A DNA stretch of 64,000 bases. Origin: a virus. Within the stretch, counting starts at the first letter, position 1; each line of letters starts with the position of its first letter. Location of the stretch: the IMG/VR virus record IMGVR_UViG_3300046516_001541, positions 16,083-80,082 of that record. One strand, 5' to 3'. The position numbers and the translations under genes are program-made. The notes under the pieces are model-generated. The model saw only the letters and a list, made by a program, of their open reading frames with translations, was not told the DNA's origin and did no database searches. Below are positions 1 to 64,000 of the stretch, piece by piece.

Positions 1-474
1 GCGCAATTGCTCAATCTCGTCTGGGCTGAAGCATCGCAGCTCCTGGGGCCGTGAAGACTCGTTCCTAACCGAATCCTCACCTACGGTTGTGGCCCCAGGA
101 GTTGCAACCTGTTCGGCGTCGATTTCTTCGACCTGACCGCCGCAATGACCGCAGTAGTCCAGTAGTTCCAAACCGCTCGACAAATAGAATTCATGGCCGC
201 AATCACTCAGCCACAATGAACCGCCGAGCTCGGCCTGAGTGTAACGGCAGATTTTCGCTTGCACGACAGCGGATTCCGGCTTCTCGAAGATCGAGCCAGC
301 CAACTGAATCGAATGCGGCAACATCACGGGAATGATCCCCGTCGGCGCCAGATAGTCGCGCAGCGCCATCATCAGCGATCGATGCTCGTTATCATCGGAA
401 GTCACATTGAAAAACACGACATCGCCAGGCTTCGCGGCGCGCAGAACGGTGATCTTCAGGTCGTCGGCGGTCAT
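1..474 (-). CDS. Phage protein with Cys/His cluster, C-terminus beyond window
   Basis: An open frame of 158 codons runs from an ATG at 474 leftward off the window edge. The ATG overlaps the stop of the next gene upstream as ATGA, which fixes the start. Residues 92-111 hold a C-x-H then C-x2-C cluster (Cys92, His94, Cys108, Cys111) that could bind zinc. I do not recognise the family. It is the last visible gene of the leftward operon that starts near 11033. Confidence 0.7.
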   Translation of the reverse strand, partial: MTADDLKITVLRAAKPGDVVFFNVTSDDNEHRSLMMALRDYLAPTGIIPVMLPHSIQLAGSIFEKPESAVVQAKICRYTQAELGGSLWLSDCGHEFYLSSGLELLDYCGHCGGQVEEIDAEQVATPGATTVGEDSVRNESSRPQELRCFSPDEIEQLR

Positions 475-719
475 TGCACGACCGCTTCTAAAGCGTAGCG
501 CGTGATGGCGTAGGGCCCGCGGCAGCCGACTCCAGGCTGACCAAAGATCGCATTGCCTTTGGTCAGTTGCTGAAATGATTGCCGCATGACCTGAGTCAGC
601 GCGTTATGGAATTCCAACGCGCCGGTCTCAATCTCTCCGGTCGTGGTCCATGTCTGACCTTCCGCGCCATCGCCGATCATCCGGGCGGCGGTGCCTTCGA
701 CTGTCCATTTGTATTTCAT
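471..719 (-). CDS. Small phage protein, 82 aa, unknown function
   Basis: The protein begins MKYKWTVEG and is rich in Thr and Gly, with no obvious motif and two cysteines near the C-terminus. An in-frame start lies further upstream at 827, but the ATG at 719 sits one base after the stop of the 46-residue membrane gene, matching the tight spacing of this operon, so I chose it. Function unknown. Confidence 0.65.
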   Translation of the reverse strand: MKYKWTVEGTAARMIGDGAEGQTWTTTGEIETGALEFHNALTQVMRQSFQQLTKGNAIFGQPGVGCRGPYAITRYALEAVVQ

Positions 720-720
720 A

Positions 721-861
721 TCAGCCCCGATCTTGATTGATGTTGTTTCCCCAGATGGCCAGAAACACGCCAAGCGACGCGATCCAACCGCCTTTCCAGG
801 CCACAAGCGCGATGCCCGCGAGACCAATGGCCAATCCGCCGAATGCTTTGAACCAGCGCAT
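721..861 (-). CDS. Membrane microprotein, 46 aa
   Basis: A complete 46-codon gene starts with ATG at 861, overlapping the SSB stop by one base (TGATG), and ends one base before the next gene. The protein begins MRWFKAFGG and is hydrophobic almost throughout, with a Gly/Ala-rich stretch, a KGGW turn and a second hydrophobic stretch, followed by NNINQDRG. This looks like one long or two short membrane segments. It is one of several candidates for the missing holin, but nothing proves that role. Confidence 0.6.
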   Translation of the reverse strand: MRWFKAFGGLAIGLAGIALVAWKGGWIASLGVFLAIWGNNINQDRG

Positions 862-1328
862 CAAAACGGGATATCTTCATCGAAGTCATCGCCATGGCCG
901 CCACCAGATTGGTGCGATGGCTGAGTCCGCTGCTGCTGGCGTGGCGCTCCGCCGGCCGAGGTGCCCTGTCCGGCATCTCCTTCCCTCGGCTTGCTACCGA
1001 GCATCTGCATGTTGGAACAGATGATTTCCGTCTTGTAGCGATCTTTCCCGGTGTCTTTATCCTGCCACTTGCGCGTGGAGAGTTTGCCTTCGATGAATAC
1101 CTGCGATCCTTTCTTGAGGTATTCGCCGCAGATTTTGGCGAGAGGACCGAATGCAGAGATGCTGTGCCATTCAGTCTTTTCCACCTTGTCGCCTGTTTCT
1201 TTGTTCTTCCATGATTCGCCGGTCGCGATGCTGAAGTTGCAGACCGTCTCGCCGCTGGGGAGCGCGCGGGACTCCGGATCGCGGCCTAGGCGACCGATCA
1301 GCATGACTCGGTTGAGATCGTTGGCCAT
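861..1328 (-). CDS. ssb: Single-stranded DNA-binding protein
   Basis: The 155-residue protein has the bacterial SSB pattern: an N-terminal OB-fold (about residues 1-110) beginning [15 protein letters not shown], then a Gly/Gln/Ser-rich linker and the acidic tip DFDEDIPF, which in SSBs recruits partner proteins. It should coat single-stranded DNA during phage replication and recombination. It lies in the leftward operon, far from the replication genes near 56-64 kb. The ATG overlaps the preceding stop as TAATG. Confidence 0.97.
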
Positions 1329-1813
1329 TATTTCCCGTTCTCTTTCAGAAGTTGTGCCAATTGCTGCGGGTCAAACAGTCGATCGAACTGCTTTTTATCG
1401 CCGAATACGCTCGCGCACGTCATCTTTTCATGTGTGCCGAGCATTACCCGGCCTTTCTCGTCCACGATTTCGCCCCTGCTCGGAAAGGTCTGCAGGTTCT
1501 CTTGGCAATCGGCCAGAGAAGTATAAAGCAACACGCCTGATGGCGGCGGAAAATTGTCGGGACATAGCCCGCTGCAATATGCAATCTGAACGTAGATCAG
1601 GCTATCTGCCGTTCTGTTTGGTTCGGTCAGAGTTATGCCATTTTTCAGGGCTGACGGTGCAGCGAGTTCCAATTTATTGGTAGCCGGAAGGTAAGGGCGA
1701 GTACCCCAGGATTTACTATCACTAGGTCCCACAACCTGCTTGGATGGAACATAGTGAATGATCAGTATTGTCCCAACAACGCCAATTACAAACATTACAA
1801 TTAGAAAGCGCAT
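1328..1813 (-). CDS. Membrane-anchored Cys-rich protein, paralogue of 1827-2048
   Basis: This 161-residue protein starts with a single strong hydrophobic segment (about residues 3-21) followed by a polar domain, so it should be anchored with the domain in the periplasm or secreted. The domain contains YCSGLC, a PPPS turn, YTS-LADC and KMTCASV. The same pattern appears in the next gene upstream (1827-2048), so the two look like a tandem duplication. Paired cysteines suggest disulfides. The role is unknown; interference with the host envelope is only a guess. Confidence 0.7.
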
Positions 1814-1826
1814 GGCGACCTCTATT

Positions 1827-2048
1827 TTACGGCGTTGCCGGATGACTAAGTAACTTGTCGGCCGGGGCCACCGCAGAGCATGTTTGCTTCATTTTGATAT
1901 TTGGAACATTTGGCAGGGGGTTCGAGGCAGCGTTCCCCTGGAGTTTCGCGGCGTCGCAAGCAGCCTGCGAAGTGAAAAGGAATACGCTGGGCGGCGGCAA
2001 AGTAGGCACGCACAGTCCGGTACAGTACATAATCAGGACGTAGAGCAT
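1827..2048 (-). CDS. Small Cys-rich protein, paralogue of 1328-1813
   Basis: The 73-residue protein begins MLYVLIMYCTG. It repeats the neighbour's pattern: YCTGLC, PPPS, FTS-QAAC and KQTCSAV. I chose the ATG at 2048 because a GAGG ribosome-binding site precedes it, although the frame is open further upstream; it overlaps the end of the 2033-2620 gene by 16 nt. It lacks the longer N-terminal anchor of its paralogue, having only a short hydrophobic start. Function unknown. Confidence 0.65.
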   Translation of the reverse strand: MLYVLIMYCTGLCVPTLPPPSVFLFTSQAACDAAKLQGNAASNPLPNVPNIKMKQTCSAVAPADKLLSHPATP

Positions 2049-2620
2049 GATGACCTCGATTCTTTGATCTTGTTTGCGAACGTATTCCAGGCGTCCGTAT
2101 CTTGCCGCGCGACGAATACGACTTGGTCGCCGATCGTCCAATCGACCTGATTCAGACCGCCAGGGAAGGTAAACGAGACGCGCGCCGGATGGCGATATCC
2201 ATTGGTGGACATGATCTTGATCCCGGGCCACCGATGATATGCGAGCGTCGCAGCCATTTCTCCGCGGCACAGCTCATAAAGTCGATCGGTCCGGAATTCT
2301 TCCTGACAGCGCGGCGAGCAGAACACGTGAGCGCCGGCATAGACCGGGTCTAAAACGATCGGCTCGCCGTCACTATCCTCGGGATCCCGGCAAATTCGTT
2401 GCTGGCACTGCATGCACTGAAACCACCATCCGTGCTCGACGAGCACTGGATCCGGAACCTGGGGCGCGTATTCATCAAAAGCCGGATACCGGTTGCATTC
2501 GACATCGCTGAATTCCGCATTGAGCTCGTTGGCACCGTTGCGGCGCGCGACCACATTGTGCAGGGCGAATTCGACGCAACAGCCGTCTCCGTGGACCTCG
2601 CGCACGATGTAGGCTTTCAC
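2033..2620 (-). CDS. Zinc-ribbon phage protein, GTG start
   Basis: The 195-residue protein starts at GTG 2620, which overlaps the stop of the upstream gene (GTGA), and begins KAYIVREVHGDG after the initiator. Two Cys pairs, C-x2-C in WWFQCMQC and C-x3-C in FCSPRC, suggest a zinc ribbon in the middle of the protein. This type of protein recurs in early operons of phages of Gram-negative bacteria, but no function is established to my knowledge. Confidence 0.75.
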   Translation of the reverse strand: MKAYIVREVHGDGCCVEFALHNVVARRNGANELNAEFSDVECNRYPAFDEYAPQVPDPVLVEHGWWFQCMQCQQRICRDPEDSDGEPIVLDPVYAGAHVFCSPRCQEEFRTDRLYELCRGEMAATLAYHRWPGIKIMSTNGYRHPARVSFTFPGGLNQVDWTIGDQVVFVARQDTDAWNTFANKIKESRSSCSTS

Positions 2621-2934
2621 GATGGCGGCTCCGATGGAATGATCGCGACCGGTTCGGGAGGGCGCTTTCCTGCCGAAGATTCCCAGTTGATATCTGGGTA
2701 TTCCAGCTGCAGTGCATTTAGCAAAGACGGAATCGAATCGCACAACGAGCCGATGCACGCTTTCGTCCGCAGCCATGAATCGTCGGTCACTGCTTGATGC
2801 AAATGCATGGCCTGAATGGCGACCGTGGCCATGGCGCATTCGAGGCTCAACTGTTGCTCGCGGCATTCATTGCGAAAGCGCCTCAGTGCCGCGACTGACA
2901 CGAGACGAGAATGCTTGCCGCGCTGTCTGCTCAC
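2617..2934 (-). CDS. Small phage protein, 105 aa, GTG start
   Basis: The gene starts at GTG 2934, overlapping the stop of the 28-residue microgene as GTGA, and ends with a GTGA overlap into the next gene. The protein has a basic N-terminus, a helical middle with scattered Cys, and a Pro/Glu-rich tail. No recognised domain. The exact coupling at both ends is the main evidence that it is real. Confidence 0.6.
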   Translation of the reverse strand: MSRQRGKHSRLVSVAALRRFRNECREQQLSLECAMATVAIQAMHLHQAVTDDSWLRTKACIGSLCDSIPSLLNALQLEYPDINWESSAGKRPPEPVAIIPSEPPS

Positions 2935-3017
2935 TTTTTGTGTTTGAGCCAGACGATCCAGGCGACAAGAGCGCAAAACGCGACCATTGCGAGAGCATCA
3001 GGCCAACCCATGTTCAT
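2931..3017 (-). CDS. Membrane microprotein, 28 aa
   Basis: A 28-codon gene begins MNMGWPDALA and ends LKHKK. The central stretch (Ala, Val, Phe, Cys, Trp, Ile) is one membrane span followed by a basic tail. It overlaps the upstream stop as ATGA and the downstream start as GTGA, so it sits in the coupled operon like its larger neighbours. Very small membrane proteins are common in phage early operons. Function unknown. Confidence 0.5.
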   Translation of the reverse strand: MNMGWPDALAMVAFCALVAWIVWLKHKK

Positions 3018-3241
3018 TTTTTAGCTCCGGTTTCCAAATTCTCGCCGCACATCGGACAGAACAGGGCGAGCAGCGTGGCCGGTGGCGCTCCCTTTTTTCC
3101 TTTCCTCGGATCGACTTTCGAGGTCCGGATTCCGATTCCGTCCGAGGATTTCATGCGGCTGTCAAACACGATGATGGGCTCGATACGAGTGTTATGTTCG
3201 GCCAATTTCTTGTTGGCGACGGCGATGCATCTATGAGGCAT
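3014..3241 (-). CDS. Small protein with CPMC motif
   Basis: The 75-residue protein begins MPHRCIAVAN, is basic in the middle and ends with CPMCGENLETGAKK. That looks like half of a zinc knuckle or a treble-clef end, with only one Cys pair visible. The ATG at 3241 is 6 bases after the upstream gene's stop, and the stop overlaps the next ATG. Function unknown. Confidence 0.6.
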   Translation of the reverse strand: MPHRCIAVANKKLAEHNTRIEPIIVFDSRMKSSDGIGIRTSKVDPRKGKKGAPPATLLALFCPMCGENLETGAKK

Positions 3242-3247
3242 TTTTAG

Positions 3248-3841
3248 TTATCCAGGCACGGTTTGAACGGTGGCTTTCGACAAATCGTATTGCCGAATTC
3301 CCCACGCGATCGCGTAACAGCACCAGATGAACCGGTGAGTGTATTCGCTGAAGTTGCATTCCCAACTTTCTTGGAAAGGGTGGCGTTTCTCATATTTGAA
3401 GTCAAACATGGCCTGACGTGCCGGATGTTCTCCGTCCTGTGAATAATTGAGCACTTCATCCTTGATGCGATCGCGCAACTCATCGTCCGCTTCCACATCA
3501 TCGAGCCATTCTTTTACGTGAGACTCTAACTTCTCAGACGAATATTCATAGTGGCCATCAGTCTTGCTCGTGGCTTCGAGCTTTTCGCTCCAATATCCTT
3601 CATTGATCCGCAGCGGCCCAGCTTCCTTGCCGCGGAAGAATTGGAACATGTCATCGATCCGGCTGAAGACGTAGCAGCCCATATCGCCGGAGTAACACAG
3701 GTAGTGCGGATAGGTGACGACATCGAAGTGCATATGACCACTGCCAGGAATGGCGAAGTGTAGGTGCCGGTATACTCCGTCATCGCGCAGCACGGTCATT
3801 GCGTGTTTGCCCACGTCTTTCAGGAAGCTCTCTTCAGTCAC
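3248..3841 (-). CDS. Conserved-type phage protein, about 197 aa
   Basis: The protein contains LRDDGVYRHLHF, HFDVVTYPHYLCYSGDMG and YVFSRIDDMFQFFR. I recognise this as a widespread phage protein type without a known function. I chose GTG 3841 (product begins TEESFLKDVG after the initiator) because it overlaps the previous stop; a GTG two codons earlier at 3847 is equally possible. The sequence is acidic and aromatic-rich, with no nucleotide-binding motif visible. Confidence 0.75.
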   Translation of the reverse strand: MTEESFLKDVGKHAMTVLRDDGVYRHLHFAIPGSGHMHFDVVTYPHYLCYSGDMGCYVFSRIDDMFQFFRGKEAGPLRINEGYWSEKLEATSKTDGHYEYSSEKLESHVKEWLDDVEADDELRDRIKDEVLNYSQDGEHPARQAMFDFKYEKRHPFQESWECNFSEYTHRFIWCCYAIAWGIRQYDLSKATVQTVPG

Positions 3842-4040
3842 TTTCACGTTGTTCGCCTGCGCTGTGCGATGGCAGTTCTCGACGTGCAACCTTCTCTCCG
3901 CAGCGCTTACACTTGCGCCACTTCTTGCTGATCGCTCGGGTACCGAAGCCACACTTCGGACACATCGCACCCATATAGACCAACATCAATAGGAAAGCTT
4001 CCAAATGCTTTTCGTTGGCCAGAGAAAAACGCTCATCCAT
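3834..4040 (-). CDS. Zinc-ribbon microprotein, 68 aa
   Basis: The protein begins MDERFSLANE and carries CPKC then CKRC (C-x2-C, 12 residues, C-x2-C), a typical zinc ribbon. I chose ATG 4040 because GGAG lies 9 bases upstream. A longer start at 4130 would add 30 residues with no ribosome-binding site. The 131 bases from 4041 to 4171 then hold no gene I can support. Function unknown. Confidence 0.55.
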   Translation of the reverse strand: MDERFSLANEKHLEAFLLMLVYMGAMCPKCGFGTRAISKKWRKCKRCGEKVARRELPSHSAGEQRESD

Positions 4041-4171
4041 TGGGAGCGGCTCCGGCGCAGAGGGGTACCCGTGTGAGGCATATATGCCACTGTCCGAGGA
4101 AATGCCAATCCATGCGCAACGCTTTGTCATGGGCAGGCGGGAGCAATCTCTGCGGCGGAGCCACGTTCAAA

Positions 4172-4510
4172 TTATCGTTTTTCGAACGCGATGCCGCCGC
4201 ACTCACAAGGCGCGGGACATTTGACCGGTTCGGGAAATATGTGCACTTTCGCGCAGCTACAGCAGTACCAGCCCGTACTGAGCATCGGCGGTCGCGTGCC
4301 TGGCGGATAGATTTTGTCAGGCTCGCCGAGCAACGCGATGACCTCGGCTTTGGTTTTGGGCAGTGTCATGATTGTAGTCCCGGTTGCTCGCGCGCATACG
4401 GCTCGGCATACGAGCGCATCGCTGATCGATGGATATTGCCACAGATAAAACTGACTCTTGCCACCATATGGAATGCGGCCGCAGCCTTTGCAGCGCTGAT
4501 CTTTGGGCAC
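4172..4510 (-). CDS. Cys-rich phage protein, start uncertain
   Basis: From GTG 4510 the product is 112 residues with two Cys clusters: CKGC near the N-terminus, and CCSC plus CPAPCEC near the end. No strong ribosome-binding site precedes the GTG. An internal ATG at 4369, beginning MTLPKTKAEV, would give 65 residues containing only the second cluster. Both readings are plausible, since the N-terminal part also looks like a zinc ribbon. Function unknown. Confidence 0.5.
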   Translation of the reverse strand: MPKDQRCKGCGRIPYGGKSQFYLWQYPSISDALVCRAVCARATGTTIMTLPKTKAEVIALLGEPDKIYPPGTRPPMLSTGWYCCSCAKVHIFPEPVKCPAPCECGGIAFEKR

Positions 4511-4526
4511 GTTGGCCAGCGTGCGT

Positions 4527-4961
4527 TCAATCCTTCGCGCTGGGATGTTTGCTACTCCAGACAACTGTCTCGGTCGGCTTCGGCAGACCGCGCAAGTAAC
4601 CATACTCAATTTGCCTGAACGGTTCGCGGGAATACTCAGCCGGATTCGGTCGCATGCGCAATTGCTGGGCAATGCTGATCACAACAACCTCGAGCGGATG
4701 AGTCGGATCGATTTCACGGGCTATGGCATATTCTTTCATCTCCGTGATTGCAGTCGCAACCGCGGTGCCTTCGCCATGGTAATCGCTCAGCGTCTGAATA
4801 TACTTGATAGTCTCTGTCCCTAACCGCACTTCGCATTTCGCCGAGATCTGCTCGAAGATGTAGTCGCGCACGATCACGACAGGCGGCGTCACATCTTCGA
4901 TCGACACGAGTCTGCCGACATGGCGAACGAATTCCCCGACCGCTGGCGGAATCTTGCTCAC
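4527..4961 (-). CDS. Phage protein, 144 aa, GTG start
   Basis: The gene begins at GTG 4961, overlapping the upstream stop as GTGA. The product starts SKIPPAVGEF and looks like an alpha/beta protein with several Val/Ile-rich strands and a helical C-terminal half. I see no catalytic signature. Context is the leftward early-type operon. Confidence 0.6.
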   Translation of the reverse strand: MSKIPPAVGEFVRHVGRLVSIEDVTPPVVIVRDYIFEQISAKCEVRLGTETIKYIQTLSDYHGEGTAVATAITEMKEYAIAREIDPTHPLEVVVISIAQQLRMRPNPAEYSREPFRQIEYGYLRGLPKPTETVVWSSKHPSAKD

Positions 4962-5140
4962 AACGTTGTGCTGGCGCGGCGCCAGATGTGGCGAAAGCCG
5001 ACCTCGGCGCCGGTCCCCACGGGCGCATCGCCGCTATCCAGGCATTCCTTTGATAGCTGCGCGATGAATTCCAGCGCGCTGCGCATGCGCTCGATGGTTT
5101 GCTCCGGCGTCTCTGCGGCGCGTTGGTTTTCAGTCCCCAT
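4958..5140 (-). CDS. Small helical phage protein, 60 aa
   Basis: Begins MGTENQRAAE and is mainly helical (TPEQTIERMRSALEF) with a short basic end. The frame is open upstream to 5311, but the ATG at 5140 gives the short overlap (11 nt) with the previous gene that is usual here. Function unknown. Confidence 0.55.
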   Translation of the reverse strand: MGTENQRAAETPEQTIERMRSALEFIAQLSKECLDSGDAPVGTGAEVGFRHIWRRASTTL

Positions 5141-5456
5141 TGGCTTGCTCGACCAAATCCTTGGGCTGGACGATGACTTCCTTGCGACCTTCCCAAAGCA
5201 AGTTGTTCTTGTCGAGGTCAATGCCATGTTGCAATGCCAAGCGGATATTCTTCTGGAGGAGCCAGACGCGATGCTCGCTCTCAACCGCCTGGACGGCGTA
5301 TCGAGCGACACCGACGCCAGTCAGGCGATCCGCCATATCGATATCCTTGATGGCCTGCAGCGCCAGGAGCAGTCCCCTGGTGACTCCCATGTCGACCAAA
5401 TGATTGGGATCCGTGATGGGCAATTTCTGCGGGCTTGGATCATCCGGCTGTGGCAT
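5130..5456 (-). CDS. Phage protein, 108 aa
   Basis: Starts with ATG 5456 (MPQPDDPSPQ). The middle is helical, with a hydrophobic stretch around GVTRGLLLALQAI that is too short and charged at the edges to be a clear membrane span. No recognised domain. It overlaps both neighbours by a few bases. Confidence 0.6.
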   Translation of the reverse strand: MPQPDDPSPQKLPITDPNHLVDMGVTRGLLLALQAIKDIDMADRLTGVGVARYAVQAVESEHRVWLLQKNIRLALQHGIDLDKNNLLWEGRKEVIVQPKDLVEQANGD

Positions 5457-5691
5457 TCGTGTTGCTCCGATTGTTAGTTGCAGTGACGGTCACGCGGTCA
5501 AGAAGGTAATAACCCCTGACGTTTTCGAGATGGATGACCGGATAGCCAGCATTGCAGACGTATGCGGCGCTGGTTGTTTCTGTCCTTTCAATCTGACCGT
5601 TATCCCGTTTGAGAGATACCTCGGTTCCGATTGGATTGGCCGCATTCCAGCGATCGCATGCGGCCTGGGCGCGCTTTTGTTTTCGGTTCAT
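5440..5691 (-). CDS. Small basic phage protein, 83 aa
   Basis: Begins MNRKQKRAQA. A basic helical N-terminus (about residues 1-20) is followed by a beta-rich part (EVSLKRDNGQ, VIHLENVRGYYLL). The ATG at 5691 overlaps the upstream stop as ATGA; an in-frame GTG at 5700 is a less likely start. The basic N-terminus could contact nucleic acid, but no family is recognised. Confidence 0.6.
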   Translation of the reverse strand: MNRKQKRAQAACDRWNAANPIGTEVSLKRDNGQIERTETTSAAYVCNAGYPVIHLENVRGYYLLDRVTVTATNNRSNTNATAG

Positions 5692-6062
5692 TGGTGGCAC
5701 TTCAGTGTATTAAACGCCTTGGAAATCGCCTGCCAGAATCGGCGGCTCGTATCATCCATTTTGTCAGGATGCGCAAGTGTGACGGTTCCGGTCTGCATGC
5801 TGACTCGTACTACCTCCCCTTGAGCATCAGAGAAGGTGAGAAAGCATTCGTACTTTTTGCAGTCATTTCCGAAATCGATTCGTGGCTGCGATAGAGTGGT
5901 ACTGAATTTCCAGGGAGATGCTTTCGAGTCGACCGGGGCGGCAGTGCGCAATTTCGACTGGCCAAGTAAGGATGCCGGCGGCAATTCCGCAGCATAAGCA
6001 TGCAGTCTCCACCCGAATAAGCCAGTGAGCATCAGGCTAGCCAAAATCGCGACCGGTTTCAC
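5688..6062 (-). CDS. Exported phage protein with signal peptide
   Basis: From GTG 6062 the product is 124 residues. It begins with Lys and then a hydrophobic segment to about residue 24 ending AYAAELPPAS, which reads as a Sec signal peptide with cleavage near AYA-A. The mature part has KKYECFLTF and NTLKCHQ, so two cysteines that may pair. The GTG overlaps the upstream stop as GTGA. A secreted or periplasmic role is likely; the function is unknown. Confidence 0.65.
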   Translation of the reverse strand: MKPVAILASLMLTGLFGWRLHAYAAELPPASLLGQSKLRTAAPVDSKASPWKFSTTLSQPRIDFGNDCKKYECFLTFSDAQGEVVRVSMQTGTVTLAHPDKMDDTSRRFWQAISKAFNTLKCHQ

Positions 6063-6445
6063 GGGATCCACCCTGGCACCTCCAGTTGATCAATGACTGT
6101 CCACGTCTCTTCGCAATATTGGCAGCGCTTGCCATGGCACTCGTCGCACTTCGCCGCCAGCGTCATGAGAGTCGTGCGCGCGAGAAAGATCCGGGCGACC
6201 GCCGCTGTCTGGACATGTTGGCGATATTCGAGCCAGCGGTCCGAATCCTCGGCAGTCGAGAGGAACATGCCAGGGATCTTCCCGCTCGGCTGCTGCGGCC
6301 ATGGCGGTAACAGAGGCGTTCCCGCGACCGTCGGAGCGGTTTGCCTGGCCATGCATCGCTGAGCCTCGAGGCATTTGTCCGGATAATCACAACCACCGCG
6401 CCAGATGCACGATACGCCAGGCGGCGGTTTAGTCGTAGTCGACAT
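6059..6445 (-). CDS. Cys-rich phage protein, 128 aa
   Basis: Starts at ATG 6445 (MSTTTKPPPG), overlapping the previous gene by 17 nt. Near the N-terminus are CIWRGGCDYPDKC and, near the C-terminus, CDECHGKRCQYC, a dense cluster (CxxC-HxxxCxxC) that could bind zinc in the style of a DnaJ-type zinc finger. No J-domain is present. Function unknown. Confidence 0.65.
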   Translation of the reverse strand: MSTTTKPPPGVSCIWRGGCDYPDKCLEAQRCMARQTAPTVAGTPLLPPWPQQPSGKIPGMFLSTAEDSDRWLEYRQHVQTAAVARIFLARTTLMTLAAKCDECHGKRCQYCEETWTVIDQLEVPGWIP

Positions 6446-6674
6446 GACCGGCCGTCTCCTCGCCGTCTGATGGCTCGTCTCCGTCGTCAGTGGCGTCGGA
6501 CATTGATTCGTCAGCCGCACCTTCAGGATCGTCTTCAAAACTGTCGTGCAGATCCTCCAAATCGGTGGAATTCGCTATCGCATCAGCATCAACCTGGCTG
6601 CAGTGGAAATGATCAATGAGTCGTGTCTTGAAACGATGCATCCACTCTTCTTCGTTGAACGAAGTATCAGCCAT
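6429..6674 (-). CDS. Small highly acidic protein, 81 aa
   Basis: Begins MADTSFNEEE. The second half is very acidic (Asp/Glu with Ser and Gly). Such small acidic proteins in phage early regions sometimes act as DNA mimics or inhibitors of host DNA-binding proteins, but nothing here shows that. Starts at ATG 6674 with an 8-nt overlap to the previous gene. Confidence 0.6.
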   Translation of the reverse strand: MADTSFNEEEWMHRFKTRLIDHFHCSQVDADAIANSTDLEDLHDSFEDDPEGAADESMSDATDDGDEPSDGEETAGHVDYD

Positions 6675-6906
6675 TTTCCCACTCCTTTTGAATGCGATCG
6701 GCTTCCGTCGTCAGCGCCCTCGCGCGCTCCGTATGCCATTTGCTGGAATCGGCCATGTCCATCCCGTCCGCCTCAGTAGCCCAGCAATCGTGCATATCGG
6801 CCAAAGCGCGCAGCACTCTCGGATTTTTGGACGCCTTTTTCAGTTCGCGTTCTGTGAGCTCGAACGCGGGAACGGCAGCGGGCGCGGTTGGCGAAACGTC
6901 AGCCAT
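6667..6906 (-). CDS. Small helical phage protein, 79 aa
   Basis: Begins MADVSPTAPA. After a Pro/Ala-rich start the rest is predicted helical with alternating charge (ELTERELKKASKN, WHTERARALTTEAD). The ATG at 6906 overlaps the upstream stop as TAATG. Function unknown. Confidence 0.6.
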   Translation of the reverse strand: MADVSPTAPAAVPAFELTERELKKASKNPRVLRALADMHDCWATEADGMDMADSSKWHTERARALTTEADRIQKEWENG

Positions 6907-7226
6907 TAGTGAACCTTTTGTTTGCAGGGGAATTTGAACGATCGAGGATCGTCAATTCGGCCGGCGGTCGTGACCATGGCGCGTTGCCCACATTCATCAC
7001 AAGTTACAATGTAGATCCCGCAACGCACGGCCGGATAGGGCAAATCAACCTTACATGCCCGCGTCGATCCATGACTCGTGTCGACATCGACACCGGTCGG
7101 GAGTGCTGGATTGGCTGGGGACTGGGCGGTCCGGACTTTATCGAGCCAAATTATTTTGAACGCCAAACAGCACTCCTTGATTGCCTGCCCGCGCGCCTGC
7201 GGTTTACAGACCTTTCGTCCGACCAA
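6906..7226 (-). CDS. Phage protein with CDEC motif, TTG start likely
   Basis: The C-terminal half (DTSHGSTRACKVDL, YPAVRCGIYIVTCDECG, DDPRSFKFPCK) is a recurrent phage protein type with a Cys-rich core. The only ordinary start codon in frame that keeps the N-terminal part is TTG 7226, without a good ribosome-binding site. The frame stays open and protein-like up to the gene boundary at 7273, so the true start may be non-canonical. Function unknown. Confidence 0.6.
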   Translation of the reverse strand: MVGRKVCKPQARGQAIKECCLAFKIIWLDKVRTAQSPANPALPTGVDVDTSHGSTRACKVDLPYPAVRCGIYIVTCDECGQRAMVTTAGRIDDPRSFKFPCKQKVH

Positions 7227-7273
7227 GGTACCGATAGGTTTACTTAGCCGTTCGGCGCGCGGGCGGGACTCGG

Positions 7274-7471
7274 TTAGTTCCCAGACAGAAACCCTTCAGC
7301 CTGTTCGATATTGATTATCCACAAAACAGCGTATTCCACAAGCGCCGGAATTGGCACGACTCCGGTCTCATACCGGAATAGGTCAAATACATCGATTTGC
7401 AGACGGGCCGCCAGTTCGGCGTGCGTCGATTTAGAATCCGCAAGCAACATGCGGAATTCGCTGGCGATCAT
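7274..7471 (-). CDS. Small helix-turn-helix protein
   Basis: The 65-residue protein begins MIASEFRMLL. Residues about 17-45 (THAELAARLQIDVFDLFRY) fit an HTH_3/XRE-type DNA-binding helix pair, with AELAARL as the first helix. I chose ATG 7471; a TTG at 7477 overlaps the previous stop. It may be a small regulator of the operon or a DNA-binding accessory protein. Confidence 0.6.
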   Translation of the reverse strand: MIASEFRMLLADSKSTHAELAARLQIDVFDLFRYETGVVPIPALVEYAVLWIINIEQAEGFLSGN

Positions 7472-7473
7472 GG

Positions 7474-7578
7474 TCAATCCATTTCCTCGCGCCACCATTC
7501 CGCGCATAGTATGAAGATCGCCACCGAACCGAGGAGGATCGCCTCGAGCAGCATGTGTTGCCACAACGGACTCATCAT
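7474..7578 (-). CDS. Membrane microprotein, 34 aa
   Basis: Begins MMSPLWQHML. A 15-18-residue hydrophobic stretch follows, and the protein ends WWREEMD. AGGA precedes the ATG by a good distance, and the ATG overlaps the upstream stop as ATGA. One transmembrane segment is likely. Function unknown; like the other microproteins it is a possible holin, antiholin or host-membrane effector. Confidence 0.55.
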   Translation of the reverse strand: MMSPLWQHMLLEAILLGSVAIFILCAEWWREEMD

Positions 7579-8168
7579 GGTTCCTCGCCGGCTGATTCCT
7601 TGACGCCAGTGTGACCGGTCAGTGTCGGCGTGAATGTGCCAGTCCGCAGGCCCGGGGCCGATGGATCCAAATAGACGTCATGCGATCCCGCCGGCAGGCC
7701 TGGCGCATATATGCAAGCAGCCGAGCATTCCCCGTTCTCGTCGATGATCAGGTTGGCAATCGGAGCCTGGGGCCCAATCGCCGTTTTGGCTTGCAACGTC
7801 GGACAGTTCTGCTCCGGTTCGGCGTGGCGCTGCTGGCAGATGGAGCAGGGCGGAATCGGCGCGAAGCCTTCCGATAGTTGCGCGATTTGGTCGATGTCTT
7901 CCGGGAGTACTCGACTGCGCGTGGCGAGTTTGTGAATCTCCCAGAGCCGATCGCTCCTGAAGTCCGCTCGCGTTTCGAGAGCAACTCGTTCTTGTTGCTG
8001 CACCTCAGAGCCAATATTCGCAAGTATCCATTGCGCGAGAGCAACGGCCTCGCCGTGCCTTCTTGCATCCAACGCCAATTTCCGACAACATTCAGCGCGA
8101 ATTTTAGTGAGCAACTCATTTGAGGTTTTCTGGCGCTTTGTTCCCGTTGGGATGTGCTCACTTGTCAC
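7575..8168 (-). CDS. Phage protein with Cys motif, GTG start
   Basis: From GTG 8168 the product is 197 residues. The N-terminal half is helical; the centre has CSICQQRH and a nearby single Cys (EQNC), and the C-terminal part is beta/Gly-rich. The frame is open for 67 further codons upstream, but those overlap the neighbouring gene, so the GTG that overlaps its end by 11 nt is preferred. Function unknown. Confidence 0.6.
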   Translation of the reverse strand: MTSEHIPTGTKRQKTSNELLTKIRAECCRKLALDARRHGEAVALAQWILANIGSEVQQQERVALETRADFRSDRLWEIHKLATRSRVLPEDIDQIAQLSEGFAPIPPCSICQQRHAEPEQNCPTLQAKTAIGPQAPIANLIIDENGECSAACIYAPGLPAGSHDVYLDPSAPGLRTGTFTPTLTGHTGVKESAGEEP

Positions 8169-8352
8169 GGCTGGCCTCCGCAATCTTTTGCAACTTGTGT
8201 TCTTCCCACTGCTGATCAGACATGAGGGGTTGACGTAAAGCCGTGACGCCACTCTTCGTATGCGTCCAGCGCGCATAACCTTGGTGACTCGGATCCCAAA
8301 TGAATCCAGCCGCCTCCATGTCAATCGTTTCCGATGTGGGCCGTTTATCCAT
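8158..8352 (-). CDS. Small phage protein, 64 aa
   Basis: Begins MDKRPTSETI. Contains AAGFIWDPSHQGYARW, an aromatic-rich core, and a charged helical end. ATG 8352 overlaps the upstream stop (ATGGATAA). No family recognised. Confidence 0.6.
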   Translation of the reverse strand: MDKRPTSETIDMEAAGFIWDPSHQGYARWTHTKSGVTALRQPLMSDQQWEEHKLQKIAEASRDK

Positions 8353-8605
8353 CGACGCATGCCCAACAAGAATCGCCGTCATTATTGGTGTCAACTTTGG
8401 GCGGCCATGCCGCGACATCTGCGCATTGAATATCCAAGTCCTGCATGCTCACGAGCATCGCCTGAATCTTCGTGGCCTCGTGATACTGATGATCCCGATT
8501 GCAACAATGCGCGAGTGCAATCAGGTCCTGACGCATCTCTTCGATCCGTTCTTTGACCGTCTGCGGTGTAGAGTGCTCATTGGGGTCGAGTGTTGTATCA
8601 GCCAT
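8345..8605 (-). CDS. Small helical phage protein, 86 aa
   Basis: Begins MADTTLDPNE. It has a long predicted helix (QTVKERIEEMRQDL), a CC pair in HCCNRDHQYH, and a C-terminal CWACVDG. ATG 8605 overlaps the upstream stop by 8 nt. Function unknown. Confidence 0.6.
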   Translation of the reverse strand: MADTTLDPNEHSTPQTVKERIEEMRQDLIALAHCCNRDHQYHEATKIQAMLVSMQDLDIQCADVAAWPPKVDTNNDGDSCWACVDG

Positions 8606-8861
8606 CGAAGTTGCTCCATTCCTCTTCATCATAGTTGTCCTGGCACATGGATTCGTGCAACGTCTTAATAATCACGGCGGCGCTCACCAGCGATTGTGCG
8701 CGGACGAATTCATCATCCTCCATCAATAACTCGGCCATCCGCTGCATCTCGACGCGCCACTGGACGAGTTTGTCGGCGAACGTGATCTTCTTCTTTCGGC
8801 GTTTCGGCGTGCGCGTTTCGGCGTCGATCTTGGCTTTCGCAGGCCGCTTGGCGTCGCTCAT
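8598..8861 (-). CDS. Small basic-then-acidic phage protein, 87 aa
   Basis: Begins MSDAKRPAKA. The first 30 residues are very basic (TPKRRKKKITF), then a helical region and an acidic end (NYDEEEWSNFDG). The basic stretch may bind nucleic acid. ATG 8861 overlaps the upstream stop as ATGA. Confidence 0.6.
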   Translation of the reverse strand: MSDAKRPAKAKIDAETRTPKRRKKKITFADKLVQWRVEMQRMAELLMEDDEFVRAQSLVSAAVIIKTLHESMCQDNYDEEEWSNFDG

Positions 8862-9400
8862 GATTGGGGTTCTCCATCTTTCACCGAAGATGCACCGTGA
8901 ACCGTGCAGGCCGAATCTCTTACGAGCCTTCCATTTTCACTGAAGTAACAGCCCCAACTGCACTGACCGGTCGGGCGCCTGATTAGGTCATTGCTGGCTT
9001 TCTGAGCGGTCACTTCGCCAGTACCGGCTGACATCGTTGCGCCGCAGCCATTCAGGCATGCATGCACCCGGCGAATCGCGCTCCATTCGTGCTCGCACGT
9101 CTCGTGCGAACTACGCAACCGTGCAATCTCTGCGTCCCGCTCATCGAGCATACGGAGCAACTTCGAGCGGTGCCATGGTGCGTGACGAATTGCGTCGCCG
9201 GAATAAATGACACGTTCTGGCGGGACGCTGCGATCAGTCGAATTACTCGGCCAATCGAATCCGGTGTTGCGGCAGTCCTCGCGGATTTGTGCCAGCAAGG
9301 GGCTCTCCTTTGAGGTGCGTGTGCTATTGGGCACCGCACACTGGGTGCACTCTGTGTCGATACTGCCGTGAACGCACGTTGTCCATGATTTATTTTGCAC
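8858..9400 (-). CDS. Cys-rich phage protein, 180 aa, GTG start
   Basis: From GTG 9400 (product begins QNKSWTTCVH after the initiator). It contains CVHGSIDTECTQC near the start, an EHEWSAIRRVHACLNGCG region in the middle and CSWGCYF near the end, so several possible zinc sites separated by a helical segment (MLDERDAEIARL). The GTG overlaps the upstream gene's end. Function unknown. Confidence 0.6.
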   Translation of the reverse strand: MQNKSWTTCVHGSIDTECTQCAVPNSTRTSKESPLLAQIREDCRNTGFDWPSNSTDRSVPPERVIYSGDAIRHAPWHRSKLLRMLDERDAEIARLRSSHETCEHEWSAIRRVHACLNGCGATMSAGTGEVTAQKASNDLIRRPTGQCSWGCYFSENGRLVRDSACTVHGASSVKDGEPQS

Positions 9401-9572
9401 GTTGCATGTCCTCTCGCGCAGCGATAATCCGTGACTCACACTCGGATTTAATGTCTTCTAACATATCGATCCAAGCAACGATCGGTAGTGGTGGCCTCCC
9501 TTCGCGGTCAATGACCGTCATGACCCGTGTGACCTTGTCAGAGATATCCGTCTCCGATGTGGGCGTGCTCAT
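9390..9572 (-). CDS. Small phage protein, 60 aa
   Basis: Begins MSTPTSETDI. Mostly helical and charged, with no cysteine-rich or membrane segment (VIDREGRPPLPIVAWIDML is the most hydrophobic part). ATG 9572 overlaps the upstream stop as ATGA. Function unknown. Confidence 0.55.
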   Translation of the reverse strand: MSTPTSETDISDKVTRVMTVIDREGRPPLPIVAWIDMLEDIKSECESRIIAAREDMQRAK

Positions 9573-9772
9573 TTCCGTTTCACCTTGTGCAGATGGATTG
9601 CAACAGTCATTGCAACGATGCCCATAAACCAACGATCTTCGGTCCCGCCACTCCACTTTGCGGCGAAAAATGCACTCCAATGCCAAATGAAGAATACGAC
9701 GACAGATGCGGCAATATTTACGGAATGCTCGTGCCAAGAAGATTTCTCTTCGGTGGGCAACTCATCCAGCAC
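9569..9772 (-). CDS. Small two-span membrane protein, 67 aa
   Basis: Starts at GTG 9772, overlapping the upstream stop. After an acidic start (LDELPTEEKSS) come two hydrophobic spans, about residues 20-38 and 48-62, separated by a KWSGGTEDR loop, with a basic end (HKVKRK). This topology fits a small class II holin or a host-membrane protein. It lies far from the endolysin. Confidence 0.6.
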   Translation of the reverse strand: MLDELPTEEKSSWHEHSVNIAASVVVFFIWHWSAFFAAKWSGGTEDRWFMGIVAMTVAIHLHKVKRK

Positions 9773-10031
9773 GGCGTTTCTCCTTGGCCTGTTCCTCTTC
9801 CCACTTCAGACGAAACTTGAGACGAGCTGCGGCGATGTGGACGGCCTCACGCTCTTTGTACGTGCCTCCATGCCACCACGCCTGACGCATCGCCTTCAGC
9901 AATTTGCCAAGGTGTGTATTGGGAGGATTCTCGCAAACTTCTCGTCCTCGAATCCAACTCTGGATATCGTCGGTATCGAAGGCCAGTAACGCGAATTCTG
10001 CAGCTTGGCGAACAGCCGTGTCATTTGCCAT
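9762..10031 (-). CDS. Helical phage protein, 89 aa
   Basis: Begins MANDTAVRQA. Helical, ending in a long charged helix (RLKFRLKWEEEQAKEKRRAG). The segment ENPPNTHLGKLLKAMRQAWW is aromatic-rich. It overlaps both neighbours. Function unknown. Confidence 0.6.
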   Translation of the reverse strand: MANDTAVRQAAEFALLAFDTDDIQSWIRGREVCENPPNTHLGKLLKAMRQAWWHGGTYKEREAVHIAAARLKFRLKWEEEQAKEKRRAG

Positions 10032-10263
10032 CGGATAGTTCCTGCCCGATCCTCTTCACGAGCCGTTGACGAGCTGCATCCGCCTGGGAGGAAGTAATCA
10101 TTCGATGGAGAAAGCACGTCGTAATGGCATCGGCCACGTGTTGCCAGCGCTTCGCATCTTTCGCTTTCCAGCCGCTGATCCGGCCTTTGCGCAGTTGGTT
10201 GGCGATCCTATCTGCGAGGGCACCGAACGCGATCTGGAAGCGCTGTTTTGTCGCGTCTACCAT
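10021..10263 (-). CDS. Small helical phage protein, 80 aa
   Basis: Begins MVDATKQRFQ, basic and helical throughout (RIANQLRKGRISGWK). The frame is open to 10512, but those codons overlap the upstream gene; ATG 10263 overlaps its stop (ATGGTAG). Possibly nucleic-acid binding from its charge, otherwise unknown. Confidence 0.6.
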   Translation of the reverse strand: MVDATKQRFQIAFGALADRIANQLRKGRISGWKAKDAKRWQHVADAITTCFLHRMITSSQADAARQRLVKRIGQELSDGK

Positions 10264-11033
10264 TCCAATTTCCCCGCGCAAATTGGTCCGATCCCGCGTT
10301 CGATTGATTCGGCATCCTCCAGCCTTCGATTGCAAACGCCACAGCGGCCAACAAGCTTTCCGTAAGCTACCGACGCGGCGCGCGGATCCGCGATGATGGC
10401 GCGCAGCGCATCTTTGATATCGCCTGTGTACAACTTCCCAGGAGCCTGCCGACCGTACTTCTTCTGCTGGCCATACTCGGCACCGTCGCTGACGAAGATG
10501 AAACCGGACCATTTCGACGGCGGCGTCGGGCGCTCAATCTTCACTTTCAATCGCGTCTCGCCATCCGGCACGGCGTAGAAACCTTCCGGGACCGACGACA
10601 GGTCAATGTCATTACCGTTGGGTTCGGCGCGAACGATCGCCGTCATGCGCTCAGCTGCGCGCGCGGCATCCTCGGCGAGAATCTTCCGGACCCCGACGAC
10701 CTGTCCTGTCGTCAAGGGACCTTCCTCGTATCGCCGCACAAGCGAACCGGCAAAGCTGTTGTGCGGCAGGTTGTCATAGATCCATTGAATGACATCGCGA
10801 TGCGCTTCGATCCACGCATTTTTGGCGGCAATTCGCTCGTGTTGTTGTTTCGAGATGCCGGCAGATTTACGCACTGGGCGCCTCGGCGATCCGCCTCGCG
10901 TAGCGGCGAATTCTACAGACGTCTGCAGAAAGCTTTTCGGCGTCGGCTCGACGGTGGGCTCAGCGTCCAAATCGCCTTCGAGGTCATCGAATCCGGTCGA
11001 CTTTTGCACGAGCGTGATATTGGCGAGTGGCAT
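10257..11033 (-). CDS. First gene of leftward operon; C-terminal Cys domain
   Basis: The 258-residue protein begins MPLANITLVQ. The C-terminus (GRCGVCNRRLEDAESIERG then GPICAGK) is a small Cys-cluster domain seen at the ends of several phage proteins (DUF6011-like). The middle contains helices and a beta-rich portion (LKVKIERPTPPSKW). AGGAG and GGAA precede the ATG, and the promoter at 11074-11102 lies 40-70 bp upstream, so this is probably the first translated gene of the operon. Confidence 0.75.
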   Translation of the reverse strand: MPLANITLVQKSTGFDDLEGDLDAEPTVEPTPKSFLQTSVEFAATRGGSPRRPVRKSAGISKQQHERIAAKNAWIEAHRDVIQWIYDNLPHNSFAGSLVRRYEEGPLTTGQVVGVRKILAEDAARAAERMTAIVRAEPNGNDIDLSSVPEGFYAVPDGETRLKVKIERPTPPSKWSGFIFVSDGAEYGQQKKYGRQAPGKLYTGDIKDALRAIIADPRAASVAYGKLVGRCGVCNRRLEDAESIERGIGPICAGKLEW

Positions 11034-11073
11034 CTTTTCCTGCTCCTTGACTGACGTTTCAGCCCATGCCTCA

Positions 11074-11102
11074 AATATAGAGCATTACTCAAAAAAGAGC
11101 AA
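11074..11102 (-). promoter_or_regulatory. Leftward sigma70-type promoter for the small-gene operon
   Basis: Read on the minus strand: TTGCTC (11102-11097), 17 bp, TATATT (11079-11074). Transcription would start about 35 bp before the 11033 gene. The -35 box is one arm of an inverted repeat (next entry), so repression is likely. Confidence 0.6.
11085..11102. promoter_or_regulatory. Inverted-repeat operator overlapping the leftward -35
   Basis: TTACTC, six A, GAGCAA: an inverted repeat with one mismatch per arm pair, 6-bp arms and 6-bp spacer. The same element occurs in perfect form at 62212-62229, again over a -35 box. A dimeric HTH repressor is the natural reader; candidates in the window are the HTH proteins at 61929-62159, 7274-7471 and 51787-52029. 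Confidence 0.55.
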
Positions 11103-11198
11103 GACGCGCGTCACATACCGGAAAAGACACAATTTCTCCGCATTCTTACCCCATAAATACTGGATATATATGGGATAGACACATGCTCTAGACCCCGG

Positions 11199-11220
11199 CC
11201 AGACCGGGGCCAGACCGGGG
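11199..11220. repeat. Two tandem 11-bp repeats upstream of the portal gene
   Basis: CCAGACCGGGG occurs twice in direct succession, preceded by a related GACCCCGG that can pair with the first CCGGGG as a short hairpin. It lies between the early promoter and the portal start. It could be a protein-binding site or part of an RNA leader; no poly-T follows, so it is not a standard terminator. Confidence 0.6.
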
Positions 11221-11228
11221 CACGAGGT

Positions 11229-11234
11229 CGTGAC
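11229..11234 (+). promoter_or_regulatory. CGTGAC element, 14 nt before portal ATG
   Basis: Part of the 9-mer GTCGTGACA. Exactly 14 nt separate it from the ATG at 11249. The same element precedes four other late genes at 14-15 nt. Its role is not known; see findings. Confidence 0.45.
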
Positions 11235-11248
11235 ACCAGACTGCGGTC

Positions 11249-12982
11249 ATGAGCGAAACCCCCCGTTCCGTTGCGTTCGACGAGTCCGCCCCGGCATCCG
11301 AGCGGCTGGCGGCCCAAACCGAGCTCACAAAATCCACGATGCCCACGATCACGGGAGACCTGATCCCGCGGTCGGACTTGGCGCCAGTCATCGATTTCAT
11401 TACGCATCGCTTCGACGAAGCACAGATGGCGAAATCGCTGACCCGCAGCAATATCATCCCGTTCCCGTCTCAGGCGGTCGAACAGCGCAAGCCAGGCATG
11501 CAGTCGGTCTACCTCGACGACATGCAACTCACTGTGATGGGGGATTATTACGAGCGGCCCAGCGTGTTCACGTTCGACAGCATGCGCTCGATGGTCGAAC
11601 AGACGCCGATTCTGAACGCCGTGATCATGACGCGGATCCGGCAGGTTTCCCGGTTCTGCAAATTGTCGGATCCGGACTCGCCAGGCTTCCAGATCAAATT
11701 GCGCGACAAAGACGCAAAGGCGTCAAAGGCGGAACTGAAAGAGATCGACGTGCTGCAGGGCTTCTTCATCAACTGCGGCTGGGAGAGCAATCCGCGCAAG
11801 CGGTTGAAGTTGAAGCGCGATCACCTCTCTAACTTCATGGCGAAGCTGGTTCGTGATTCGCTGACCATGGACTCGACGCCGATCGAGACCGAATTCAAGC
11901 GCGATCGCAACCTGGGAATGGACGGAATGTATGCCGTCGACGGCTCGACGATCCGTCTGTGTACGGAGCAGGGCTACCAGGGTGACGATGAAATTTTTGC
12001 GCTGCAGGTCATCCAGGGGCGCATTCGCGCGGCGTATACGCATGACGACCTCATTTATATACCGCGCAATCCGCGCACGGATGTCCTGTCGGCCGGCTAC
12101 GGCCTGAGTGAGACCGAGCTCCTCATTCGCGTGGTGACCGGTTTCCTGAATGCGTTCAGTTACAACACGAAGTATTTCGACTCGAACGCGATTCCGAAAG
12201 GCATCCTGCATCTCTCCGGCAACTACACCGAAGAGGACATCAACGGGTTCAAGCGCTATTGGAACGCCATGGTCAAAGGCGTGGCCAATTGGTGGACGCT
12301 GCCGGTCATGGTCTCGAAGGATCAGGAATCGAAGGCCAATTTCGAGAACCTGGGCGCCGATGTCAACGAGATGATGTTTTCGAAATGGATGACGTTCCTG
12401 ACGTCGATCGTCTGTGCGATCTACGGCATGAGTCCAGAGGAAATCAACTTCGAGGCCTTCACGACCGGCAAGTCAAACCTATCGGGCAGTGACACCGAAG
12501 AGAAGATCGCGAATTCGAAGGACAGCGGCCTCGAGCCATTGCTGTCCTACTTCGAGAACATTTTCACCGATTACGTCGTCTCGGATTTCGCAGCGAAGTA
12601 TGCATTCCACTGGACCGGTCGCGAGCAGGACGATCCCAAGCAAAGCTTCGAGGAAGTCAAATTATGCGGCACAGTGGACGAATTGCGCGCGGCCCGCGGC
12701 GAAGATCCCATCGATGGCGATTGGGGAAGCGCTCCGCTGAATCCGTCGCTCATTCCAGTATGGCAGGCTGAAAATCAGCCGCAGCCTGGCGGCTCCGAGC
12801 AGGAGAAGTTGTTGAATGGTGCTTTTCCGGCGCCGCAGCCTGGCGGCAAGCAGAAGGAGAAAACAACTCCGGATGACAAAAGCAAAAACCGCAAAGGCAC
12901 TCCTCCCAAGAAACCCAAGGCGAAGGAGGTTGCGACGATGAGCAAGGCGTTTGGACTTCCCATTTACTACATCGAGACTTAA
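11249..12982 (+). CDS. Portal protein
   Basis: The 577-residue protein has the phage portal pattern: a helical and beta-rich core with YGLSETELLIRVVTGFLNAF, NTKYFDSNAIPKGILHL and a later MSPEEINF stem/crown region, then a low-complexity Pro/Lys/Gln-rich C-terminus. The portal forms the dodecameric ring at the head vertex through which DNA enters and leaves. It opens the rightward late block. No terminase gene precedes it, which is unusual, because the leftward operon begins immediately upstream. Confidence 0.88.
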   Translation: MSETPRSVAFDESAPASERLAAQTELTKSTMPTITGDLIPRSDLAPVIDFITHRFDEAQMAKSLTRSNIIPFPSQAVEQRKPGMQSVYLDDMQLTVMGDYYERPSVFTFDSMRSMVEQTPILNAVIMTRIRQVSRFCKLSDPDSPGFQIKLRDKDAKASKAELKEIDVLQGFFINCGWESNPRKRLKLKRDHLSNFMAKLVRDSLTMDSTPIETEFKRDRNLGMDGMYAVDGSTIRLCTEQGYQGDDEIFALQVIQGRIRAAYTHDDLIYIPRNPRTDVLSAGYGLSETELLIRVVTGFLNAFSYNTKYFDSNAIPKGILHLSGNYTEEDINGFKRYWNAMVKGVANWWTLPVMVSKDQESKANFENLGADVNEMMFSKWMTFLTSIVCAIYGMSPEEINFEAFTTGKSNLSGSDTEEKIANSKDSGLEPLLSYFENIFTDYVVSDFAAKYAFHWTGREQDDPKQSFEEVKLCGTVDELRAARGEDPIDGDWGSAPLNPSLIPVWQAENQPQPGGSEQEKLLNGAFPAPQPGGKQKEKTTPDDKSKNRKGTPPKKPKAKEVATMSKAFGLPIYYIET

Positions 12983-12987
12983 CTGAC

Positions 12988-13290
12988 ATGCAAATCGTTG
13001 ATCCGGTGACAGGGAAACCGAACCCACTCAAAGGTGTAGATGGGAGGCTGTCGACGACGCTGCCGCCGAATGCCTTCGCCATCACGCCAAGCGATGTCGC
13101 CATGTACGATCCGCCGATATCGGTCTGGGTGGGCGATGCCGGTACCGTGAATGTCGCGGTTGTGCCGTATGGGCTCAAAGGCGATAAGAGTGTGATTTTC
13201 CCGGCAACGCTGGGAATGACGTTGCCTGTATTGTGCAAGCAAGTACTTTCGACCGGCACGACCGCCGCCACACTCCGCGGCCAGTTCTAA
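12988..13290 (+). CDS. Small structural-type protein, paralogue of next gene
   Basis: The 100-residue protein begins MQIVDPVTGK. It shares with the next gene KGVDGRLST, a DPPI-WxGDA segment, PYGxxGD, LGMTxPVLxKQV and TGTTA, so the two arose by tandem duplication. It appears beta-rich and lacks cysteine clusters. Its place directly after the portal suggests a head accessory or fibre-base protein, but no family is recognised. Confidence 0.7.
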   Translation: MQIVDPVTGKPNPLKGVDGRLSTTLPPNAFAITPSDVAMYDPPISVWVGDAGTVNVAVVPYGLKGDKSVIFPATLGMTLPVLCKQVLSTGTTAATLRGQF

Positions 13291-13294
13291 GCTC

Positions 13295-13690
13295 GTGACG
13301 TTGCAGCTCCTCGACCCGGTCAAGGGCGACCCACATCCGCCAAAAGGCGTCGATGGGCGCCTATCAACTTGTCAGATGCCAGATGCAGGGCTGCTCACTC
13401 CCGACGATATGGTCGTCTACGACCCGCCGATTCGGTTGTGGATTGGTGACGCTGCCTCGTTGCTGGTGACTGTCGCTCCCTATGGCCGCGGCGGCGATGC
13501 GCTCGTGCAGTATCCGACGAAACTCGGAATGACGATTCCGGTTCTCGTTAAACAGGTTAAGGCAACCGGGACCACAGCCACAATTTTGATCGGCCAGACG
13601 GCGTTCAAGCCGATGGTACCGACCGGTCCGACCGCCGACTCAACGCTCATCACGGCGGACGACACAACAATTACCGCAGATAGTTTCTAG
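13295..13690 (+). CDS. Small structural-type protein, paralogue of previous gene
   Basis: Starts at GTG 13295, four bases after the previous stop. The 131 residues repeat the neighbour's pattern (KGVDGRLST, DPPIRLWIGDA, PYGRGGD, LGMTIPVLVKQV, TGTTA) and add a Thr/Asp-rich tail (ITADDTTITADSF). The copies have diverged but are the same fold. Function unknown. Confidence 0.68.
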   Translation: MTLQLLDPVKGDPHPPKGVDGRLSTCQMPDAGLLTPDDMVVYDPPIRLWIGDAASLLVTVAPYGRGGDALVQYPTKLGMTIPVLVKQVKATGTTATILIGQTAFKPMVPTGPTADSTLITADDTTITADSF

Positions 13691-13700
13691 GGGTTTCCCA

Positions 13701-15572
13701 ATGCGCAAACTCTCCTTCCTGGCCAGCCTACTGCTGGTCGTGGCCGCCGCACAGGCAGCTCAGCAACCAGTTGCAACCGGGACCTCGGGCAATGACCATT
13801 CGGGCGATCCTTTGCGCACGGCGTTCACGAAGCTCAACGCGAACGATGCCGAGCTCTATGGAAAATTCCCGGTCAGCGTGGCCAACGGCGGCACGGGCGC
13901 GACGACGCTCACAGGGGTATTGAAAGGAAACGGCACCAGCGCGTTCACGGCGGCGACCGCGGCCAATCTCATCAGTCTATGGACGGGCAGCTGCTCCATC
14001 ACAGTTCCGCTGCGCGGCGATGGCTCCTGCGGCACGCTGCCGGCGGCCAGCATCACGGGGCTTGCGACCGTTGCAACGTCGGGAAATGCCACTGATCTGA
14101 GTGCTGGCACTTTGGCGGCGGCCCGGGGCGGCGCTGGCACGATCACGGGCGCGCTGAAAGGCAACGGGAGTGGTGTCGTCTCGCAGGCGGCGTGCGCCGA
14201 TCTCTCGAACGCTGCGGCCTCGTGTTCCATCGACGCGACGAATGCGACCAACATTGGATCCGGCACACTGCCGGCGGCCCAGCTCCCAGCGCTGACGGGG
14301 GACGTCACCACGACGGTTGGAACTGCGGCGACGACCGTCAAGCAGGTCCACAACAACGTCACCTCAATCAACAACGCTGTCTCACCCTACGCAGTTACGG
14401 CGACGGACTCGTTTATCTATTGCGATGCTACGGCGGGAGCCGTAGTGATCAATTTGCCGGCGGCAACCGGGACTGGTCGAGACATTTCTTTCAAGAAAAT
14501 CGATTCCACTGCGAACGCCTGCACACCAACACGGGCTGGATCGGACACTATTGATGGGGCAACCAGCTATTCGCTGACGGCTCAATATGCCGCATCGAAA
14601 ATTACTGATGCGGCTTCTGCAGTCTGGTATCGCACGCATACGAATCAGTTGGGCGGCGATGTCATTGGCACGAGTACGGCGAATACGGTCGCGAAGGTCA
14701 ATGGCAATACCCCGGGGGGTACTTGCACCAATCAGGCGGTCACATCGCTCAATTCGAGTGCAGTGCCGACGTGCACCACGCTGACTTCGGCCTACGTTGA
14801 TACTTCAATCGCGCAGACTGGCGCATCTAATAGCTTTACCGGTACCACACAGCAAATATCGAGCACCGAGCCGCGGTTGAAACTGAACCAGACGGGCGCG
14901 GGCACGGACCAGAAGCTATGGGACATCGACGTTGCTTCGGGCGTACTGACCATCCGTACACGGACAGACGCAGACGGGGCGGGTGTCAACGTCCTGACGG
15001 TGACACGAGGGACGGGCACGGCGGACTCCAATATCACGCTAGGTGACGCGACCGGTAACCCTACGTTTACCCTTGCGGGGACGAGTAACCTCAGTATCGG
15101 AGGCATCCTAAACACTACTGGTGTGAGTTCATCAGGCTCCATCGGTGCAGCTAGGTTTAACGTCACCGCTGCTACGGTCGCGACCAACGGAATATATCTG
15201 TCAGGCACCAACACGGTGGGCATCTCGACCAATACCACTGCGCGCGGCACCGTAGATGCCAACGGAGCGCTCAACTGGAACAAGGCCATCGTTGCGGCGG
15301 GCACCAAGCCTACAGTGACCGGCTGCTCAAATACCACAACCTTGGGCGGCGCTGTTGGTGGCTCATATCTCTCAGGTACAAGCGGGACTTGTACAGTGAC
15401 AATCACCCTGCCGACCGGGCCAACCAATGGGTACGCATGCTTCGCACACGATGACACCACGGCGGCGGATTACACCCAATCGGCGATTGTGACTGCCACC
15501 ACGACGCTGACTATCAGCGGAGCGACGGTCACTGGCGACAAGATCGTATGGGGCTGTCCTCTGGGATATTGA
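13701..15572 (+). CDS. Tail-fibre-like protein with signal peptide
   Basis: The 623-residue protein begins with a basic MRK, a hydrophobic core and AQA-A, a textbook Sec signal peptide (cleavage about residue 19-20). The mature part is made of fibre-type repeats (NGGTGATTLTGVLKGNG, LISLWTGSCS, PLRGDGSCG) and Ala/Thr/Gly-rich beta segments. The repeat unit recurs in the protein at 43642-45411. A ribosome-binding site (AGGGG) precedes the ATG. Position between portal and head genes is unusual for a fibre gene. Confidence 0.75.
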   Translation: MRKLSFLASLLLVVAAAQAAQQPVATGTSGNDHSGDPLRTAFTKLNANDAELYGKFPVSVANGGTGATTLTGVLKGNGTSAFTAATAANLISLWTGSCSITVPLRGDGSCGTLPAASITGLATVATSGNATDLSAGTLAAARGGAGTITGALKGNGSGVVSQAACADLSNAAASCSIDATNATNIGSGTLPAAQLPALTGDVTTTVGTAATTVKQVHNNVTSINNAVSPYAVTATDSFIYCDATAGAVVINLPAATGTGRDISFKKIDSTANACTPTRAGSDTIDGATSYSLTAQYAASKITDAASAVWYRTHTNQLGGDVIGTSTANTVAKVNGNTPGGTCTNQAVTSLNSSAVPTCTTLTSAYVDTSIAQTGASNSFTGTTQQISSTEPRLKLNQTGAGTDQKLWDIDVASGVLTIRTRTDADGAGVNVLTVTRGTGTADSNITLGDATGNPTFTLAGTSNLSIGGILNTTGVSSSGSIGAARFNVTAATVATNGIYLSGTNTVGISTNTTARGTVDANGALNWNKAIVAAGTKPTVTGCSNTTTLGGAVGGSYLSGTSGTCTVTITLPTGPTNGYACFAHDDTTAADYTQSAIVTATTTLTISGATVTGDKIVWGCPLGY

Positions 15573-15575
15573 CAA

Positions 15576-17111
15576 ATGTTGGATTCCTGGGCACGGCCCT
15601 ATTTAGATCCGCGCAAACTAGGCGCGGTCATGGACGGCGTGACGGATGACACGCGCGCGGCAAATACCTGTCTGGCATATATCGGCACGACGCCAGCGGA
15701 AATCATGATCGACACGCCAATGAAATTGGCGACGCCACCCATATGGCCAAGCAATGTATATCTGCGATTCGTTGGTCAGGGAATGTTTGTCTATGACAAT
15801 CCCTTGACGATAAATGGAACCTGGCACGCTGGGCCTCAACAGATTTTCATGCCGACGAACGCAGCGGCCACCTTGTCTGGGCGTCCTCGTATCCCGGAGA
15901 TATACACTGAATGGTTCGGGGCACCAGCCAACGGGATTGACGATGATTCGGTCGCCACGCTGTTGGCATTTAATGCATCGTCCATGATGGGTTATATCCC
16001 GGTAAAGCTACTTCCGATTACCTATCGATGGGCTCAACAGATCCTGGGCGGCGGCACTCCTGCGGTCAACTTCTTTGGAGTCTCACTTCACGGAACATTG
16101 GGTACTATTGTGAACTGCGCGGGACTCGGTCCAGGCGTATCAGCGATCAAGTATCGAGGAGGTTCCGGCCGGACATGGTGCAGGATTCGAGTCACTGACA
16201 TCGAGTTTGAAGGAGACGCCGATACTATCGCGGTCGAATTCTCAGGGCAGGATGGAGCGAAAGCATTCAACTGTCGATTTGGCGTTTCGGCAGAAGGCGT
16301 TAGGTTCAGCAACATAGATACCGGGGCATTCACTGAGTACTCCACAGCGGAAGGTTGTCAATTTGACGACAGTTGCGTATTGCATATGAACTATGTCCGG
16401 ACCAACGGGAATGACTCCTTCCACGGCTCCGGAATGGGACGGCGCTGCACCTCGAACCGTTCGGCTGGAAAGGTTGTGACCCACATCGGCCCTGGATGCA
16501 AAATCTACAACTCGCCAGTAGACGTCCAAGTGTGGGCAACAGGAGCAGTCACACTAATCCAGAACGACAGCACGTTACCCACATCTACCCACGGCCTTGT
16601 CACCTATGAAACATCGGATCCAAACGTGCTGACGCTGGGAGCAGGCAACGCAATTGACTTCGTGGGCGATGTCATGGGTACAGGCATAGCAACCGCGGGA
16701 ACCCTCACTCGAATGGATGCGGCGATCATCAACGCCGACAGCAGCGTGACCGCCATGGGTGCCCGTAAATCATACAAAGCCGCACTGACGACCGGCGCAA
16801 ACGTATTGCCTTCTTCCTTCGCCGGCAAGCATCGAGATATTGCCATTCAAATCGAAATGTCGAACTACGACTATCGATACACCCTGTCCGTAGATCCGAA
16901 CGGATACGGCGGCGCGGGGAAAGTCACGATTCTGTCCACTGATTTGAGTATCAACAACGCTGGCTATGGAGCCCCGGTTCTGTCAGTAGATGCCGCGGGA
17001 CATCTCGTACTCACTAACGCGAATTGGCCGGCGACCGGCCTCCAATGCGTCTACAGCGAACGAGAAAACTCAGGCGGAGCGTTCCAAGAGCAACACGAAC
17101 AGACGATATGA
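15576..17111 (+). CDS. Tailspike-like protein with pectate-lyase-type N-terminus
   Basis: The 511-residue protein begins near LDPRKLGAVMDGVTDDTRAAN, the usual opening of pectate-lyase-3/right-handed beta-helix tailspikes (GA-x-GDGVTDDT-type). The rest is beta-rich without further motifs. These proteins bind and often degrade surface polysaccharide. The ATG is four bases after the preceding fibre gene's stop, so the two are cotranscribed. Catalytic residues cannot be assigned by eye. Confidence 0.75.
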   Translation: MLDSWARPYLDPRKLGAVMDGVTDDTRAANTCLAYIGTTPAEIMIDTPMKLATPPIWPSNVYLRFVGQGMFVYDNPLTINGTWHAGPQQIFMPTNAAATLSGRPRIPEIYTEWFGAPANGIDDDSVATLLAFNASSMMGYIPVKLLPITYRWAQQILGGGTPAVNFFGVSLHGTLGTIVNCAGLGPGVSAIKYRGGSGRTWCRIRVTDIEFEGDADTIAVEFSGQDGAKAFNCRFGVSAEGVRFSNIDTGAFTEYSTAEGCQFDDSCVLHMNYVRTNGNDSFHGSGMGRRCTSNRSAGKVVTHIGPGCKIYNSPVDVQVWATGAVTLIQNDSTLPTSTHGLVTYETSDPNVLTLGAGNAIDFVGDVMGTGIATAGTLTRMDAAIINADSSVTAMGARKSYKAALTTGANVLPSSFAGKHRDIAIQIEMSNYDYRYTLSVDPNGYGGAGKVTILSTDLSINNAGYGAPVLSVDAAGHLVLTNANWPATGLQCVYSERENSGGAFQEQHEQTI

Positions 17112-17140
17112 CTCTCGCGCAAAAATGATCAAGCCTCAGT

Positions 17141-17146
17141 CGTGAC
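17141..17146 (+). promoter_or_regulatory. CGTGAC element, 14 nt before 17161 ATG
   Basis: Part of GTCGTGACA, identical to the portal copy. Fourteen nt separate it from the ATG at 17161. An out-of-frame ATG at 17153 lies in the gap and reads six codons to a stop. Confidence 0.45.
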
Positions 17147-17160
17147 AGGATCATGGCGCA

Positions 17161-18294
17161 ATGGCTCTCCTGATCGACCTGTCCGCCATTCCCGCTCATC
17201 AGACTGATGAGACGCTGGAGTTTCTGCACAAGGCCATTTCGAGCGACGGCGATGCCATCTGGGACGCGCATCCCGATCCGGCCGTCCGCAAGCTGATTGA
17301 GCTGTTCACGCAGCGCGGGCTACTGCGTTTGGACGGAGTCCAAAAAGAGGTCGAGACATGGTCGCGCGGCGCGCGCACGAGCCCCGGCATCCGACCGCCG
17401 CGGCCCGCTGGCGCGATGGAGCGCTGGGGGCCCGATGAATTGAAGCTGGTCCGGATCTACCTCGAGCGGTTGCCGCCTGCCCAGTGGACGCTCAACGATC
17501 ACATGATGATGGTCGACTACGTCGTACAGCGGTATTTGCCTTCTGAGGAGTTGAAGTCAGAAGCCGACTGGCTGGCCACACGATCGACGCTGATGGGACG
17601 TGTTCAGGCCAATCTGGACCTGAAACTCAAGCAGGCCGAGAAGGTGGCCGCAGTCCTCCCGGTGACAGTGCCCGCAGCCTTAGAACAATTCCAAATGTCG
17701 CCAGCGCAGCGGCAGACGATCGAGTATGCCTCGGCTCATGCCGCCGAAAATGTGAGGCAATTCAAGGAGGATACGCGCCACGCTTTACGTGCAGTCGTGG
17801 TTCGGCGCGCGCACGAACGCGCGCTTGGCACGGAGCGCGGCTCGCTGCAGACCGAGCTCGTGGACCAGTTCGCGACGCTGAACCGGGACTGGCGGCGCAT
17901 CGCCGTGACGGAAGCCGGCGAGGCGCTGAACCAGGGTCATATCGCCAGCCTGCCGCCAGGCTCCCAGGTGAAGCGCGTCGAACAGTATCGCGGCGCCTGC
18001 CCGTTCTGCCGATCGATCGACGGCGTGATCGCGACCGTCGTCGCGCCGGACGCGCCGGACAAAGACGGCAATACGCAAATCTGGGTGGGAAAAGACAACG
18101 TCGGGCGGTCCGCCGCGCCTCGCAAGCGCGTCGGCGATGCGCTCGTGCCACGCACGGCGGATGAAATGTGGTGGCTACCAGCGGGGCTCGCACATCCGCA
18201 TTGCCGCGGGCGCTGGATCAACACGATTCAGATGAAGGAAGGCGACGACCCAGACTTTCACAAATGGCTCGTGGCCACACTGGCACCGAAGTAG
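17161..18294 (+). CDS. Head morphogenesis protein, SPP1 gp7 / Mu F-like
   Basis: The 377-residue protein is helical for its first 270 residues and ends with the MuF signature: CPFCRSIDG, then AHPHCRGRW near residue 350. In SPP1 and Mu this family is present in a few copies inside the head and is needed for head assembly or DNA ejection. The ATG at 17161 follows a CGTGAC element by 14 nt. The next gene starts 9 bases after the stop with a GGAG site. Confidence 0.9.
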   Translation: MALLIDLSAIPAHQTDETLEFLHKAISSDGDAIWDAHPDPAVRKLIELFTQRGLLRLDGVQKEVETWSRGARTSPGIRPPRPAGAMERWGPDELKLVRIYLERLPPAQWTLNDHMMMVDYVVQRYLPSEELKSEADWLATRSTLMGRVQANLDLKLKQAEKVAAVLPVTVPAALEQFQMSPAQRQTIEYASAHAAENVRQFKEDTRHALRAVVVRRAHERALGTERGSLQTELVDQFATLNRDWRRIAVTEAGEALNQGHIASLPPGSQVKRVEQYRGACPFCRSIDGVIATVVAPDAPDKDGNTQIWVGKDNVGRSAAPRKRVGDALVPRTADEMWWLPAGLAHPHCRGRWINTIQMKEGDDPDFHKWLVATLAPK

Positions 18295-18303
18295 GAGACG
18301 ATC

Positions 18304-19143
18304 ATGCCGCTGCTCGAAGGTTCCAGCGACGAAGTTATCAGCCACAACATCAAAGAGATGATGGATGCGGGACACCCGCAGGATCAGGCGATCGCCGCCG
18401 CATACCGAAAAGCAGGTCGTTCGAAGAAGGATCATGGGACTATGAAAAAATGCACTTTGTTCGTGAAATCGATGCTGGAAGCTCGCATCGAGGAACCTAG
18501 CGTCGCGGTCGCCATCGCGCGCGCCGAACTGGAAAAGGCGAATGAGGAAAGCAACAACGCGATCATGTTTGCCAACTCCGGCGTCAATGTGGCTGGCCAA
18601 AACAATAGCCAGGGACGCACAGACCGAAAACCTACGGCGGCAGAAAAGGCAGCCGGCGACTACGATAAGCGCAAAGTCGCCTGGCAGGGACTGACGATTG
18701 CCATCGAGAACGAAGCGGGCAGTACGCGCAGCGGCACCAATCGCGACGGCGAAACGTGGTCGCAGAAAATGCCGTATGCCTATGGTGAGATTCAGCAGAC
18801 CGAGGGCACGGATGGCGATCCGGTCGACTGTTTCCTGGGACCTGACGAAGATGCGCAATTCGCCTACGTGGTGCATGCGCGCAAGGTCAATCGCTGGGAT
18901 GAATTCGACGAAGACAAAGTCATGTTGAATTTCCCGACCGAAGAGTCGGCGGCGGCAGCGTTCCTCGAATGCTACAGCGACCCGCGCTTTCTGGGCCCGA
19001 TCACGGCGATGCCGGTCATCGAGTTTGTGCAGAAGGTTTCGAACACGAATGGTCGACCGACGATGATCAAGGCCATCGTTGCTAATAGCGCTGGGTTATT
19101 GGATGGCTTGCCACCCGTCTTTTTTTTTGCAAAGCGCACGTGA
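18304..19143 (+). CDS. Pyrophosphatase-fold (phage InPase-type) protein
   Basis: The 279-residue protein begins with a short helical domain ([16 protein letters not shown]) found at the front of many phage proteins. From about residue 125 to 250 it carries the inorganic-pyrophosphatase-like domain of phage polyvalent proteins: [45 protein letters not shown] run of nine T (19120-19128) lies near the end. A -1 slip there would carry translation into the 19140 gene. Whether it is an active enzyme is unknown. Confidence 0.8.
19120..19128 (+). other. T9 homopolymer, possible -1 frameshift or indel site
   Basis: In frame, the tract reads GTC TTT TTT TTT GCA and the gene stops 15 nt later. One base back, the frame runs straight into the next gene as [11 protein letters not shown]. 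Either programmed slippage or a one-base sequencing/assembly error in the homopolymer would fuse the two. Confidence 0.45.
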
Positions 19144-19481
19144 AGGGCTACACCCGGAAAAACGGAACTTACGTTCCGCCACATAACGACAATCGGAATG
19201 CCGCTATATCGACTAGTTCTGTCGAAAACATCGGGCGCTCTTTGATGCAGGCTGGCCATGATACGGCTGCACGCAAAAAACATATTGCCGATTTGTTATC
19301 CCATCATCCTGATGGATATAAAACCGGGAAATGGGTTAAAGAGACTATCGCTGGCGATATATTTTGGACTAACGGAAAGAAATATATAACTAGCGGCCAA
19401 CTGTTAGAAGAAGTTGGCACTGCACTTGTCGGTTCTGGCGCGATAAGTCATTCAGCTTACTATGGCGAGAGCATCGAATGA
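19140..19481 (+). CDS. Small [11 protein letters not shown]-type phage protein
   Basis: Starts at GTG 19140, overlapping the previous stop as GTGA. It begins [15 protein letters not shown], a motif common at the end or start of phage head-region proteins, and continues with a charged helical part. It is more AT-rich than its neighbours, hinting at separate ancestry. It may be translated alone or as a -1 frameshift extension of the 18304 gene through the T9 tract. Confidence 0.65.
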
Positions 19482-22400
19482 GCGAAAAAGCCGTTCTATT
19501 CGCGATGCCGACCCACGTCAAAGGGTCGGTCGACAAGCATGGGCACGTCCGCGCTGGCCACATGTCCACGCGGCACAAGAAGATCGAGACGGCTCCCCCA
19601 GCGGAGCGCGTCGAGTCGACGCTGGATAAATTCATCGTCTCGCACGGCGGCGCGGAGCATTTGCGCAAGACTCTGGACGAGATGACGGCGGAACAGCGCG
19701 CGAAACTCATCGATGCGATGGCCTACGTCGGCGGCATCGAACATTCGGCAGTGCTCGACAAGCTCAGTATGCGCAAACCCGCAGCCGAGGACCGCCAAAA
19801 GCTCGTCGATCGCCTGGGCCGCGGCGTGGCCGGCGGTTTCATCGACGAGCAGGACAGCGGCGTCGTGCTCGAGACGTATGACAAGGAGGGTTCCCAGGTT
19901 GCGCTCAATACGCTGCGCGGCATTCTCAAACAGAAGAAGGAAGCCGCGACCCAAGCGCTCCCCGCCGAACCCGTTACCGCAACAGTGGCCGCGGCGGAAG
20001 CGCCTGGGACATCAGAGGACGATCAGACCGCAGATGAAACAGTCGCACCAGCATCAATTCCAGTATTGAATCGCCTGAGAGACGATCCGGATTTGCGCGG
20101 CGGACTCGCGGGCATGAAGAATGAGACCGGCTGGGCCCAAGTCGGCGGCAAACTCATGCGCGATGCGGCGACGGATGCCGTCACGGGACGCACGATGTGG
20201 ATCCCCAATGCCGAATGGTGGCCGGGGCGACCGAAGGGGCTCAAAGAGCACGAGGTGCACGCGGCGGTTGATAAGGCGCTTGCGGGGCAGAAGCTCAAAA
20301 AGCGCGAACTGGCCATGGTCACTTTCATGGCGCAGGTCCACGACGAGCGCCTGGCGATGGAGGCCACGCATGCCGAACTGAAGGAAGCCGTCTCGGATCT
20401 GGCCGAGCAACCGGCGCAGGCAGTTGACATAACAATTCTGACCAGTCGCGCGGGCGACCACGATCCGGATGCAACTGCGGCAGTGCTGGATTCCTGGGAC
20501 GATGACAAACCGGAAACCATTACTCGTATTCGAGGCGAACTTGAGAGGATAATCGGGAATGGACAAAAAACCCTCAACGTTGAAGCCGACAGTGGTGGAA
20601 AACCTGCGAAAGTTGAACCTACATCGCCGGGTGCGCTCGACCTCTTCGGCCAAGACACGACCGCCGAACAAGCGCTAGCCGACGAGACTCGGCGCCGCGA
20701 CGAAGCGCGATCGCCGAATAAGGACGTTCCGCTCGAGACGGGCGATCCCGGTGATTTGTTCAGTCAGGCGCGTCGTCAGGTAGACATTGGCGACGCCGCT
20801 GCCGGTCCACAGGAAGGCGCAACCAAAACCGAGAACGGGATCGATTACGTGTTGCGTGATGGCCGCTGGCATCGCGTGGCCGGCGCCGCAGATGAAGCCG
20901 AACCGCCGCCGCCAGAACCATCCGCGCAGGCGGCAGTCCTGACGCCATCCGATGGCGACGATCTGGATCCTAACAGTCCAAACTATCGATATCGGGACAC
21001 CGGCTATGTCGGCGGCAGCCGCAAGGAACTGGCATCTCAGATGATTCGGCGCGCGGCCCGCACGGGGCAGCATGTCAGCGCGACTGATATCGACTGGGAT
21101 GAAATCGAAAAGAATCCGCGCGAGGCAGCCGAACTCATCACGAAGAAGAACATTTTCGGCGATATCGATTGGACCGCGATGAGCCAAACCGAGATGGCGC
21201 CAGGGGCAGGCTTCATACTGCAGAAGGTTTACGCCAGCGTTGCGCCGGATCCGAAGGAAGATACCGCACTCGGCCGGCGCGATTATGCGGTGGGGATCGA
21301 CTCCCTGCGCAAGCGCCTCGAGGCGTGCAAGTCGGTCGACGAGGTCGCGAAGACGCTTGACGAAATTCAGGATGAGCGCGACGGCATCATTCTGACATCA
21401 GAGGAAGAGGCAACGTATCTTGCCTATCGAGCCGCAGCCAAGGAGGAACAGGAGAAGGTTCGCGCGGTCGATGCGGCAGCGGATGCGCTTTATCAGACAT
21501 ATATGACCGCACAGACATCAGCTTCGAGGTTGAAGTTTGACGTCGAGAAGCGTGTCATTCGGAAATGGAAGGTCTCGCCGGAAATGCAACAGCAGGCTGA
21601 CGATGCCAAGGCTGAGGCAGCGGCGAAGATGGATACTTGGCGCAAGTATCGAGATGAGCAGGGAATGCAGGCGATCACGCATCAAACAAAAGAAAACGGG
21701 AGCATTTCATCTCGCTTTGAGTATCCCTACAAAAACAAACTGCATGATCTGCACGCGCGAATTGGCGCTCTACGCACGGCGACACAGGAACGCAACCGCG
21801 TAGAGAATCCGCTGACGCGAGCATGGAATGCGCTGGGCGACTCATTTAATGCGGTCGTCGACTATCGCCGGCACAAAGGATCCGAGGCGTTCGCGCGGCA
21901 TCTGGCCACGGCGAAGGCTGGTCGCGTCAAAGATTGGGCGTGGGCGGAAAAGAAAGCAGGGGGCGAGCCGCGCAAGGCCTCCAAGCGCTCTACCTCATTC
22001 CAACTTCGAGTTGCGGATAACTTCGAGCGTGAGGGTGGCCGAGCCGTCGCGGTAGATTCGACGTCGTCCCTGAAAGAGCATTTCGGGCTACGCGAGGTGC
22101 AGTCCGGCAACTGGGTACTCGATGATCCAAACTCGGCAAAATTTCATGTTGAGCATTGCGCGAATGCGTTCGCTGACATGGCGGATATCCTGGGCATCCC
22201 AGATCAACAGGCGTCATTCAATGGACGTCTGGCGATGGCGTTCGGGGCCCGGGGCCGAGGGAAGGCAGGCGGTACAGTGGCTGCGGCCCATTACGAACCC
22301 GTTGAGCGCGTCATCAATCTCACGAAGATGGCCGGCGGCGGCAGCCTGGCGCATGAGTGGTTTCACTTCGTCGACAACATCGTCAAGGAGGCGACGACCG

Positions 22401-23101
22401 GTGTCGGCTCCAGCGTCGATGATTTTGCGACCGAGAATGCGGGCACGCTCGATGATCCGGATTTGAAAGCAGCTTTCGTCGGGCTGACTACGGCAATGAT
22501 GGAGGGCCCACACCGCCGAACAGTCACGATGCAGTACACCGAGACTGAAGAGAAAATGGCCCATCAGAATATGCAGGGTCACTACGCAGGCAGCATTCGA
22601 GACAAAATCCGCAGCGCTACTGGCGTGCAGAATGCGATTGATCAGGTGCAGGCCATGTACGCGCGCGGTGCATTCGGCAGCGTAGACAAGAAGAAGTCAC
22701 AGAACACCCGCGATACGTGGAAGAAAATCGCCGCTATCCACCATGCCGGCAATGCCCAACGGGAAATCCGGTACGAGGTCGGCGCGGGGGTATCCATGTT
22801 TGCGCTCGAAGCTGTGCAACTCGACCAAGGCGCCTCGGGCAAATACTGGTCACAGCCCAAGGAGATGGCCGCGCGCGCGTTCAGCAGCTTCATGCAGGAC
22901 AAACTCGAAGGGGCCCAGCGTCGGAATACCTATCTGGTTTCCATGGCGGATAACCAAGTCTATAAAGCCATGGGCGAACCTCATCGGCCTTTCCCGGAAG
23001 GAGAGGAACGCAGCAGGGTCAATGCCGCTTTCGAGAGGCTGTTCACAGTTTTGCGTGAGCGGGACGTTCTCGCCAAAGCGCTTGAGCTGCTCGCCGCCTA
23101 G
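19478..23101 (+). CDS. Large polyvalent protein with LPD1-type domain
   Basis: This 1207-residue protein begins [10 protein letters not shown] with THVKGSVDKHGHV. It has an Ala/Glu-rich helical N-terminal region, DLFGQ and DLFSQ segments about residues 385-430 typical of phage polyvalent proteins, and about residues 850-975 an LPD1-type domain: FGLREVQSGNWV, FNGRLAMAFGARG, HYEPVERVINLTK, then HEWFHFVDN (His959, Glu960, His963), a zincin-like HExxH. Such proteins travel in the capsid and are thought to enter the host with the DNA. The ATG overlaps the preceding stop. Confidence 0.8.
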   Translation: MSEKAVLFAMPTHVKGSVDKHGHVRAGHMSTRHKKIETAPPAERVESTLDKFIVSHGGAEHLRKTLDEMTAEQRAKLIDAMAYVGGIEHSAVLDKLSMRKPAAEDRQKLVDRLGRGVAGGFIDEQDSGVVLETYDKEGSQVALNTLRGILKQKKEAATQALPAEPVTATVAAAEAPGTSEDDQTADETVAPASIPVLNRLRDDPDLRGGLAGMKNETGWAQVGGKLMRDAATDAVTGRTMWIPNAEWWPGRPKGLKEHEVHAAVDKALAGQKLKKRELAMVTFMAQVHDERLAMEATHAELKEAVSDLAEQPAQAVDITILTSRAGDHDPDATAAVLDSWDDDKPETITRIRGELERIIGNGQKTLNVEADSGGKPAKVEPTSPGALDLFGQDTTAEQALADETRRRDEARSPNKDVPLETGDPGDLFSQARRQVDIGDAAAGPQEGATKTENGIDYVLRDGRWHRVAGAADEAEPPPPEPSAQAAVLTPSDGDDLDPNSPNYRYRDTGYVGGSRKELASQMIRRAARTGQHVSATDIDWDEIEKNPREAAELITKKNIFGDIDWTAMSQTEMAPGAGFILQKVYASVAPDPKEDTALGRRDYAVGIDSLRKRLEACKSVDEVAKTLDEIQDERDGIILTSEEEATYLAYRAAAKEEQEKVRAVDAAADALYQTYMTAQTSASRLKFDVEKRVIRKWKVSPEMQQQADDAKAEAAAKMDTWRKYRDEQGMQAITHQTKENGSISSRFEYPYKNKLHDLHARIGALRTATQERNRVENPLTRAWNALGDSFNAVVDYRRHKGSEAFARHLATAKAGRVKDWAWAEKKAGGEPRKASKRSTSFQLRVADNFEREGGRAVAVDSTSSLKEHFGLREVQSGNWVLDDPNSAKFHVEHCANAFADMADILGIPDQQASFNGRLAMAFGARGRGKAGGTVAAAHYEPVERVINLTKMAGGGSLAHEWFHFVDNIVKEATTGVGSSVDDFATENAGTLDDPDLKAAFVGLTTAMMEGPHRRTVTMQYTETEEKMAHQNMQGHYAGSIRDKIRSATGVQNAIDQVQAMYARGAFGSVDKKKSQNTRDTWKKIAAIHHAGNAQREIRYEVGAGVSMFALEAVQLDQGASGKYWSQPKEMAARAFSSFMQDKLEGAQRRNTYLVSMADNQVYKAMGEPHRPFPEGEERSRVNAAFERLFTVLRERDVLAKALELLAA

Positions 23102-23128
23102 ATACTCAAATTCGATTCACCCTCCTGG

Positions 23129-23155
23129 GGCCGTTGCTCTTTCCAATCAACGGCC
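23129..23155 (+). other. 8-bp inverted repeat, terminator-like, before protease gene
   Basis: GGCCGTTG and CAACGGCC pair perfectly around an 11-base loop. There is no T-run, so efficient factor-independent termination is doubtful. The left arm and loop contain TTGCTC, the -35 hexamer of the two operator-controlled promoters, followed 16 bp later by TATTCC. It might be an attenuator or a weak promoter. Confidence 0.35.
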
Positions 23156-23174
23156 TATTCCGATGTTTCGGTGT

Positions 23175-23180
23175 CGTGAC
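23175..23180 (+). promoter_or_regulatory. CGTGAC element, 15 nt before protease ATG
   Basis: In GTCGTGACGGTAGCCT; the ATG at 23196 follows after 15 nt. The stretch CGTGACGGTAGCCT is repeated almost exactly upstream of the baseplate gene at 37989. Confidence 0.4.
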
Positions 23181-23195
23181 GGTAGCCTGCTCAGC

Positions 23196-24095
23196 ATGGA
23201 CGGCGGCACTTTGCAGGCGGCGGGTAGCGATTTCATTTCGCTCTCGGGCATCTTTTGCAAGGCGATGCCGGCCGAAGAAGCCGGCGCGCGCATGTTGTAT
23301 CTCGAAGCCTCCAACGAGACGAAAGATCACCAGAATGAGCGAATCCTGCAGTCAGCGTTGGCCGACAGTAAGGATTTCTACCTGCGCCACGGCAATATCG
23401 ACATTTCGCATTTCACGATGATCGGGCTGAAACACAACATCCCGAATCATATGGAATACGAGATTGGCAAGCCGCGCGAGGTGGGCTTTCACACCGGCAA
23501 GACATTCGTCAAGGCCGAACTGTATCAGGGCGCCAACGGTGGCACGTCAGCCCAGGCGCGCAACGCGGATATGGTCTGGGACTCCCTGACCAAGCAGCGC
23601 CCGCCGATGTCGTGGTTCCCGTCTGTCGGCGGCGGCATTTTGGACCGCGGGCCGGCTATCGACCCTGAGACGAAAACCAAGGTCATGGTCGTGAAGAAAG
23701 TGCGATGGGTCAATATTGGCCTGGACCGCACTCCGGTCAACATGACGGTCCCAGAAGCGTCGCTGACGCCGATCGGGACGTTCATGAAAAGCCTAGGCGC
23801 GATCGGCACGTTCGCGAAGACGCTGACGGCCGGCTACGGTACGGATTCGGCGCAACTATCCGGGGGCGCCGCGTTGCGCAAGCAATCGCTCCTCGGCGCG
23901 CCGGTCAACTATTTTGATTTTCGTGATCGGCTCGCCAAACATTTGATAGCGGGCCGTGACCAGAATTTGGGCTCACATGAGTTGATCGACCATTCGATCA
24001 ATGTGCTGCAGCTCGATCCCGCCAGCGCCAATCAATGGGTTGGGCGGTTCATGCGTGATCTCAATACCAGTCTGACCAATCGGAGTTTGTCATGA
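23196..24095 (+). CDS. Head maturation protease-like protein
   Basis: From ATG 23196 the protein has 299 residues. LYLEASNETKDHQNERIL, DISHFTMIG and SWFPSVGGG resemble prohead serine proteases (S78/XkdF-like); His in DISH and Ser in WFPSVGG are the likely catalytic pair. Its place just before a scaffold-like gene and the capsid supports the call. The C-terminus contains a GYGTD-LSGGAA peptide also found at the capsid N-terminus. An ATG at 23163 in frame is possible, but the CGTGAC spacing favours 23196. Confidence 0.72.
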   Translation: MDGGTLQAAGSDFISLSGIFCKAMPAEEAGARMLYLEASNETKDHQNERILQSALADSKDFYLRHGNIDISHFTMIGLKHNIPNHMEYEIGKPREVGFHTGKTFVKAELYQGANGGTSAQARNADMVWDSLTKQRPPMSWFPSVGGGILDRGPAIDPETKTKVMVVKKVRWVNIGLDRTPVNMTVPEASLTPIGTFMKSLGAIGTFAKTLTAGYGTDSAQLSGGAALRKQSLLGAPVNYFDFRDRLAKHLIAGRDQNLGSHELIDHSINVLQLDPASANQWVGRFMRDLNTSLTNRSLS

Positions 24096-24793
24096 GCAAA
24101 GTAGCTGCCGCAGTGGCTTCCGCCCTGGCTGTTGTCGCCAGTCCTTTCGACACGTTGCTCGGGGAACTCGACACGATGGCGAAGGCATTTCCGCCGAAAA
24201 CTGACGCCGATGGCGATAAGGACGGCGACAAAAAGAAGTGCAAGCATGGCGTGGAGGGCTGCGAGAAGGAAGGCGATCACGAGCACGAAATGAAAAAGTC
24301 GTTCTCGATCACGCTGGCTGACGGCTCCGTGGTGGAAGTCGAAGATGGCGCCGCGATGCTGAAGGCGTTGTCGGATCGGTTCGATGCGTCCGAGGAAAAG
24401 GTGATTGGAACGCTGACATCCGCTGTCGCCATCATCGGCAGTCAGGGCGCGCTGGTGAAGTCGCTGAGTGAGCAGCTGGCGACCCATGAAACGACCATTG
24501 GCGCACAGGCCACGATGATCAAGTCGCTGCAGACGGACCTCGGCAAGCTCGCCTCGACCGGCGCGGGCCGCAAGGCTGTATTGACCGTGGCCGAACGCCG
24601 CACCGATACCGCGACAGCGGCGGTTGCAAAAAATGGCATGCCAGAAGGCGTGACGACCGAGCAGTTTTTCGCCAAGGCATTTGAGAAACAGGGCATGGGT
24701 AAGTTGACCGGCGCCGATATCTCGCTGGCCGAGACGTGCCTCAATAACGGTCACGCCATTCCCGACAATCTCGTCAGTCGCGTGCTGTCCTAA
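24092..24793 (+). CDS. Scaffold-like coiled-coil protein
   Basis: The 233-residue protein overlaps the protease stop as ATGA. It has an Ala/Val-rich start, a Lys/Asp-rich segment with CKHGVEGCEKEGDHEHE (possible metal site), a long helical part (residues about 85-175, VKSLSEQLATHETTI, MIKSLQTDLGKLAS) and a compact end. Size, helicity and place between protease and capsid fit a scaffolding protein. No sequence family recognised. Confidence 0.65.
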   Translation: MSKVAAAVASALAVVASPFDTLLGELDTMAKAFPPKTDADGDKDGDKKKCKHGVEGCEKEGDHEHEMKKSFSITLADGSVVEVEDGAAMLKALSDRFDASEEKVIGTLTSAVAIIGSQGALVKSLSEQLATHETTIGAQATMIKSLQTDLGKLASTGAGRKAVLTVAERRTDTATAAVAKNGMPEGVTTEQFFAKAFEKQGMGKLTGADISLAETCLNNGHAIPDNLVSRVLS

Positions 24794-24855
24794 CGGCGCG
24801 CGCCTCCTAACTTCAGCAGCAACGTCACACTCAAAAATCCCAGAGGAACACTGAA

Positions 24856-26331
24856 ATGTTCAATCCGACAATTTTCCCCCAACTTGCCAATGGCGCTTCC
24901 GCCACAGGGGCACTGGGGCTCGATCAGGTGGCCGAGCTGCAGAAGGCGTTGACCGTAGGCTACGGCACGGACGTCTCGACGCTGTCCGGCGGCGCGGCTT
25001 TCCGGATCCAGTCGCTGGATCGGACCATGATGGCCACGATTCAGGAGAACAAGCACTTTCGCCTGTTCAACGAGCTCGCCAAGCAGCCGGCGACCGCGAC
25101 CGTCGACGAATGGACGGAGCAGTCGAGTGTCGGCGGATTCCTGGGCGGTTCGACCAACTCGGAAACCGGCACCATCGCTGCGGCGCAGGGTGTCTACAAT
25201 CGGCGCGTCGGTCTGGTCAAGTACCTGATGACTCGCCGCGAGGTATCGTTCGTTTCCACGCTGGGCAACAACATTGTTCAGTCCGAGGCGATCGAGCAGC
25301 AGGCCGGCGCCAAGCAGCTGATTTCGGATGCGGAATTCCTGTCATTTTTCGGTGATTCGGCCGTGGTTCCGACCGAATTCGACGGCATCTTTGCCCAGCT
25401 TCAGGCGGGCGTGACGGCCGGTCAGGTGGATCCGCAGAACATCATCGACGCGGCGGGCGGCACGCTCTCCTCGATCAACTTCGTCAATCAGGCGGCGGCC
25501 CAGGTGAGTGGATACGGCAACTTTGGCCAGCCCACTCATATCTTCACGTCGCAGCTCGTGCAGGCAGACTTCGATACCGGCCTGGATCCGGCGTTCCGTG
25601 TGCCTCTGACGGACGTGCCAGGCGGCGGCATTCAGCTGGGTTCGCCGGTCAAGGGTATCCGCACTTCCTGGGGCGACATCCGGACCGAGCCGGACGTGTT
25701 CATTCAGGATGAGAAAAACCTCCGTCCGTTCGAAGCGGACTTCCCGACGATCGCCGCGGCGAATGCTGCGCTGGCACCGACACTGGCGGTCGATGCGTCC
25801 GTGACGGATGCATCCTCAAATTTCCTGGCCGCGACGGCAGGGAACTACTATTGGGGCGTGACCGGCCTCAATGCGGCGGGCCAGTCGACCATCGTAAAGA
25901 CGGCACAGACCGCAGTAGCGGCGGGCAAGAAGGTGACTCTCACCATCACACGCTCGGGTGGCGCGCAGGAAACGGGCTACGCGATCTATCGCTCGCGCCT
26001 CAATGGCACGAATGGCACGACCGATTTCCGGCTCATCAAGCGGATTCCGCTGGTCGGCGCGACGACTCCCTATGTCGATTTCAACGTCGATCTCCCGGGC
26101 ACGACCAAGGCATTCATCCTGAATCTGATGCCTGGCGATTCGGCGATCACATGGCGGCAACTGTTGCCCATGCTGAAATTCCCGCTGTACCCGACCGTTG
26201 CTGCGACCATTCCGTGGGCGCAGTTGATGTTCGGTTATCTGCGGCTCAGCAAGCGCAAGCACCACGCGATCATCAAAAACATCGTTCCGACGAATTCCGT
26301 CTGGAAGCCATATGGTCTGATCGCGACCTGA
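24856..26331 (+). CDS. Major capsid protein with Fn3-like insertion
   Basis: The 491-residue protein begins MFNPTIFPQL with an AGAGGA-type ribosome-binding site. The N-terminus (LTVGYGTDVSTLSGGAAFR) resembles a peptide in the protease. FRLFNELAKQPATATVDEW and VEEF-type HK97-fold features follow. From about residue 305 to 415 there is an Fn3/Ig-like stretch (YYWGVTGLNAAGQST, VTLTITRSGG, GYAIYRSR, RIPLVG, YVDFNVDLPG), after which the capsid part resumes. Such insertions often project from the capsid surface. It is followed by a strong hairpin. Confidence 0.85.
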   Translation: MFNPTIFPQLANGASATGALGLDQVAELQKALTVGYGTDVSTLSGGAAFRIQSLDRTMMATIQENKHFRLFNELAKQPATATVDEWTEQSSVGGFLGGSTNSETGTIAAAQGVYNRRVGLVKYLMTRREVSFVSTLGNNIVQSEAIEQQAGAKQLISDAEFLSFFGDSAVVPTEFDGIFAQLQAGVTAGQVDPQNIIDAAGGTLSSINFVNQAAAQVSGYGNFGQPTHIFTSQLVQADFDTGLDPAFRVPLTDVPGGGIQLGSPVKGIRTSWGDIRTEPDVFIQDEKNLRPFEADFPTIAAANAALAPTLAVDASVTDASSNFLAATAGNYYWGVTGLNAAGQSTIVKTAQTAVAAGKKVTLTITRSGGAQETGYAIYRSRLNGTNGTTDFRLIKRIPLVGATTPYVDFNVDLPGTTKAFILNLMPGDSAITWRQLLPMLKFPLYPTVAATIPWAQLMFGYLRLSKRKHHAIIKNIVPTNSVWKPYGLIAT

Positions 26332-26351
26332 GAGCGGGCTGGCTCAAAAAT

Positions 26352-26379
26352 GATGGGCATCCTAGAATGGGTGCCCATC
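26352..26379 (+). terminator. Strong hairpin after capsid gene
   Basis: GATGGGCATCC and GGGTGCCCATC form an 11-bp stem with one G-U pair around a 6-base loop (TAGAAT). Only two T follow before TCTGC, so it may cap or attenuate the transcript rather than end it fully. It sits 20 bases after the capsid stop, a common place to raise capsid mRNA relative to downstream genes. Confidence 0.55.
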
Positions 26380-26398
26380 TTCTGCGGAGAATCTCGCC

Positions 26399-26863
26399 AT
26401 GGCGAAAGTTATTTGCACGCTGCCGAACGCCTCGACGGAAATCAATGGCGTCAAGTTTGTGAGCCACAAACTCGGCATGATCTCCGAAGACGTCGACGAT
26501 GAGGTTGCCACCGGATTCGCGACGATTCAGGGGTATCACCACTACGACCCGAAGACGAAGGGTATCATCGCTCCTGCCGGACCTGCGACAGCGGAAACCG
26601 CCGGCGCGGGTAGCGCTGGAGCCGAGCTCGGCATTTCGCCGCTGCTACCCACTCCTGAGTCACTGGCCGCTGCAGCTGCGGCGTTCACTCCTGTGGCGCG
26701 CGGACAATTGATTGATCTGTTGGTCGCGCAGCAGAAGGCGAAGCCGGCTGCGCCCGCGTCCCCGCCAAAACTCGATCCCAAGGTTCCGCCAGCTACTACA
26801 GGCGCCGGAGCCAAAACCGCTCCTGCAGCCGGCACAGGCGGCGCACCGAATCCCACGTTCTAA
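26399..26863 (+). CDS. Small head-associated protein with Ala/Pro tail
   Basis: The 154-residue protein begins MAKVICTLPN, has a compact N-terminal part (KFVSHKLGMISEDVDDEVA, IQGYHHYD) and then a long Ala/Pro/Thr-rich tail. The N-terminal type follows the capsid gene in many phages. It may be a head-decoration or connector protein. GGAG precedes the ATG. Confidence 0.6.
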   Translation: MAKVICTLPNASTEINGVKFVSHKLGMISEDVDDEVATGFATIQGYHHYDPKTKGIIAPAGPATAETAGAGSAGAELGISPLLPTPESLAAAAAAFTPVARGQLIDLLVAQQKAKPAAPASPPKLDPKVPPATTGAGAKTAPAAGTGGAPNPTF

Positions 26864-26881
26864 CTTTCTGGAGTACTGATC

Positions 26882-27112
26882 ATGGCGCGCGACCTCATTC
26901 ATGAACTGGATCACATGGAGCCTGCCGCATTCCATGTGAAATTGGGTGTAATGCTCCAGAAGATCATCACGAACCAGAACACCATTCTGGCCAAGTTGGA
27001 TGGCATTGGCGCAGCAGCCAACATTGCGGCGGTCAATGCGGCGGCGGGCACAACCAATGTTGCGACACTGGCGCAGCCGGACCTGATCGCACTGGGATTG
27101 ACTGCCGGCTGA
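26882..27112 (+). CDS. Small head-region protein, 76 aa
   Basis: Begins MARDLIHELD, helical first (LGVMLQKIITNQNTILAKLDG) then Ala/Asn-rich. GGAG lies 9 bases upstream of ATG 26882. It may be a small head-joining or decoration factor. No family recognised. Confidence 0.6.
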   Translation: MARDLIHELDHMEPAAFHVKLGVMLQKIITNQNTILAKLDGIGAAANIAAVNAAAGTTNVATLAQPDLIALGLTAG

Positions 27113-27136
27113 TCTCGCGCACTGACATGCGACCCG

Positions 27137-27170
27137 GGCCCGCCGCCGAATCAAAACCGGTCGGTGGGCC
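27137..27170 (+). terminator. Hairpin between head and neck genes
   Basis: GGCCCGCCG and CGGTGGGCC form a 9-bp stem with one G-U pair, a 16-base loop, and TTTCC after it. It lies 25 bases after a stop codon and 22 before the next start. A modest terminator or processing site is likely. Confidence 0.5.
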
Positions 27171-27192
27171 TTTCCATTTCTGAGCGAGTGAT

Positions 27193-28308
27193 ATGACTGC
27201 AACCATCATCATTGGGCAGGCCGAAAGTCTATCCGCGACTGTCTCGGTCAATGGCACGGCGGTTGCGATCGATACCGCTGCCTCAGTGAGCGCCAGTCTC
27301 GTGTCCATTGATGGGCGCACGGTACTGCTCAGCGTTCGCGCGTGCAACCATACGGCAGCTGGCGCCAATTGGCCTACAGGCATTGTGGTGACTGCTTTCA
27401 CTGCACTCGAGACGGCTACTCTGACGGCCGGACCGCCGGATGCCATGCTCGTGCTGCAGGGCCCGGGTTTCGTCAAGCGCTTCCGGGTGCATGTCGAAGA
27501 TCTGGCCGACGTCCCGCGCTCACTCCTGTTCGTGCGCGACATCATCATCGATGAGTTGCGCCAGGATCAGCTCATTCTGATGGCTCAGACCTTTTTCCCT
27601 GGTCTGACGCTGACGGATGATTTTCTGTGGTCGACGGTCCAGGCGGCCGAATCCGAAGTCGCGCGCACTCTGCGCGTGCCTCTGGTGCCAACGCAATTTT
27701 TCGCCAATCCGCCGACGAGCGATCAAATCGCCGCAGTGCCCGTGGGCATGCCGTATGCGGTGGATGCGGCCTATGATTATGAGCCGGACTTTTTCACAGG
27801 CGAGAAATGGGGTTTTCTCGTACTGCGCAAAAAGCCGCTGATCAGCGTGAGCTTGATCCGCTTCGTCTATCCGGCTCCGACCATCGGCTTTTATGACATC
27901 CCGGCTGACTGGCTGCGCATCGACCGGAAGTATGCGCATATTCGATTTGTGCCGGCGAGCTCGCCGTTCGTGGCACCGCTCAATGCGTTCATCTTGCAGG
28001 CGCTCGGCGGTGGCCGCACGATCCCGTTTGCGATCGAATGTACCTACATCGCAGGCATCACGGATCCGTGGGGCACCTATCCGGAACTGATCGACGCCAT
28101 CAAGAAAACGGCCATCCTCAAAATCATCGAGAACGGCTTTTTGCCGCAGTCTGGATCAATCAGTGCAGACGGTCTCTCGCAGTCGATGTCGATCGACATG
28201 AAGGCATACCGGGACGGCATCAACAATATTCTGAACGGGCCGCCTGGCGCGAATGGCGGTCTCATGACGGCGATTCATGGGATCCGAACGTCTGCGCTAG
28301 GCAACTGA
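27193..28308 (+). CDS. Neck/connector-type protein, 371 aa
   Basis: Begins MTATIIIGQA. The first 100 residues are beta-rich and Ig-like (SATVSVNGTAVAID, VTAFTALETATL), then a head-tail connector-like part follows (DIIIDELRQDQLILMAQ, YDIPADWLRIDRKYAHI, YIAGITDPWGTYP). Its position between capsid and tail genes supports a head-completion or adaptor role. No confident family match by eye. Confidence 0.6.
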   Translation: MTATIIIGQAESLSATVSVNGTAVAIDTAASVSASLVSIDGRTVLLSVRACNHTAAGANWPTGIVVTAFTALETATLTAGPPDAMLVLQGPGFVKRFRVHVEDLADVPRSLLFVRDIIIDELRQDQLILMAQTFFPGLTLTDDFLWSTVQAAESEVARTLRVPLVPTQFFANPPTSDQIAAVPVGMPYAVDAAYDYEPDFFTGEKWGFLVLRKKPLISVSLIRFVYPAPTIGFYDIPADWLRIDRKYAHIRFVPASSPFVAPLNAFILQALGGGRTIPFAIECTYIAGITDPWGTYPELIDAIKKTAILKIIENGFLPQSGSISADGLSQSMSIDMKAYRDGINNILNGPPGANGGLMTAIHGIRTSALGN

Positions 28309-28309
28309 C

Positions 28310-28954
28310 ATGCGTCTGAATCCTGCGGCCTTCAACGCTTTTCTCTCGGGCAACATTGGCCAGAACATGAACTGGCGCAAAGGAAATGCCTGCCCGTGTT
28401 TCAATCCTCAGAGTGGCGCGGCCATTCCCGGACATCCTCTGTGTGCCGGTAAAGGCTGGATTTGGGATGCGCCGATCGCCGCGAAAGCAGGCATGACGCA
28501 GCAAAAAGTGAGTCGTGAATGGGCCCAGATGGGGCAATGGGAAGCGGGCGATGCGATTCTGACAATTCCCTCTGATTCTACAATGTACGAGCAAGCTGGC
28601 CGGTTTGATCGTATCGAATTGTTGAATTCGACCGATGTGTTCAAACTCATGCTGAAACGTGGATCCAACGACCGCATTTTGCTACCGGTCGTCAAATTCA
28701 TCCGGGTTTTCTGGTTGGATCCAAACGACAATCAGACCATGATCGATGGTGGATTGCCTGTGATCGATGTCAGTGGGAATCTGACATGGCCCAACAATGA
28801 CGGACCTCCCACTGGCTTGCAATACAGTATTTCCGGTATCCGCTATACCGACTACTTCATCTGGTACAACCTGCCCAGCGACCGCAATGAGCATTTCGGC
28901 GCGGCGCTGCCGAAAAAATTGCTGATGCGCAGGTTCGATCTATTCGGGCGCTAG
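28310..28954 (+). CDS. Neck protein with Cys motif, 214 aa
   Basis: Begins MRLNPAAFNA. Contains NWRKGNACPCFNPQSG and HPLCAGKGW, a Cys-x-Cys...Cys pattern recurrent in phage neck-region proteins of this size. The rest is beta-rich with aromatic-rich segments. Its stop overlaps the stop of the inverted gene to its right (shared CTAG). Probably a head-tail joining protein. Confidence 0.6.
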   Translation: MRLNPAAFNAFLSGNIGQNMNWRKGNACPCFNPQSGAAIPGHPLCAGKGWIWDAPIAAKAGMTQQKVSREWAQMGQWEAGDAILTIPSDSTMYEQAGRFDRIELLNSTDVFKLMLKRGSNDRILLPVVKFIRVFWLDPNDNQTMIDGGLPVIDVSGNLTWPNNDGPPTGLQYSISGIRYTDYFIWYNLPSDRNEHFGAALPKKLLMRRFDLFGR

Positions 28955-29757
28955 GCGCCGAGCGTCCGCCGCAGCGCCTCGACAAACACTTTTTCAGCCA
29001 GCGGGCGCATGTTCGTGGTGACACATTCAGCTATGTGCAATCCAGGCTGCGGCGGCAGAATCCATTTTGCCGAACCTTCCATCATCGTCCTGAAGGTCAT
29101 ATGAGAGGAGTGACGTCCGCCGCCAGGCGTTGTGGTGTCGAAGCGCACCATCGACGCATAGATGTCCGTGGCGTGGAATTCCTTCAGCTTCGGCGCCAAT
29201 CCCGCCGGCAGGCGACCGCCCCACTGATATGAGCGCGTGGCGACGGTCCGCATTTGGCGCTGGCCGGTGACGCTGGCGTGCATCGCGGCGGGGCGCGTGC
29301 CTTGTCCGGTGACTCGAGATGGCGTGAGCTCGCGCGCTTGCGCGTAAATACTCGCCGGCATGGCCTGACCACCGTCAGCACCAGGCACATTGTGCCGAAA
29401 TGGAATGATCAGGTACTTTTTGCCGTTCTTGAACTGCCGCGTCTTCTGGCTCGTCTGGAGCATCTGCTTGAGGTCGTAGGCAGGGCGACCATTCTCGATC
29501 GCCTCATCCTGTTCGTAGATTGATTGCACCTCGGCGCTGAATGGTCCGGTCGATTTCCACGTGATGCCCGCGGCGTACTTGTCCTTTTCGCCGCTCCATA
29601 GATTCGTGCGCTGGACGGCCTCCTGCCAGTTCGATGTCATCTGCTGGGCGACAGCCCGGACGGCCTGACCGAGCAACGGGAATACTTGCTCATTTATGAT
29701 GTTCTCTGTCGCGGCCATGATGCCGGACAGATCAATCGAGATTCGGAAATCAGCCAT
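28951..29757 (-). CDS. Inverted neck/tail-completion-type protein
   Basis: This is the only minus-strand gene in the 36-kb late block. From ATG 29757 it has 268 residues beginning MADFRISIDL. The helical N-terminus, with many Arg and aromatic residues and TNLWSGEKDKYAAG, resembles HK97 gp10-type neck proteins, and its position between connector and tail genes matches that role. It must have its own leftward promoter or be transcribed from the right; none is obvious in the 49-bp gap. The inversion is unexplained. Confidence 0.65.
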   Translation of the reverse strand: MADFRISIDLSGIMAATENIINEQVFPLLGQAVRAVAQQMTSNWQEAVQRTNLWSGEKDKYAAGITWKSTGPFSAEVQSIYEQDEAIENGRPAYDLKQMLQTSQKTRQFKNGKKYLIIPFRHNVPGADGGQAMPASIYAQARELTPSRVTGQGTRPAAMHASVTGQRQMRTVATRSYQWGGRLPAGLAPKLKEFHATDIYASMVRFDTTTPGGGRHSSHMTFRTMMEGSAKWILPPQPGLHIAECVTTNMRPLAEKVFVEALRRTLGA

Positions 29758-29786
29758 CCGAGCAGTATGCCGTCTCGTCTTTGAGT

Positions 29787-29792
29787 CGTGAC
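29787..29792 (+). promoter_or_regulatory. CGTGAC element, 14 nt before 29807 ATG
   Basis: Part of GTCGTGACA, identical to the copies at 11227 and 17139. It sits in the 49-bp gap between the inverted gene and the rightward tail genes. Confidence 0.45.
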
Positions 29793-29806
29793 AGCAGCAT
29801 GACCCC

Positions 29807-30649
29807 ATGATTAACGCGATCGCGCCGCTCGCCGTAGGGAATGCGGTCCAAATTGTCGTGGAGCTGCCGGCTACGGCAGTGCATTGGCGCATTTTGCGCA
29901 ATACGACAGGCGTCTTTCCTGCTTTCAATGATGCGCTGTCGACGCTCGTGCACGATGCGAATGACGGCGATCCATTGCAGTTTCTGGATGCCTCGAATCT
30001 GGTCAACGGTACGCTGTACTACTACCAGGGATTTTACTGGGACGGTGCAGCGTGGACCACGGACAGTGCAGCGGTCACAGTCACTCCGGCGACGACGTAT
30101 CTTGATGACAGCGCGGACGCGCAGACCGTGGTGCGTGATCGCTTGGATGTTGGTATCGCGGCGGAGATTGCTCGCGGCGCGCTCAGTCCGATTGCCGGTT
30201 TGATCAAAGTATTGTTGGCTCCTCCTGTGTTTGAGGACACGGCATTCCCCTGCATTTCAGTGCATATGAAAAACGAAGCGCCACTTAACCGAGCGCTCGG
30301 CGAAGATATCGCCAACGATCAACTCGACACTTTGACCGGCCTGTATGACGATCACGAAGGTTGGGCCGCAAAAACTCAATTGGATGTGATCGGCTGGTCG
30401 CTGAATGCAGATGAGCGCGTTCAGCTTCGGAAAGCGATTCGCCGTGTCATGGCTGCCAATCTCGGCGTATTTGATGAGGCGTTGCTACTGCAGGTCGAAT
30501 TCAGTCAGTCGGACATCGAGGATTTTTCGACCTACAATGCGCCTGTGTATGAAACCGTAGGCGTGTTCACTTGTGTGACACCGATCGCCGTGAATGTGCC
30601 AGGCCCCGCGATCACGACCGTCGACAGCACTGTCATTCCCATCAACTGA
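29807..30649 (+). CDS. Tail/neck protein, 280 aa
   Basis: Begins MINAIAPLAV with a beta-rich N-terminal part (VHWRILRN, GTLYYYQGFYWDG), followed by helical and beta segments (DRLDVGIAAEIAR, WAAKTQLDVIGWSLNA). It lies directly before the sheath gene with one small gene between, where a tail terminator or tail-completion protein is expected. No clear family by eye. Confidence 0.6.
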   Translation: MINAIAPLAVGNAVQIVVELPATAVHWRILRNTTGVFPAFNDALSTLVHDANDGDPLQFLDASNLVNGTLYYYQGFYWDGAAWTTDSAAVTVTPATTYLDDSADAQTVVRDRLDVGIAAEIARGALSPIAGLIKVLLAPPVFEDTAFPCISVHMKNEAPLNRALGEDIANDQLDTLTGLYDDHEGWAAKTQLDVIGWSLNADERVQLRKAIRRVMAANLGVFDEALLLQVEFSQSDIEDFSTYNAPVYETVGVFTCVTPIAVNVPGPAITTVDSTVIPIN

Positions 30650-30659
30650 GGTATTTCCA

Positions 30660-30881
30660 ATGACCGGTGAAACAGCGCAAGAAGTCGCGCCAGAAACAGA
30701 GACCGAAACGACCGCCACGATTCCGCTGGGCGAGTTTTGCGCTTCACTGTCTGCGCATGACAAGCGCGTCGAGCTCATCGCCGGTTTCCATTCGGACGAG
30801 TTGCGCGAAAACCGTCTGCACGATATTGAGTCCGCGTATCACGAGCGCTTCGCAGCGTTCGCCGAACGTCCGGTAAAGTGA
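30660..30881 (+). CDS. Small acidic tail-region protein, 73 aa
   Basis: Begins MTGETAQEVA, acidic start then helical and charged (HDKRVELIAGFH, HDIESAYHERFAAF). It sits between the tail-completion-type gene and the sheath. It could be a chaperone or a small structural factor. Function unknown. Confidence 0.55.
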   Translation: MTGETAQEVAPETETETTATIPLGEFCASLSAHDKRVELIAGFHSDELRENRLHDIESAYHERFAAFAERPVK

Positions 30882-30891
30882 GGGACTGACC

Positions 30892-32637
30892 ATGGCTGTC
30901 TTTTTCAATGGGCAATTGTTGGTTTCTCCGACGACGGTTTCATTCGTCAATGATGCGGCACTCGCCAATCAGAATCTGACGGTTGGCAATGTCGTGGCCA
31001 TCATCGGCGCATCCACCGGAGGCCAGCCGAATACGGGGCTCGTCTTCGGCGATCCGAATGTCGCGGCGAGCGTGCTTCAAAGCGGTGAGCTGCTCACTGC
31101 CGTGCAGAAGTGTTTCGCACCGAGCGCTGATACAGGCGGTCCCACGACGGTCATTGCCGTGCGCGTCAATCCTGCGGTGCAGGCGGCTTTGGTTCTGTCG
31201 GATGTATCACCGACACCCGTTATCAACTTGGTCTCGACCGATTACGGGCTGTATACCAACCAGATCAAAGTCAAAATCGAGACTGGTTCGACCGCTGGCA
31301 AAAAGATCACGACGCAGCTCGGAAACAATTTCTACGTTCAGGACAACATCCAGCGGCGCACCTTCCAGATCCAGTACACCGGCGGCCAAGCTACCGCGAG
31401 TATGACGATCAACGGCACGACACTTACTGTGTTCGCGCCGAATGGCACCCCTATTGCGGTCGTCGACCTCGCCACCTATCCGACTGTCGCGCAAGTTGTC
31501 GATCGACTCAATGCAGTGGCCGGTATCGTGGCATCGATTCTCGATGGCAACAACAACGCGGCTACCCTGAACGCGCTTGATTACGTGACGGCAGTCGACA
31601 TCAAAACGGCTCCGGTCACGGCGTTGGCCAACCTGCAGGCCATCGTCGACTACTTCAATGGTCTGGCCGAAGGCTTCGTTACTGCCACGCGCGTGGCGGC
31701 GGTCGGAACGCTGCCGGTGAATATCCCTTTCACGTTCCTGGCCGGCGGATCGGATGGCACGATCACGAACACACAATGGGCCAATGCGCTGACGACGCTG
31801 CAATCCGCTGCCACTCCGGCGCCTGGCGCGGTCGGCATCGATCCGCAATGGATCGTTCCGATTTCATCGGATCCGGCGATCGCCGCCATGGTCGACGCGC
31901 ATGTCCAATTCATGTCGACGATTGGCAAGAAGGAGCGCCGCGCGATTTGCGGAACGGCACTCGGCACCACGGACGCGGCAGCGATTGCGGCGGCAAAGGC
32001 GATCAACAGTGACCGCACGTCACTCGTGCATCTGGGCTACTACGATTACAACGCGGCCGGCGCGCTGACACTGTATTCCCCGTATCTCACGGCAGCTGCC
32101 GTGGCTGGGGCATTCTCAGGCGTGGGCCCAGGTACGCCGCTCACGAACAAGACGCTCAATCTGCGCGGCATCGAACGGAATCTCAAGAATCCGATCGATA
32201 CGGATCCGCTGATCCTGGGCGGCGTCTTTGCGATCGAGAATACGCCGAATGGATATAAGGTCGTCAAATCGATTTCGACGTGGTTGGTAGATACCAACTT
32301 CTATCGCGTGGAAGTCTCGACAGGCGTCGCAGGCGACTTTGTTGCGCGCAATCTGCGCAATGCGCTCGATCCTCTGCGCGGAAGCAAGAGCGATCCGTTG
32401 CTCTTGTCCCAGGCGGCCAGCCGCACGGCATCCATCTGCACGCTTCTCGCCGTCCCGGAGCCGAACGGTCCCGGTGTCTTGGTCGGAAATGCCGCCAATC
32501 CGCCATTCAAGAATATTACGGCATCGATTGTGGGAGACGTCTTGTCGGTAAGCGTGCAGGCGTCTCTCGTGATTCCCAACAACTACATTTTGATCACCAT
32601 TGCCGCTGTACCATTTAGCGGCTCGGTTTCGGCCTGA
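30892..32637 (+). CDS. Tail sheath protein
   Basis: The 581-residue protein has the contractile sheath pattern: an early NVVAIIGASTGG segment, long beta-rich middle, and a C-terminal part with GIERNLKNPIDTDPLILGGVFAIENTPNGYKVVKSIS and DFVARNLRNALDPLRG. The sheath contracts to drive the tube into the cell. The tube gene follows with an AGGAGG site. Confidence 0.9.
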   Translation: MAVFFNGQLLVSPTTVSFVNDAALANQNLTVGNVVAIIGASTGGQPNTGLVFGDPNVAASVLQSGELLTAVQKCFAPSADTGGPTTVIAVRVNPAVQAALVLSDVSPTPVINLVSTDYGLYTNQIKVKIETGSTAGKKITTQLGNNFYVQDNIQRRTFQIQYTGGQATASMTINGTTLTVFAPNGTPIAVVDLATYPTVAQVVDRLNAVAGIVASILDGNNNAATLNALDYVTAVDIKTAPVTALANLQAIVDYFNGLAEGFVTATRVAAVGTLPVNIPFTFLAGGSDGTITNTQWANALTTLQSAATPAPGAVGIDPQWIVPISSDPAIAAMVDAHVQFMSTIGKKERRAICGTALGTTDAAAIAAAKAINSDRTSLVHLGYYDYNAAGALTLYSPYLTAAAVAGAFSGVGPGTPLTNKTLNLRGIERNLKNPIDTDPLILGGVFAIENTPNGYKVVKSISTWLVDTNFYRVEVSTGVAGDFVARNLRNALDPLRGSKSDPLLLSQAASRTASICTLLAVPEPNGPGVLVGNAANPPFKNITASIVGDVLSVSVQASLVIPNNYILITIAAVPFSGSVSA

Positions 32638-32653
32638 TTAGGAGGCGGTAGAC

Positions 32654-33088
32654 ATGGCTCAACAGAACCTCAGAACCCGGTCAGGCAATCGAATCATCGT
32701 CACGTTTGATTCGAAGAAGATCGGGCTCATCCAGAACGTGCGCATGAGTGACGATTACGCGCCGGATCCGGCCTCGGGCATCGGCGATATCCACATACAG
32801 GAGTACGTGCCAACCGTGGCGCGGCACAATCTGAACGTGACATCCATGGTGCTGATCCGCGGCGCCATGCTGCAAGCGGGACTCATCCCGGAAAATGGCG
32901 ACGGTGCGTTGTTGGGACTCGTCTTCGACATCGAGAGCTTTGACAAGCAGACGGGCGACTTACTGCGCAAGTACACCGGTTGCTCGTATGCCAGCGGCGA
33001 TCTCGAAATCAGCAAACACACGATCGTCATGCAGTCCGGCACGTTCAATGCGCTGGATGTGAGCGGCCTGGGAGTGGGTGCGACCTGA
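32654..33088 (+). CDS. Tail tube protein
   Basis: The 144-residue protein follows the sheath and precedes the assembly chaperone, as in most myoviruses. It begins MAQQNLRTRS, is beta-rich (IIVTFDSKKIGLIQNV, HNLNVTSMVLIRG, SGDLEISKHTIVMQSG) and has no Cys cluster. It should polymerise into the rigid inner tube. Strong AGGAGG ribosome-binding site. Confidence 0.85.
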   Translation: MAQQNLRTRSGNRIIVTFDSKKIGLIQNVRMSDDYAPDPASGIGDIHIQEYVPTVARHNLNVTSMVLIRGAMLQAGLIPENGDGALLGLVFDIESFDKQTGDLLRKYTGCSYASGDLEISKHTIVMQSGTFNALDVSGLGVGAT

Positions 33089-33453
33089 TGCCACGCGCTG
33101 CGAAAGAATCGGATTTTCCAGTCGACGTCGACGGTATCGGTCGCTTCAAATTCGCGCGTCGAGTGCAGAAAGACAGGTACTTGATCCGTACCTACTATTC
33201 CCAGATCACGAACGATCATTGGCAGGAAGACGGCACAGTTGGTGACATGGAGGCGTTCATGCACGCGACCATTCACATACTCGTGGTAGAGCAACCGCAA
33301 GGATTTTCGATCGACGAGTTGGATCCTATCCTAGACGATGGTATCCAGCAGAAGATCGAAAAGGTTTTCATGGCCTTACGCCAAAAGGAGTTGTCTTTTC
33401 GCCCGCAAACTGAGAAAGGACAGTCAGGAGAAAGCGCGGGCGCTCCTCCATAG
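33088..33453 (+). CDS. Tail assembly chaperone (short form)
   Basis: Starts at ATG 33088, overlapping the tube stop as TGATG. The 121-residue product begins MPRAAKESDF and is mixed helical/beta. It occupies the place of the tail assembly chaperone between tube and tape measure. The last part overlaps a second open frame in +1, so a frameshifted longer form is expected (next entries). Confidence 0.75.
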   Translation: MPRAAKESDFPVDVDGIGRFKFARRVQKDRYLIRTYYSQITNDHWQEDGTVGDMEAFMHATIHILVVEQPQGFSIDELDPILDDGIQQKIEKVFMALRQKELSFRPQTEKGQSGESAGAPP

Positions 33454-33661
33454 TTACGAGTGGCATTTTCGCCGTCGATACAACTTGCCACCAACTGATC
33501 CGCGATTTTTGGGCGCAACTCAGGAGGATATGGCAACAGACTATTGGGCGCATTTCTACCACGAGAATCCGAACCAAGCGACCACTGAAATCGAGGATGA
33601 GGATTTCGATCTCGAGGAAATCAGGCGCAAGGCCGAAAGCGGGGAATGGGAGGAAATCTAG
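33338..33661 (+). CDS. Frameshift extension of the tail assembly chaperone
   Basis: This frame overlaps the chaperone gene in +1 and continues past its stop. It lacks a good start of its own: ATG 33338 has no ribosome-binding site, and ATG 33530 has AGGAGG only 2 bases away. If the ribosome slips +1 at TTT-C (33397-33400), a 190-residue fusion results whose extension begins ARKLRKDSQE and contains YEWHFRRRYNLPPTDPRF. Such chaperone pairs are standard before tape-measure genes. Confidence 0.7.
   Translation: MVSSRRSKRFSWPYAKRSCLFARKLRKDSQEKARALLHSYEWHFRRRYNLPPTDPRFLGATQEDMATDYWAHFYHENPNQATTEIEDEDFDLEEIRRKAESGEWEEI
33394..33403 (+). other. Candidate +1 frameshift site in chaperone gene
   Basis: In frame: TCT TTT CGC C. 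After a +1 slip on TTT the codon becomes TTC (same tRNA) and reading continues as GCC CGC AAA in the second frame. No stable downstream structure was checked. A -2 slip at another site would give the same frame. Confidence 0.35.
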
Positions 33662-33664
33662 TTC

Positions 33665-35770
33665 ATGTCAATCAAGATCCCCGTCGATGCCGATGTCCGC
33701 GGCGTTCAAAAGCAGGTTGAGCAGCTCAGCAAGACCATCGAGAAGGCCAACCGCACGAAGTGGACGCCGATCGATGCGCCGGCCATTGATCGGGAGGCGC
33801 GGCGCGTACAGGAATCCTTCAAGCGCATCTATGGTGGCCAAAGCATTCAGGATGTTCGGGACGGTTACACTCCGCCACCACGGACTCAAGGCGGCCGAGG
33901 TGGCGTCGCAGGCGGCGGTGGCGGTCGTGGCGGCAATCGCGGATTCGGTCTATTTGACACGGTCGGTCGCCAGTTCACGAGCGGCGTCGGTGGCGGCTTT
34001 CAGAGCATAGGCAGCTACGCCGCTCGAGGAGCTCAGGAAGCCGGCGGCGGATTTTTCGGTGGCACCGCTGGCTTCTTGCGCGGAGGCGTCATCGGTGCCG
34101 CGGCCTTCGGCGCCTACAAACTCGGCTCGGCGGTCACTGAAGGTTATGACATGTCGAAGGACCGCGCTGGCAACGCGGACCTGCTCAAGCGTCAGATGGG
34201 GGATATCGGCGTCAGCTTTGAACGGCTGAAGTCCTACGCTGACAAATTGGCCGATGGGCTCGGCATCAATAGTAACGAGTTTATCAAGCTCGAAAGCAGC
34301 CTTCAGAAGCTCTCCCGGACCGTCGAATCGCCTGAATCGCTGGGCGCGGCTACGGCGTTAGGCGTCGGGATCTCGCGGTCATACGGTCTCGATGCGGGCG
34401 CTGGCGGCAACTTCTTGGGCGGCATGCGCAACATCGATCCGAAACAGAACAATCGCGAGCTCGCGCTGATCCTTGCCGACACGATCGCGCGCAGCGGCAT
34501 GAATGCGCGGGCCGACGAGGTCATGCAGGCGATTCTGAGTTTCACCGCGGCGACCACGCGCATGAGCCTGTCTCCTGGGAACGTCGCAGCATTCGGCAAT
34601 GCCTACGGTGGACTGCTGAGCACGCATCTGCCTGGCATGACTCCGGATACGGCTCAGGGGCTGCTCATGCAGGCAAATTCCGGCGTCATGAGCATGGGCG
34701 CCGGCGCCGGCGAGGCGGGCCGCGCATTCATGCTGTCGGCGTTCAATCGCCATGGCGTCATGAATCCCATCCAGGCGCAGGCGCTCGCCGAGGGCGGTCT
34801 CTTCGGTACCCGCGCTGGCGTTTTCGGCGGCGGCGCGATCAGTCAGTTCATGGGAGGAACCGGCGGCCTGGCGGGCGGGTCTGGCGCGAACGTCACCAAT
34901 TTCGATGCGATCAAGCAGCAGCTGGGACGGATGGGCGGCAGCAAATGGATGCAGCTCGAAGGCGCGCAGCGGCTGTTTGGCGTGCAGTCACTATCTCAGG
35001 CGGCGGCGCTGATGAATCTGAATGTAGGCCAGGGCAACGGCCTCGTGGACTTGGTCCACTCCAATGGCCTGGATATCAACAAGATCAGCGCCTCGGGCAT
35101 CTCGCGGCTGGGCGCGATCGGCGCGGCCGGCACGAATACGGGCCAGCTATCGGCGATTTTCGAGGACATGAAAAAGTCCGGCGCGCTGAGTCCGGACGAA
35201 ATCAAAACGGTCAGTTCTGCCGAGAAAGCCTCGCCGGCACAGTTCCGCGATGCGCTCGTGCAGGTTGCGGCCATGAAAGATCAGAGCGTCGATCAGGGTA
35301 GCGAGATTCGTACGCAGACGGCAATTCTCGACGACATCAAGATCAATACCGGTGACAAACTCCTGACGCCGATGATCGCCATGAGCGACACCATCGTTGC
35401 CATGGCTGGTCGCGGGCCGCAGGCGACTGGCGATAAATTGATCAACATGAAAGAGGATGAGGCAGAGCAAAAAATCCATTCAATCACCGAGGAGCGCCGG
35501 AACGCCATTCTCAATCGAGGCGATTTGACCGCGAGACAACGCTGGGAGTTGGTCGATAAGCTCCAGGCAGAGGAGAGCGCGGCCATTGCCATGCAAGAAA
35601 AAGATCGGACTGCCGCACTCCGTGGAGCACGCTCGCCGCTCGAAATCACGCTGCACAATAATGTCAATGTGAAGACATCGGACGGGAAAACAACTACGTC
35701 CTCGACGAGAACCAACATCTCGCCACCCGCTGCCTCGGGCAGCAAGAGTGTGACCATTGCAACCCATTAG
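33665..35770 (+). CDS. Tape measure protein
   Basis: The 701-residue protein starts with a helical segment (VQKQVEQLSKTIEKANR), then a Gly-rich stretch (about residues 75-150), and long helical regions. In contractile-tail phages the tape measure length sets tail length; about 700 residues would predict a tail near 100 nm, short for the group. The protein is rich in Ala/Gly and its C-terminus is helical then Thr/Ser-rich. It lies between the chaperone and baseplate genes. Confidence 0.8.
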   Translation: MSIKIPVDADVRGVQKQVEQLSKTIEKANRTKWTPIDAPAIDREARRVQESFKRIYGGQSIQDVRDGYTPPPRTQGGRGGVAGGGGGRGGNRGFGLFDTVGRQFTSGVGGGFQSIGSYAARGAQEAGGGFFGGTAGFLRGGVIGAAAFGAYKLGSAVTEGYDMSKDRAGNADLLKRQMGDIGVSFERLKSYADKLADGLGINSNEFIKLESSLQKLSRTVESPESLGAATALGVGISRSYGLDAGAGGNFLGGMRNIDPKQNNRELALILADTIARSGMNARADEVMQAILSFTAATTRMSLSPGNVAAFGNAYGGLLSTHLPGMTPDTAQGLLMQANSGVMSMGAGAGEAGRAFMLSAFNRHGVMNPIQAQALAEGGLFGTRAGVFGGGAISQFMGGTGGLAGGSGANVTNFDAIKQQLGRMGGSKWMQLEGAQRLFGVQSLSQAAALMNLNVGQGNGLVDLVHSNGLDINKISASGISRLGAIGAAGTNTGQLSAIFEDMKKSGALSPDEIKTVSSAEKASPAQFRDALVQVAAMKDQSVDQGSEIRTQTAILDDIKINTGDKLLTPMIAMSDTIVAMAGRGPQATGDKLINMKEDEAEQKIHSITEERRNAILNRGDLTARQRWELVDKLQAEESAAIAMQEKDRTAALRGARSPLEITLHNNVNVKTSDGKTTTSSTRTNISPPAASGSKSVTIATH

Positions 35771-37235
35771 AGACAGGCATCCGGCACTGTCGGTCAAGCT
35801 GATGAAAAATGTCGGGCGCACTGCTGTGGCAGGCAGTGTTCCGGTATCCGATCGCTTCGCCGGCACGCAAAACCGAACGATCGACCTCGCGCCATTCCTC
35901 GGAGACGGGGGCGGCGTGCGCGTATCAAAGTCCGTGCGCGCGGCGGCGGGCAACTTTACGGTGCATCTCACGGACGAAATCAAGCTCGATGCTCAGGACT
36001 CTCTCTATGGTCTGATTGAGCCGATGGACGTGATCGAAATTCGGATGGCCGGCGATGCATACAAGAATCCAACGCTTCCGATCATGATGCGCGGATTCGT
36101 CGGCAGTGTGCGCCGCGTGCAGTCGATGACCATGAACGGGCAGCCGCAGCGCAGTGTCATCATCACTGGTCACGACTACGGGAAGATTTGGCAGATATTG
36201 CAGATATTCTACATGCCCAATGTCCCGTCAACCGGCAACCTGATCACGAGCTTTCCGTTCTATGCCCGGTTCGGAATCACATTCAACATTGAACAGATGG
36301 GCACGTTTGTGGGAGAGGTTTTCGACAAGATCGTCAATCCCTATATAGTCAACATGGGGGATATCGGCGGCAATGCCGACACGTCGCCATTGCTGGAAAT
36401 ACAGCAAGATATTCAGGTTCTGCACGGCAAGGTTTCACCGTATGGAATCGGCTCCTGGGGCGGCGGATCCGTCTATGACTTGTTATCCTCCTTTGGAGAT
36501 ATCAAAGCGTGGAACGAACTCTTCATCGAAGATCGCGAAGATGCACCTTATGTGGTGTATCGGCCGAATCCGTTCAAAACCGCGGACAGCAAAGAATTCA
36601 TTCAGGAAATCATTGAGGACGAGGCCCCGGCCGTCATCGATATCGATTTGACGGATGTTATCGGATATGACGTCGGTCGATCCGATGATGATGTGGCCAA
36701 CTATTTCTGGGTGGATGCGCCTCGATTCATGTTGAATTACGACGAGACGATGCGCGCGTTCGCGTATTACGGGGCGCCGGATACCTTCTTCATCCAAAAT
36801 TACGGCAACGTCGATCCGAAACTGTATGGCACACGCAAAATGCAAGTGTCAACCGATCAGGGCGGCGATGGCGAAAGCACCAATGGCAATGGCACGCCAG
36901 ACGGTGCCCCGCGGCAAGATGATCGAGATGCGCTGATCGGCTGGATGAATGAGCGCCGGCTGCAGCTCATTGCCCAGAACAAAGACAACGTCGTTTTCGA
37001 AAACGGCTCTTTCAATCTCAAAGGCAACGAGAACATTCGAGCCGGGACCTATTTGAGACTGACCCACGGCAACATGCAGTCCCTGTATTACGTGGTCGCT
37101 GTCAATCACGATTACAAGCCATTCGGTCATTTTATGACCAGCGCCCAGGTGGAACGCGGCACGGGATTTATCGACCGCGCCCAACAAGGCAGCGGCCTGG
37201 CGTCTCCATACTGGGCAGAAATCGCGCAGCCCTAA
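35757..37235 (+). CDS. Baseplate hub protein, gp44/gpD-like
   Basis: The 492-residue protein contains DSLYGLIEPMDVIEIRMAG, MRGFVGSVRRVQ and TGHDYGKIWQILQI, typical of the tail hub family (Mu gp44/P2 gpD). The hub anchors the spike and links tube to baseplate. TTG 35757 is the first start that gives the family's normal N-terminus (QPIRDRHPALSV); an ATG at 35802 is the alternative. It overlaps the tape measure by 14 nt. Confidence 0.78.
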   Translation: MQPIRDRHPALSVKLMKNVGRTAVAGSVPVSDRFAGTQNRTIDLAPFLGDGGGVRVSKSVRAAAGNFTVHLTDEIKLDAQDSLYGLIEPMDVIEIRMAGDAYKNPTLPIMMRGFVGSVRRVQSMTMNGQPQRSVIITGHDYGKIWQILQIFYMPNVPSTGNLITSFPFYARFGITFNIEQMGTFVGEVFDKIVNPYIVNMGDIGGNADTSPLLEIQQDIQVLHGKVSPYGIGSWGGGSVYDLLSSFGDIKAWNELFIEDREDAPYVVYRPNPFKTADSKEFIQEIIEDEAPAVIDIDLTDVIGYDVGRSDDDVANYFWVDAPRFMLNYDETMRAFAYYGAPDTFFIQNYGNVDPKLYGTRKMQVSTDQGGDGESTNGNGTPDGAPRQDDRDALIGWMNERRLQLIAQNKDNVVFENGSFNLKGNENIRAGTYLRLTHGNMQSLYYVVAVNHDYKPFGHFMTSAQVERGTGFIDRAQQGSGLASPYWAEIAQP

Positions 37236-37238
37236 ACC

Positions 37239-37973
37239 ATGTTCCATTACTCAGACAGTCTGGCCATTGGGCAAGTCGTCGCGGTCTACCCGGAAGGCCA
37301 GTCGATCGATGTGCTCCTATCCGACGATGGCACGCGACTCAGCAATGTGCAGGTCATGGTACCGACCGGCAGCTCAAGTACGGGCTATGTCGATCTACCC
37401 GACCCGGGGCTACCACTAGATGACTCGAGATGGGCTTTCGCGTCCAATCCAGAGCGCACCATCCGCGCCATCATCGCGTTCTATCGACAGAACCCGGTCT
37501 GCATCGGATTCCTGTTGCCCCAGGTGACGCAGGTCACATTCAAGCGGGCGAATTTTCGCGTCGATCGACATGCCTCAGACGTCTACACCACGATCGCCGA
37601 TAACGGCGACTGCGAATTTTCGCATCCCAGCGGGATCTATTTGCGCATTGCAGTCAATCCAGCCCATGAGGATTTGACGGGGCTGGATTTCGACAAGAAA
37701 TGGGCCATCGCCAGGAACACGGGCGGCGGCGTACACGTGCACTTGGCGGGACTGGGCGGCATGACCCTCGACGTCAATCCGGCCGGTCAGGTCGCGATCG
37801 TGGCGCCACTGGTGACCATCAACGGCGTGACGATCGATGCCGGCGGCAATGTGCACACCACGGCGACCATAACGGGGGATACGGATGTGATCGCAGGCGG
37901 CATCAGCGGAAAGACGCACAAGCATGGCGGCATCACGCGCGGCGGCGCGCTCACTGATCCGCCTTCGCCGTGA
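37239..37973 (+). CDS. Baseplate spike, gp45/gpV-like
   Basis: The 244-residue protein begins MFHYSDSLAI. It has an OB-like N-terminus, a beta-rich repetitive middle (GGMTLDVNPAGQVAIVAPLVTI) and ends GKTHKHGGIT. The HxH at 227-229 matches the iron-binding tip of phage membrane-puncturing spikes. The gene follows the hub by three bases. Confidence 0.82.
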   Translation: MFHYSDSLAIGQVVAVYPEGQSIDVLLSDDGTRLSNVQVMVPTGSSSTGYVDLPDPGLPLDDSRWAFASNPERTIRAIIAFYRQNPVCIGFLLPQVTQVTFKRANFRVDRHASDVYTTIADNGDCEFSHPSGIYLRIAVNPAHEDLTGLDFDKKWAIARNTGGGVHVHLAGLGGMTLDVNPAGQVAIVAPLVTINGVTIDAGGNVHTTATITGDTDVIAGGISGKTHKHGGITRGGALTDPPSP

Positions 37974-37974
37974 C
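37969..37974 (+). promoter_or_regulatory. CGTGAC element, 14 nt before 37989 ATG
   Basis: CGTGACGGTAGCCT, here overlapping the end of the spike gene; the same 14 bases occur upstream of the protease gene at 23175. Confidence 0.4.
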
Positions 37975-37988
37975 GGTAGCCTAGTCCC

Positions 37989-39182
37989 ATGGCCACCAAG
38001 CCCAAGCCTGTCATTGCCCCGCCGAGCTCACAGAAAGCGGCCGACCGTCCGATCAGCTTCATGCTGGTCGATCCGACTGCGCCGGATGTCATCTCGAAAA
38101 GCCGAACGATCACCCTCGCGATCCGTCCGCAGGAACTGACGCGCACGTCGCCATCGCGCATCACGACGAATCAGACGCTCGCGGGTGCCTGGTCCGACAA
38201 TTTCGGCACTGGCATCGACACCATTTCGATCGCCGGCCATACCGGCTGGCATCGATCCCAGGAAGGCACGCAAACTCCGGATGGTCTGGATCGCTTCAAG
38301 GCGCTCAAAAATCTGATTTATACCGACTGGCATTCACGCAAGCAGAACGCCATCAAGGCCGGACGGGATCCGGACCAAATCCAGTTGATTTTCGCCGACA
38401 AGCTCGACGACTTCGCGTGCGTGGTCTCGCCGCAGGTATTCGTGCTGCGCCGCTCGAAGGCGCAGCCGCTGTATGTGCAATATCAAATTCAGATGATCGT
38501 GTTGAGCGACATCATTGATCCGATCAACGCGACGGCACCGAAATTGATCACCAATTCGCCGAGCGACCTGCAGGCGGCGGCGCTGAAGTCCCTGAATAAA
38601 TCGACATTGAACCTGCAAAAATATGTGCAGGACATCCAGAATTTCATTGATAGCAAGATCGCGACACCGGTCAAAGCGTTCATGCTGACAACGGCGAAAC
38701 TGTACACAACGGTCAGCAACAACATCAATCAGGCCAGCGCGATTGCAGACGAGCTCGTGCACGTGGCGCATTTGACGGCCCAGGTCGGTTTGAATGTGTT
38801 TCGGACGGCGGCGGCGATCGAGAACATTCCCAGTTTCGCGAAATTGCGGCTCATGCAGGTCGCTGGCGAGTACTCGAACATTTTCTGTGTGCTTCGCAAT
38901 GCGTTCAATCAGCAAGCGTTCTACCCGGATTACTCGCCGCTCTATGGTTCCTCGAACTGCTCATCGACCAATGGCGGCGGGCCGCCGAGTCAATACGTAG
39001 ATACGAATCCATTTTTCTCCGTGGTGCCTGCGAATCCGCCGCTGCCGGTGACCATCTCGACGAGCTCGTTGCAGGGTATGCAGACAGTTGCGTCTAATGA
39101 CGTCGTTCAGTCCCCTCTCACAACGACCCAGATAGGCGGTTATTTGAACACGATCAACTCTGGTCTACAGGTCGCAGCATGA
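37989..39182 (+). CDS. Baseplate-region protein, 397 aa
   Basis: Begins MATKPKPVIA. The first 200 residues are beta-rich with PQELTRTSPSR and GAWSDNFGTGIDTISIAGHTG; the rest is helical (LKSLNKSTLNLQKYVQDIQNF) with Asn/Gly-rich segments near the end. It lies between spike and the gp25-like gene. Its role is likely structural in the baseplate; no family recognised. Confidence 0.65.
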   Translation: MATKPKPVIAPPSSQKAADRPISFMLVDPTAPDVISKSRTITLAIRPQELTRTSPSRITTNQTLAGAWSDNFGTGIDTISIAGHTGWHRSQEGTQTPDGLDRFKALKNLIYTDWHSRKQNAIKAGRDPDQIQLIFADKLDDFACVVSPQVFVLRRSKAQPLYVQYQIQMIVLSDIIDPINATAPKLITNSPSDLQAAALKSLNKSTLNLQKYVQDIQNFIDSKIATPVKAFMLTTAKLYTTVSNNINQASAIADELVHVAHLTAQVGLNVFRTAAAIENIPSFAKLRLMQVAGEYSNIFCVLRNAFNQQAFYPDYSPLYGSSNCSSTNGGGPPSQYVDTNPFFSVVPANPPLPVTISTSSLQGMQTVASNDVVQSPLTTTQIGGYLNTINSGLQVAA

Positions 39183-39820
39183 CGACCGTGTTTGACAAGC
39201 CGCTCAACGGATATCGCTTCGTCGATACGCAATTCGGCGATACGTTGCAGAAGATTGCCGCGCGCGAACTGGGAGACGCGGCGCGCTGGGGCGATTTGAT
39301 TGCCTTCAACAATTTGGTTCCTCCCTATCTCACGGACGATCCTTCCCAGGTTAAACCTGACGTATTGCTGAACGGTAGCCAGATCCTTGTCCCGGCCGGC
39401 GCACCGGTCATTTCGACGACGACGGATCCGACGCTCGTTTTCGAGACCGACTTGCAATTGATTCCCGTCTTTGGGACCGGCGCGGTGGGAGGACTGCTAC
39501 AGGCCATCAATGGGGATTTCGCTGTCGTCTCAGGACGCGACAACTTGAGGCAGTTTCTGAAAAATCGCGTCGAGACCGAACGCGGCGAACTTATTTTTCA
39601 CATGGAATATGGCTCGCTATGTCGCTCAATGATTGGCGCAGGAAATGGCCCCACGACCGGATTGCTCGTTGCGCAGTATGCGAAAGCCTCTCTCCTGGCG
39701 GATGACCGCGTGTCTGATGTTGATCAGGCGATCGCCACCATTACCGACGATGAAATCGATTTGCAGTTGGAGGTTATTCCAGTCGTCGGGCGACCCATTG
39801 AACTGACGGCGGCACCGTAG
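39179..39820 (+). CDS. LysM-like plus gp25-like baseplate protein
   Basis: The first 75 residues (YRFVDTQFGDTLQKIAAR, GSQILVPAG) look like a LysM-type module. The rest (AINGDFAVVSGRDNLRQFL, RVETERGELIFHMEYGS) matches the gpW/gp25 baseplate wedge family. The 213-residue protein therefore joins a wall-binding-type module to the baseplate core. The ATG overlaps the preceding stop. Confidence 0.75.
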   Translation: MTTVFDKPLNGYRFVDTQFGDTLQKIAARELGDAARWGDLIAFNNLVPPYLTDDPSQVKPDVLLNGSQILVPAGAPVISTTTDPTLVFETDLQLIPVFGTGAVGGLLQAINGDFAVVSGRDNLRQFLKNRVETERGELIFHMEYGSLCRSMIGAGNGPTTGLLVAQYAKASLLADDRVSDVDQAIATITDDEIDLQLEVIPVVGRPIELTAAP

Positions 39821-39830
39821 AGGGCTCATC

Positions 39831-40946
39831 ATGGCTTTCCAGCTGAAGGATTTCGCGTCTATTACGGCCAGTATGTTGAACTGGATGAAGTCCGTTCAGA
39901 CAAAGGTCACGGACTTCAACATTGGCTCAATTGTCCGATCGATGCTGGAGGCATGCGCGACCGAGATCGACGAGTTTTACAAGCAGGCATTTATCGGACT
40001 GAAAGAAGCCATTCCAGTTTCGATATATACCTCTTTCAATTTTCCGGCCTTAGCCGCGACTCCGACGACCGGCCTGATTCGCATGATCCTCACCGCGCAA
40101 GGGGCTCCGGTGAATGTTGCGGCGGGAACCGTCTGGGTCCCTGGTAGCGGCGGCGTCAATTATACGCAGACGGCGACCGTCATCATCGCCATTGGCGCCA
40201 CGTTTGCGGATATTCCTGTCGCAGCGGTCACGGCCGGCACGCTCGGCAATCTGCCATCCGGCACGACGTTCAGCCCATCTCCGGTCCCTACTGGCTTTAC
40301 GAGCGCATCGAATCTCACTTCATGGATCAACGGCATCGACGCGGAAAGCGCTGCCGATCAGAAAACGCGCTTCAATGCTTACATTTCGACGTTGGCCCGC
40401 GGCACGCCATCGGCAATTGCCTATGGTCTGACGACGGCTGTCATAACGGACAGCGGTGGCAACATCATTGAACGTGTCGTTTCTTCCGAGGTCGTGGAAC
40501 CCTGGAAAACCGATCCGACGCAGCCTGTCTCGCTGGTCAATGCCTACATACACAATGGCGTAGGCGCCACGTCCGGCGCGCTGGTGACACAGGCCCAGGC
40601 GGTCACCGATGGGTTTTACGATGTCAGCGGAAATCCAGTGCCTGGCTGGAAAGCCGCAGGCGTCAAGGTGGTCGTGGCTGCGGCAGCGGAAAGTCCGCTG
40701 AATATCACAGGGGTATTGACCGCGCTCCCAGGCTTTGATGAGCCGACCCTGATTGCTTTGGCAGTTCCGGCGCTCAATGCCTATCTGATACAACTGCCGA
40801 TCGCCACCACGGCGCTATATGCGCAGCTCATCACGCTCGTGGAATCCATTCCAGGCGTTTACAACTTCGTGCTATCGACACCTACTGTTGATACTGCCGG
40901 AGTCGTGGGCCAGAAGATCATGCCTGGAGCGATTACGATCACATGA
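39831..40946 (+). CDS. Baseplate assembly protein J-like
   Basis: The 371-residue protein begins MAFQLKDFAS and contains DFNIGSIVRSMLEACATEIDE, VAAGTVWVPGSGGVNY, AESAADQKTRFNAY, ARGTPSAIAYGL and PGVYNFVLS, the pattern of gpJ/gp6-type baseplate wedge proteins. It follows the gp25-like gene, the normal order. Confidence 0.85.
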   Translation: MAFQLKDFASITASMLNWMKSVQTKVTDFNIGSIVRSMLEACATEIDEFYKQAFIGLKEAIPVSIYTSFNFPALAATPTTGLIRMILTAQGAPVNVAAGTVWVPGSGGVNYTQTATVIIAIGATFADIPVAAVTAGTLGNLPSGTTFSPSPVPTGFTSASNLTSWINGIDAESAADQKTRFNAYISTLARGTPSAIAYGLTTAVITDSGGNIIERVVSSEVVEPWKTDPTQPVSLVNAYIHNGVGATSGALVTQAQAVTDGFYDVSGNPVPGWKAAGVKVVVAAAAESPLNITGVLTALPGFDEPTLIALAVPALNAYLIQLPIATTALYAQLITLVESIPGVYNFVLSTPTVDTAGVVGQKIMPGAITIT

Positions 40947-41509
40947 GTGTCACTATCGTCAATCTCACGGCCGGCGTCATCAGCGGGACGTCCGGATTCG
41001 CCTTGGCTGACACGACTATTGCAGTTGCCAAGGGTGCCGCGTTTGGTGCTATCGCGCCTACAACGGTCGATGCTCAGAACATCGGCTCAATATTTTCGGA
41101 TGGGGCGGGAGCGCCCGCAAGTAATCTAGTGATCACGGCTGGACAAGTAGGCAATCCTTGTTGTGCTTGCTGTCCGAATGTGACCGTAGGCTATTTGGAT
41201 CCCACAGTTGGATTCATTGTATTGGGGTCGACAACGACCGCTGTTGTCAATGGGCATAATTTGCACGGGTTCAGTTGGACTACGGGCAGCGGCGATCTGG
41301 GCTTTATTCTGGAAGGGCACTTGCCTCAGAACACATTTACATCCTTGGAAATTCACGACAGCGCGCTGGGCGATATCACGTTCACTTCAGCTGCCGCCAC
41401 GTGGGCGCAGACCATGGCACCAGATGGAATTACGCTCATTACGGTATGGTCGTGGGCAACTGGCCAGCCTTTCCACAACGGAACTACCTATCACACGAGC
41501 GTGACGTGA
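40943..41509 (+). CDS. Tail-associated protein, 188 aa
   Basis: Begins MSVTIVNLTA, overlapping the J gene stop as ATGA. The centre has CCACCPNVTVG (Cys cluster) and the rest is beta-rich with Asn/Gly/Thr (HNLHGFSWTTGSGDLGFI). It is unlike the usual gpI neighbour. Possibly a small fibre or baseplate appendage. Function unknown. Confidence 0.6.
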   Translation: MSVTIVNLTAGVISGTSGFALADTTIAVAKGAAFGAIAPTTVDAQNIGSIFSDGAGAPASNLVITAGQVGNPCCACCPNVTVGYLDPTVGFIVLGSTTTAVVNGHNLHGFSWTTGSGDLGFILEGHLPQNTFTSLEIHDSALGDITFTSAAATWAQTMAPDGITLITVWSWATGQPFHNGTTYHTSVT

Positions 41510-41748
41510 TCCAACTAGATCCCGTTTACGGTTTTTTGTATGACCCTGCGCAAATGCAGGATCCGGATTATTTTGCGAAACTGAATGAGCGCTACAAAGC
41601 TGGCACTGGCGTGCGGCTGCATTCGCACACGTGCAGCCTGTGTGGTCGTGTGATCACGCATACGCGCCTAGAGGCGCTCCGGGACGGAGAAAAATTATCG
41701 CATACATGTTGCGGTAAGGACGTTCGCTTCAAGCAGGCAGCCAACTAA
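41506..41748 (+). CDS. Small Cys-rich protein, 80 aa
   Basis: Starts at GTG 41506, overlapping the preceding stop as GTGA. It begins IQLDPVYGFL, contains HSHTCSLCGRVITH and HTCCGKDVRF, so two Cys/His pairs that could bind zinc. A zinc-ribbon microprotein inside the tail block is unusual. Function unknown. Confidence 0.6.
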   Translation: MIQLDPVYGFLYDPAQMQDPDYFAKLNERYKAGTGVRLHSHTCSLCGRVITHTRLEALRDGEKLSHTCCGKDVRFKQAAN

Positions 41749-41749
41749 C

Positions 41750-43222
41750 ATGGCGGCATCATTTGCATTTCAAGTCAAGACTTTAGATCCGACCGGGACT
41801 TTTCCGCCGGACGGATATCTGGTCAGCATCGCGTTCACCGGCGACCCTGGCAATTACCTGCTCATGGGATCCGATGCGACGACATCCGTCGACGCGGCGA
41901 GTGACGGCAATTTTTATAAAACGTGGACATGGGCGGCGGCACATCTGCCGTTCACCTCGAATCCGTTCACGGCAACGACTGTTTATGCGGTCACGATCAC
42001 AACGAGCACGATTCCGGACGTCAGCAATGACACATTGGCCGACGCCACTGCAGATATTACAGGCGCTGGCTTCATCCTCGGCACTGTTGGATCCGCAACG
42101 AGCGCAACCGTCCCGGTCGGTTCCGTCATCAGCCAAAACCCGGTTGCGGATACTCCAGCCGCGCCAGGGGCTGCAGTCGATCTTGTCCTGTCGACGGGGC
42201 CCGCGGCGTCACTGATCTTCAAATTGACGCAGAAACTTCTCCTCAATCTGCACCGAGTCTTCGATAAGGATCCGTATCCACAGTTGGCATTGCGGCTCCA
42301 ATATAACGGCAGTGCCATGACATGGCAGATTGCGAATGGAATCCTGACAACTACGGTCACGGGAGGTAGCGGAAGCAATCAGGCGATCGCGCTCACGAAT
42401 TTCACGATTGCCACGCTCGCGGACTTCCTGGCGACATTGCCTGGATATTCGGTTCCGTTTCAGGACGCTTCGACCTACGCGGATTTGTCGGCTCTGGTGC
42501 TGATCGATGGCACCAATAATCTCAATACGTCGAATGGTGACCATATCTATGGTTACACGACGCTGCTCTGGGCCTACCTCGAGGCCAGCGGCTCGGAATT
42601 GGGTGCGGCCCAGGCGCAAATCCCTGAAATGCTCGAGCAGATGACGATTCCCACTGCCGACAATGAATGGGTGGACGAGCAAGGCAGTTATTTCAATGTG
42701 CCGCGAAATCCGGGCGAACTAGACGTAGCTTACGGGCCGCGCATCATTTCTCAGGTGCTGCAGCCGCGTGGAAATAATGTGGCCATCGCCATGGCGATTC
42801 AGGCGGTCGCACCATTGGCCACCCGCGTGCGCGTCATTGATTCGATCAACGATCCGTTCGCGATCATTTACAACGGCCTGATCAATTTCAACGGGATCGC
42901 GCTCTTTGACGCTGGCGGCGGCGGTTCGCTCTATGGATTTTTCGACGTCGATTTCTCCTATGACTTTTCGACCGATATCATCGGGCAGCCAGCGTATATC
43001 GTACTCATCGAAAACACGGTTGAAGCATTCCGCGATGGCGGCACCGAGCTCAGGCTCATCATCTTCCGAAATTTGAATTCTACGACACTGATCGTCTCCG
43101 ACTCTTTCATCGGAAACGTCAGAGTCATTGTCTATAACGATTTCAGCGGCCTGAATTTCAGACTGCTCGAAAATGGGCAGGTTCGCTTGTTGGAAAGCGG
43201 CGACGCACGCTTGCTGGAGTAG
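41750..43222 (+). CDS. gpI-like tail protein with PASTA domain
   Basis: The 490-residue protein has a beta-rich N-terminus, then residues about 88-151 fit a PASTA domain (DVSNDTLADATADITGAG, VGSVISQNPVADTPAAPG, VDLVLSTGP). The rest contains LLWAYLEASGSELGAAQ, VDEQGSYFNVPRNPGELD and RVRVIDSIND, matching gpI-type baseplate proteins that follow gpJ. The C-terminus is beta-rich (FRLLENGQVRLLESGDARLLE). PASTA domains bind cell-wall fragments or beta-lactams in other proteins. Confidence 0.7.
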   Translation: MAASFAFQVKTLDPTGTFPPDGYLVSIAFTGDPGNYLLMGSDATTSVDAASDGNFYKTWTWAAAHLPFTSNPFTATTVYAVTITTSTIPDVSNDTLADATADITGAGFILGTVGSATSATVPVGSVISQNPVADTPAAPGAAVDLVLSTGPAASLIFKLTQKLLLNLHRVFDKDPYPQLALRLQYNGSAMTWQIANGILTTTVTGGSGSNQAIALTNFTIATLADFLATLPGYSVPFQDASTYADLSALVLIDGTNNLNTSNGDHIYGYTTLLWAYLEASGSELGAAQAQIPEMLEQMTIPTADNEWVDEQGSYFNVPRNPGELDVAYGPRIISQVLQPRGNNVAIAMAIQAVAPLATRVRVIDSINDPFAIIYNGLINFNGIALFDAGGGGSLYGFFDVDFSYDFSTDIIGQPAYIVLIENTVEAFRDGGTELRLIIFRNLNSTTLIVSDSFIGNVRVIVYNDFSGLNFRLLENGQVRLLESGDARLLE

Positions 43223-43228
43223 TAATAA

Positions 43229-43657
43229 ATGGCCAATCAGAAAATCAGTACTCTACCAGCCGCGGCGGCTTTGGTTGGCACCGAGCTTCTCGAGCTGGTG
43301 CAAGGAGGCACCAACGTCAAATCGACAGTAGGCGCCATTGCTACCGAGATTGCGACTCCAACCTATTCGGCCGCAGCTCTCACCGGTACGGATAACGTAG
43401 TCCTGCCAGGCTCGGGCGACTATGTTATTTCGGTGGATACCACGGCCGGTCCGATCACGTATACGGGATTTGTCGCGCAGCGAGACGGCCAGAAGCTTAC
43501 GTTCAATTGCGCGGGCGCTAACAATCTGAATTTCTCACCTCGGACAACGTCCGCTGCTGGCAATCAGATGCAGGCATCAGGAATTTCGTCCATTGTCGAA
43601 TTCGACAGCATCACATGGCAATATTCTCAAGGCGTAGGCAAATGGCTACAAATCTGA
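43229..43657 (+). CDS. Fibre-like protein, 142 aa
   Basis: Begins MANQKISTLP and is beta-rich with Thr/Ala/Gly (AAALVGTELLELVQGGTN, ATPTYSAAALTGTDN). Small fibre-tip or adapter proteins of this kind precede fibre genes in many phages. Its end overlaps the next gene start. Confidence 0.55.
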   Translation: MANQKISTLPAAAALVGTELLELVQGGTNVKSTVGAIATEIATPTYSAAALTGTDNVVLPGSGDYVISVDTTAGPITYTGFVAQRDGQKLTFNCAGANNLNFSPRTTSAAGNQMQASGISSIVEFDSITWQYSQGVGKWLQI

Positions 43658-45411
43658 AAACTCTTCTTGCGAGTCTCGTTTTCTCGCTGATCGCCACATC
43701 AGCACTGGCCCAACAATACAACCGGTTCGGGCCCGTCACGGGAGTCCTGAAAGGGAACGTCAGCTCGCCACAGACGTCCGCAGCGACGTCCGCCGACATC
43801 ATTGGCCTCTGGACCGGGACATGCTCAGCATCCACCTTTCTGCGTGGTGACGGGGCTTGTGCAGCTGGAGGCGTGCCCTCTGGCGCGGCCAATTTGGTAT
43901 ATGCGACGCCAAACGGATCTTCTGGCAATGCCACTCTGAGGGCGCTCCTAGGAGCGGACCTGCCACCGATTAATTTGGCATCGACCGCGAATGGTGGCGT
44001 GCTGAGCACGAGCATCCTACTCGGTACCAATGGCGGCACGAGCAACGGATTCTTTTCCATCACGGGGCCGGCGACCTCGCTGAAGACATTCACGTTCCCG
44101 AATGCTTCCGCGACTGTCCTCACTTCAAATACGCCAGTGACAGTTGCGCAAGGGGGCACGGGCGTCGCCACCTTGACAGCCAATAGCGTCCTGTTGGGTG
44201 AAGGGACCAGCAACGTTTCATCCGTGGCGCTGGGTGCGGATACGGTTCTGCGTGGCACCGCTTCGGCGGATCCAATAGCTGCGGCGGTCAATAATTGCGG
44301 CGATGCCACGCACGCGCTGTCATACAACACCACAACGCATGCTTTCGGTTGTCAGGCCATAACGTCCGGGGGCACAGGCACAGTCACCAGTGTCGCGGCC
44401 GGCACGGGTATTACCGCAAGCCCTAGTCCCATCGTAGGCAGCGGTACGATATCACTGGATCTAACCGCTACTAACACGTGGACTGGTCGGCAAACATTTA
44501 GCGGGGGATCCGGGGCGCCCGGCTATGTCACGGGTGCTGCGGCTGCAAGCGCATTATTTGAATTCGCTGGCAATGCTCAGACAGCGGGCACTACGTCCCT
44601 AGCCGTAGGACAGGACACTAGTGGCGACGCGGCAATTATCCAACGGGCCAATCGTCAGTTATATCTCAGCACGAATGGCTCGCAACGAGTCACTGTCTCT
44701 GGTACGGGACGTATTAACTTTCTTGCGCAGACATCGACTGGCGCGGCCGGCGCATCTTTCAATGGGCTCAACAACGCTGACACGGTGCTAGTGCAGAGTG
44801 GAACTACGACATCCCAAGGATTCGGACTGCGCGTACAGGCTGGCACCAACGCATCTGACTATTCGTTTCTAATAAATAATGCGAGTAACGGAACTACTCT
44901 ATTTGAAGTGTTTGGCGATGGCGGAACAGTCGTGGGTTCCCCGACCGGTGGATCACAGGGCGTTGGCACAGTCAACGCGACCGGCCTTTTCGTCAATGGT
45001 GCAGCTACTACCACTCAAACATCAGGAACGTTCACTGGAACGCTGACTGGGATGACAGGAAGTGTCACTGCAACATTTAAATGGCGGAAAATAGGCGGTT
45101 CGCTAGTCACATTATTTCTGGCTACCGGAACGGACCTCACAGGAACATCAAATACTACGGCAATGACCCTAACGGGTTTGCCGGCGGCGATTCAGCCCGC
45201 AATCCAAGTTTGCTTTTACAATGCCTCTGTCGAAGATAACGGTGGCAGTGAAGCGGCGAATAATTGCATTGCGGCCAGCGGCAGCACTGTCACATTCACG
45301 CCAGCCCAGGTCAATGCCGCTCCGGGAAAAGTAGTGGGTGGCGTCTTCACCGCCTCTGGCACCAAGGGCCTAACCGGTCCGTGGCAGATGATTTACGATC
45401 TCGGAAACTGA
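43642..45411 (+). CDS. Tail-fibre-like protein with signal peptide, paralogue of 13701
   Basis: ATG 43642 gives 589 residues beginning with a basic/hydrophobic segment ending ALA-QQ (about residue 23), a Sec-type signal peptide. The mature part shares GVLKGN, LWTGTCS and LRGDGAC with the fibre at 13701 and continues with Gly/Thr-rich fibre repeats (QGGTGVATLTANSVLLGEGT). An upstream in-frame start at 43615 would add nine residues and disrupt the signal. The two proteins are paralogues. Confidence 0.75.
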   Translation: MATNLKTLLASLVFSLIATSALAQQYNRFGPVTGVLKGNVSSPQTSAATSADIIGLWTGTCSASTFLRGDGACAAGGVPSGAANLVYATPNGSSGNATLRALLGADLPPINLASTANGGVLSTSILLGTNGGTSNGFFSITGPATSLKTFTFPNASATVLTSNTPVTVAQGGTGVATLTANSVLLGEGTSNVSSVALGADTVLRGTASADPIAAAVNNCGDATHALSYNTTTHAFGCQAITSGGTGTVTSVAAGTGITASPSPIVGSGTISLDLTATNTWTGRQTFSGGSGAPGYVTGAAAASALFEFAGNAQTAGTTSLAVGQDTSGDAAIIQRANRQLYLSTNGSQRVTVSGTGRINFLAQTSTGAAGASFNGLNNADTVLVQSGTTTSQGFGLRVQAGTNASDYSFLINNASNGTTLFEVFGDGGTVVGSPTGGSQGVGTVNATGLFVNGAATTTQTSGTFTGTLTGMTGSVTATFKWRKIGGSLVTLFLATGTDLTGTSNTTAMTLTGLPAAIQPAIQVCFYNASVEDNGGSEAANNCIAASGSTVTFTPAQVNAAPGKVVGGVFTASGTKGLTGPWQMIYDLGN

Positions 45412-45435
45412 TCTCAACTCAATTCAGAGAACACT

Positions 45436-46122
45436 ATGGCCACTCTCACCGAAACCAGTTCGTTTGACGCGACCATCAATCGTATCCTGACGACGGATCC
45501 CGTCCTGGGAGATGCCGCTACGGGAGCGGTGGCCAATCCTGCTAACCTGGGCCCGCAAGGGCTGACCAATCGCACGCGCTGGCTGTTTGATCAGAATACG
45601 GCGAATGTAGTCGCGATCAGCGCGATTGAGTCTGTGTTGCCGTCTTTGGCGCCATTGAATACGCCGGTTTTCACGGGGGCCCCGACCGCAACCACTCCGG
45701 GAACGCCGGACAACAGCACGCGATTGGCAACCACGGCCTATGTACAGAACAACCTGGCCTCATATGCGCGTCTGAATTCGCCAAGTTTCACGGGTTTCCC
45801 GGTCGCGCCCATTGCGCCTTTGGGCGATAGCACTACGCAACTCGCTACTACAGCATTTGTCAATCGTGGCGGATCACTCGCGGCCACAGGCTGGCGAGAA
45901 AATCCGGACGGGACAATTGAACAGTGGGGGACGGCCAATCCGGCTGGCGGCGGTGTGACAGTCACGTTCCCCGTGACGTTTCCTAACGCATGTTATAACG
46001 TGGATGCTATTAGCATCGCTGGTGCAGCAGTGCAAACCTGGCTTGGCGCAACTCCCACGGCAAGCTCGTTCTCGTTGCATAATTCAGGCGGCACATCATT
46101 GTGGCGCGCTCTAGGAAAGTAA
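45436..46122 (+). CDS. Tail fibre protein with gp53-like tip
   Basis: The 228-residue protein begins MATLTETSSF and is made of fibre repeats (FTGAPTATTPGTPDNSTRLATTAYV, FTGFPVAPIAPLGDSTTQLATTAFV). The C-terminus (ATGWRENPDGTIEQWG, FPVTFPNACYNV) is the gp53-like tip domain of phage tail fibres, a receptor-binding end. It precedes a fibre-assembly gene. Confidence 0.82.
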   Translation: MATLTETSSFDATINRILTTDPVLGDAATGAVANPANLGPQGLTNRTRWLFDQNTANVVAISAIESVLPSLAPLNTPVFTGAPTATTPGTPDNSTRLATTAYVQNNLASYARLNSPSFTGFPVAPIAPLGDSTTQLATTAFVNRGGSLAATGWRENPDGTIEQWGTANPAGGGVTVTFPVTFPNACYNVDAISIAGAAVQTWLGATPTASSFSLHNSGGTSLWRALGK

Positions 46123-46123
46123 C

Positions 46124-46501
46124 ATGGCAACTGACAATGCGGATTTCACCATGTTTTACAGCGCTGGACGTCGCGGGTTTTTCCATGGCCGCTTGCACAA
46201 GACGGCCATGCCCGCAGATGCCGTAGGAATCTCGGATGCCGATCATGCGGCACTGCTCGAGGCGCAGAATAATGGCCAAGAGATTGTGCCTGATGAGAAT
46301 GGCTTGCCGGTTGCCCGCGATCCGACTATCACGATCGAGATGCAGCGAAGTGCGCTAAAAGGGCAAATTGCCCTGATCGAAAGTCAGCAGGGGCGCGCAA
46401 TGCGTGAAGCGATAATCGGGATTCCTGGGGCTCTTGATCACCTCAAGACGATCCACAAGAAAATCGCGGATCTAGACGCACAGCTGGCGGCACTATCATG
46501 A
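46124..46501 (+). CDS. Tail fibre assembly protein
   Basis: The 125-residue protein begins MATDNADFTM with FYSAGRRGFFHGRLH, then LEAQNNGQEIVPDENG and a helical end (ALDHLKTIHKKIADLDAQLA), the usual form of fibre assembly proteins encoded directly after fibre genes. It ends in an ATGA overlap with the endolysin gene. Confidence 0.75.
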   Translation: MATDNADFTMFYSAGRRGFFHGRLHKTAMPADAVGISDADHAALLEAQNNGQEIVPDENGLPVARDPTITIEMQRSALKGQIALIESQQGRAMREAIIGIPGALDHLKTIHKKIADLDAQLAALS

Positions 46502-46962
46502 ATCGATATCTATCGCCATCTTTCACGCTTGAGGAGCTTTCTTTTTCCCAGGTTGCCGCGCGCAAGGGCATCGACAATACGCCGAACGATTTTGAGATCG
46601 CGAATCTGACGCGACTTTGCGCCGAGATCCTCGAGCCTGGCCGGCTTCTGCTCGGTGTCCCGCTACATATCGACAGTGGCTTCCGGGCTGCTTTGGTCAA
46701 TGCGGCAGTGGGTGGAGCTCGGAATAGTGCGCATCTGGATGGACGAGCTGCAGACTGCATCCCAATTGGGATCTCTCTCCAGGCGGCATTCGATCGTTTG
46801 CGGACATCGCAACTCCCCTACGACCAGATCATCATCGAGTGTAACGCCTGGATCCACTTGGCAATCGCGCCGACAGATGTTCCGCCGCGGCGTGAAGCGC
46901 TCGTGGCAAGCGGATATCCAGGCACTTGGACTTATCACGCTGTCATCAGCGCACCAGCATGA
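46498..46962 (+). CDS. Endolysin, M15-type peptidase
   Basis: The 154-residue protein has the M15 peptidase pattern: SAHLDGRAADC with His79 and Asp86 as likely zinc ligands, and WIHLA with His120 as the third. This family cleaves D-Ala cross-links of peptidoglycan. No signal peptide is visible, so it needs a holin. It opens the lysis cassette; the ATG overlaps the previous stop. Confidence 0.85.
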   Translation: MNRYLSPSFTLEELSFSQVAARKGIDNTPNDFEIANLTRLCAEILEPGRLLLGVPLHIDSGFRAALVNAAVGGARNSAHLDGRAADCIPIGISLQAAFDRLRTSQLPYDQIIIECNAWIHLAIAPTDVPPRREALVASGYPGTWTYHAVISAPA

Positions 46963-47465
46963 TGCCGGCGATCGAATTGCGGCTGATCATATATGCCGTC
47001 CTATCACTGGGGCTGCTCGGGGGCGCCGGTTGGACTGGGTACAAAATCACGTCGATGCATTATGAGACTGTGATGGGCAAAGATCAGACTGCCCGGGACA
47101 CAGCGGTTCAGACGGCGGAATTGAATGTGATCGCCCTACAAAAAGAGCGTGACACTCTCAAGCAACAGGTGGAGAAAGATCATGCGCTCATGGTGCAGAC
47201 CGACGCTACTGCTCGCGACGCTATCCTTGGCAGCGTGCGTGGGCTCGAAGACGCGCTACATCTCGGCGCCATGTCCAGACCAATGGATCATTCCGGAAAA
47301 CCTGGCGGAGCCGGCGCAGGGACCAGCAGCAATAGCGAGATTTCAAATCTCATTGGACAACTTAACGACAGCTTTAAAGAAGCTCTCGCCGGTTGTCAGC
47401 ACGATAGCACCGAGCTCACCGGGATCCTCGCAATAGCGCCGAAAGCGCCAATTTCGATCAATTAG
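46959..47465 (+). CDS. i-spanin (Rz-like)
   Basis: Starts at ATG 46959, overlapping the endolysin stop. The 168-residue protein has an N-terminal transmembrane helix (LIIYAVLSLGLLGGAGW) and a helical, coiled-coil periplasmic part (NVIALQKERDTLKQQVEKDH). With the embedded o-spanin it forms the complex that disrupts the outer membrane at lysis, so the host is Gram-negative. Confidence 0.8.
   Translation: MMPAIELRLIIYAVLSLGLLGGAGWTGYKITSMHYETVMGKDQTARDTAVQTAELNVIALQKERDTLKQQVEKDHALMVQTDATARDAILGSVRGLEDALHLGAMSRPMDHSGKPGGAGAGTSSNSEISNLIGQLNDSFKEALAGCQHDSTELTGILAIAPKAPISIN
47182..47436 (+). CDS. o-spanin (Rz1-like), embedded in Rz gene
   Basis: An 84-codon gene in a different frame within the i-spanin gene begins MRSWCRPTLL with a lipoprotein signal ending LSLAAC (lipobox). 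The rest is polar with Pro and Asn (SAPCPDQWIIPENLAEP). Ribosome-binding site GGAG precedes it. Overlapping Rz/Rz1 architecture is typical. Confidence 0.85.
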   Translation: MRSWCRPTLLLATLSLAACVGSKTRYISAPCPDQWIIPENLAEPAQGPAAIARFQISLDNLTTALKKLSPVVSTIAPSSPGSSQ

Positions 47466-47782
47466 AATTCCGGATCCGCCAGCGGCGGCATCGGGGCGAT
47501 TGGAGCAGATTTCGCCGCCACGGCGGCGGCCTGATGCTCAGCGAGGGCGCGTTCCATGGCTGGACCAAAGCGTTCACCGTAGAGACGGCGACCGCATGCC
47601 TGCCAGGTCTCGGGCTCCTTCTTCCCGTTCATGGCATTGCGTCGACCGTGCGGTGTCGTGGCGCCATAGCCCTTGGCGATGACGAATCGAGCGAAATGTT
47701 CGATTTGCGCCGGCCGAAACTGTTCGTAGTAATCGCAGACATCAGCCAGCGTGAAAAGAGGTTTTCCGCCGCTCGGTTCCAT
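47462..47782 (-). CDS. Phage protein, 106 aa
   Basis: Starts at ATG 47782 (MEPSGGKPLF), overlapping the upstream stop as TGATG. Helical N-terminal part (LADVCDYYEQFRPAQIEHFARFVI), basic middle, Ala/Pro-rich end. It is the last gene of the leftward block 47.5-51.7 kb and converges on the spanin genes. Function unknown. Confidence 0.55.
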   Translation of the reverse strand: MEPSGGKPLFTLADVCDYYEQFRPAQIEHFARFVIAKGYGATTPHGRRNAMNGKKEPETWQACGRRLYGERFGPAMERALAEHQAAAVAAKSAPIAPMPPLADPEF

Positions 47783-48429
47783 CAGACCGCCGGCGGCAAT
47801 CTCGCGCGATATTGCGGGCAATTGCCCTGATGTCCTGGGCCTACTGGACCGTCATGTCCGCAGGAGCACAGAGACGCGCCGGCTTTCTCCGAAGCTCCAT
47901 AGCTGGCGGGCAGCGTGCGCAGCGCGTCGATGGCATACCCGAAGATGTCCCGCTCGCCCTCTAACTGCTCGCGGCAGCCAAGGATCGATTCATGGGTGCT
48001 CTTGAGGGAACTGATGCGCCCATCGCGGAACCGCTCCAGCAGGCCAATAGCGAGCGCTACGCGGCACGGATCGCGGGCGACCGCTAACGTCTCGTGCGAG
48101 AGTCCAGCCACGTATTCATTCCACCCACAGTCGCAAGCGGGGGCCCGTGCTTTGTAGTGCGCAAGGCGATATGCGCAATTGCTGGCGTGGTCGCCATACT
48201 TGGCTACGGTCCCGCGCAGCCGCTCAACTTCTTCGCACAGCCACTCGATATCATCGATGCCCGCCTGGCGTGGTGTCTGTTTAATAATGCCGAGACGTTC
48301 AATTGAACTCGGATTTCCAATCGGCCGATAACACTTCTCACAAAGCGACCCGAGGCCGTGATCGACTAGCGCGGGCTCTGGCTTGGAGCAGTCGCAATAC
48401 TCATTTGAGGTGCGAGCAACTTCGTTCAT
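47782..48429 (-). CDS. Cys-rich phage protein, 215 aa
   Basis: Begins MNEVARTSNE with YCDCSKPEPALVDHGLGSLCEKC, a zinc-ribbon-like start, a helical middle (GIDDIEWLCEEVERLRG), CDCG, and CSCGHDGPVG near the end. Starts at ATG 48429 with an ATGA overlap. Function unknown. Confidence 0.6.
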   Translation of the reverse strand: MNEVARTSNEYCDCSKPEPALVDHGLGSLCEKCYRPIGNPSSIERLGIIKQTPRQAGIDDIEWLCEEVERLRGTVAKYGDHASNCAYRLAHYKARAPACDCGWNEYVAGLSHETLAVARDPCRVALAIGLLERFRDGRISSLKSTHESILGCREQLEGERDIFGYAIDALRTLPASYGASEKAGASLCSCGHDGPVGPGHQGNCPQYRARLPPAV

Positions 48430-48980
48430 GATCGCTCTTCGCTGACTTTCGGTGCCTTGCTGATGACCTTATCAACCTCTTCATCGAGTCGATCGCCTGA
48501 TAGGTGGCACACCTCTTTGTCCCCGAAAATCTCGACCGTGACATCATCGCTCGCCTTGGCGGCTCTCAGGCAACGATAGCGGGCCGCGTCGCGTATATCG
48601 TTTGTCGGAGGAATGCACATCAGTCCCAACGTCTCCGGGAATTTCTTGGCATCCTCCAGACCTCGCGCATAGCCTTTCTCCTCCTCTCGGAGCAATGCTG
48701 TGCTGTGCTGAGCGCCGAGCGCATAAAACTGCTGAAACGCCGCGTTATCCTCTTGATGATATATGCGCAACTCTTGCTGCGCCTCGCGGAGCATTTTCAC
48801 GATCAACCCTTCCGTGGCGTTCAACTTACAAGCCACGTTGTCCGCGCAATCATCGATTTGAACGCCGAAGTGATCGGCCGCTGCGGCGTGGTCGGTAAAA
48901 ACTTCGTCGCAATGGAAACAACGCCATTCTTTTTTAGTTGCTTCAGTTGAAGCGGGAGCGACGGTGACAAGGTCATTCAT
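48426..48980 (-). CDS. Phage protein with N-terminal C2H2-like finger
   Basis: The 184-residue protein has KKEWRCFHCDEVFTDHAAAADHFG near residue 18-42, a C-x2-C...H-x4-H finger, then a long helical region (MLREAQQELRIYHQED, ALLREEEKGYARGLEDAKKF) and a charged end. Recurrent in phages; function unknown. ATG 48980. Confidence 0.65.
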   Translation of the reverse strand: MNDLVTVAPASTEATKKEWRCFHCDEVFTDHAAAADHFGVQIDDCADNVACKLNATEGLIVKMLREAQQELRIYHQEDNAAFQQFYALGAQHSTALLREEEKGYARGLEDAKKFPETLGLMCIPPTNDIRDAARYRCLRAAKASDDVTVEIFGDKEVCHLSGDRLDEEVDKVISKAPKVSEERS

Positions 48981-49186
48981 GTTGGTAGCACCTTAAGCGC
49001 TCGTTTTGGCACTTGCGTTGTCATATTTCCGCTGATGGTCTCTAATCCACCGATCAATTTGAATCGGCTGCCAGGCACCGCCTTGATCGTATAGCGGAAA
49101 CCGTTTTCTCCTACGATCATGACTCGCACAGGCCCGCGGCCTGAAATTGTGATTTCGCCGAATCGTTGCGGCTTTTCGGCACTCAC
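48977..49186 (-). CDS. Small beta-rich phage protein, 69 aa
   Basis: Starts at GTG 49186, overlapping the upstream stop (GTGA). Begins SAEKPQRFGE after the initiator and is beta-rich with basic patches (ISGRGPVRVMIVGENGFRY). No family recognised. Confidence 0.55.
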   Translation of the reverse strand: MSAEKPQRFGEITISGRGPVRVMIVGENGFRYTIKAVPGSRFKLIGGLETISGNMTTQVPKRALKVLPT

Positions 49187-49626
49187 GGTTCTGAGATTCC
49201 CAGTTCTTTGTTGGCAACGCGACCTAATGCCTCGTCATCGATATCAAACAGTCCTTGAGCGCCCCGCCATGGCCATGGGCCGATACAACTCACCTTGTCC
49301 AATATAAAGCACCATGGACCGCTCGTATGCTCGTGGAGCGTCAACCATGGATATTTCAGCAAAATCGCAGGACTCACAGTATCGAGATGCACGCAATCGA
49401 CCAGCGTCGCAATGGCGATCACGGCGCCGAACGACATCTGGGCAACCGGAATGTTGTAACTAACATCAACCGTTTTAGTCTCGTCGAGACTAAGCCAGTT
49501 ACGATTCTTGCCAGCGTGGATATAAAGCGGTCCGCGATAAGGCGTCGACCACGTTCGATTCTCGACCCGCTTTGCGCCGCGCGCGATCAAAGTTGCATAC
49601 GGTTCGCATATTGTTAGTGCTTTCAT
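49183..49626 (-). CDS. ASCH-domain protein
   Basis: The 147-residue protein begins MKALTICEPYATLIARGAK then RVENRTW, the ASCH fold signature. ASCH proteins bind RNA or modified bases in other systems, and phage copies are thought to act on host or phage transcripts, but the activity is unproven. It lies between a 51-residue membrane gene and a small protein. Confidence 0.72.
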   Translation of the reverse strand: MKALTICEPYATLIARGAKRVENRTWSTPYRGPLYIHAGKNRNWLSLDETKTVDVSYNIPVAQMSFGAVIAIATLVDCVHLDTVSPAILLKYPWLTLHEHTSGPWCFILDKVSCIGPWPWRGAQGLFDIDDEALGRVANKELGISEP

Positions 49627-49778
49627 ATGAGCGCCAACTTTACAACGCCGACCACTACCATGAGGAAGAAAAACACGGATGTGATCTTATCCATGATATC
49701 GGGCGCAGGATTGTTCACGATCCATATCCCAAATACTCCAAACAGAACCAAAACGATATCTGCCACCAGAGCGATCAT
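49623..49778 (-). CDS. Two-span membrane microprotein, 51 aa, holin candidate
   Basis: Begins MIALVADIVL. Two hydrophobic spans (about residues 2-21 and 33-50) flank a short polar loop (NNPAPDIMDK). GGAGAGG precedes the ATG, which overlaps the upstream stop as ATGA, and its stop overlaps the next ATG. Two-span proteins of this length can be holins, and none is next to the endolysin. Other readings, such as a superinfection-exclusion or host-membrane factor, are open. Confidence 0.6.
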   Translation of the reverse strand: MIALVADIVLVLFGVFGIWIVNNPAPDIMDKITSVFFFLMVVVGVVKLALI

Positions 49779-50335
49779 ATGCCTCTCCGATTTTCCCTAT
49801 CATCATGGGCTTGCTTGGCAAGCTCGGGATTTTCTGCAGCCCTATCACGCGAGTGTTCTCTTGCATGCTCTGCTCGCGTCAATGATTGCAAATTCGTAGG
49901 AACATCGTTCATGGTATTTCTATCTTGATGATGCACCAACATTCCTTTTGGGAGCGGCCCATGATTTTCTTCCCACACTAACACCGCTCTCAGCTTCCAT
50001 ATATTCGGATCGCTAATCTTTACCCATGCACGCGGACCGTCTGATTTATGCGTTCGAATACGAATGCTGCCGATCGGCAACCATTTTTCAGAACATCGAC
50101 CTTTTTTATATTCAGTTTCAGGGTTTAGATGCAGTCCTTTCAATCCGGCATTCCATGTTTTATGGCCGTGTTGGAACCAACTTGGATTGCTTTTGGCTGG
50201 CTTTCTTGTTGCATTCAAATTAGCCACCATAGCCAATCCCCTGCAGCGACGTGAGCAGTACTTGAATCTTTTTACCCACGATGGCGGGATTCTTTTTTCT
50301 GCGCTGCACTGGATGCAGTATACCAATATGCTCAT
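49775..50335 (-). CDS. HNH endonuclease
   Basis: The 186-residue protein has an N-terminal zinc finger (CIQC then YCSRRC) and the HNH core near residues 135-149 (LVHHQDRNTMNDVPTNLQSL). It looks like a free-standing HNH endonuclease of homing type. The DNA here is more AT-rich than its surroundings, consistent with a mobile gene. ATG 50335 overlaps the upstream stop. Confidence 0.78.
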   Translation of the reverse strand: MSILVYCIQCSAEKRIPPSWVKRFKYCSRRCRGLAMVANLNATRKPAKSNPSWFQHGHKTWNAGLKGLHLNPETEYKKGRCSEKWLPIGSIRIRTHKSDGPRAWVKISDPNIWKLRAVLVWEENHGPLPKGMLVHHQDRNTMNDVPTNLQSLTRAEHAREHSRDRAAENPELAKQAHDDRENRRGI

Positions 50336-51438
50336 ATGCCCATGCCAATCTGAGTTGAACGCAGGCTGTTTGCCATTTTGACATACTCAGGGTTTAGTTC
50401 GCACCCTATATAATTTCTTCCCAAATCCAATGCAACAGATCCAACAGTGCCTGATCCGTGGAATGGATCGAAAATCGTATCGCCTGGCCGGCTACCGGCC
50501 AGAATGCAACGGCGAACCAATTCCTGGGGGAACGTGGCGAAGTGTGCGCCCGGGAACGGTTCGGTCGGAATTTTCCAGACTGTACGGATGTTGCGCGTCG
50601 AAACAGTGTCTGTTACCACAGCTGAAAACGATTCGTTTTGCTTACGCTCGCGCCGGTTAGCGCCGCGTCCAAATTTGTTTGAATCATCCATTGTCTGTTT
50701 CGCACGAGCATGATCTTTTGCGCTGTGAGAGCCTTCGCCGGTGGCCCAGCCTGAGACGGGTGTCTGTGCTTTCGGATTGACGCCACCGGTCCGCGGCTTT
50801 TCATCCGTGGCGTATCCCCAGCCAACTCCTGTATGCGACTTGGCCGCGCGAGCATGCGATTGAGGACTGGCGGGTTCAGCAATTGCGGCGGCATCGTAGT
50901 GATATTGCGCGGACTTGGCGAACAGAAAAATATACTCATGGCCTTTCGTGGGTCGATCGGTCATGGATTCCGGCATCGGATTCGATTTTTCCCAGATAAT
51001 GTCGGACCGCAGCCACCAACCCTCGTCCTGCAGCGCGAATGCGACTCGCCATGGCTGGCCCATCAAATCCTTGGGCTTGAGTCCGGTGATTCGCTTACTG
51101 CGTCCAACACGTTTACGATTCGCATCATCGAGATAGGCTTGTTTCCCGCCGGTCTCGCCACCCCATTTGCCATCATTGGCATAGGCATCGCCGAGATTCA
51201 GCCATAGTGTTCCATCATCGGCGAGTATGTCGCGCGCAAGGTGAAACACTTCAACAATCTGCTCCAGCCATTCGCTGAGCGAAGGTTCCAGTCCGATGGC
51301 ACCATCGACGTCATAATCCCTCAAACCCCAGTAGGGAGGCGACGTGCAGATTGTTTGAACCTTTACGCCATCGGCGATCATCTGTCGCATCAACTTGCGG
51401 CAATCGCCAACATGCGTTTTGTTGAGCCAGTCATTCAT
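50332..51438 (-). CDS. DNA methyltransferase, beta-type order
   Basis: From ATG 51438 the protein has 368 residues. TSPPYWGLRDY (residues 32-42) is the catalytic motif and FDPFHGSGT (323-331) the SAM-binding motif, in the order of beta-class amino-methyltransferases; TSPPY is more usual for cytosine-N4 than adenine-N6 enzymes. No restriction partner is nearby, so it is probably an orphan protective or regulatory methylase. Confidence 0.8.
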   Translation of the reverse strand: MNDWLNKTHVGDCRKLMRQMIADGVKVQTICTSPPYWGLRDYDVDGAIGLEPSLSEWLEQIVEVFHLARDILADDGTLWLNLGDAYANDGKWGGETGGKQAYLDDANRKRVGRSKRITGLKPKDLMGQPWRVAFALQDEGWWLRSDIIWEKSNPMPESMTDRPTKGHEYIFLFAKSAQYHYDAAAIAEPASPQSHARAAKSHTGVGWGYATDEKPRTGGVNPKAQTPVSGWATGEGSHSAKDHARAKQTMDDSNKFGRGANRRERKQNESFSAVVTDTVSTRNIRTVWKIPTEPFPGAHFATFPQELVRRCILAGSRPGDTIFDPFHGSGTVGSVALDLGRNYIGCELNPEYVKMANSLRSTQIGMGI

Positions 51439-51445
51439 TTCCTGA

Positions 51446-51691
51446 CTATTCCGTGAATCCCTGCCAATCGCAAGGCGGCTGAGCTGCATCGACGCGAAAA
51501 CCAACAGCTCCGTATTGCGAGCACTGCCACCATCCCGCCATTGAGGAATTGCGCCGCAGCTCGCGCGCGCATTTCGGGCAGCGACCGGTAGCGACCGCTC
51601 GGCGCACCTCGGCACGGGCTGCCTCCATGCGAGCGTGACTCGCTTTGTTCGCGGCACGAGTGGAAGTACGTTTCTGGGCGGCGGTCAGCAT
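51446..51691 (-). CDS. Small zinc-ribbon protein, first gene of leftward block
   Basis: The 81-residue protein begins MLTAAQKRTS. GRCPKCARELRRN, WWQCSQYGAVGF and CDWQGFTE form a zinc-ribbon-type core seen in many phages. CGGAG precedes ATG 51691. It is the first gene after the leftward promoter at 51728-51756. Confidence 0.7.
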   Translation of the reverse strand: MLTAAQKRTSTRAANKASHARMEAARAEVRRAVATGRCPKCARELRRNSSMAGWWQCSQYGAVGFRVDAAQPPCDWQGFTE

Positions 51692-51727
51692 GATGAAAGA
51701 CTCCGGGAGAATTGCTTGATGAATTTG

Positions 51728-51756
51728 AATGTACGCACATTTGCGTAGCTTGTCAA
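51728..51756 (-). promoter_or_regulatory. Leftward promoter of the 47.5-51.7 kb block
   Basis: Minus strand: TTGACA (51756-51751), 17 bp, TACATT (51733-51728). An inverted repeat lies between the boxes (next entry). Its -35 overlaps the -35 of the divergent repressor promoter, so the two compete. Confidence 0.7.
51732..51747. promoter_or_regulatory. Palindromic operator between divergent promoters
   Basis: TACGCA-CATT-TGCGTA, perfect 6-bp arms. It covers the spacer and part of the -10 of the leftward promoter and lies just upstream of the -35 of the rightward one. The adjacent HTH protein (51787-52029) is the natural candidate to bind it. Confidence 0.6.
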
Positions 51757-51778
51757 GCAATCCGTGGATGTGTAGAAT
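51750..51778 (+). promoter_or_regulatory. Rightward promoter of the HTH gene, nearly leaderless
   Basis: TTGTCA (51750-51755), 17 bp, TAGAAT (51773-51778). The ATG at 51787 is 8 nt after the -10, so the transcript would begin at or within about two bases of the start codon, like lambda cI from PRM. Confidence 0.65.
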
Positions 51779-51786
51779 CCTGCTGC

Positions 51787-52029
51787 ATGAACGATCCAAT
51801 TGCAATGCTCAAAGAGCGCCTGACCAGCCCCGATCTCACGCAGGCTGATTTGGCCACGCGAATCGGTATCAGTCCTCAGTTTTTGTCGGAAATTCTCAAA
51901 GGAAAGAGGAACCCCAGCAAAACCGTTCTGGATTTCCTGGGTCTTGAGAAGCACGTCACGTATCTGCCGAGAGTCTCGGCTGTAGCGACCGGCGCCGATC
52001 GTCGATCTCGAAATCGCCGCCGCGCGTGA
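51787..52029 (+). CDS. Small Cro/CI-like repressor
   Basis: The 80-residue protein begins MNDPIAMLKE and has an XRE-type HTH (QADLATRIGISPQFLSEILKG), then a basic end. Its size fits a Cro or small CI-like repressor. It probably binds the palindrome at 51732-51747 and controls the leftward block and its own nearly leaderless promoter. No integrase is in the window, so lysogeny is not proven. Confidence 0.72.
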   Translation: MNDPIAMLKERLTSPDLTQADLATRIGISPQFLSEILKGKRNPSKTVLDFLGLEKHVTYLPRVSAVATGADRRSRNRRRA

Positions 52030-52110
52030 TACCGCGCTCCCTGCTCTAACCGTAGGTGCTTGCGCATCTGACAGGTTCATTTTCGTCACCCAGACCGCAC
52101 GGACAACAAT

Positions 52111-53934
52111 ATGAAACCGTCACTCGGGAAATTCGAAAACGGCCGCAATGCCGTGATCGATATCAAAACACTCGTTGTCTCGCGCATGCTGGTCCAGGCG
52201 AATTCGGGAGCAGGCAAGTCGTATCTGATCCGGCGATTACTCGAAGTGACGTTCGGGCTCATCCAGCAGATCGTCATTGATCGCGAAGGCGAATTTGCGT
52301 CGTTGCGGGAAAAATTCGACTACGTCATCGCGGCACCTCATGGCGGCGATGCGCTGGCGCACCCGAAAACGGCCAAGCTCCTCGCGATCCGCCTCCTTGA
52401 GACCGGTGTCAGCGCCATCATTGATATTTCCGAGCTGAAGAAGCACGAGCAGCAGACGTTCGTGCGGATCTTTTTCGATGCCATGGTGAATGCGCCGAAA
52501 ATCTTGTGGCATCCCGTCATGGTCGTGCTGGACGAGGCGCACCTCTTCTGTCCTGAAAAGGGCAGCGCCGAGGCGTCCGCCGCCGTGATCGACATGGCCA
52601 GCCTCGGGCGCAAGCGCGGATTCTGTCTGGTCGCTGCTACTCAGCGATTGTCGAAATTCAACAAAGACGTTGCCGCAGAGCTGCTCAACAAGCTCATCGG
52701 GCGCACATCACTGGTGCTCGACGTGAAGCGCGCAGCAGAAGAATTGGGCATGACTCCGAAAGAAGCGATTCCGATTTTGCGCAATCAGGAACCTGGGCGC
52801 TTCTTCTGCTACGGCCCAGCGCTGTCCCCTGCCGTGGAACTGGTCACCATTGGTCCAGTTGTCACCACTCATCCGAAACCGGGCCAGCGGCGCGCACACG
52901 CGCCCCCCAAGCCGACCAAAGCGATTCGGGACATCCTTCCCAAGCTGGCGGATCTGCCGAAGGAAGCCGAGCAGGAGGCACGCTCGATCGAGGAACTGCG
53001 ACAGGAGCTTGCGAACGTTCGGCGCGAGCTCGGCCAGGCGAAAAAGGAGGATGGCCCGAAGATCACCAAAGCGGAATTGGCGGCGGAATATCGCCGCGGG
53101 CGCGATGAAGCAGGAACGGTCACCGCGTCCGCGCTGGTCACTCGGCTGCGGACCGCCTTGGAGAACGTCATGAAGTTTGTCGTCCAAATCAACGCAATCG
53201 ATTTCTCGAAGGCTACCGATTTGGATCCTGGCGAATTGGCTAAGGCCATGAAATCGGCGGTTGATCAGGCCATGAAGTTGGTCGATGCCAAACTAGCCGG
53301 TCGTCAGAAAACGCTCGAATCCCTGCAGCGGGACGGCGGGCGGCTCATTGCTTCCGTACAGAAACTGCTTGCCGATGACAAGGTTGAAATCAAACTCGAC
53401 GTAAAGAAACAAAAGCCGTTCGAAGTTTCACCGACTCCGCCACCGAAAGCGCCACGGGCTGTACGGGAAGCGGTCCCGGGCAATGGCTCATTGCCCAAAG
53501 GCGAGGCAGCCGTTCTCGCCGCCTGCATCATGTATCCGAATGGTGTCAGCCGGGAACAGTTGACCGTGCTGACGGCTTACAAGCGCAGCTCACGCGATGC
53601 CTATATTCAGCGTCTGCGCGAACGTGGATACGTTGAGACGGGCGATCTAATTCGCGCTACTGAGTCCGGCGCTGCGGCACTTCCGGATGCACGACCGTTG
53701 CCAGTAGGCGAGGAGTTGCGCGATTATTGGCTGACAAAGTTGCCAGAAGGTGAGCGCAAAATTCTCACCGTACTGATCGAGGCGCATCCAGAACCGATGG
53801 ACCGAACGGCGTTAGATCAGGCGGGCTATCAGCGCTCCTCTCGAGATGCCTATCTGCAAAGACTGCGTGCGAAGGAACTTGTGACCGAACCCGCGCGCGG
53901 TCAGGTGAAAGCCAGCGACAATTTGTTTACTTGA
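52111..53934 (+). CDS. HerA/FtsK-type ATPase
   Basis: The 607-residue protein has a Walker A at 33-37 (NSGAGKSYL) and a DEAH-type Walker B at 141-144 (VVLDEAHLF), the HerA/DUF87 pattern. After a helical, charged middle the C-terminus carries two copies of a winged-helix-like module (KRSSRDAYIQRLRERGYV and QRSSRDAYLQRLRAKEL, about residues 475-605). Such ATPases translocate on DNA, often with a nuclease, but none is adjacent. An 81-bp gap separates it from the repressor gene. Confidence 0.78.
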   Translation: MKPSLGKFENGRNAVIDIKTLVVSRMLVQANSGAGKSYLIRRLLEVTFGLIQQIVIDREGEFASLREKFDYVIAAPHGGDALAHPKTAKLLAIRLLETGVSAIIDISELKKHEQQTFVRIFFDAMVNAPKILWHPVMVVLDEAHLFCPEKGSAEASAAVIDMASLGRKRGFCLVAATQRLSKFNKDVAAELLNKLIGRTSLVLDVKRAAEELGMTPKEAIPILRNQEPGRFFCYGPALSPAVELVTIGPVVTTHPKPGQRRAHAPPKPTKAIRDILPKLADLPKEAEQEARSIEELRQELANVRRELGQAKKEDGPKITKAELAAEYRRGRDEAGTVTASALVTRLRTALENVMKFVVQINAIDFSKATDLDPGELAKAMKSAVDQAMKLVDAKLAGRQKTLESLQRDGGRLIASVQKLLADDKVEIKLDVKKQKPFEVSPTPPPKAPRAVREAVPGNGSLPKGEAAVLAACIMYPNGVSREQLTVLTAYKRSSRDAYIQRLRERGYVETGDLIRATESGAAALPDARPLPVGEELRDYWLTKLPEGERKILTVLIEAHPEPMDRTALDQAGYQRSSRDAYLQRLRAKELVTEPARGQVKASDNLFT

Positions 53935-53945
53935 GCACCAGATTC

Positions 53946-54164
53946 ATGAAATTCAAAGTGCGGATTAAGGCGATCATTGATCAACAGCAACTCGTTTCGC
54001 TGGTTCGATCAGCGCCTATTACTGCGACAGCGATCCCAATTGCCGAATTTCATTGCGGACCTTTTCAATGCGACACAATCGAGGATGTCTGGGCGATCGT
54101 AACTGAAACGGTAGCGCAGGAACGCCAGTCCGCGTACGAGAAATTGAAGGATTTCGCTCCATGA
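53946..54164 (+). CDS. Small phage protein, 72 aa
   Basis: Begins MKFKVRIKAI, mixed alpha/beta, with FHCGPFQCDTIED in the middle. ATG 53946 is preferred; TTG 53931 overlaps the ATPase stop and is an alternative. It overlaps the trigger-factor-like gene by ATGA. Function unknown; its place between ATPase and chaperone suggests cotranscription. Confidence 0.55.
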   Translation: MKFKVRIKAIIDQQQLVSLVRSAPITATAIPIAEFHCGPFQCDTIEDVWAIVTETVAQERQSAYEKLKDFAP

Positions 54165-55861
54165 CTAACGAACTGCGCCGCACGATCGACATCGAGTTAC
54201 CTGACTCTCAGATCGAGAGGGCTCTAAATCAAAAATTCCCTTTTCGGCATGGAAAACTGCCTGCATTCTCCTATCTCCGCAAGAAATATGGCGATGACTT
54301 TCTGACTGAAATCCTTCAGGCATTGTTGACAGAGAGGATCAACACGGAAATCGCCGCTCTCAAAATGGACATCGCCAGTGGCATAGAAGTTATGTCGCTG
54401 TGGAATACGTGGGATCAGCCATTGCGGTATCGGTATCGCGTGCAGTTCGAGGTATTTCCCGAATTCACGCTGCAGGGCCTGGATGCCTTGACGATGCCGG
54501 CTATTGCGCCTGTTCGGATCGACGATGCCCAGGTCGATGCATTCATCGAGATTATGCGACGCGAGCGATCGCCATGGCGGCATGTGAACCGCTGCGCTCT
54601 CCCGGGCGACCGCGTCGTAATCAATTTCAATGGGACCATTGATGGCGAGACGTTTCCTGGCGGCCGAGGTCAGGCGGCGAAAATCGAATTAGGCGCGGGT
54701 GGCATGTTGCCGGCATTTGAGCATGCATTGATGGCTGCGATGCCAGATGAGGATTTGTCTTTTCCGATTACTTTCCCCGCAGATTATCAAACATCTTTTT
54801 TGGCCGGGAAGACGGCGCAATTCGAGGTGCATATTGTTGACATTCAGGCGATTGATCTGTTGCCGCTCGACGATGAGTTTGCTAAGCGCTTCGGCGTTAC
54901 AGAGGGCATTGCGGCAATGCGCGAAGGAATGCGCAAAAATCTTGAGCGACAGCATCAGGAGCAGGATCAGCGCGATATCAGCAATTCATTGCTCACTCAG
55001 CTGGCGGCGGCGAACCCTATCCCGTTGCCAGACTCGTTAGTCGATCAACACATCCGGGCTATTCAGGCTGAGATGGCGCCGCGCGCCGGTCATCCGACAG
55101 AGCAAATCTATATTGACGCGGGCATGATCGCGACGGCCCGCCATCGAACCCATCTGGGAATTTTAGTACGCGAACTGATCAAGACTGAACACATCGAGGT
55201 TGATGCCAGTCAAATCGATGTGCGCATGGAAAGCATGGCGGCGGCAGCAACGGGCGCTCCTGCCGAGCTCATCCGGCATAATCCCGCGATAATTCAGCAG
55301 GTCCGTGCTGAGTTATTGCAAGAGCGCGTCATTAACTGGTTGATTTTCCGCGCCAAGCAGAATACTGACACGGTCGCGTCACGATCATCCATTAGAAAGG
55401 ATCGCACCATGCACAATCCATTTCATCGGCATCATCATTCTCATTCCCACGAACCGCCTTTTGCCGCTATTATCACCGACGCTTTCCTGCACGTCCGGTA
55501 TCACCGGCATACACACCATGGAGCACACACAGTGAGCACAGTTACACTCAAAGGCACGACTCCGATCGCGCGCACTGACGGCAGCGCGCTGGCTCTGACC
55601 GACATCGCTTCCATCGACGTTTTCGACGATGTTGGCGATGGCAATGGCCCACAGAACATTGGCAGCGTTCCCAACCCTGGCGCGACATTCGAATTCACGA
55701 CCGGCGTTCTGACCGCCGGCGTGACGCACAACTTCACAGTCGTGGTCAATGACACGACCGGTCACAAGTCCGCCCCGTCCAATGCGATTCCGATTCCGGT
55801 TCCCGCGACCCTTGCGGCGCCGAATGCTGTGGCCGATCTCGTCGGCACGCTGAATGCCTGA
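54161..55861 (+). CDS. Phage trigger-factor-like chaperone, reading into His-rich Ig-like ORF
   Basis: Residues 1-416 fit trigger factor. A ribosome-binding-type N-terminal domain (FRHGKLP at 28-34, cf. the family's GFRxGKxP) is followed by RYRVQFEVFPEFTLQGLDAL, an FKBP-type peptidyl-prolyl isomerase domain (149-228, GDRVVINFNGTIDGE, FEHALMAAMPDEDL) and a long helical C-terminal domain. The N-terminus is about 16 residues shorter than in bacterial homologues. There is no stop before residue 417, and the frame continues into a His-rich and Ig-like part (residues 417-566) that has its own start (next entry). Trigger factor is normally a host ribosome-associated chaperone; a phage copy is unusual. 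Confidence 0.82.
   Translation: MTNELRRTIDIELPDSQIERALNQKFPFRHGKLPAFSYLRKKYGDDFLTEILQALLTERINTEIAALKMDIASGIEVMSLWNTWDQPLRYRYRVQFEVFPEFTLQGLDALTMPAIAPVRIDDAQVDAFIEIMRRERSPWRHVNRCALPGDRVVINFNGTIDGETFPGGRGQAAKIELGAGGMLPAFEHALMAAMPDEDLSFPITFPADYQTSFLAGKTAQFEVHIVDIQAIDLLPLDDEFAKRFGVTEGIAAMREGMRKNLERQHQEQDQRDISNSLLTQLAAANPIPLPDSLVDQHIRAIQAEMAPRAGHPTEQIYIDAGMIATARHRTHLGILVRELIKTEHIEVDASQIDVRMESMAAAATGAPAELIRHNPAIIQQVRAELLQERVINWLIFRAKQNTDTVASRSSIRKDRTMHNPFHRHHHSHSHEPPFAAIITDAFLHVRYHRHTHHGAHTVSTVTLKGTTPIARTDGSALALTDIASIDVFDDVGDGNGPQNIGSVPNPGATFEFTTGVLTAGVTHNFTVVVNDTTGHKSAPSNAIPIPVPATLAAPNAVADLVGTLNA
55409..55861 (+). CDS. His-rich Ig-like protein, internal start
   Basis: ATG 55409 is in frame with the trigger-factor-like gene and preceded by AAGGA at a good distance, so a separate 150-residue product is likely. 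It begins MHNPFHRHHHSHSHEPP, has a second His-rich patch (YHRHTHHGAHT) and then an Ig/Fn3-type beta domain. An inner GTG at 55533, with GGAG upstream, could give the beta domain alone. The His patches may bind metal. Function unknown. Confidence 0.6.
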   Translation: MHNPFHRHHHSHSHEPPFAAIITDAFLHVRYHRHTHHGAHTVSTVTLKGTTPIARTDGSALALTDIASIDVFDDVGDGNGPQNIGSVPNPGATFEFTTGVLTAGVTHNFTVVVNDTTGHKSAPSNAIPIPVPATLAAPNAVADLVGTLNA

Positions 55862-55888
55862 TAGCCTCGAGTTACATCATCGACAGAG

Positions 55889-55916
55889 AAAGGGGCCGCT
55901 CGCGCGGTCCCTTTTT
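55889..55916 (+). terminator. Rho-independent terminator between convergent genes
   Basis: AGGGGCCGC and GCGGTCCCT form a 9-bp stem with one G-U pair and a TCGC loop, followed by five T. The flanking A-tract lets it act in both directions. It ends the HerA/trigger-factor transcript and may end the converging replication transcript. Confidence 0.8.
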
Positions 55917-55920
55917 CATT

Positions 55921-56247
55921 TCAGTGGTCGTCTTCATCGTCATCCATCAGCGGCGCACGTGATGGCGCTTGCAGACGTCGCAGCGCATCCTCGACCTGAT
56001 ATTCGTAGGTTGGCCGATTCACGGCGGCGGCTGCCGCGGCTCGAGCAATCGTCTCATCCGTAGGATGCAGCCCGTAAATGGCCGCGCCCCCATGGTAGAC
56101 GGTCCGAAATTTTTCCGGATTGTCCTTATCAGGAATATCGATGCGCAGCATGCTGACACCCGCGATGATTCGTTCGCTTATCCGGCCAGCCAAACGTTGT
56201 TTCCCAAAGAGATCGACAATTCCCCATGCTTCGAATGTTTCAGTCAT
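55921..56247 (-). CDS. Phage protein, 108 aa, acidic tail
   Basis: Begins MTETFEAWGI with VDLFGKQRLAGRI, then VSMLRIDIPD and YHGGAAIYGLHPTDE, and ends LMDDDEDDH. A widespread small phage protein type of unknown function. Its start lies inside the end of the primase-helicase gene. Confidence 0.65.
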   Translation of the reverse strand: MTETFEAWGIVDLFGKQRLAGRISERIIAGVSMLRIDIPDKDNPEKFRTVYHGGAAIYGLHPTDETIARAAAAAAVNRPTYEYQVEDALRRLQAPSRAPLMDDDEDDH

Positions 56248-59104
56248 GATGCCTCTCGTTCGGTGGAATGGACTCTTCTATCCAACTACGCTGGAAACTT
56301 TCCTGCGTCATCGGCTCGACCGTGCGCAGCACGGGTTCGAGCGGAATGCGAATGCACTTGGCCAGCACTCCGTTGAATTTCACGGCAAGATTGTCGTTGC
56401 GGTCGGTGCCCGGGATCCGCAGCAATACGCCGCGCCAATCGGCGGCGAAATTGGTATCTTTCATGAGGGTGCGCAACTCATGGCTGGCATTGGATAGCAG
56501 CAGAAAGCCGTCTTTGACGCGCATCCCGTAGCGCTGCAGGAAGGTCGCGGCGTCGATGCGCGGTAATTCTATGCCGATGAGCTGCACCTCGCTGGCACAG
56601 CACACCAATTCATGGACTGTGAATTCCAGTCCGTGTGGCGCTCGAATACGTGATCCCATCAGGACGGCCAGAGCTTGATCGCTTTCATCCGTATCGGCCG
56701 CATCCCGATGCTCATCCCAGTTGTAGCTCTCGATCATGACTCGGGCCTGTTCGGGGGGCGCGACCTGACTATTGAACAGTGACCATGCACCGGCCAGGAG
56801 CGTGCCATATTGATCACCCGCTCGCGCGCTGCCGAATATCTTTGAGGCAACGACCGTGAACACTTCTACGTTTTGCTGAATTGTGGGCAGCAGATTCATC
56901 GATCGCCGGATCAACCTGGCGCCGATCGTGGGATCACGCTCAATGACCGAATATAACTTCTCTTTAATCGTTGACCATTCGGATACCGGACCGGTTTCGC
57001 GTTCCTTCTTTGGCCGCAATGACAGCACAGTCACCCGCTCAACATCCGCCTGATGCTTGATACCGACTTGAATGGATGCTAGGCAGAACATTGAACGGAT
57101 GAGAAACTCCATGCTGTGGCCGCCAACGGTGCCTTTGTATGTGCGAGCGTGCGATTCAGTGGAAGCTTGGCGAATCAGCGACAGTACGTGCTGAATACGC
57201 ATGCGGTCCTTATCTTCGTTCTGCTCGGTCTCCTCGAACAATACAGGTAGCGCATCGGTGCGCAATTTCTGCCGCAGTCCGGCCTCGGTCGTGTTGCCTT
57301 GGGCGAAGATATTCACTCCGTTCAGCAAAGGATGAACAAACATATTGAGGAGAGAGCTTTTTCCCGTACCCGCACCGCCAGTGAGCCAGATGTGAGGACG
57401 CCATCGGAGCGCGCCGCAAATGGGAGCCAATAGAATCCAGCCAGAGAGCAGCGCCGCTGATGCTGGCTTCGTCCAGCGGAACGAGCTGGCGATGTCGCTC
57501 AAGCGATCGCCGTCCTCATCAGATAGCGCGACATCGGCCGGCGCCGGCAGACTGCGCTGAAGCTCATATATATAGCGAGTCCGGAAATCTCCGACTCCAA
57601 CCGTTTCTCCGTCGACAGTCAGATGATTACCATGGTGGAACACTGCGCGACCATCGTCCAGCCACGCGCCGCGGCCTCGGATCCGGTCCGGATCATAGAT
57701 GCCGCATTCGGCAGCTCGACGCATGATGAAGTTGGTTGCGGATCCCTTATCGAATCCCTTGCCGTTTTTAAAGTTGTGTTGCCAGAACACTCCCGGATCA
57801 GCAAGCTCTATGAATGCAGATTCCGTGAAGTCACCTCGGCCGTATTCCATGATCTGGCGCTTTTCCCGGTGAAAAATATAATAGTTGTCATGGTCATAAC
57901 CGAGAATTTGGAAAAACGGATTGTTGACTAACTCATCTGGAATCAGACTTGGCGGTCCGCTCCCCATCCCGGCTGATTCATAATGGTCGTGTCCATTGAT
58001 TAGATCATGACCATTGATCGTAGGCGACTCATCGAGCGGCGGCTCGTCTTCCTGGGAGGGCTGTTCCGGTTCCGACGCCACCGCGGCAGGCTCTGATACA
58101 GCTGCCAGGCATGTCTCAATGATTCCTTTGACGACGTCAATGCCTTCATAACTGGCCAGATCATTGAAGTCAGTCGGTTTGCGCTGCAGATCCGCAAATT
58201 GGGGAATCGCCACCAATCCCTGCACTGCGCCGGCTGCCGCTCGGGCCCAATGAACGCCTGGATTGGCGATTGGCTTGTCCGTCCACTGATCATTGTCGGC
58301 GCAGAGAACCAACCGGAAACCCGGAAAGCGCTGGCGCAATGCTCGCGCGGTTGGCAACAGATTGCTCGTATCAAACGCGACGACCACGGCATGTCCCGTG
58401 CTCTCATGCAGCGAGGCGCCTGTCGCATATCCCTCGCATATCAGAATGGTGTCGACCCGAGGCTGACCGATGGTGAAAAAAAAACCGTCCTTCGCTCCGT
58501 CCTTCAGGTAGTCCTTATCGCGATGCAATGGATTGCGGTCGTGCGGGAAGATCGCCTGCAAGCTCCAGATCCGCTTGCGCGTGTCCCGAATGGGAATGAG
58601 CAATGCCAGTTTGGAGATGACGGTGATTTCACCGGTCTGAGGACTGGCGACGTCCCAGGTTCCCACGCGGATCCCGTGCGGTTTACAGGCCTTCCGCTGT
58701 AGATACGGATGATCATCGTCCGCCGGCTCTGCGGCGTCCCAAATCGCCTGAGCTCGAACTGCGGCGGCCTCGTGGCGTTGTTGCTGGGCCAGTTCACGCT
58801 CACGATTCTGGCGCTCCATTTTCGCGCGCCACTCGCGACGTTGCTCTGGTGTCCATTTCTGGACTTCTTTTTCCTGAGAAGTCCAACTGAATTTGATTTT
58901 GCCGTGACGCTTCCAGCAACCAAAGCTGCCAGCTGGATGTTCATCTATATGTAGGATGTACCACGCATTTTTAGACCGGGGGCGATCGCCTTCGGCAAAT
59001 GCCCGATGGAATTGGCCATCAGCCTGGATTGATTCTCGAACGTCAATCTCGTGCTCGCGCATGGCGGCACGGAATTCTTCGACGATAGAGGCAGCGTCAA
59101 CCAT
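56240..59104 (-). CDS. Primase-helicase with TOPRIM and ATPase domains
   Basis: From ATG 59104 the protein has 954 residues. A TOPRIM-type primase region carries CEGYATG (about 223-229) and ADND (269-272); later, a Walker A lies at 576-583 (LTGGAGTGKSSLL) and a likely Walker B at LPVLFEETEQNED, with DUF927-like surroundings. The N-terminus has a WTPEQRREWRAKMERQNRE helix. It is a likely DNA-replication protein. A TTG at 59116 is an alternative start. Confidence 0.82.
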   Translation of the reverse strand: MVDAASIVEEFRAAMREHEIDVRESIQADGQFHRAFAEGDRPRSKNAWYILHIDEHPAGSFGCWKRHGKIKFSWTSQEKEVQKWTPEQRREWRAKMERQNRERELAQQQRHEAAAVRAQAIWDAAEPADDDHPYLQRKACKPHGIRVGTWDVASPQTGEITVISKLALLIPIRDTRKRIWSLQAIFPHDRNPLHRDKDYLKDGAKDGFFFTIGQPRVDTILICEGYATGASLHESTGHAVVVAFDTSNLLPTARALRQRFPGFRLVLCADNDQWTDKPIANPGVHWARAAAGAVQGLVAIPQFADLQRKPTDFNDLASYEGIDVVKGIIETCLAAVSEPAAVASEPEQPSQEDEPPLDESPTINGHDLINGHDHYESAGMGSGPPSLIPDELVNNPFFQILGYDHDNYYIFHREKRQIMEYGRGDFTESAFIELADPGVFWQHNFKNGKGFDKGSATNFIMRRAAECGIYDPDRIRGRGAWLDDGRAVFHHGNHLTVDGETVGVGDFRTRYIYELQRSLPAPADVALSDEDGDRLSDIASSFRWTKPASAALLSGWILLAPICGALRWRPHIWLTGGAGTGKSSLLNMFVHPLLNGVNIFAQGNTTEAGLRQKLRTDALPVLFEETEQNEDKDRMRIQHVLSLIRQASTESHARTYKGTVGGHSMEFLIRSMFCLASIQVGIKHQADVERVTVLSLRPKKERETGPVSEWSTIKEKLYSVIERDPTIGARLIRRSMNLLPTIQQNVEVFTVVASKIFGSARAGDQYGTLLAGAWSLFNSQVAPPEQARVMIESYNWDEHRDAADTDESDQALAVLMGSRIRAPHGLEFTVHELVCCASEVQLIGIELPRIDAATFLQRYGMRVKDGFLLLSNASHELRTLMKDTNFAADWRGVLLRIPGTDRNDNLAVKFNGVLAKCIRIPLEPVLRTVEPMTQESFQRSWIEESIPPNERHHD

Positions 59105-59193
59105 TGCCGACGACAATACCTTCGCCGGTAGCGACTACTTGCAGATGCATTTGTTCGACCCCGTCACACGACCCAAAGCGACTGGGGAATATA

Positions 59194-59631
59194 CTACGGG
59201 CTTTTGCGAATTGGGGAATATGACCGCACGATTTCGACCGCCATCTCGGGTGAGTGCGCGAAACCGGCTATTCCGCCAGCGTCATGAACTTGACAAACGA
59301 AGTTTTTCTGTTCGGGGTGCCTATGTGCGTCGGCGTCTACTTTGGTCTCGATGTCAGTAAAGACAGCAACCCAACATCCAACCATCTCGGGCGTTATTTG
59401 CACAGAGGTGTAGCCAACCAAATCGCCGACGCCTTTCATGGCGCGGCCATTCGGCATGCCGAATCCGAGCGTGATCGGCCTAGGATTGCGGATCATGATG
59501 GATCCATCTTCCAGCCGAATTGGTTTTGAACCATCGGCGCTGATCCATGCGCGTCCCGTTTGGAGCCGAAAAAGGATGCTGATGCGACCGAGTGCCAGCC
59601 ACACCATACGCAGAACAGTATTTTCGCTCAC
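59194..59631 (-). CDS. VRR-NUC nuclease
   Basis: The 145-residue protein starts at GTG 59631. KGVGDLVGYTSVQI, then DIETK (Asp70, Glu95, Lys97 as PD-(D/E)xK residues) and AHRHPEQKNFV, AGGIAGFAHSPE are the VRR-NUC signature. Such nucleases resolve DNA structures. Its upstream region holds two DnaA-box-like sites. Confidence 0.8.
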   Translation of the reverse strand: MSENTVLRMVWLALGRISILFRLQTGRAWISADGSKPIRLEDGSIMIRNPRPITLGFGMPNGRAMKGVGDLVGYTSVQITPEMVGCWVAVFTDIETKVDADAHRHPEQKNFVCQVHDAGGIAGFAHSPEMAVEIVRSYSPIRKSP

Positions 59632-59634
59632 ACT

Positions 59635-59655
59635 TTATCCACAGAGTTACGCACA
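59635..59655. promoter_or_regulatory. Two DnaA-box-like sites, direct repeat
   Basis: TTATCCACA (59635-59643) matches the DnaA consensus exactly. TTACGCACA (59647-59655) differs at one position from TTWTNCACA. The two start 12 bp apart in the same orientation, inside the short gap between two replication-module genes. Confidence 0.5.
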
Positions 59656-59678
59656 GGTTCGGACACGGTCGGGTGCGA

Positions 59679-60074
59679 TCACCAGTAATTGGCGGTCACG
59701 TATATTTTGTACGTGCAACGCAGTTTCTCGCAGATTCGCTTGCACCACTCATCAAGACGCTTCTGTTGGGCGACTAGCTTGTCCCATTCGATGCGTTCCC
59801 CGTATCCGTAAGTAACTGGATCCCAAAGCACGATTGAGCCACTGGGCGCCGAGATCTGAGTGCCTTTGTTATAATCGTCCTGTGCCAAGAAAGTGTGATA
59901 ACTATCCTCTTGCTCAAACCGATTGGGGCTATCTACACCAGTCGGAATGCGGACATCTAAGTCATCATCTTCGGCGTCCTCTCCCATCTCGACCTTGAGT
60001 GCTTTGTACGCTTTGCGTGGTAGGTCATCGGGCGACAGCACCGCGATGAGTAGGGCATTCGGATGCGTGCTCAT
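59679..60074 (-). CDS. Phage protein, 131 aa
   Basis: Begins MSTHPNALLI, mixed alpha/beta with acidic segments (GEDAEDDDLDV) and an aromatic end (TYKIYVTANYW). The ATG overlaps the microgene stop as ATGA. It lies in the replication module. Function unknown. Confidence 0.6.
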   Translation of the reverse strand: MSTHPNALLIAVLSPDDLPRKAYKALKVEMGEDAEDDDLDVRIPTGVDSPNRFEQEDSYHTFLAQDDYNKGTQISAPSGSIVLWDPVTYGYGERIEWDKLVAQQKRLDEWCKRICEKLRCTYKIYVTANYW

Positions 60075-60151
60075 TTCTGTTGTTCTCCTGCGCTGGGAGC
60101 GCGTCGATGCTCAGCGAGTGCTGCTAAGGCTTGCTGGGCTGCCGTCTCCAT
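60071..60151 (-). CDS. Microprotein, 26 aa, doubtful
   Basis: METAAQQALA then ALAEHRRAPSAGEQQK, all helical and charged. It overlaps the next ATG by ATGA, but also lies within the 60111-60356 gene in another frame and has no clear ribosome-binding site. Real only if translation is coupled. Confidence 0.3.
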   Translation of the reverse strand: METAAQQALAALAEHRRAPSAGEQQK

Positions 60152-60356
60152 TGTCGGCGAGTTTCCATGCTTGCTGGCATAGACGATTCCACAGGAATTC
60201 GTCGTCCTTGCCTTCCTCCTTGATACAGCGGCCATCCTTCGTCATTGCGACAAACAACCGCCGTTCTCCATTGGCGTGATAGTGGTTCATACCGATGATC
60301 GACCAATCGGCGAGCGGGCCCAGTTTCCAGGGCGGCAAACGTTGGCTACCTTCCAT
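60111..60356 (-). CDS. Small phage protein, 81 aa
   Basis: Begins MEGSQRLPPW with KLGPLADWSIIGMNHYHANGE, then charged and helical (FLWNRLCQQAWKLA). The ATG at 60356 abuts the helicase stop. A recurrent type of small phage protein of unknown function. Confidence 0.6.
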   Translation of the reverse strand: MEGSQRLPPWKLGPLADWSIIGMNHYHANGERRLFVAMTKDGRCIKEEGKDDEFLWNRLCQQAWKLADNGDGSPASLSSTR

Positions 60357-61922
60357 TTAGACCTCCGGCCAATCAAAGTTGAATTTCGGATTTGAGCGGG
60401 CGGCTTTGGCCTGTTCCTCGAACCATTGTTGCTTTTGAGTGGCTTTGATGTCCGCCGCCTTTTTCTGTCCGGCCTTGATCCGTAATTGCACGTTCACCCA
60501 TGCAGGGGAGTAATTCCGAGCCGTGGCGATCGCCTCCAACTCTTCACGGGTTTCGGCGCGGCCCACATCGATCCGTTTTTTATTTTTCACACCAGCCAGC
60601 ATTTCTGGCGTCAGCTCATCGAGCCTGCCGTCTTCACGCTCGATCTCACGGCTGCGTATCTCGAACACATATCCGCAGCCTGGGCAGACCGGCGCAGGCG
60701 GGAAGACGATCATGCAGATGGGGCACTGGCGAATGGCAATGATCGCCTCATCGGCCTTCGACTTTTTCGGTACTCCTAGAAGCGACCATTCCCGGACCTC
60801 ATCAATGAATCCGTGGCGGAATGTGAGGCCAGCGCAATCGAGGAAAATCCCCTTACGACCTTTCGGTCCGGCGTCGATGGCCGCGAAGCGACCTTCGCGC
60901 GTGTCCAGATTGTAGCCTGGCGCATACATGACACGGAGCATACGGCCATTGGTCTGCAGATAGCCGGCCAACGAATAGGTTGGCCGGAGTCCGATGATGC
61001 AGCCGATGGCCGGACAGTCGACACCCTCGACGAGCAGCTGACAAAATGTGACATTGTAAATGCTGCCGTCCGCCAGCTGGCGCATCGCGCGATCGCGCTC
61101 CTCACCCGTACTGTCGCCATACAGCATGACCGATTTGATGCCGGCCGCATTGAATTCGGCCGCTGTCGTGCGCGCGTGGTCGATGTCCACGCACCATGTG
61201 CAGGCGGGAACGTGCATCGCATGTTCTCGATAGTGATCAATCGCATTGCCCGTGATGACGCGCGTGTTCATCACGCTCGACAGTTGCTGTTTGTTGTAGT
61301 CAGCGCCTTGCTTCTGGACTTTCGAAAGATCCAGGCGATTCAGCGGCGCGTAGACGATCGGCTGGACCGCATAGCCGTCATCAATGAGCTCGCGCGTGGT
61401 CACACTCTCGACCATATGATCAAAGCGTCCGCCGGCGGTAGATCCCAAGCCGCGGCCATCCAGCCGGCATGGCGACCCAGTGACGCCGAGAATGCGGGTC
61501 TCTTTAAAATCCTCGTTGTCGATGATGTCGAGATAGGTTTTCGCGGCGCTCAGATGCGCTTCGTCGATGACGATGAGCTTGAAGTTGTAACGACGCTTGC
61601 GCATGCGCCTGATCATTGTCTGTACGCTGCCGACCTGCACCATGGCGTGCGGCGTCTCCGAATAGTCACCCATGATGATGCCGTGACCGACACCATATTC
61701 TGAGAGTTTGGCGCTGGCCTGTTTGATCAGAAAATCGCGATGGGCCAATATCAAAACCGGATTCCCGCGCGCCGCGGCGCCTCTGGCTATATATGAAAAA
61801 GTTACAGTTTTTCCGGACGATGTTGGACTCACGAGCAGGACGCTCCGGATCCCCTGCAGGAATGCGCCACGAATGTCCTCGGCTGACTTGCCCTGGTATG
61901 GGCGTAGGCAAATATCAGCCAT
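60357..61922 (-). CDS. SF2 (DEAD-type) helicase with Zn ribbon
   Basis: The 521-residue protein has SF2 motifs: Walker A SPTSSGKT (33-39), DEAH (120-123), TGSP (about 149-152) and a QTNGRMLR motif VI. In the C-terminal half CPIC then CPGC forms a zinc-ribbon-type insertion. It probably unwinds DNA or RNA in phage replication or recombination. Overlaps no neighbour except by adjacency. Confidence 0.85.
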   Translation of the reverse strand: MADICLRPYQGKSAEDIRGAFLQGIRSVLLVSPTSSGKTVTFSYIARGAAARGNPVLILAHRDFLIKQASAKLSEYGVGHGIIMGDYSETPHAMVQVGSVQTMIRRMRKRRYNFKLIVIDEAHLSAAKTYLDIIDNEDFKETRILGVTGSPCRLDGRGLGSTAGGRFDHMVESVTTRELIDDGYAVQPIVYAPLNRLDLSKVQKQGADYNKQQLSSVMNTRVITGNAIDHYREHAMHVPACTWCVDIDHARTTAAEFNAAGIKSVMLYGDSTGEERDRAMRQLADGSIYNVTFCQLLVEGVDCPAIGCIIGLRPTYSLAGYLQTNGRMLRVMYAPGYNLDTREGRFAAIDAGPKGRKGIFLDCAGLTFRHGFIDEVREWSLLGVPKKSKADEAIIAIRQCPICMIVFPPAPVCPGCGYVFEIRSREIEREDGRLDELTPEMLAGVKNKKRIDVGRAETREELEAIATARNYSPAWVNVQLRIKAGQKKAADIKATQKQQWFEEQAKAARSNPKFNFDWPEV

Positions 61923-61928
61923 GGCGAA

Positions 61929-62159
61929 TTAGGCGCCGACTGTCTGATGACCCTTTTTTAGATCGGCTACATAGCTCTGCATCTGGTCCATGATTTCGAT
62001 CGTCCGTGGCACTTCATGGCGCCACCGGTCCGGCGTCGCACGCGAGATCCCAATGTGTTTGCAGATAGCCGTGAGGCTCGAACCAGCCTGGAGAGCTTCG
62101 CGTTCAAGATCATCGAGTTGCTGGAGAAAAACGGTCGAAAATGCGGAATTTTGCGCCAT
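61929..62159 (-). CDS. HTH regulator, first gene of leftward replication block
   Basis: The 76-residue protein begins MAQNSAFSTV. GSSLTAICKHIGISRATPDRWR is an HTH (residues about 27-48) typical of small phage regulators encoded before replication genes. It is the first gene after the leftward promoter at 62202-62229. It may bind the operator that overlaps both divergent promoters there. Confidence 0.68.
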   Translation of the reverse strand: MAQNSAFSTVFLQQLDDLEREALQAGSSLTAICKHIGISRATPDRWRHEVPRTIEIMDQMQSYVADLKKGHQTVGA

Positions 62160-62201
62160 GATTTAATGAACCCGAAAGCCGGAAGATCCAATCCATAGCG
62201 T

Positions 62202-62229
62202 AACATACGGCTTGCTCATTTACGAGCAA
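62202..62229 (-). promoter_or_regulatory. Leftward promoter of the replication block
   Basis: Minus strand: TTGCTC (62229-62224), 16 bp, TATGTT (62207-62202). The -35 is one arm of a perfect inverted repeat shared with the rightward promoter. Confidence 0.5.
62212..62229. promoter_or_regulatory. Perfect operator shared by two divergent promoters
   Basis: TTGCTC-ATTTAC-GAGCAA. Each arm is a -35 box, one for each direction. A variant of the same element lies over the -35 at 11097-11102. Binding here would switch both transcription directions at once. Confidence 0.6.
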
Positions 62230-62241
62230 CACGGCTATACT
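62212..62241 (+). promoter_or_regulatory. Rightward promoter of the exonuclease operon
   Basis: TTGCTC (62212-62217), 18 bp, TATACT (62236-62241). It lies immediately upstream of the three decamer repeats and 35 bp before the ATG at 62277. Confidence 0.65.
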
Positions 62242-62270
62242 CACGGGACGTCACTTTACGTCACGGGTAG
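62241..62270 (+). repeat. Three tandem decamers before the exonuclease gene
   Basis: Three consecutive 10-bp units each start TCAC; the first and third share TCACGGG, the middle reads TCACTTTACG. The 10-bp period equals one turn of DNA, so a protein would contact one face three times. They end 6 bp before the ATG and cover the likely transcription start. Confidence 0.55.
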
Positions 62271-62276
62271 TTCTGA

Positions 62277-63143
62277 ATGGCCGATCCGACTGTCGTTCCC
62301 CATGCAGCTGGTCAACGCGAATGGCTGGGCCGTTTCACGGCGGACGAACTGACCAACGAGAAGTATCACGAGTCCCCTGGCGTGAGCAAAAGCCATTTGG
62401 ACATCATCGCGGCCGAGTCGCACAAACACTATTGGCAACGGTATATCAATCCGCAGCGACCGCTCGTTGAGCAGACAGACGCATTGCGCGTCGGTAACGC
62501 GATTCATGCGGCAATTCTGCAACCGGATCTGTTCACCTCGCAGTATGCGGCGAAGCCGGAATGCGATCGCAGGACCAAGGAGGGTAAGTCGGTCTATGCC
62601 AACTTCCTATCCACGCTCGGAAATCGGGAAGAAATCGGACCGAAAGAATACGATTGGTGCATCCAGATGCGCGACGCCGTGCACGCTCATCGAATCGCGC
62701 GCGGACTTCTGACGAAAGGAACCGCCGAACATTCCTTTTTCTGCCACGAGCGTGAGACCGGCGAACTGATCAAATGCCGTGCAGATTATTTCCACGATGA
62801 CGGCGATACGGTCGTCGACCTCAAATCAACTATCAACGCGGCACCGTTCGAATTTGGACGCGATGCCACCAAGTACCGCTACGACGTGGCGCCTCCCTGG
62901 TATTTCGACGTCATTCACGGAGTCACCGGCCAACGGCCTCGCAACTGGGTCTGGCTCGCCGTCGAGAAAGAGCCGCCTTATGCGATCGGCATTTACTACG
63001 CGCAAAAGCAGGACATCACGCGGGCCCGCGATACTGCGCGACGCAATTTTCTGGAGATTCTCCGGGCGCGGCAACTCGCCACGTGGGAGGATTATGGCGC
63101 CGAGGTGCGTCCGCTTGAGTTGATGCCTTGGGCAAAGCGATGA
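62277..63143 (+). CDS. RecE/RecB-like PD-(D/E)xK exonuclease
   Basis: The 288-residue protein begins MADPTVVPHA. CRADYFHDDGDTVVDLKST (Asp170, Asp181, Lys183) is a PD-(D/E)xK core, with surrounding YHESPGVSKSHLDII and LRVGNAIHAAIL of the phage exonuclease VIII-like family. It should degrade one strand to start recombination. No annealing protein follows directly; an SbcC-like ATPase does. Confidence 0.8.
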   Translation: MADPTVVPHAAGQREWLGRFTADELTNEKYHESPGVSKSHLDIIAAESHKHYWQRYINPQRPLVEQTDALRVGNAIHAAILQPDLFTSQYAAKPECDRRTKEGKSVYANFLSTLGNREEIGPKEYDWCIQMRDAVHAHRIARGLLTKGTAEHSFFCHERETGELIKCRADYFHDDGDTVVDLKSTINAAPFEFGRDATKYRYDVAPPWYFDVIHGVTGQRPRNWVWLAVEKEPPYAIGIYYAQKQDITRARDTARRNFLEILRARQLATWEDYGAEVRPLELMPWAKR

Positions 63144-63382
63144 CGAGCTGGCGCCTACTCATTGTTATTGCTGGTTTGGCGTTGTCGCTCCTATTGTCAG
63201 CTTTATCCAATATGAACCAAGGCGATATCATTGCCAGACAAAGTCGCGCCATGAGTGAGTTGCAGAAAGCAGACGCTAGCTTGAAAAAAGCGGGCGAAAG
63301 ATTACAGCGGGCAGACGAAGCATTGAAACAGGCATGTTTCCCTCCATCATCCAAACATGAACAGAAAGATACTCCCCAATGA
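63140..63382 (+). CDS. Small membrane-anchored coiled-coil protein
   Basis: The 80-residue protein begins MTSWRLLIVI with one hydrophobic span (about residues 4-22) and then a charged coiled coil (MSELQKADASLKKAGERLQ). It overlaps its neighbours by ATGA at both ends. An i-spanin-like topology, but placed among recombination genes. Function unknown. Confidence 0.6.
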   Translation: MTSWRLLIVIAGLALSLLLSALSNMNQGDIIARQSRAMSELQKADASLKKAGERLQRADEALKQACFPPSSKHEQKDTPQ

Positions 63383-64000
63383 AAATTGCCCACATCACCA
63401 TAAAAAACATCCTCGGCACGCGCGAGTTGGATTTCGTTCCGTCCGCCGGCTTTACTGAAATCGTCGGTCCCAATGGTAGCGGCAAGACGACGGTGCTCGA
63501 GGCGATCAAAGCCGTGTTCCGAGGCGGTCACGACGCCACACTGTTGCGTGATGGCGCCGAGAAAGGCGAAATCGTGCTGGTGCTCGACGACGGCACCGAA
63601 ATCAAAAAGACGGTCCGCGAGCATACCAGCAATGTGAAGATCAGCCGCGACGGCCGAGACTTGCCCAGGCCCGTGGAACTGATCAAGCAGCTCGTCGACC
63701 GGCTCAGCAACAATCCCGTAGCTTTCCTGACTGCGCCAAAAGATGAGCGCGTCAGCATTTTCTTGCAGTCGATGCCGCTCACTGCCGACGTGGCAAAGTT
63801 GGAACAGATCAGCGGCGTCAAGGTGGCAAACGCCGAAGGGCTGCATGCCTATCTCGTGATCGAACACGTGCATGATCAAGTGTTCAAGGATCGTGCCAGT
63901 ACCAATCGAGCCGTCGATGAGAAAGAAAAGACGATCAAGCAACTGCGTCAGGCGCTCCCGGATGCCCCGGACGGTATCATTGGCGGAGAGGAGGAGTTGG
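63379..64000 (+). CDS. SbcC/RecF-like ATPase, truncated by window
   Basis: The first 207 residues of a protein that runs off the window. MKIAHITIKNIL and a Walker A GPNGSGKT (30-37) followed by a coiled-coil region (RAVDEKEKTIKQLRQAL) fit an SMC/SbcC-type recombination ATPase. It overlaps the membrane-protein stop as ATGA and continues the exonuclease operon. Confidence 0.75.
   Translation, partial: MKIAHITIKNILGTRELDFVPSAGFTEIVGPNGSGKTTVLEAIKAVFRGGHDATLLRDGAEKGEIVLVLDDGTEIKKTVREHTSNVKISRDGRDLPRPVELIKQLVDRLSNNPVAFLTAPKDERVSIFLQSMPLTADVAKLEQISGVKVANAEGLHAYLVIEHVHDQVFKDRASTNRAVDEKEKTIKQLRQALPDAPDGIIGGEEEL

What the first reader, a model, noticed from the sequence alone, without database searches (positions are those of the whole stretch)
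54161..55408. Phage-encoded trigger factor
Residues 1-416 carry the three-part architecture of trigger factor: ribosome-binding-type N-terminal domain, FKBP-type isomerase domain, and a helical SurA-like chaperone domain. Trigger factor is normally a host housekeeping protein, and phage-borne copies seem rare to me. The N-terminal motif is FRHGK rather than FRKGK, so ribosome docking may be altered. It sits in a short operon with a HerA-like ATPase and a small unknown protein, not beside structural genes.
Basis: partly seen in the sequence, partly recalled or inferred. Interest (0 to 1): 0.8.

Follow-up and report, generated by a model that had tools for sequence, protein, structure and literature searches.

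The report
Phage trigger factor with eroded ribosome-docking motif
A tailed phage carries its own copy of trigger factor, the bacterial chaperone that normally sits on the ribosome, but the part that clips onto the ribosome is shortened here and lost in its nearest relative, suggesting that the phage uses it as a free folding helper.

Summary
The trigger factor (TF) is real and phage-borne. Pfam finds all three domains (Trigger_N, FKBP_C, Trigger_C, each over its cut-off), the predicted fold matches E. coli TF, and a collinear relative (L002) carries a 53%-identical TF in the same slot between a HerA-like ATPase gene and the primase.

Two details change. First, no stop lies at 55408: the frame runs to 55861 (566 aa). 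Residues 417-566 are a His-rich downstream protein that is a separate gene in the relative, so a TF fusion and a free downstream protein are both possible. Second, the H in FRHGK is not the lesion: that position is the variable x of GFRxGxxP. The lesion is about ten residues missing before the motif and loss of its leading G; the relative lacks F-R altogether. All 117 comparison host-type TFs keep GFRxG[KR]xP. Isomerase-site residues are intact in both phage copies.

Best explanation: a captured TF kept as an off-ribosome or weakly docking chaperone/isomerase for phage proteins, in line with published dosage toxicity of ribosome-binding TF. Most other "phage" TF hits examined are host DNA, but a full TF (L180) and an N-domain-only protein (L158) also lie among phage genes. 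New variant of a known kind.

The parts
51712..52029 (+). Cro/C1-type HTH regulator, possible first gene of the cluster; conserved in the relative
   Evidence: HTH_3 E=8e-10; 69% identical match in the relative. Joint transcription is inferred.
52111..53934 (+). HerA-like (DUF87) P-loop ATPase with C-terminal repeats; 607 aa
   Evidence: DUF87 E=8e-9; in the relative the C-terminal part is well conserved while the ATPase part is very different
53931..54164 (+). 77-aa ORF without family match, overlapping its neighbours by 4 bases; not present in the relative, where the HerA-like gene abuts TF directly
54161..55381 (+). Trigger factor proper, codons 1-407
   Evidence: Pfam, PDB sequence match to E. 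coli TF E=2e-50, AlphaFold2 + Foldseek, 53% identity to the relative's TF
54239..54262 (+). Residues 27-34 PFRHGKLP: altered ribosome-docking signature (canonical GFRxGxxP)
   Evidence: alignment to E. coli TF and to 61 host TFs
54599..54835 (+). FKBP-type prolyl isomerase domain, residues 147-225; F156, F165, F186, Y209, F221 correspond to E. coli F168, F177, F198, Y221, F233
54908..55345 (+). Trigger_C chaperone domain, residues 250-395
55382..55408 (+). 27-base linker read in frame here; intergenic with a TF stop codon in the relative, same length
55394..55401 (+). Shine-Dalgarno-like AGAAAGGA before the ATG at 55409, conserved in the relative
55409..55861 (+). His-rich protein, Ig-like by eye only (150 aa), in frame with TF here; separate 178-aa gene in the relative, 70% identical over the aligned part
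   Evidence: no Pfam, PHROG or phage-collection match

Best explanation
This is a trigger factor captured by a phage lineage from a bacterium and kept under selection as a chaperone and prolyl isomerase for phage proteins, acting mainly off the ribosome or with weakened docking. Shown: three TF domains, intact isomerase-site residues, purifying selection on the phage pair, syntenic placement behind a HerA-like ATPase gene and before a His-rich protein gene, and erosion of the ribosome-docking motif. Inferred: the motif eroded because an extra ribosome-binding TF is toxic by dosage, and the clients are phage proteins, the adjacent His-rich protein being the first candidate because it is the next gene and, in this genome, fused in frame.
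For: Domains over curated cut-offs; E. coli TF best solved match and best fold match. Relative TF 53% identical, dN 0.41 with synonymous sites saturated; identity highest in the isomerase domain (0.60) and lowest in the N domain (0.48). Isomerase residues kept in both phage copies. 117 of 117 host-type TFs keep GFRxG[KR]xP, neither phage copy does. Published: nearly all bacteria keep one ribosome-binding TF, extra copies lack the N-terminal motif, and overproduced full TF is harmful unless the N domain is removed (PMC11559001); FRK to AAA compromises ribosome binding in vivo (PMC11725819).
Against: The N domain is still predicted to fold as helix-loop-helix and this copy keeps F28, R29, G31, K32 and P34, so weak docking is quite possible. 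No client, expression or binding data exist. The link to the His-rich protein rests on adjacency and on a fusion seen in one contig. Only two sequences define this lineage. The motif loss could also be simple relaxation.
Confidence: 0.5

Rival explanations
1. Translation takeover: the phage TF competes with host TF or SRP at the exit tunnel, or soaks up host nascent chains, to slow host protein synthesis.
For: Excess ribosome-binding TF lowers protein synthesis (PMC11559001). F28-R29 and the helix-loop-helix remain here. Another phage keeps the docking domain alone (L158).
Against: The docking motif is exactly the part that is damaged here and lost in the relative; selection for ribosome competition should preserve it.
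Confidence: 0.15
2. Dedicated chaperone of the adjacent His-rich protein, possibly as a fused TF-client polypeptide in this phage.
For: Adjacent in both phages; continuous reading frame here.
Against: The conserved Shine-Dalgarno and start codon let the downstream gene be made alone. The fusion may be one recent substitution or an assembly error. The downstream protein is not found in other phages.
Confidence: 0.2
3. Decaying passenger gene of no present function.
For: N domain eroding, lower identity than the core genes (53% against 72-75% for sheath, primase and helicase).
Against: Open frame, intact isomerase residues, dN 0.41 with saturated synonymous change, same slot in two diverged phages.
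Confidence: 0.1
4. Host DNA mis-binned or mis-assembled into a viral contig.
For: This is what the inspected phage-collection TF hits and many viral-collection TF hits are.
Against: No ClpP gene on either contig; the same gene order in an independent contig; phage genes on both sides; about 30% identity to any host TF found.
Confidence: 0.02

Closest known systems
Bacterial trigger factor (Tig; E. coli PDB 1W26, 2VRH)
   Same: Three domains in the same order, isomerase-site residues, predicted overall fold
   Different: About 30% identity, docking signature altered, helix 1 shortened, C-terminal tail trimmed, phage operon instead of the tig-clpP-clpX context
N-terminally defective TF paralogues of bacteria such as Myxococcus xanthus MXAN_6153, MXAN_1178, MXAN_1713 (PMC11559001)
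   Same: Extra TF homologue without a GxRxG docking motif, isomerase and C domains retained
   Different: On a phage; the N domain is mostly present rather than absent or replaced. No direct sequence comparison with these paralogues was made here.
phrog_26774 (PHROG family without assigned function)
   Same: Matches residues 27-401 at E=1.5e-50
   Different: The model also rings in 12 of 14 control cellular genomes, so it is a TF-like model and its own members' origin was not checked
Phage-encoded chaperones (HSP60, HSP10, ClpA/ClpX, MoxR-vWA systems; PMC7824862)
   Same: Phage-borne folding factors
   Different: That review of 224 jumbo phages does not mention FKBP or prolyl isomerases, and its two uses of 'trigger' are unrelated

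Membership tests
Trigger factor, homologous family | Trigger_N + FKBP_C + Trigger_C in order | tested here: met
   all above gathering cut-offs
Trigger factor, homologous family | Overall TF fold | tested here: met
   AlphaFold2 model, then Foldseek 2vrh E=1.6e-25, 1w26 E=2.4e-25; the alignment used host TFs, so the fold is partly implied by homology
Trigger factor, homologous family | FKBP-site residues F168, F177, F198, Y221, F233 (E. coli numbering) | tested here: met
   choice of residues from my own knowledge, conservation measured here
Canonical ribosome-docking trigger factor | GFRxGxxP signature (or degenerate GxRxG) | tested here: not met
   PFRHGKLP here, F-R absent in the relative; criterion from PMC11559001 and PMC11725819
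Canonical ribosome-docking trigger factor | Binds L23 / 70S at the exit tunnel | not testable with these tools
   needs binding assay
Canonical ribosome-docking trigger factor | Prolyl isomerase and holdase activity | not testable with these tools
   needs enzyme and aggregation assays
N-terminally defective TF paralogues | TF homologue with isomerase and C domains but no docking motif | tested here: met
N-terminally defective TF paralogues | Groups with the known defective paralogues in a tree | not tested
   those sequences were not in the set; the tree put the phage pair on its own long stem outside 61 TFs with the motif

The most novel reading that the evidence does not exclude
Different phage lineages have captured trigger factor and kept different parts of it: a full protein with a ruined ribosome clip (this phage and L002), a full protein with an intact clip in a gene cluster with a phage-type sigma factor and exonuclease (L180), the ribosome-docking domain alone beside a portal gene (L158), and a TF-like isomerase domain beside ClpP (L021-L023). 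The exit-tunnel chaperone would then be a recurrent target of phages, used both as folding aid and as ribosome competitor.
Probability: 0.3. Interest if true: 0.75.

Novelty: new variant of a known kind. Interest (0 to 1): 0.55.

Why it matters
Trigger factor is treated as a single-copy host housekeeping chaperone. A phage copy with a broken docking motif is a natural test of the proposed dosage constraint on ribosome-binding TF, and offers a starting point for asking what TF does off the ribosome. A survey of Southern Ocean viruses found no viral TF analogue (PMC8407431), so a verified case matters, as does the warning that most TF hits inspected in phage databases are host DNA.

Tried and rejected
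Single-sequence scan of viral contigs for the TF found nothing because the pattern search needs close relatives; the primase scan found the relative instead. A3 scan of the genome collection found no prophage relative. Hits L007-L011, L019 and most of L143-L182 were considered as phage TFs; those with legible context look like host flanks (clpP on the record in 17 of 36, tRNA-Leu(UAG) upstream in several, many at contig ends), others are truncated at contig ends and stay undecided. L182 was read as host tig by context. Phage-collection hits: six records inspected and rejected as bacterial, the other 23 not inspected. YN00 dN/dS failed and NG86 dS for TF was saturated, so no TF omega is given. 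Structure of the His-rich part is of low confidence (pLDDT under 50 for residues 416-470), so its Ig-like reading is not shown.

Full report
Observation. The ORF at 54161 encodes a protein whose residues 1-407 are a trigger factor: Trigger_N 28-131, FKBP_C 147-225 and Trigger_C 250-395, all over Pfam cut-offs; phmmer against solved structures gives E. coli TF at E=2e-50 over residues 27-401. An AlphaFold2 model built on 47 window and locus sequences is above 90 pLDDT over most of the TF part, with the N domain at 77-93, and Foldseek returns E. coli TF first (2vrh, 1w26). The alignment contained host TFs, so the fold match is not fully independent of sequence homology.

Boundary. There is no stop at 55408. 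The frame runs to 55861. In the relative L002 the TF ends with a stop, followed after the same spacing by a Shine-Dalgarno-like TTAGAAAGGA and the ATG of a His-rich protein. In the window the same 27-base spacer is read in frame, so a 566-aa TF fusion is encoded, while the conserved Shine-Dalgarno and ATG at 55409 would still allow the downstream protein to be made alone. Whether the fusion is biological or a consensus error in one metagenomic contig cannot be told here.

Phage origin. The 80,082-base record carries portal, head protease, major head protein, tail sheath, baseplate, tail-fibre and endolysin genes and a primase and helicase. A second viral contig is collinear with it in reverse orientation from tail genes through HTH, HerA-like ATPase, TF, His-rich protein, primase and helicase, at mostly 65-80% protein identity in core genes. 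TF is 53% identical between them, HerA-like 38%, primase 73%, sheath 72%. The nearest named phage by primase, Bordetella phage vB_BbrM_PHB04 (about 50%), has no TF annotated in the stretch read, and its genome is not among the TF hits.

Selection. NG86 gives dN 0.41 for the TF pair with synonymous sites saturated; the His-rich pair gives dN 0.22, dS 3.1, and the primase pair dN 0.20, dS 2.5. This is purifying selection, though no omega can be quoted for TF. Identity by domain: N 0.48, isomerase 0.60, C 0.52.

Docking motif. All 117 comparison TFs carry GFRxG[KR]xP; these were collected by homology from bacterial genomes and from host flanks on viral contigs, mostly Pseudomonadota, and my extraction looked for a motif of this shape, though it allowed other forms and none lacked it. 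The window has PFRHGKLP and L002 has no F-R core; both have about ten fewer residues than bacterial TFs ahead of the conserved proline. The exact placement of the gap is alignment-dependent. The isomerase-site residues F156, F165, F186, Y209 and F221 are kept in both phage copies.

Origin. In a quick ML tree the two phage TFs form a fully supported pair on a stem of 1.56 changes per column, outside 61 TFs. The tree was midpoint-rooted and the set is almost wholly Pseudomonadota, so the donor is unresolved. The best matches are gammaproteobacterial, but that scan was pattern-limited.

How rare. tblastn against 50,697 phage records gave 29 hits. I inspected six records by neighbouring genes: Acinetobacter MD-2021a shows tig-clpP-clpX and four of the other five show ClpP, ClpX, Lon or other chromosomal housekeeping genes, the fifth having chromosomal-type neighbours as well. 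The remaining 23 records were not inspected. Among viral contigs, motif scans and alignment scans gave about 40 stretches; 17 of 36 records tested carry ClpP and several have tRNA-Leu(UAG) just upstream of tig, so they look like provirus boundaries; others end near TF and stay undecided. The scans use exact degenerate patterns and miss divergent members, so no frequency is claimed.

Other phage forms. L180 encodes a complete TF with GFRKGKVP intact between a phage-type sigma factor, exonuclease and nucleotide-kinase genes. L158 encodes a 162-aa protein matching Trigger_N only, with GFRPGKVP, close to a portal gene. L021-L023 encode an FKBP-type protein beside a ClpP-like protease; the FKBP part matches the TF-like PHROG but could be a generic FKBP.

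Mechanism. Wan et al. (PMC11559001) report that almost all bacteria have one TF with the docking motif, that additional homologues usually lack it, and that overproduced N-terminally complete TF is harmful while N-domain-deleted TF is not. A phage adds a second TF to a host that already has one. Loss of docking in two diverged phage copies, with the isomerase site preserved, fits that constraint. I therefore favour an off-ribosome or weakly docking chaperone/isomerase for phage proteins (0.5). L180 with an intact motif shows that the constraint, if it applies to phages, is not absolute. Client identity is a guess from adjacency.

Literature. Searches of the held open-access library found no report of a phage-encoded TF; one paper states none was detectable among Southern Ocean viral proteins. 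The library lacks most subscription journals and preprints, so novelty of the report is provisional.

Noticed in passing
L180:5553-6821 (IMGVR_UViG_3300032163_000830): Complete 422-aa trigger factor with intact GFRKGKVP among phage sigma factor, exonuclease and nucleotide-metabolism genes: a second, separate phage TF lineage.
   Followed up: partly
L158:4358-4843 minus strand (IMGVR_UViG_3300050821_021923): 162-aa protein that matches only the TF ribosome-docking domain, near a phage portal gene; a possible ribosome-site competitor.
   Followed up: partly
L021:7788-8913, L022:6612-7737, L023:6804-7964: Three related phage contigs pair a TF-like FKBP domain protein with a ClpP-like protease, echoing the bacterial tig-clpP order.
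   Followed up: partly
L153, L159, L165, L169, L172, L173: tRNA-Leu(UAG) lies just upstream of host tig on these viral contigs, suggesting that a provirus attachment site there brings host tig into viral collections.
   Followed up: partly
L187-L191 and L005: Several records deposited as phages are pieces of bacterial chromosome (tig with clpP, clpX, lon or other housekeeping genes).
   Followed up: yes
window 52111-53934 and L002:15038-16909: HerA-like ATPase genes in the two phages share well-conserved C-terminal repeats but very different ATPase parts, as if the N-terminal module was exchanged.
   Followed up: no
window 55409-55861: His-rich, possibly Ig-like protein without any family match, 70% identical to its counterpart in L002.
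   Followed up: partly
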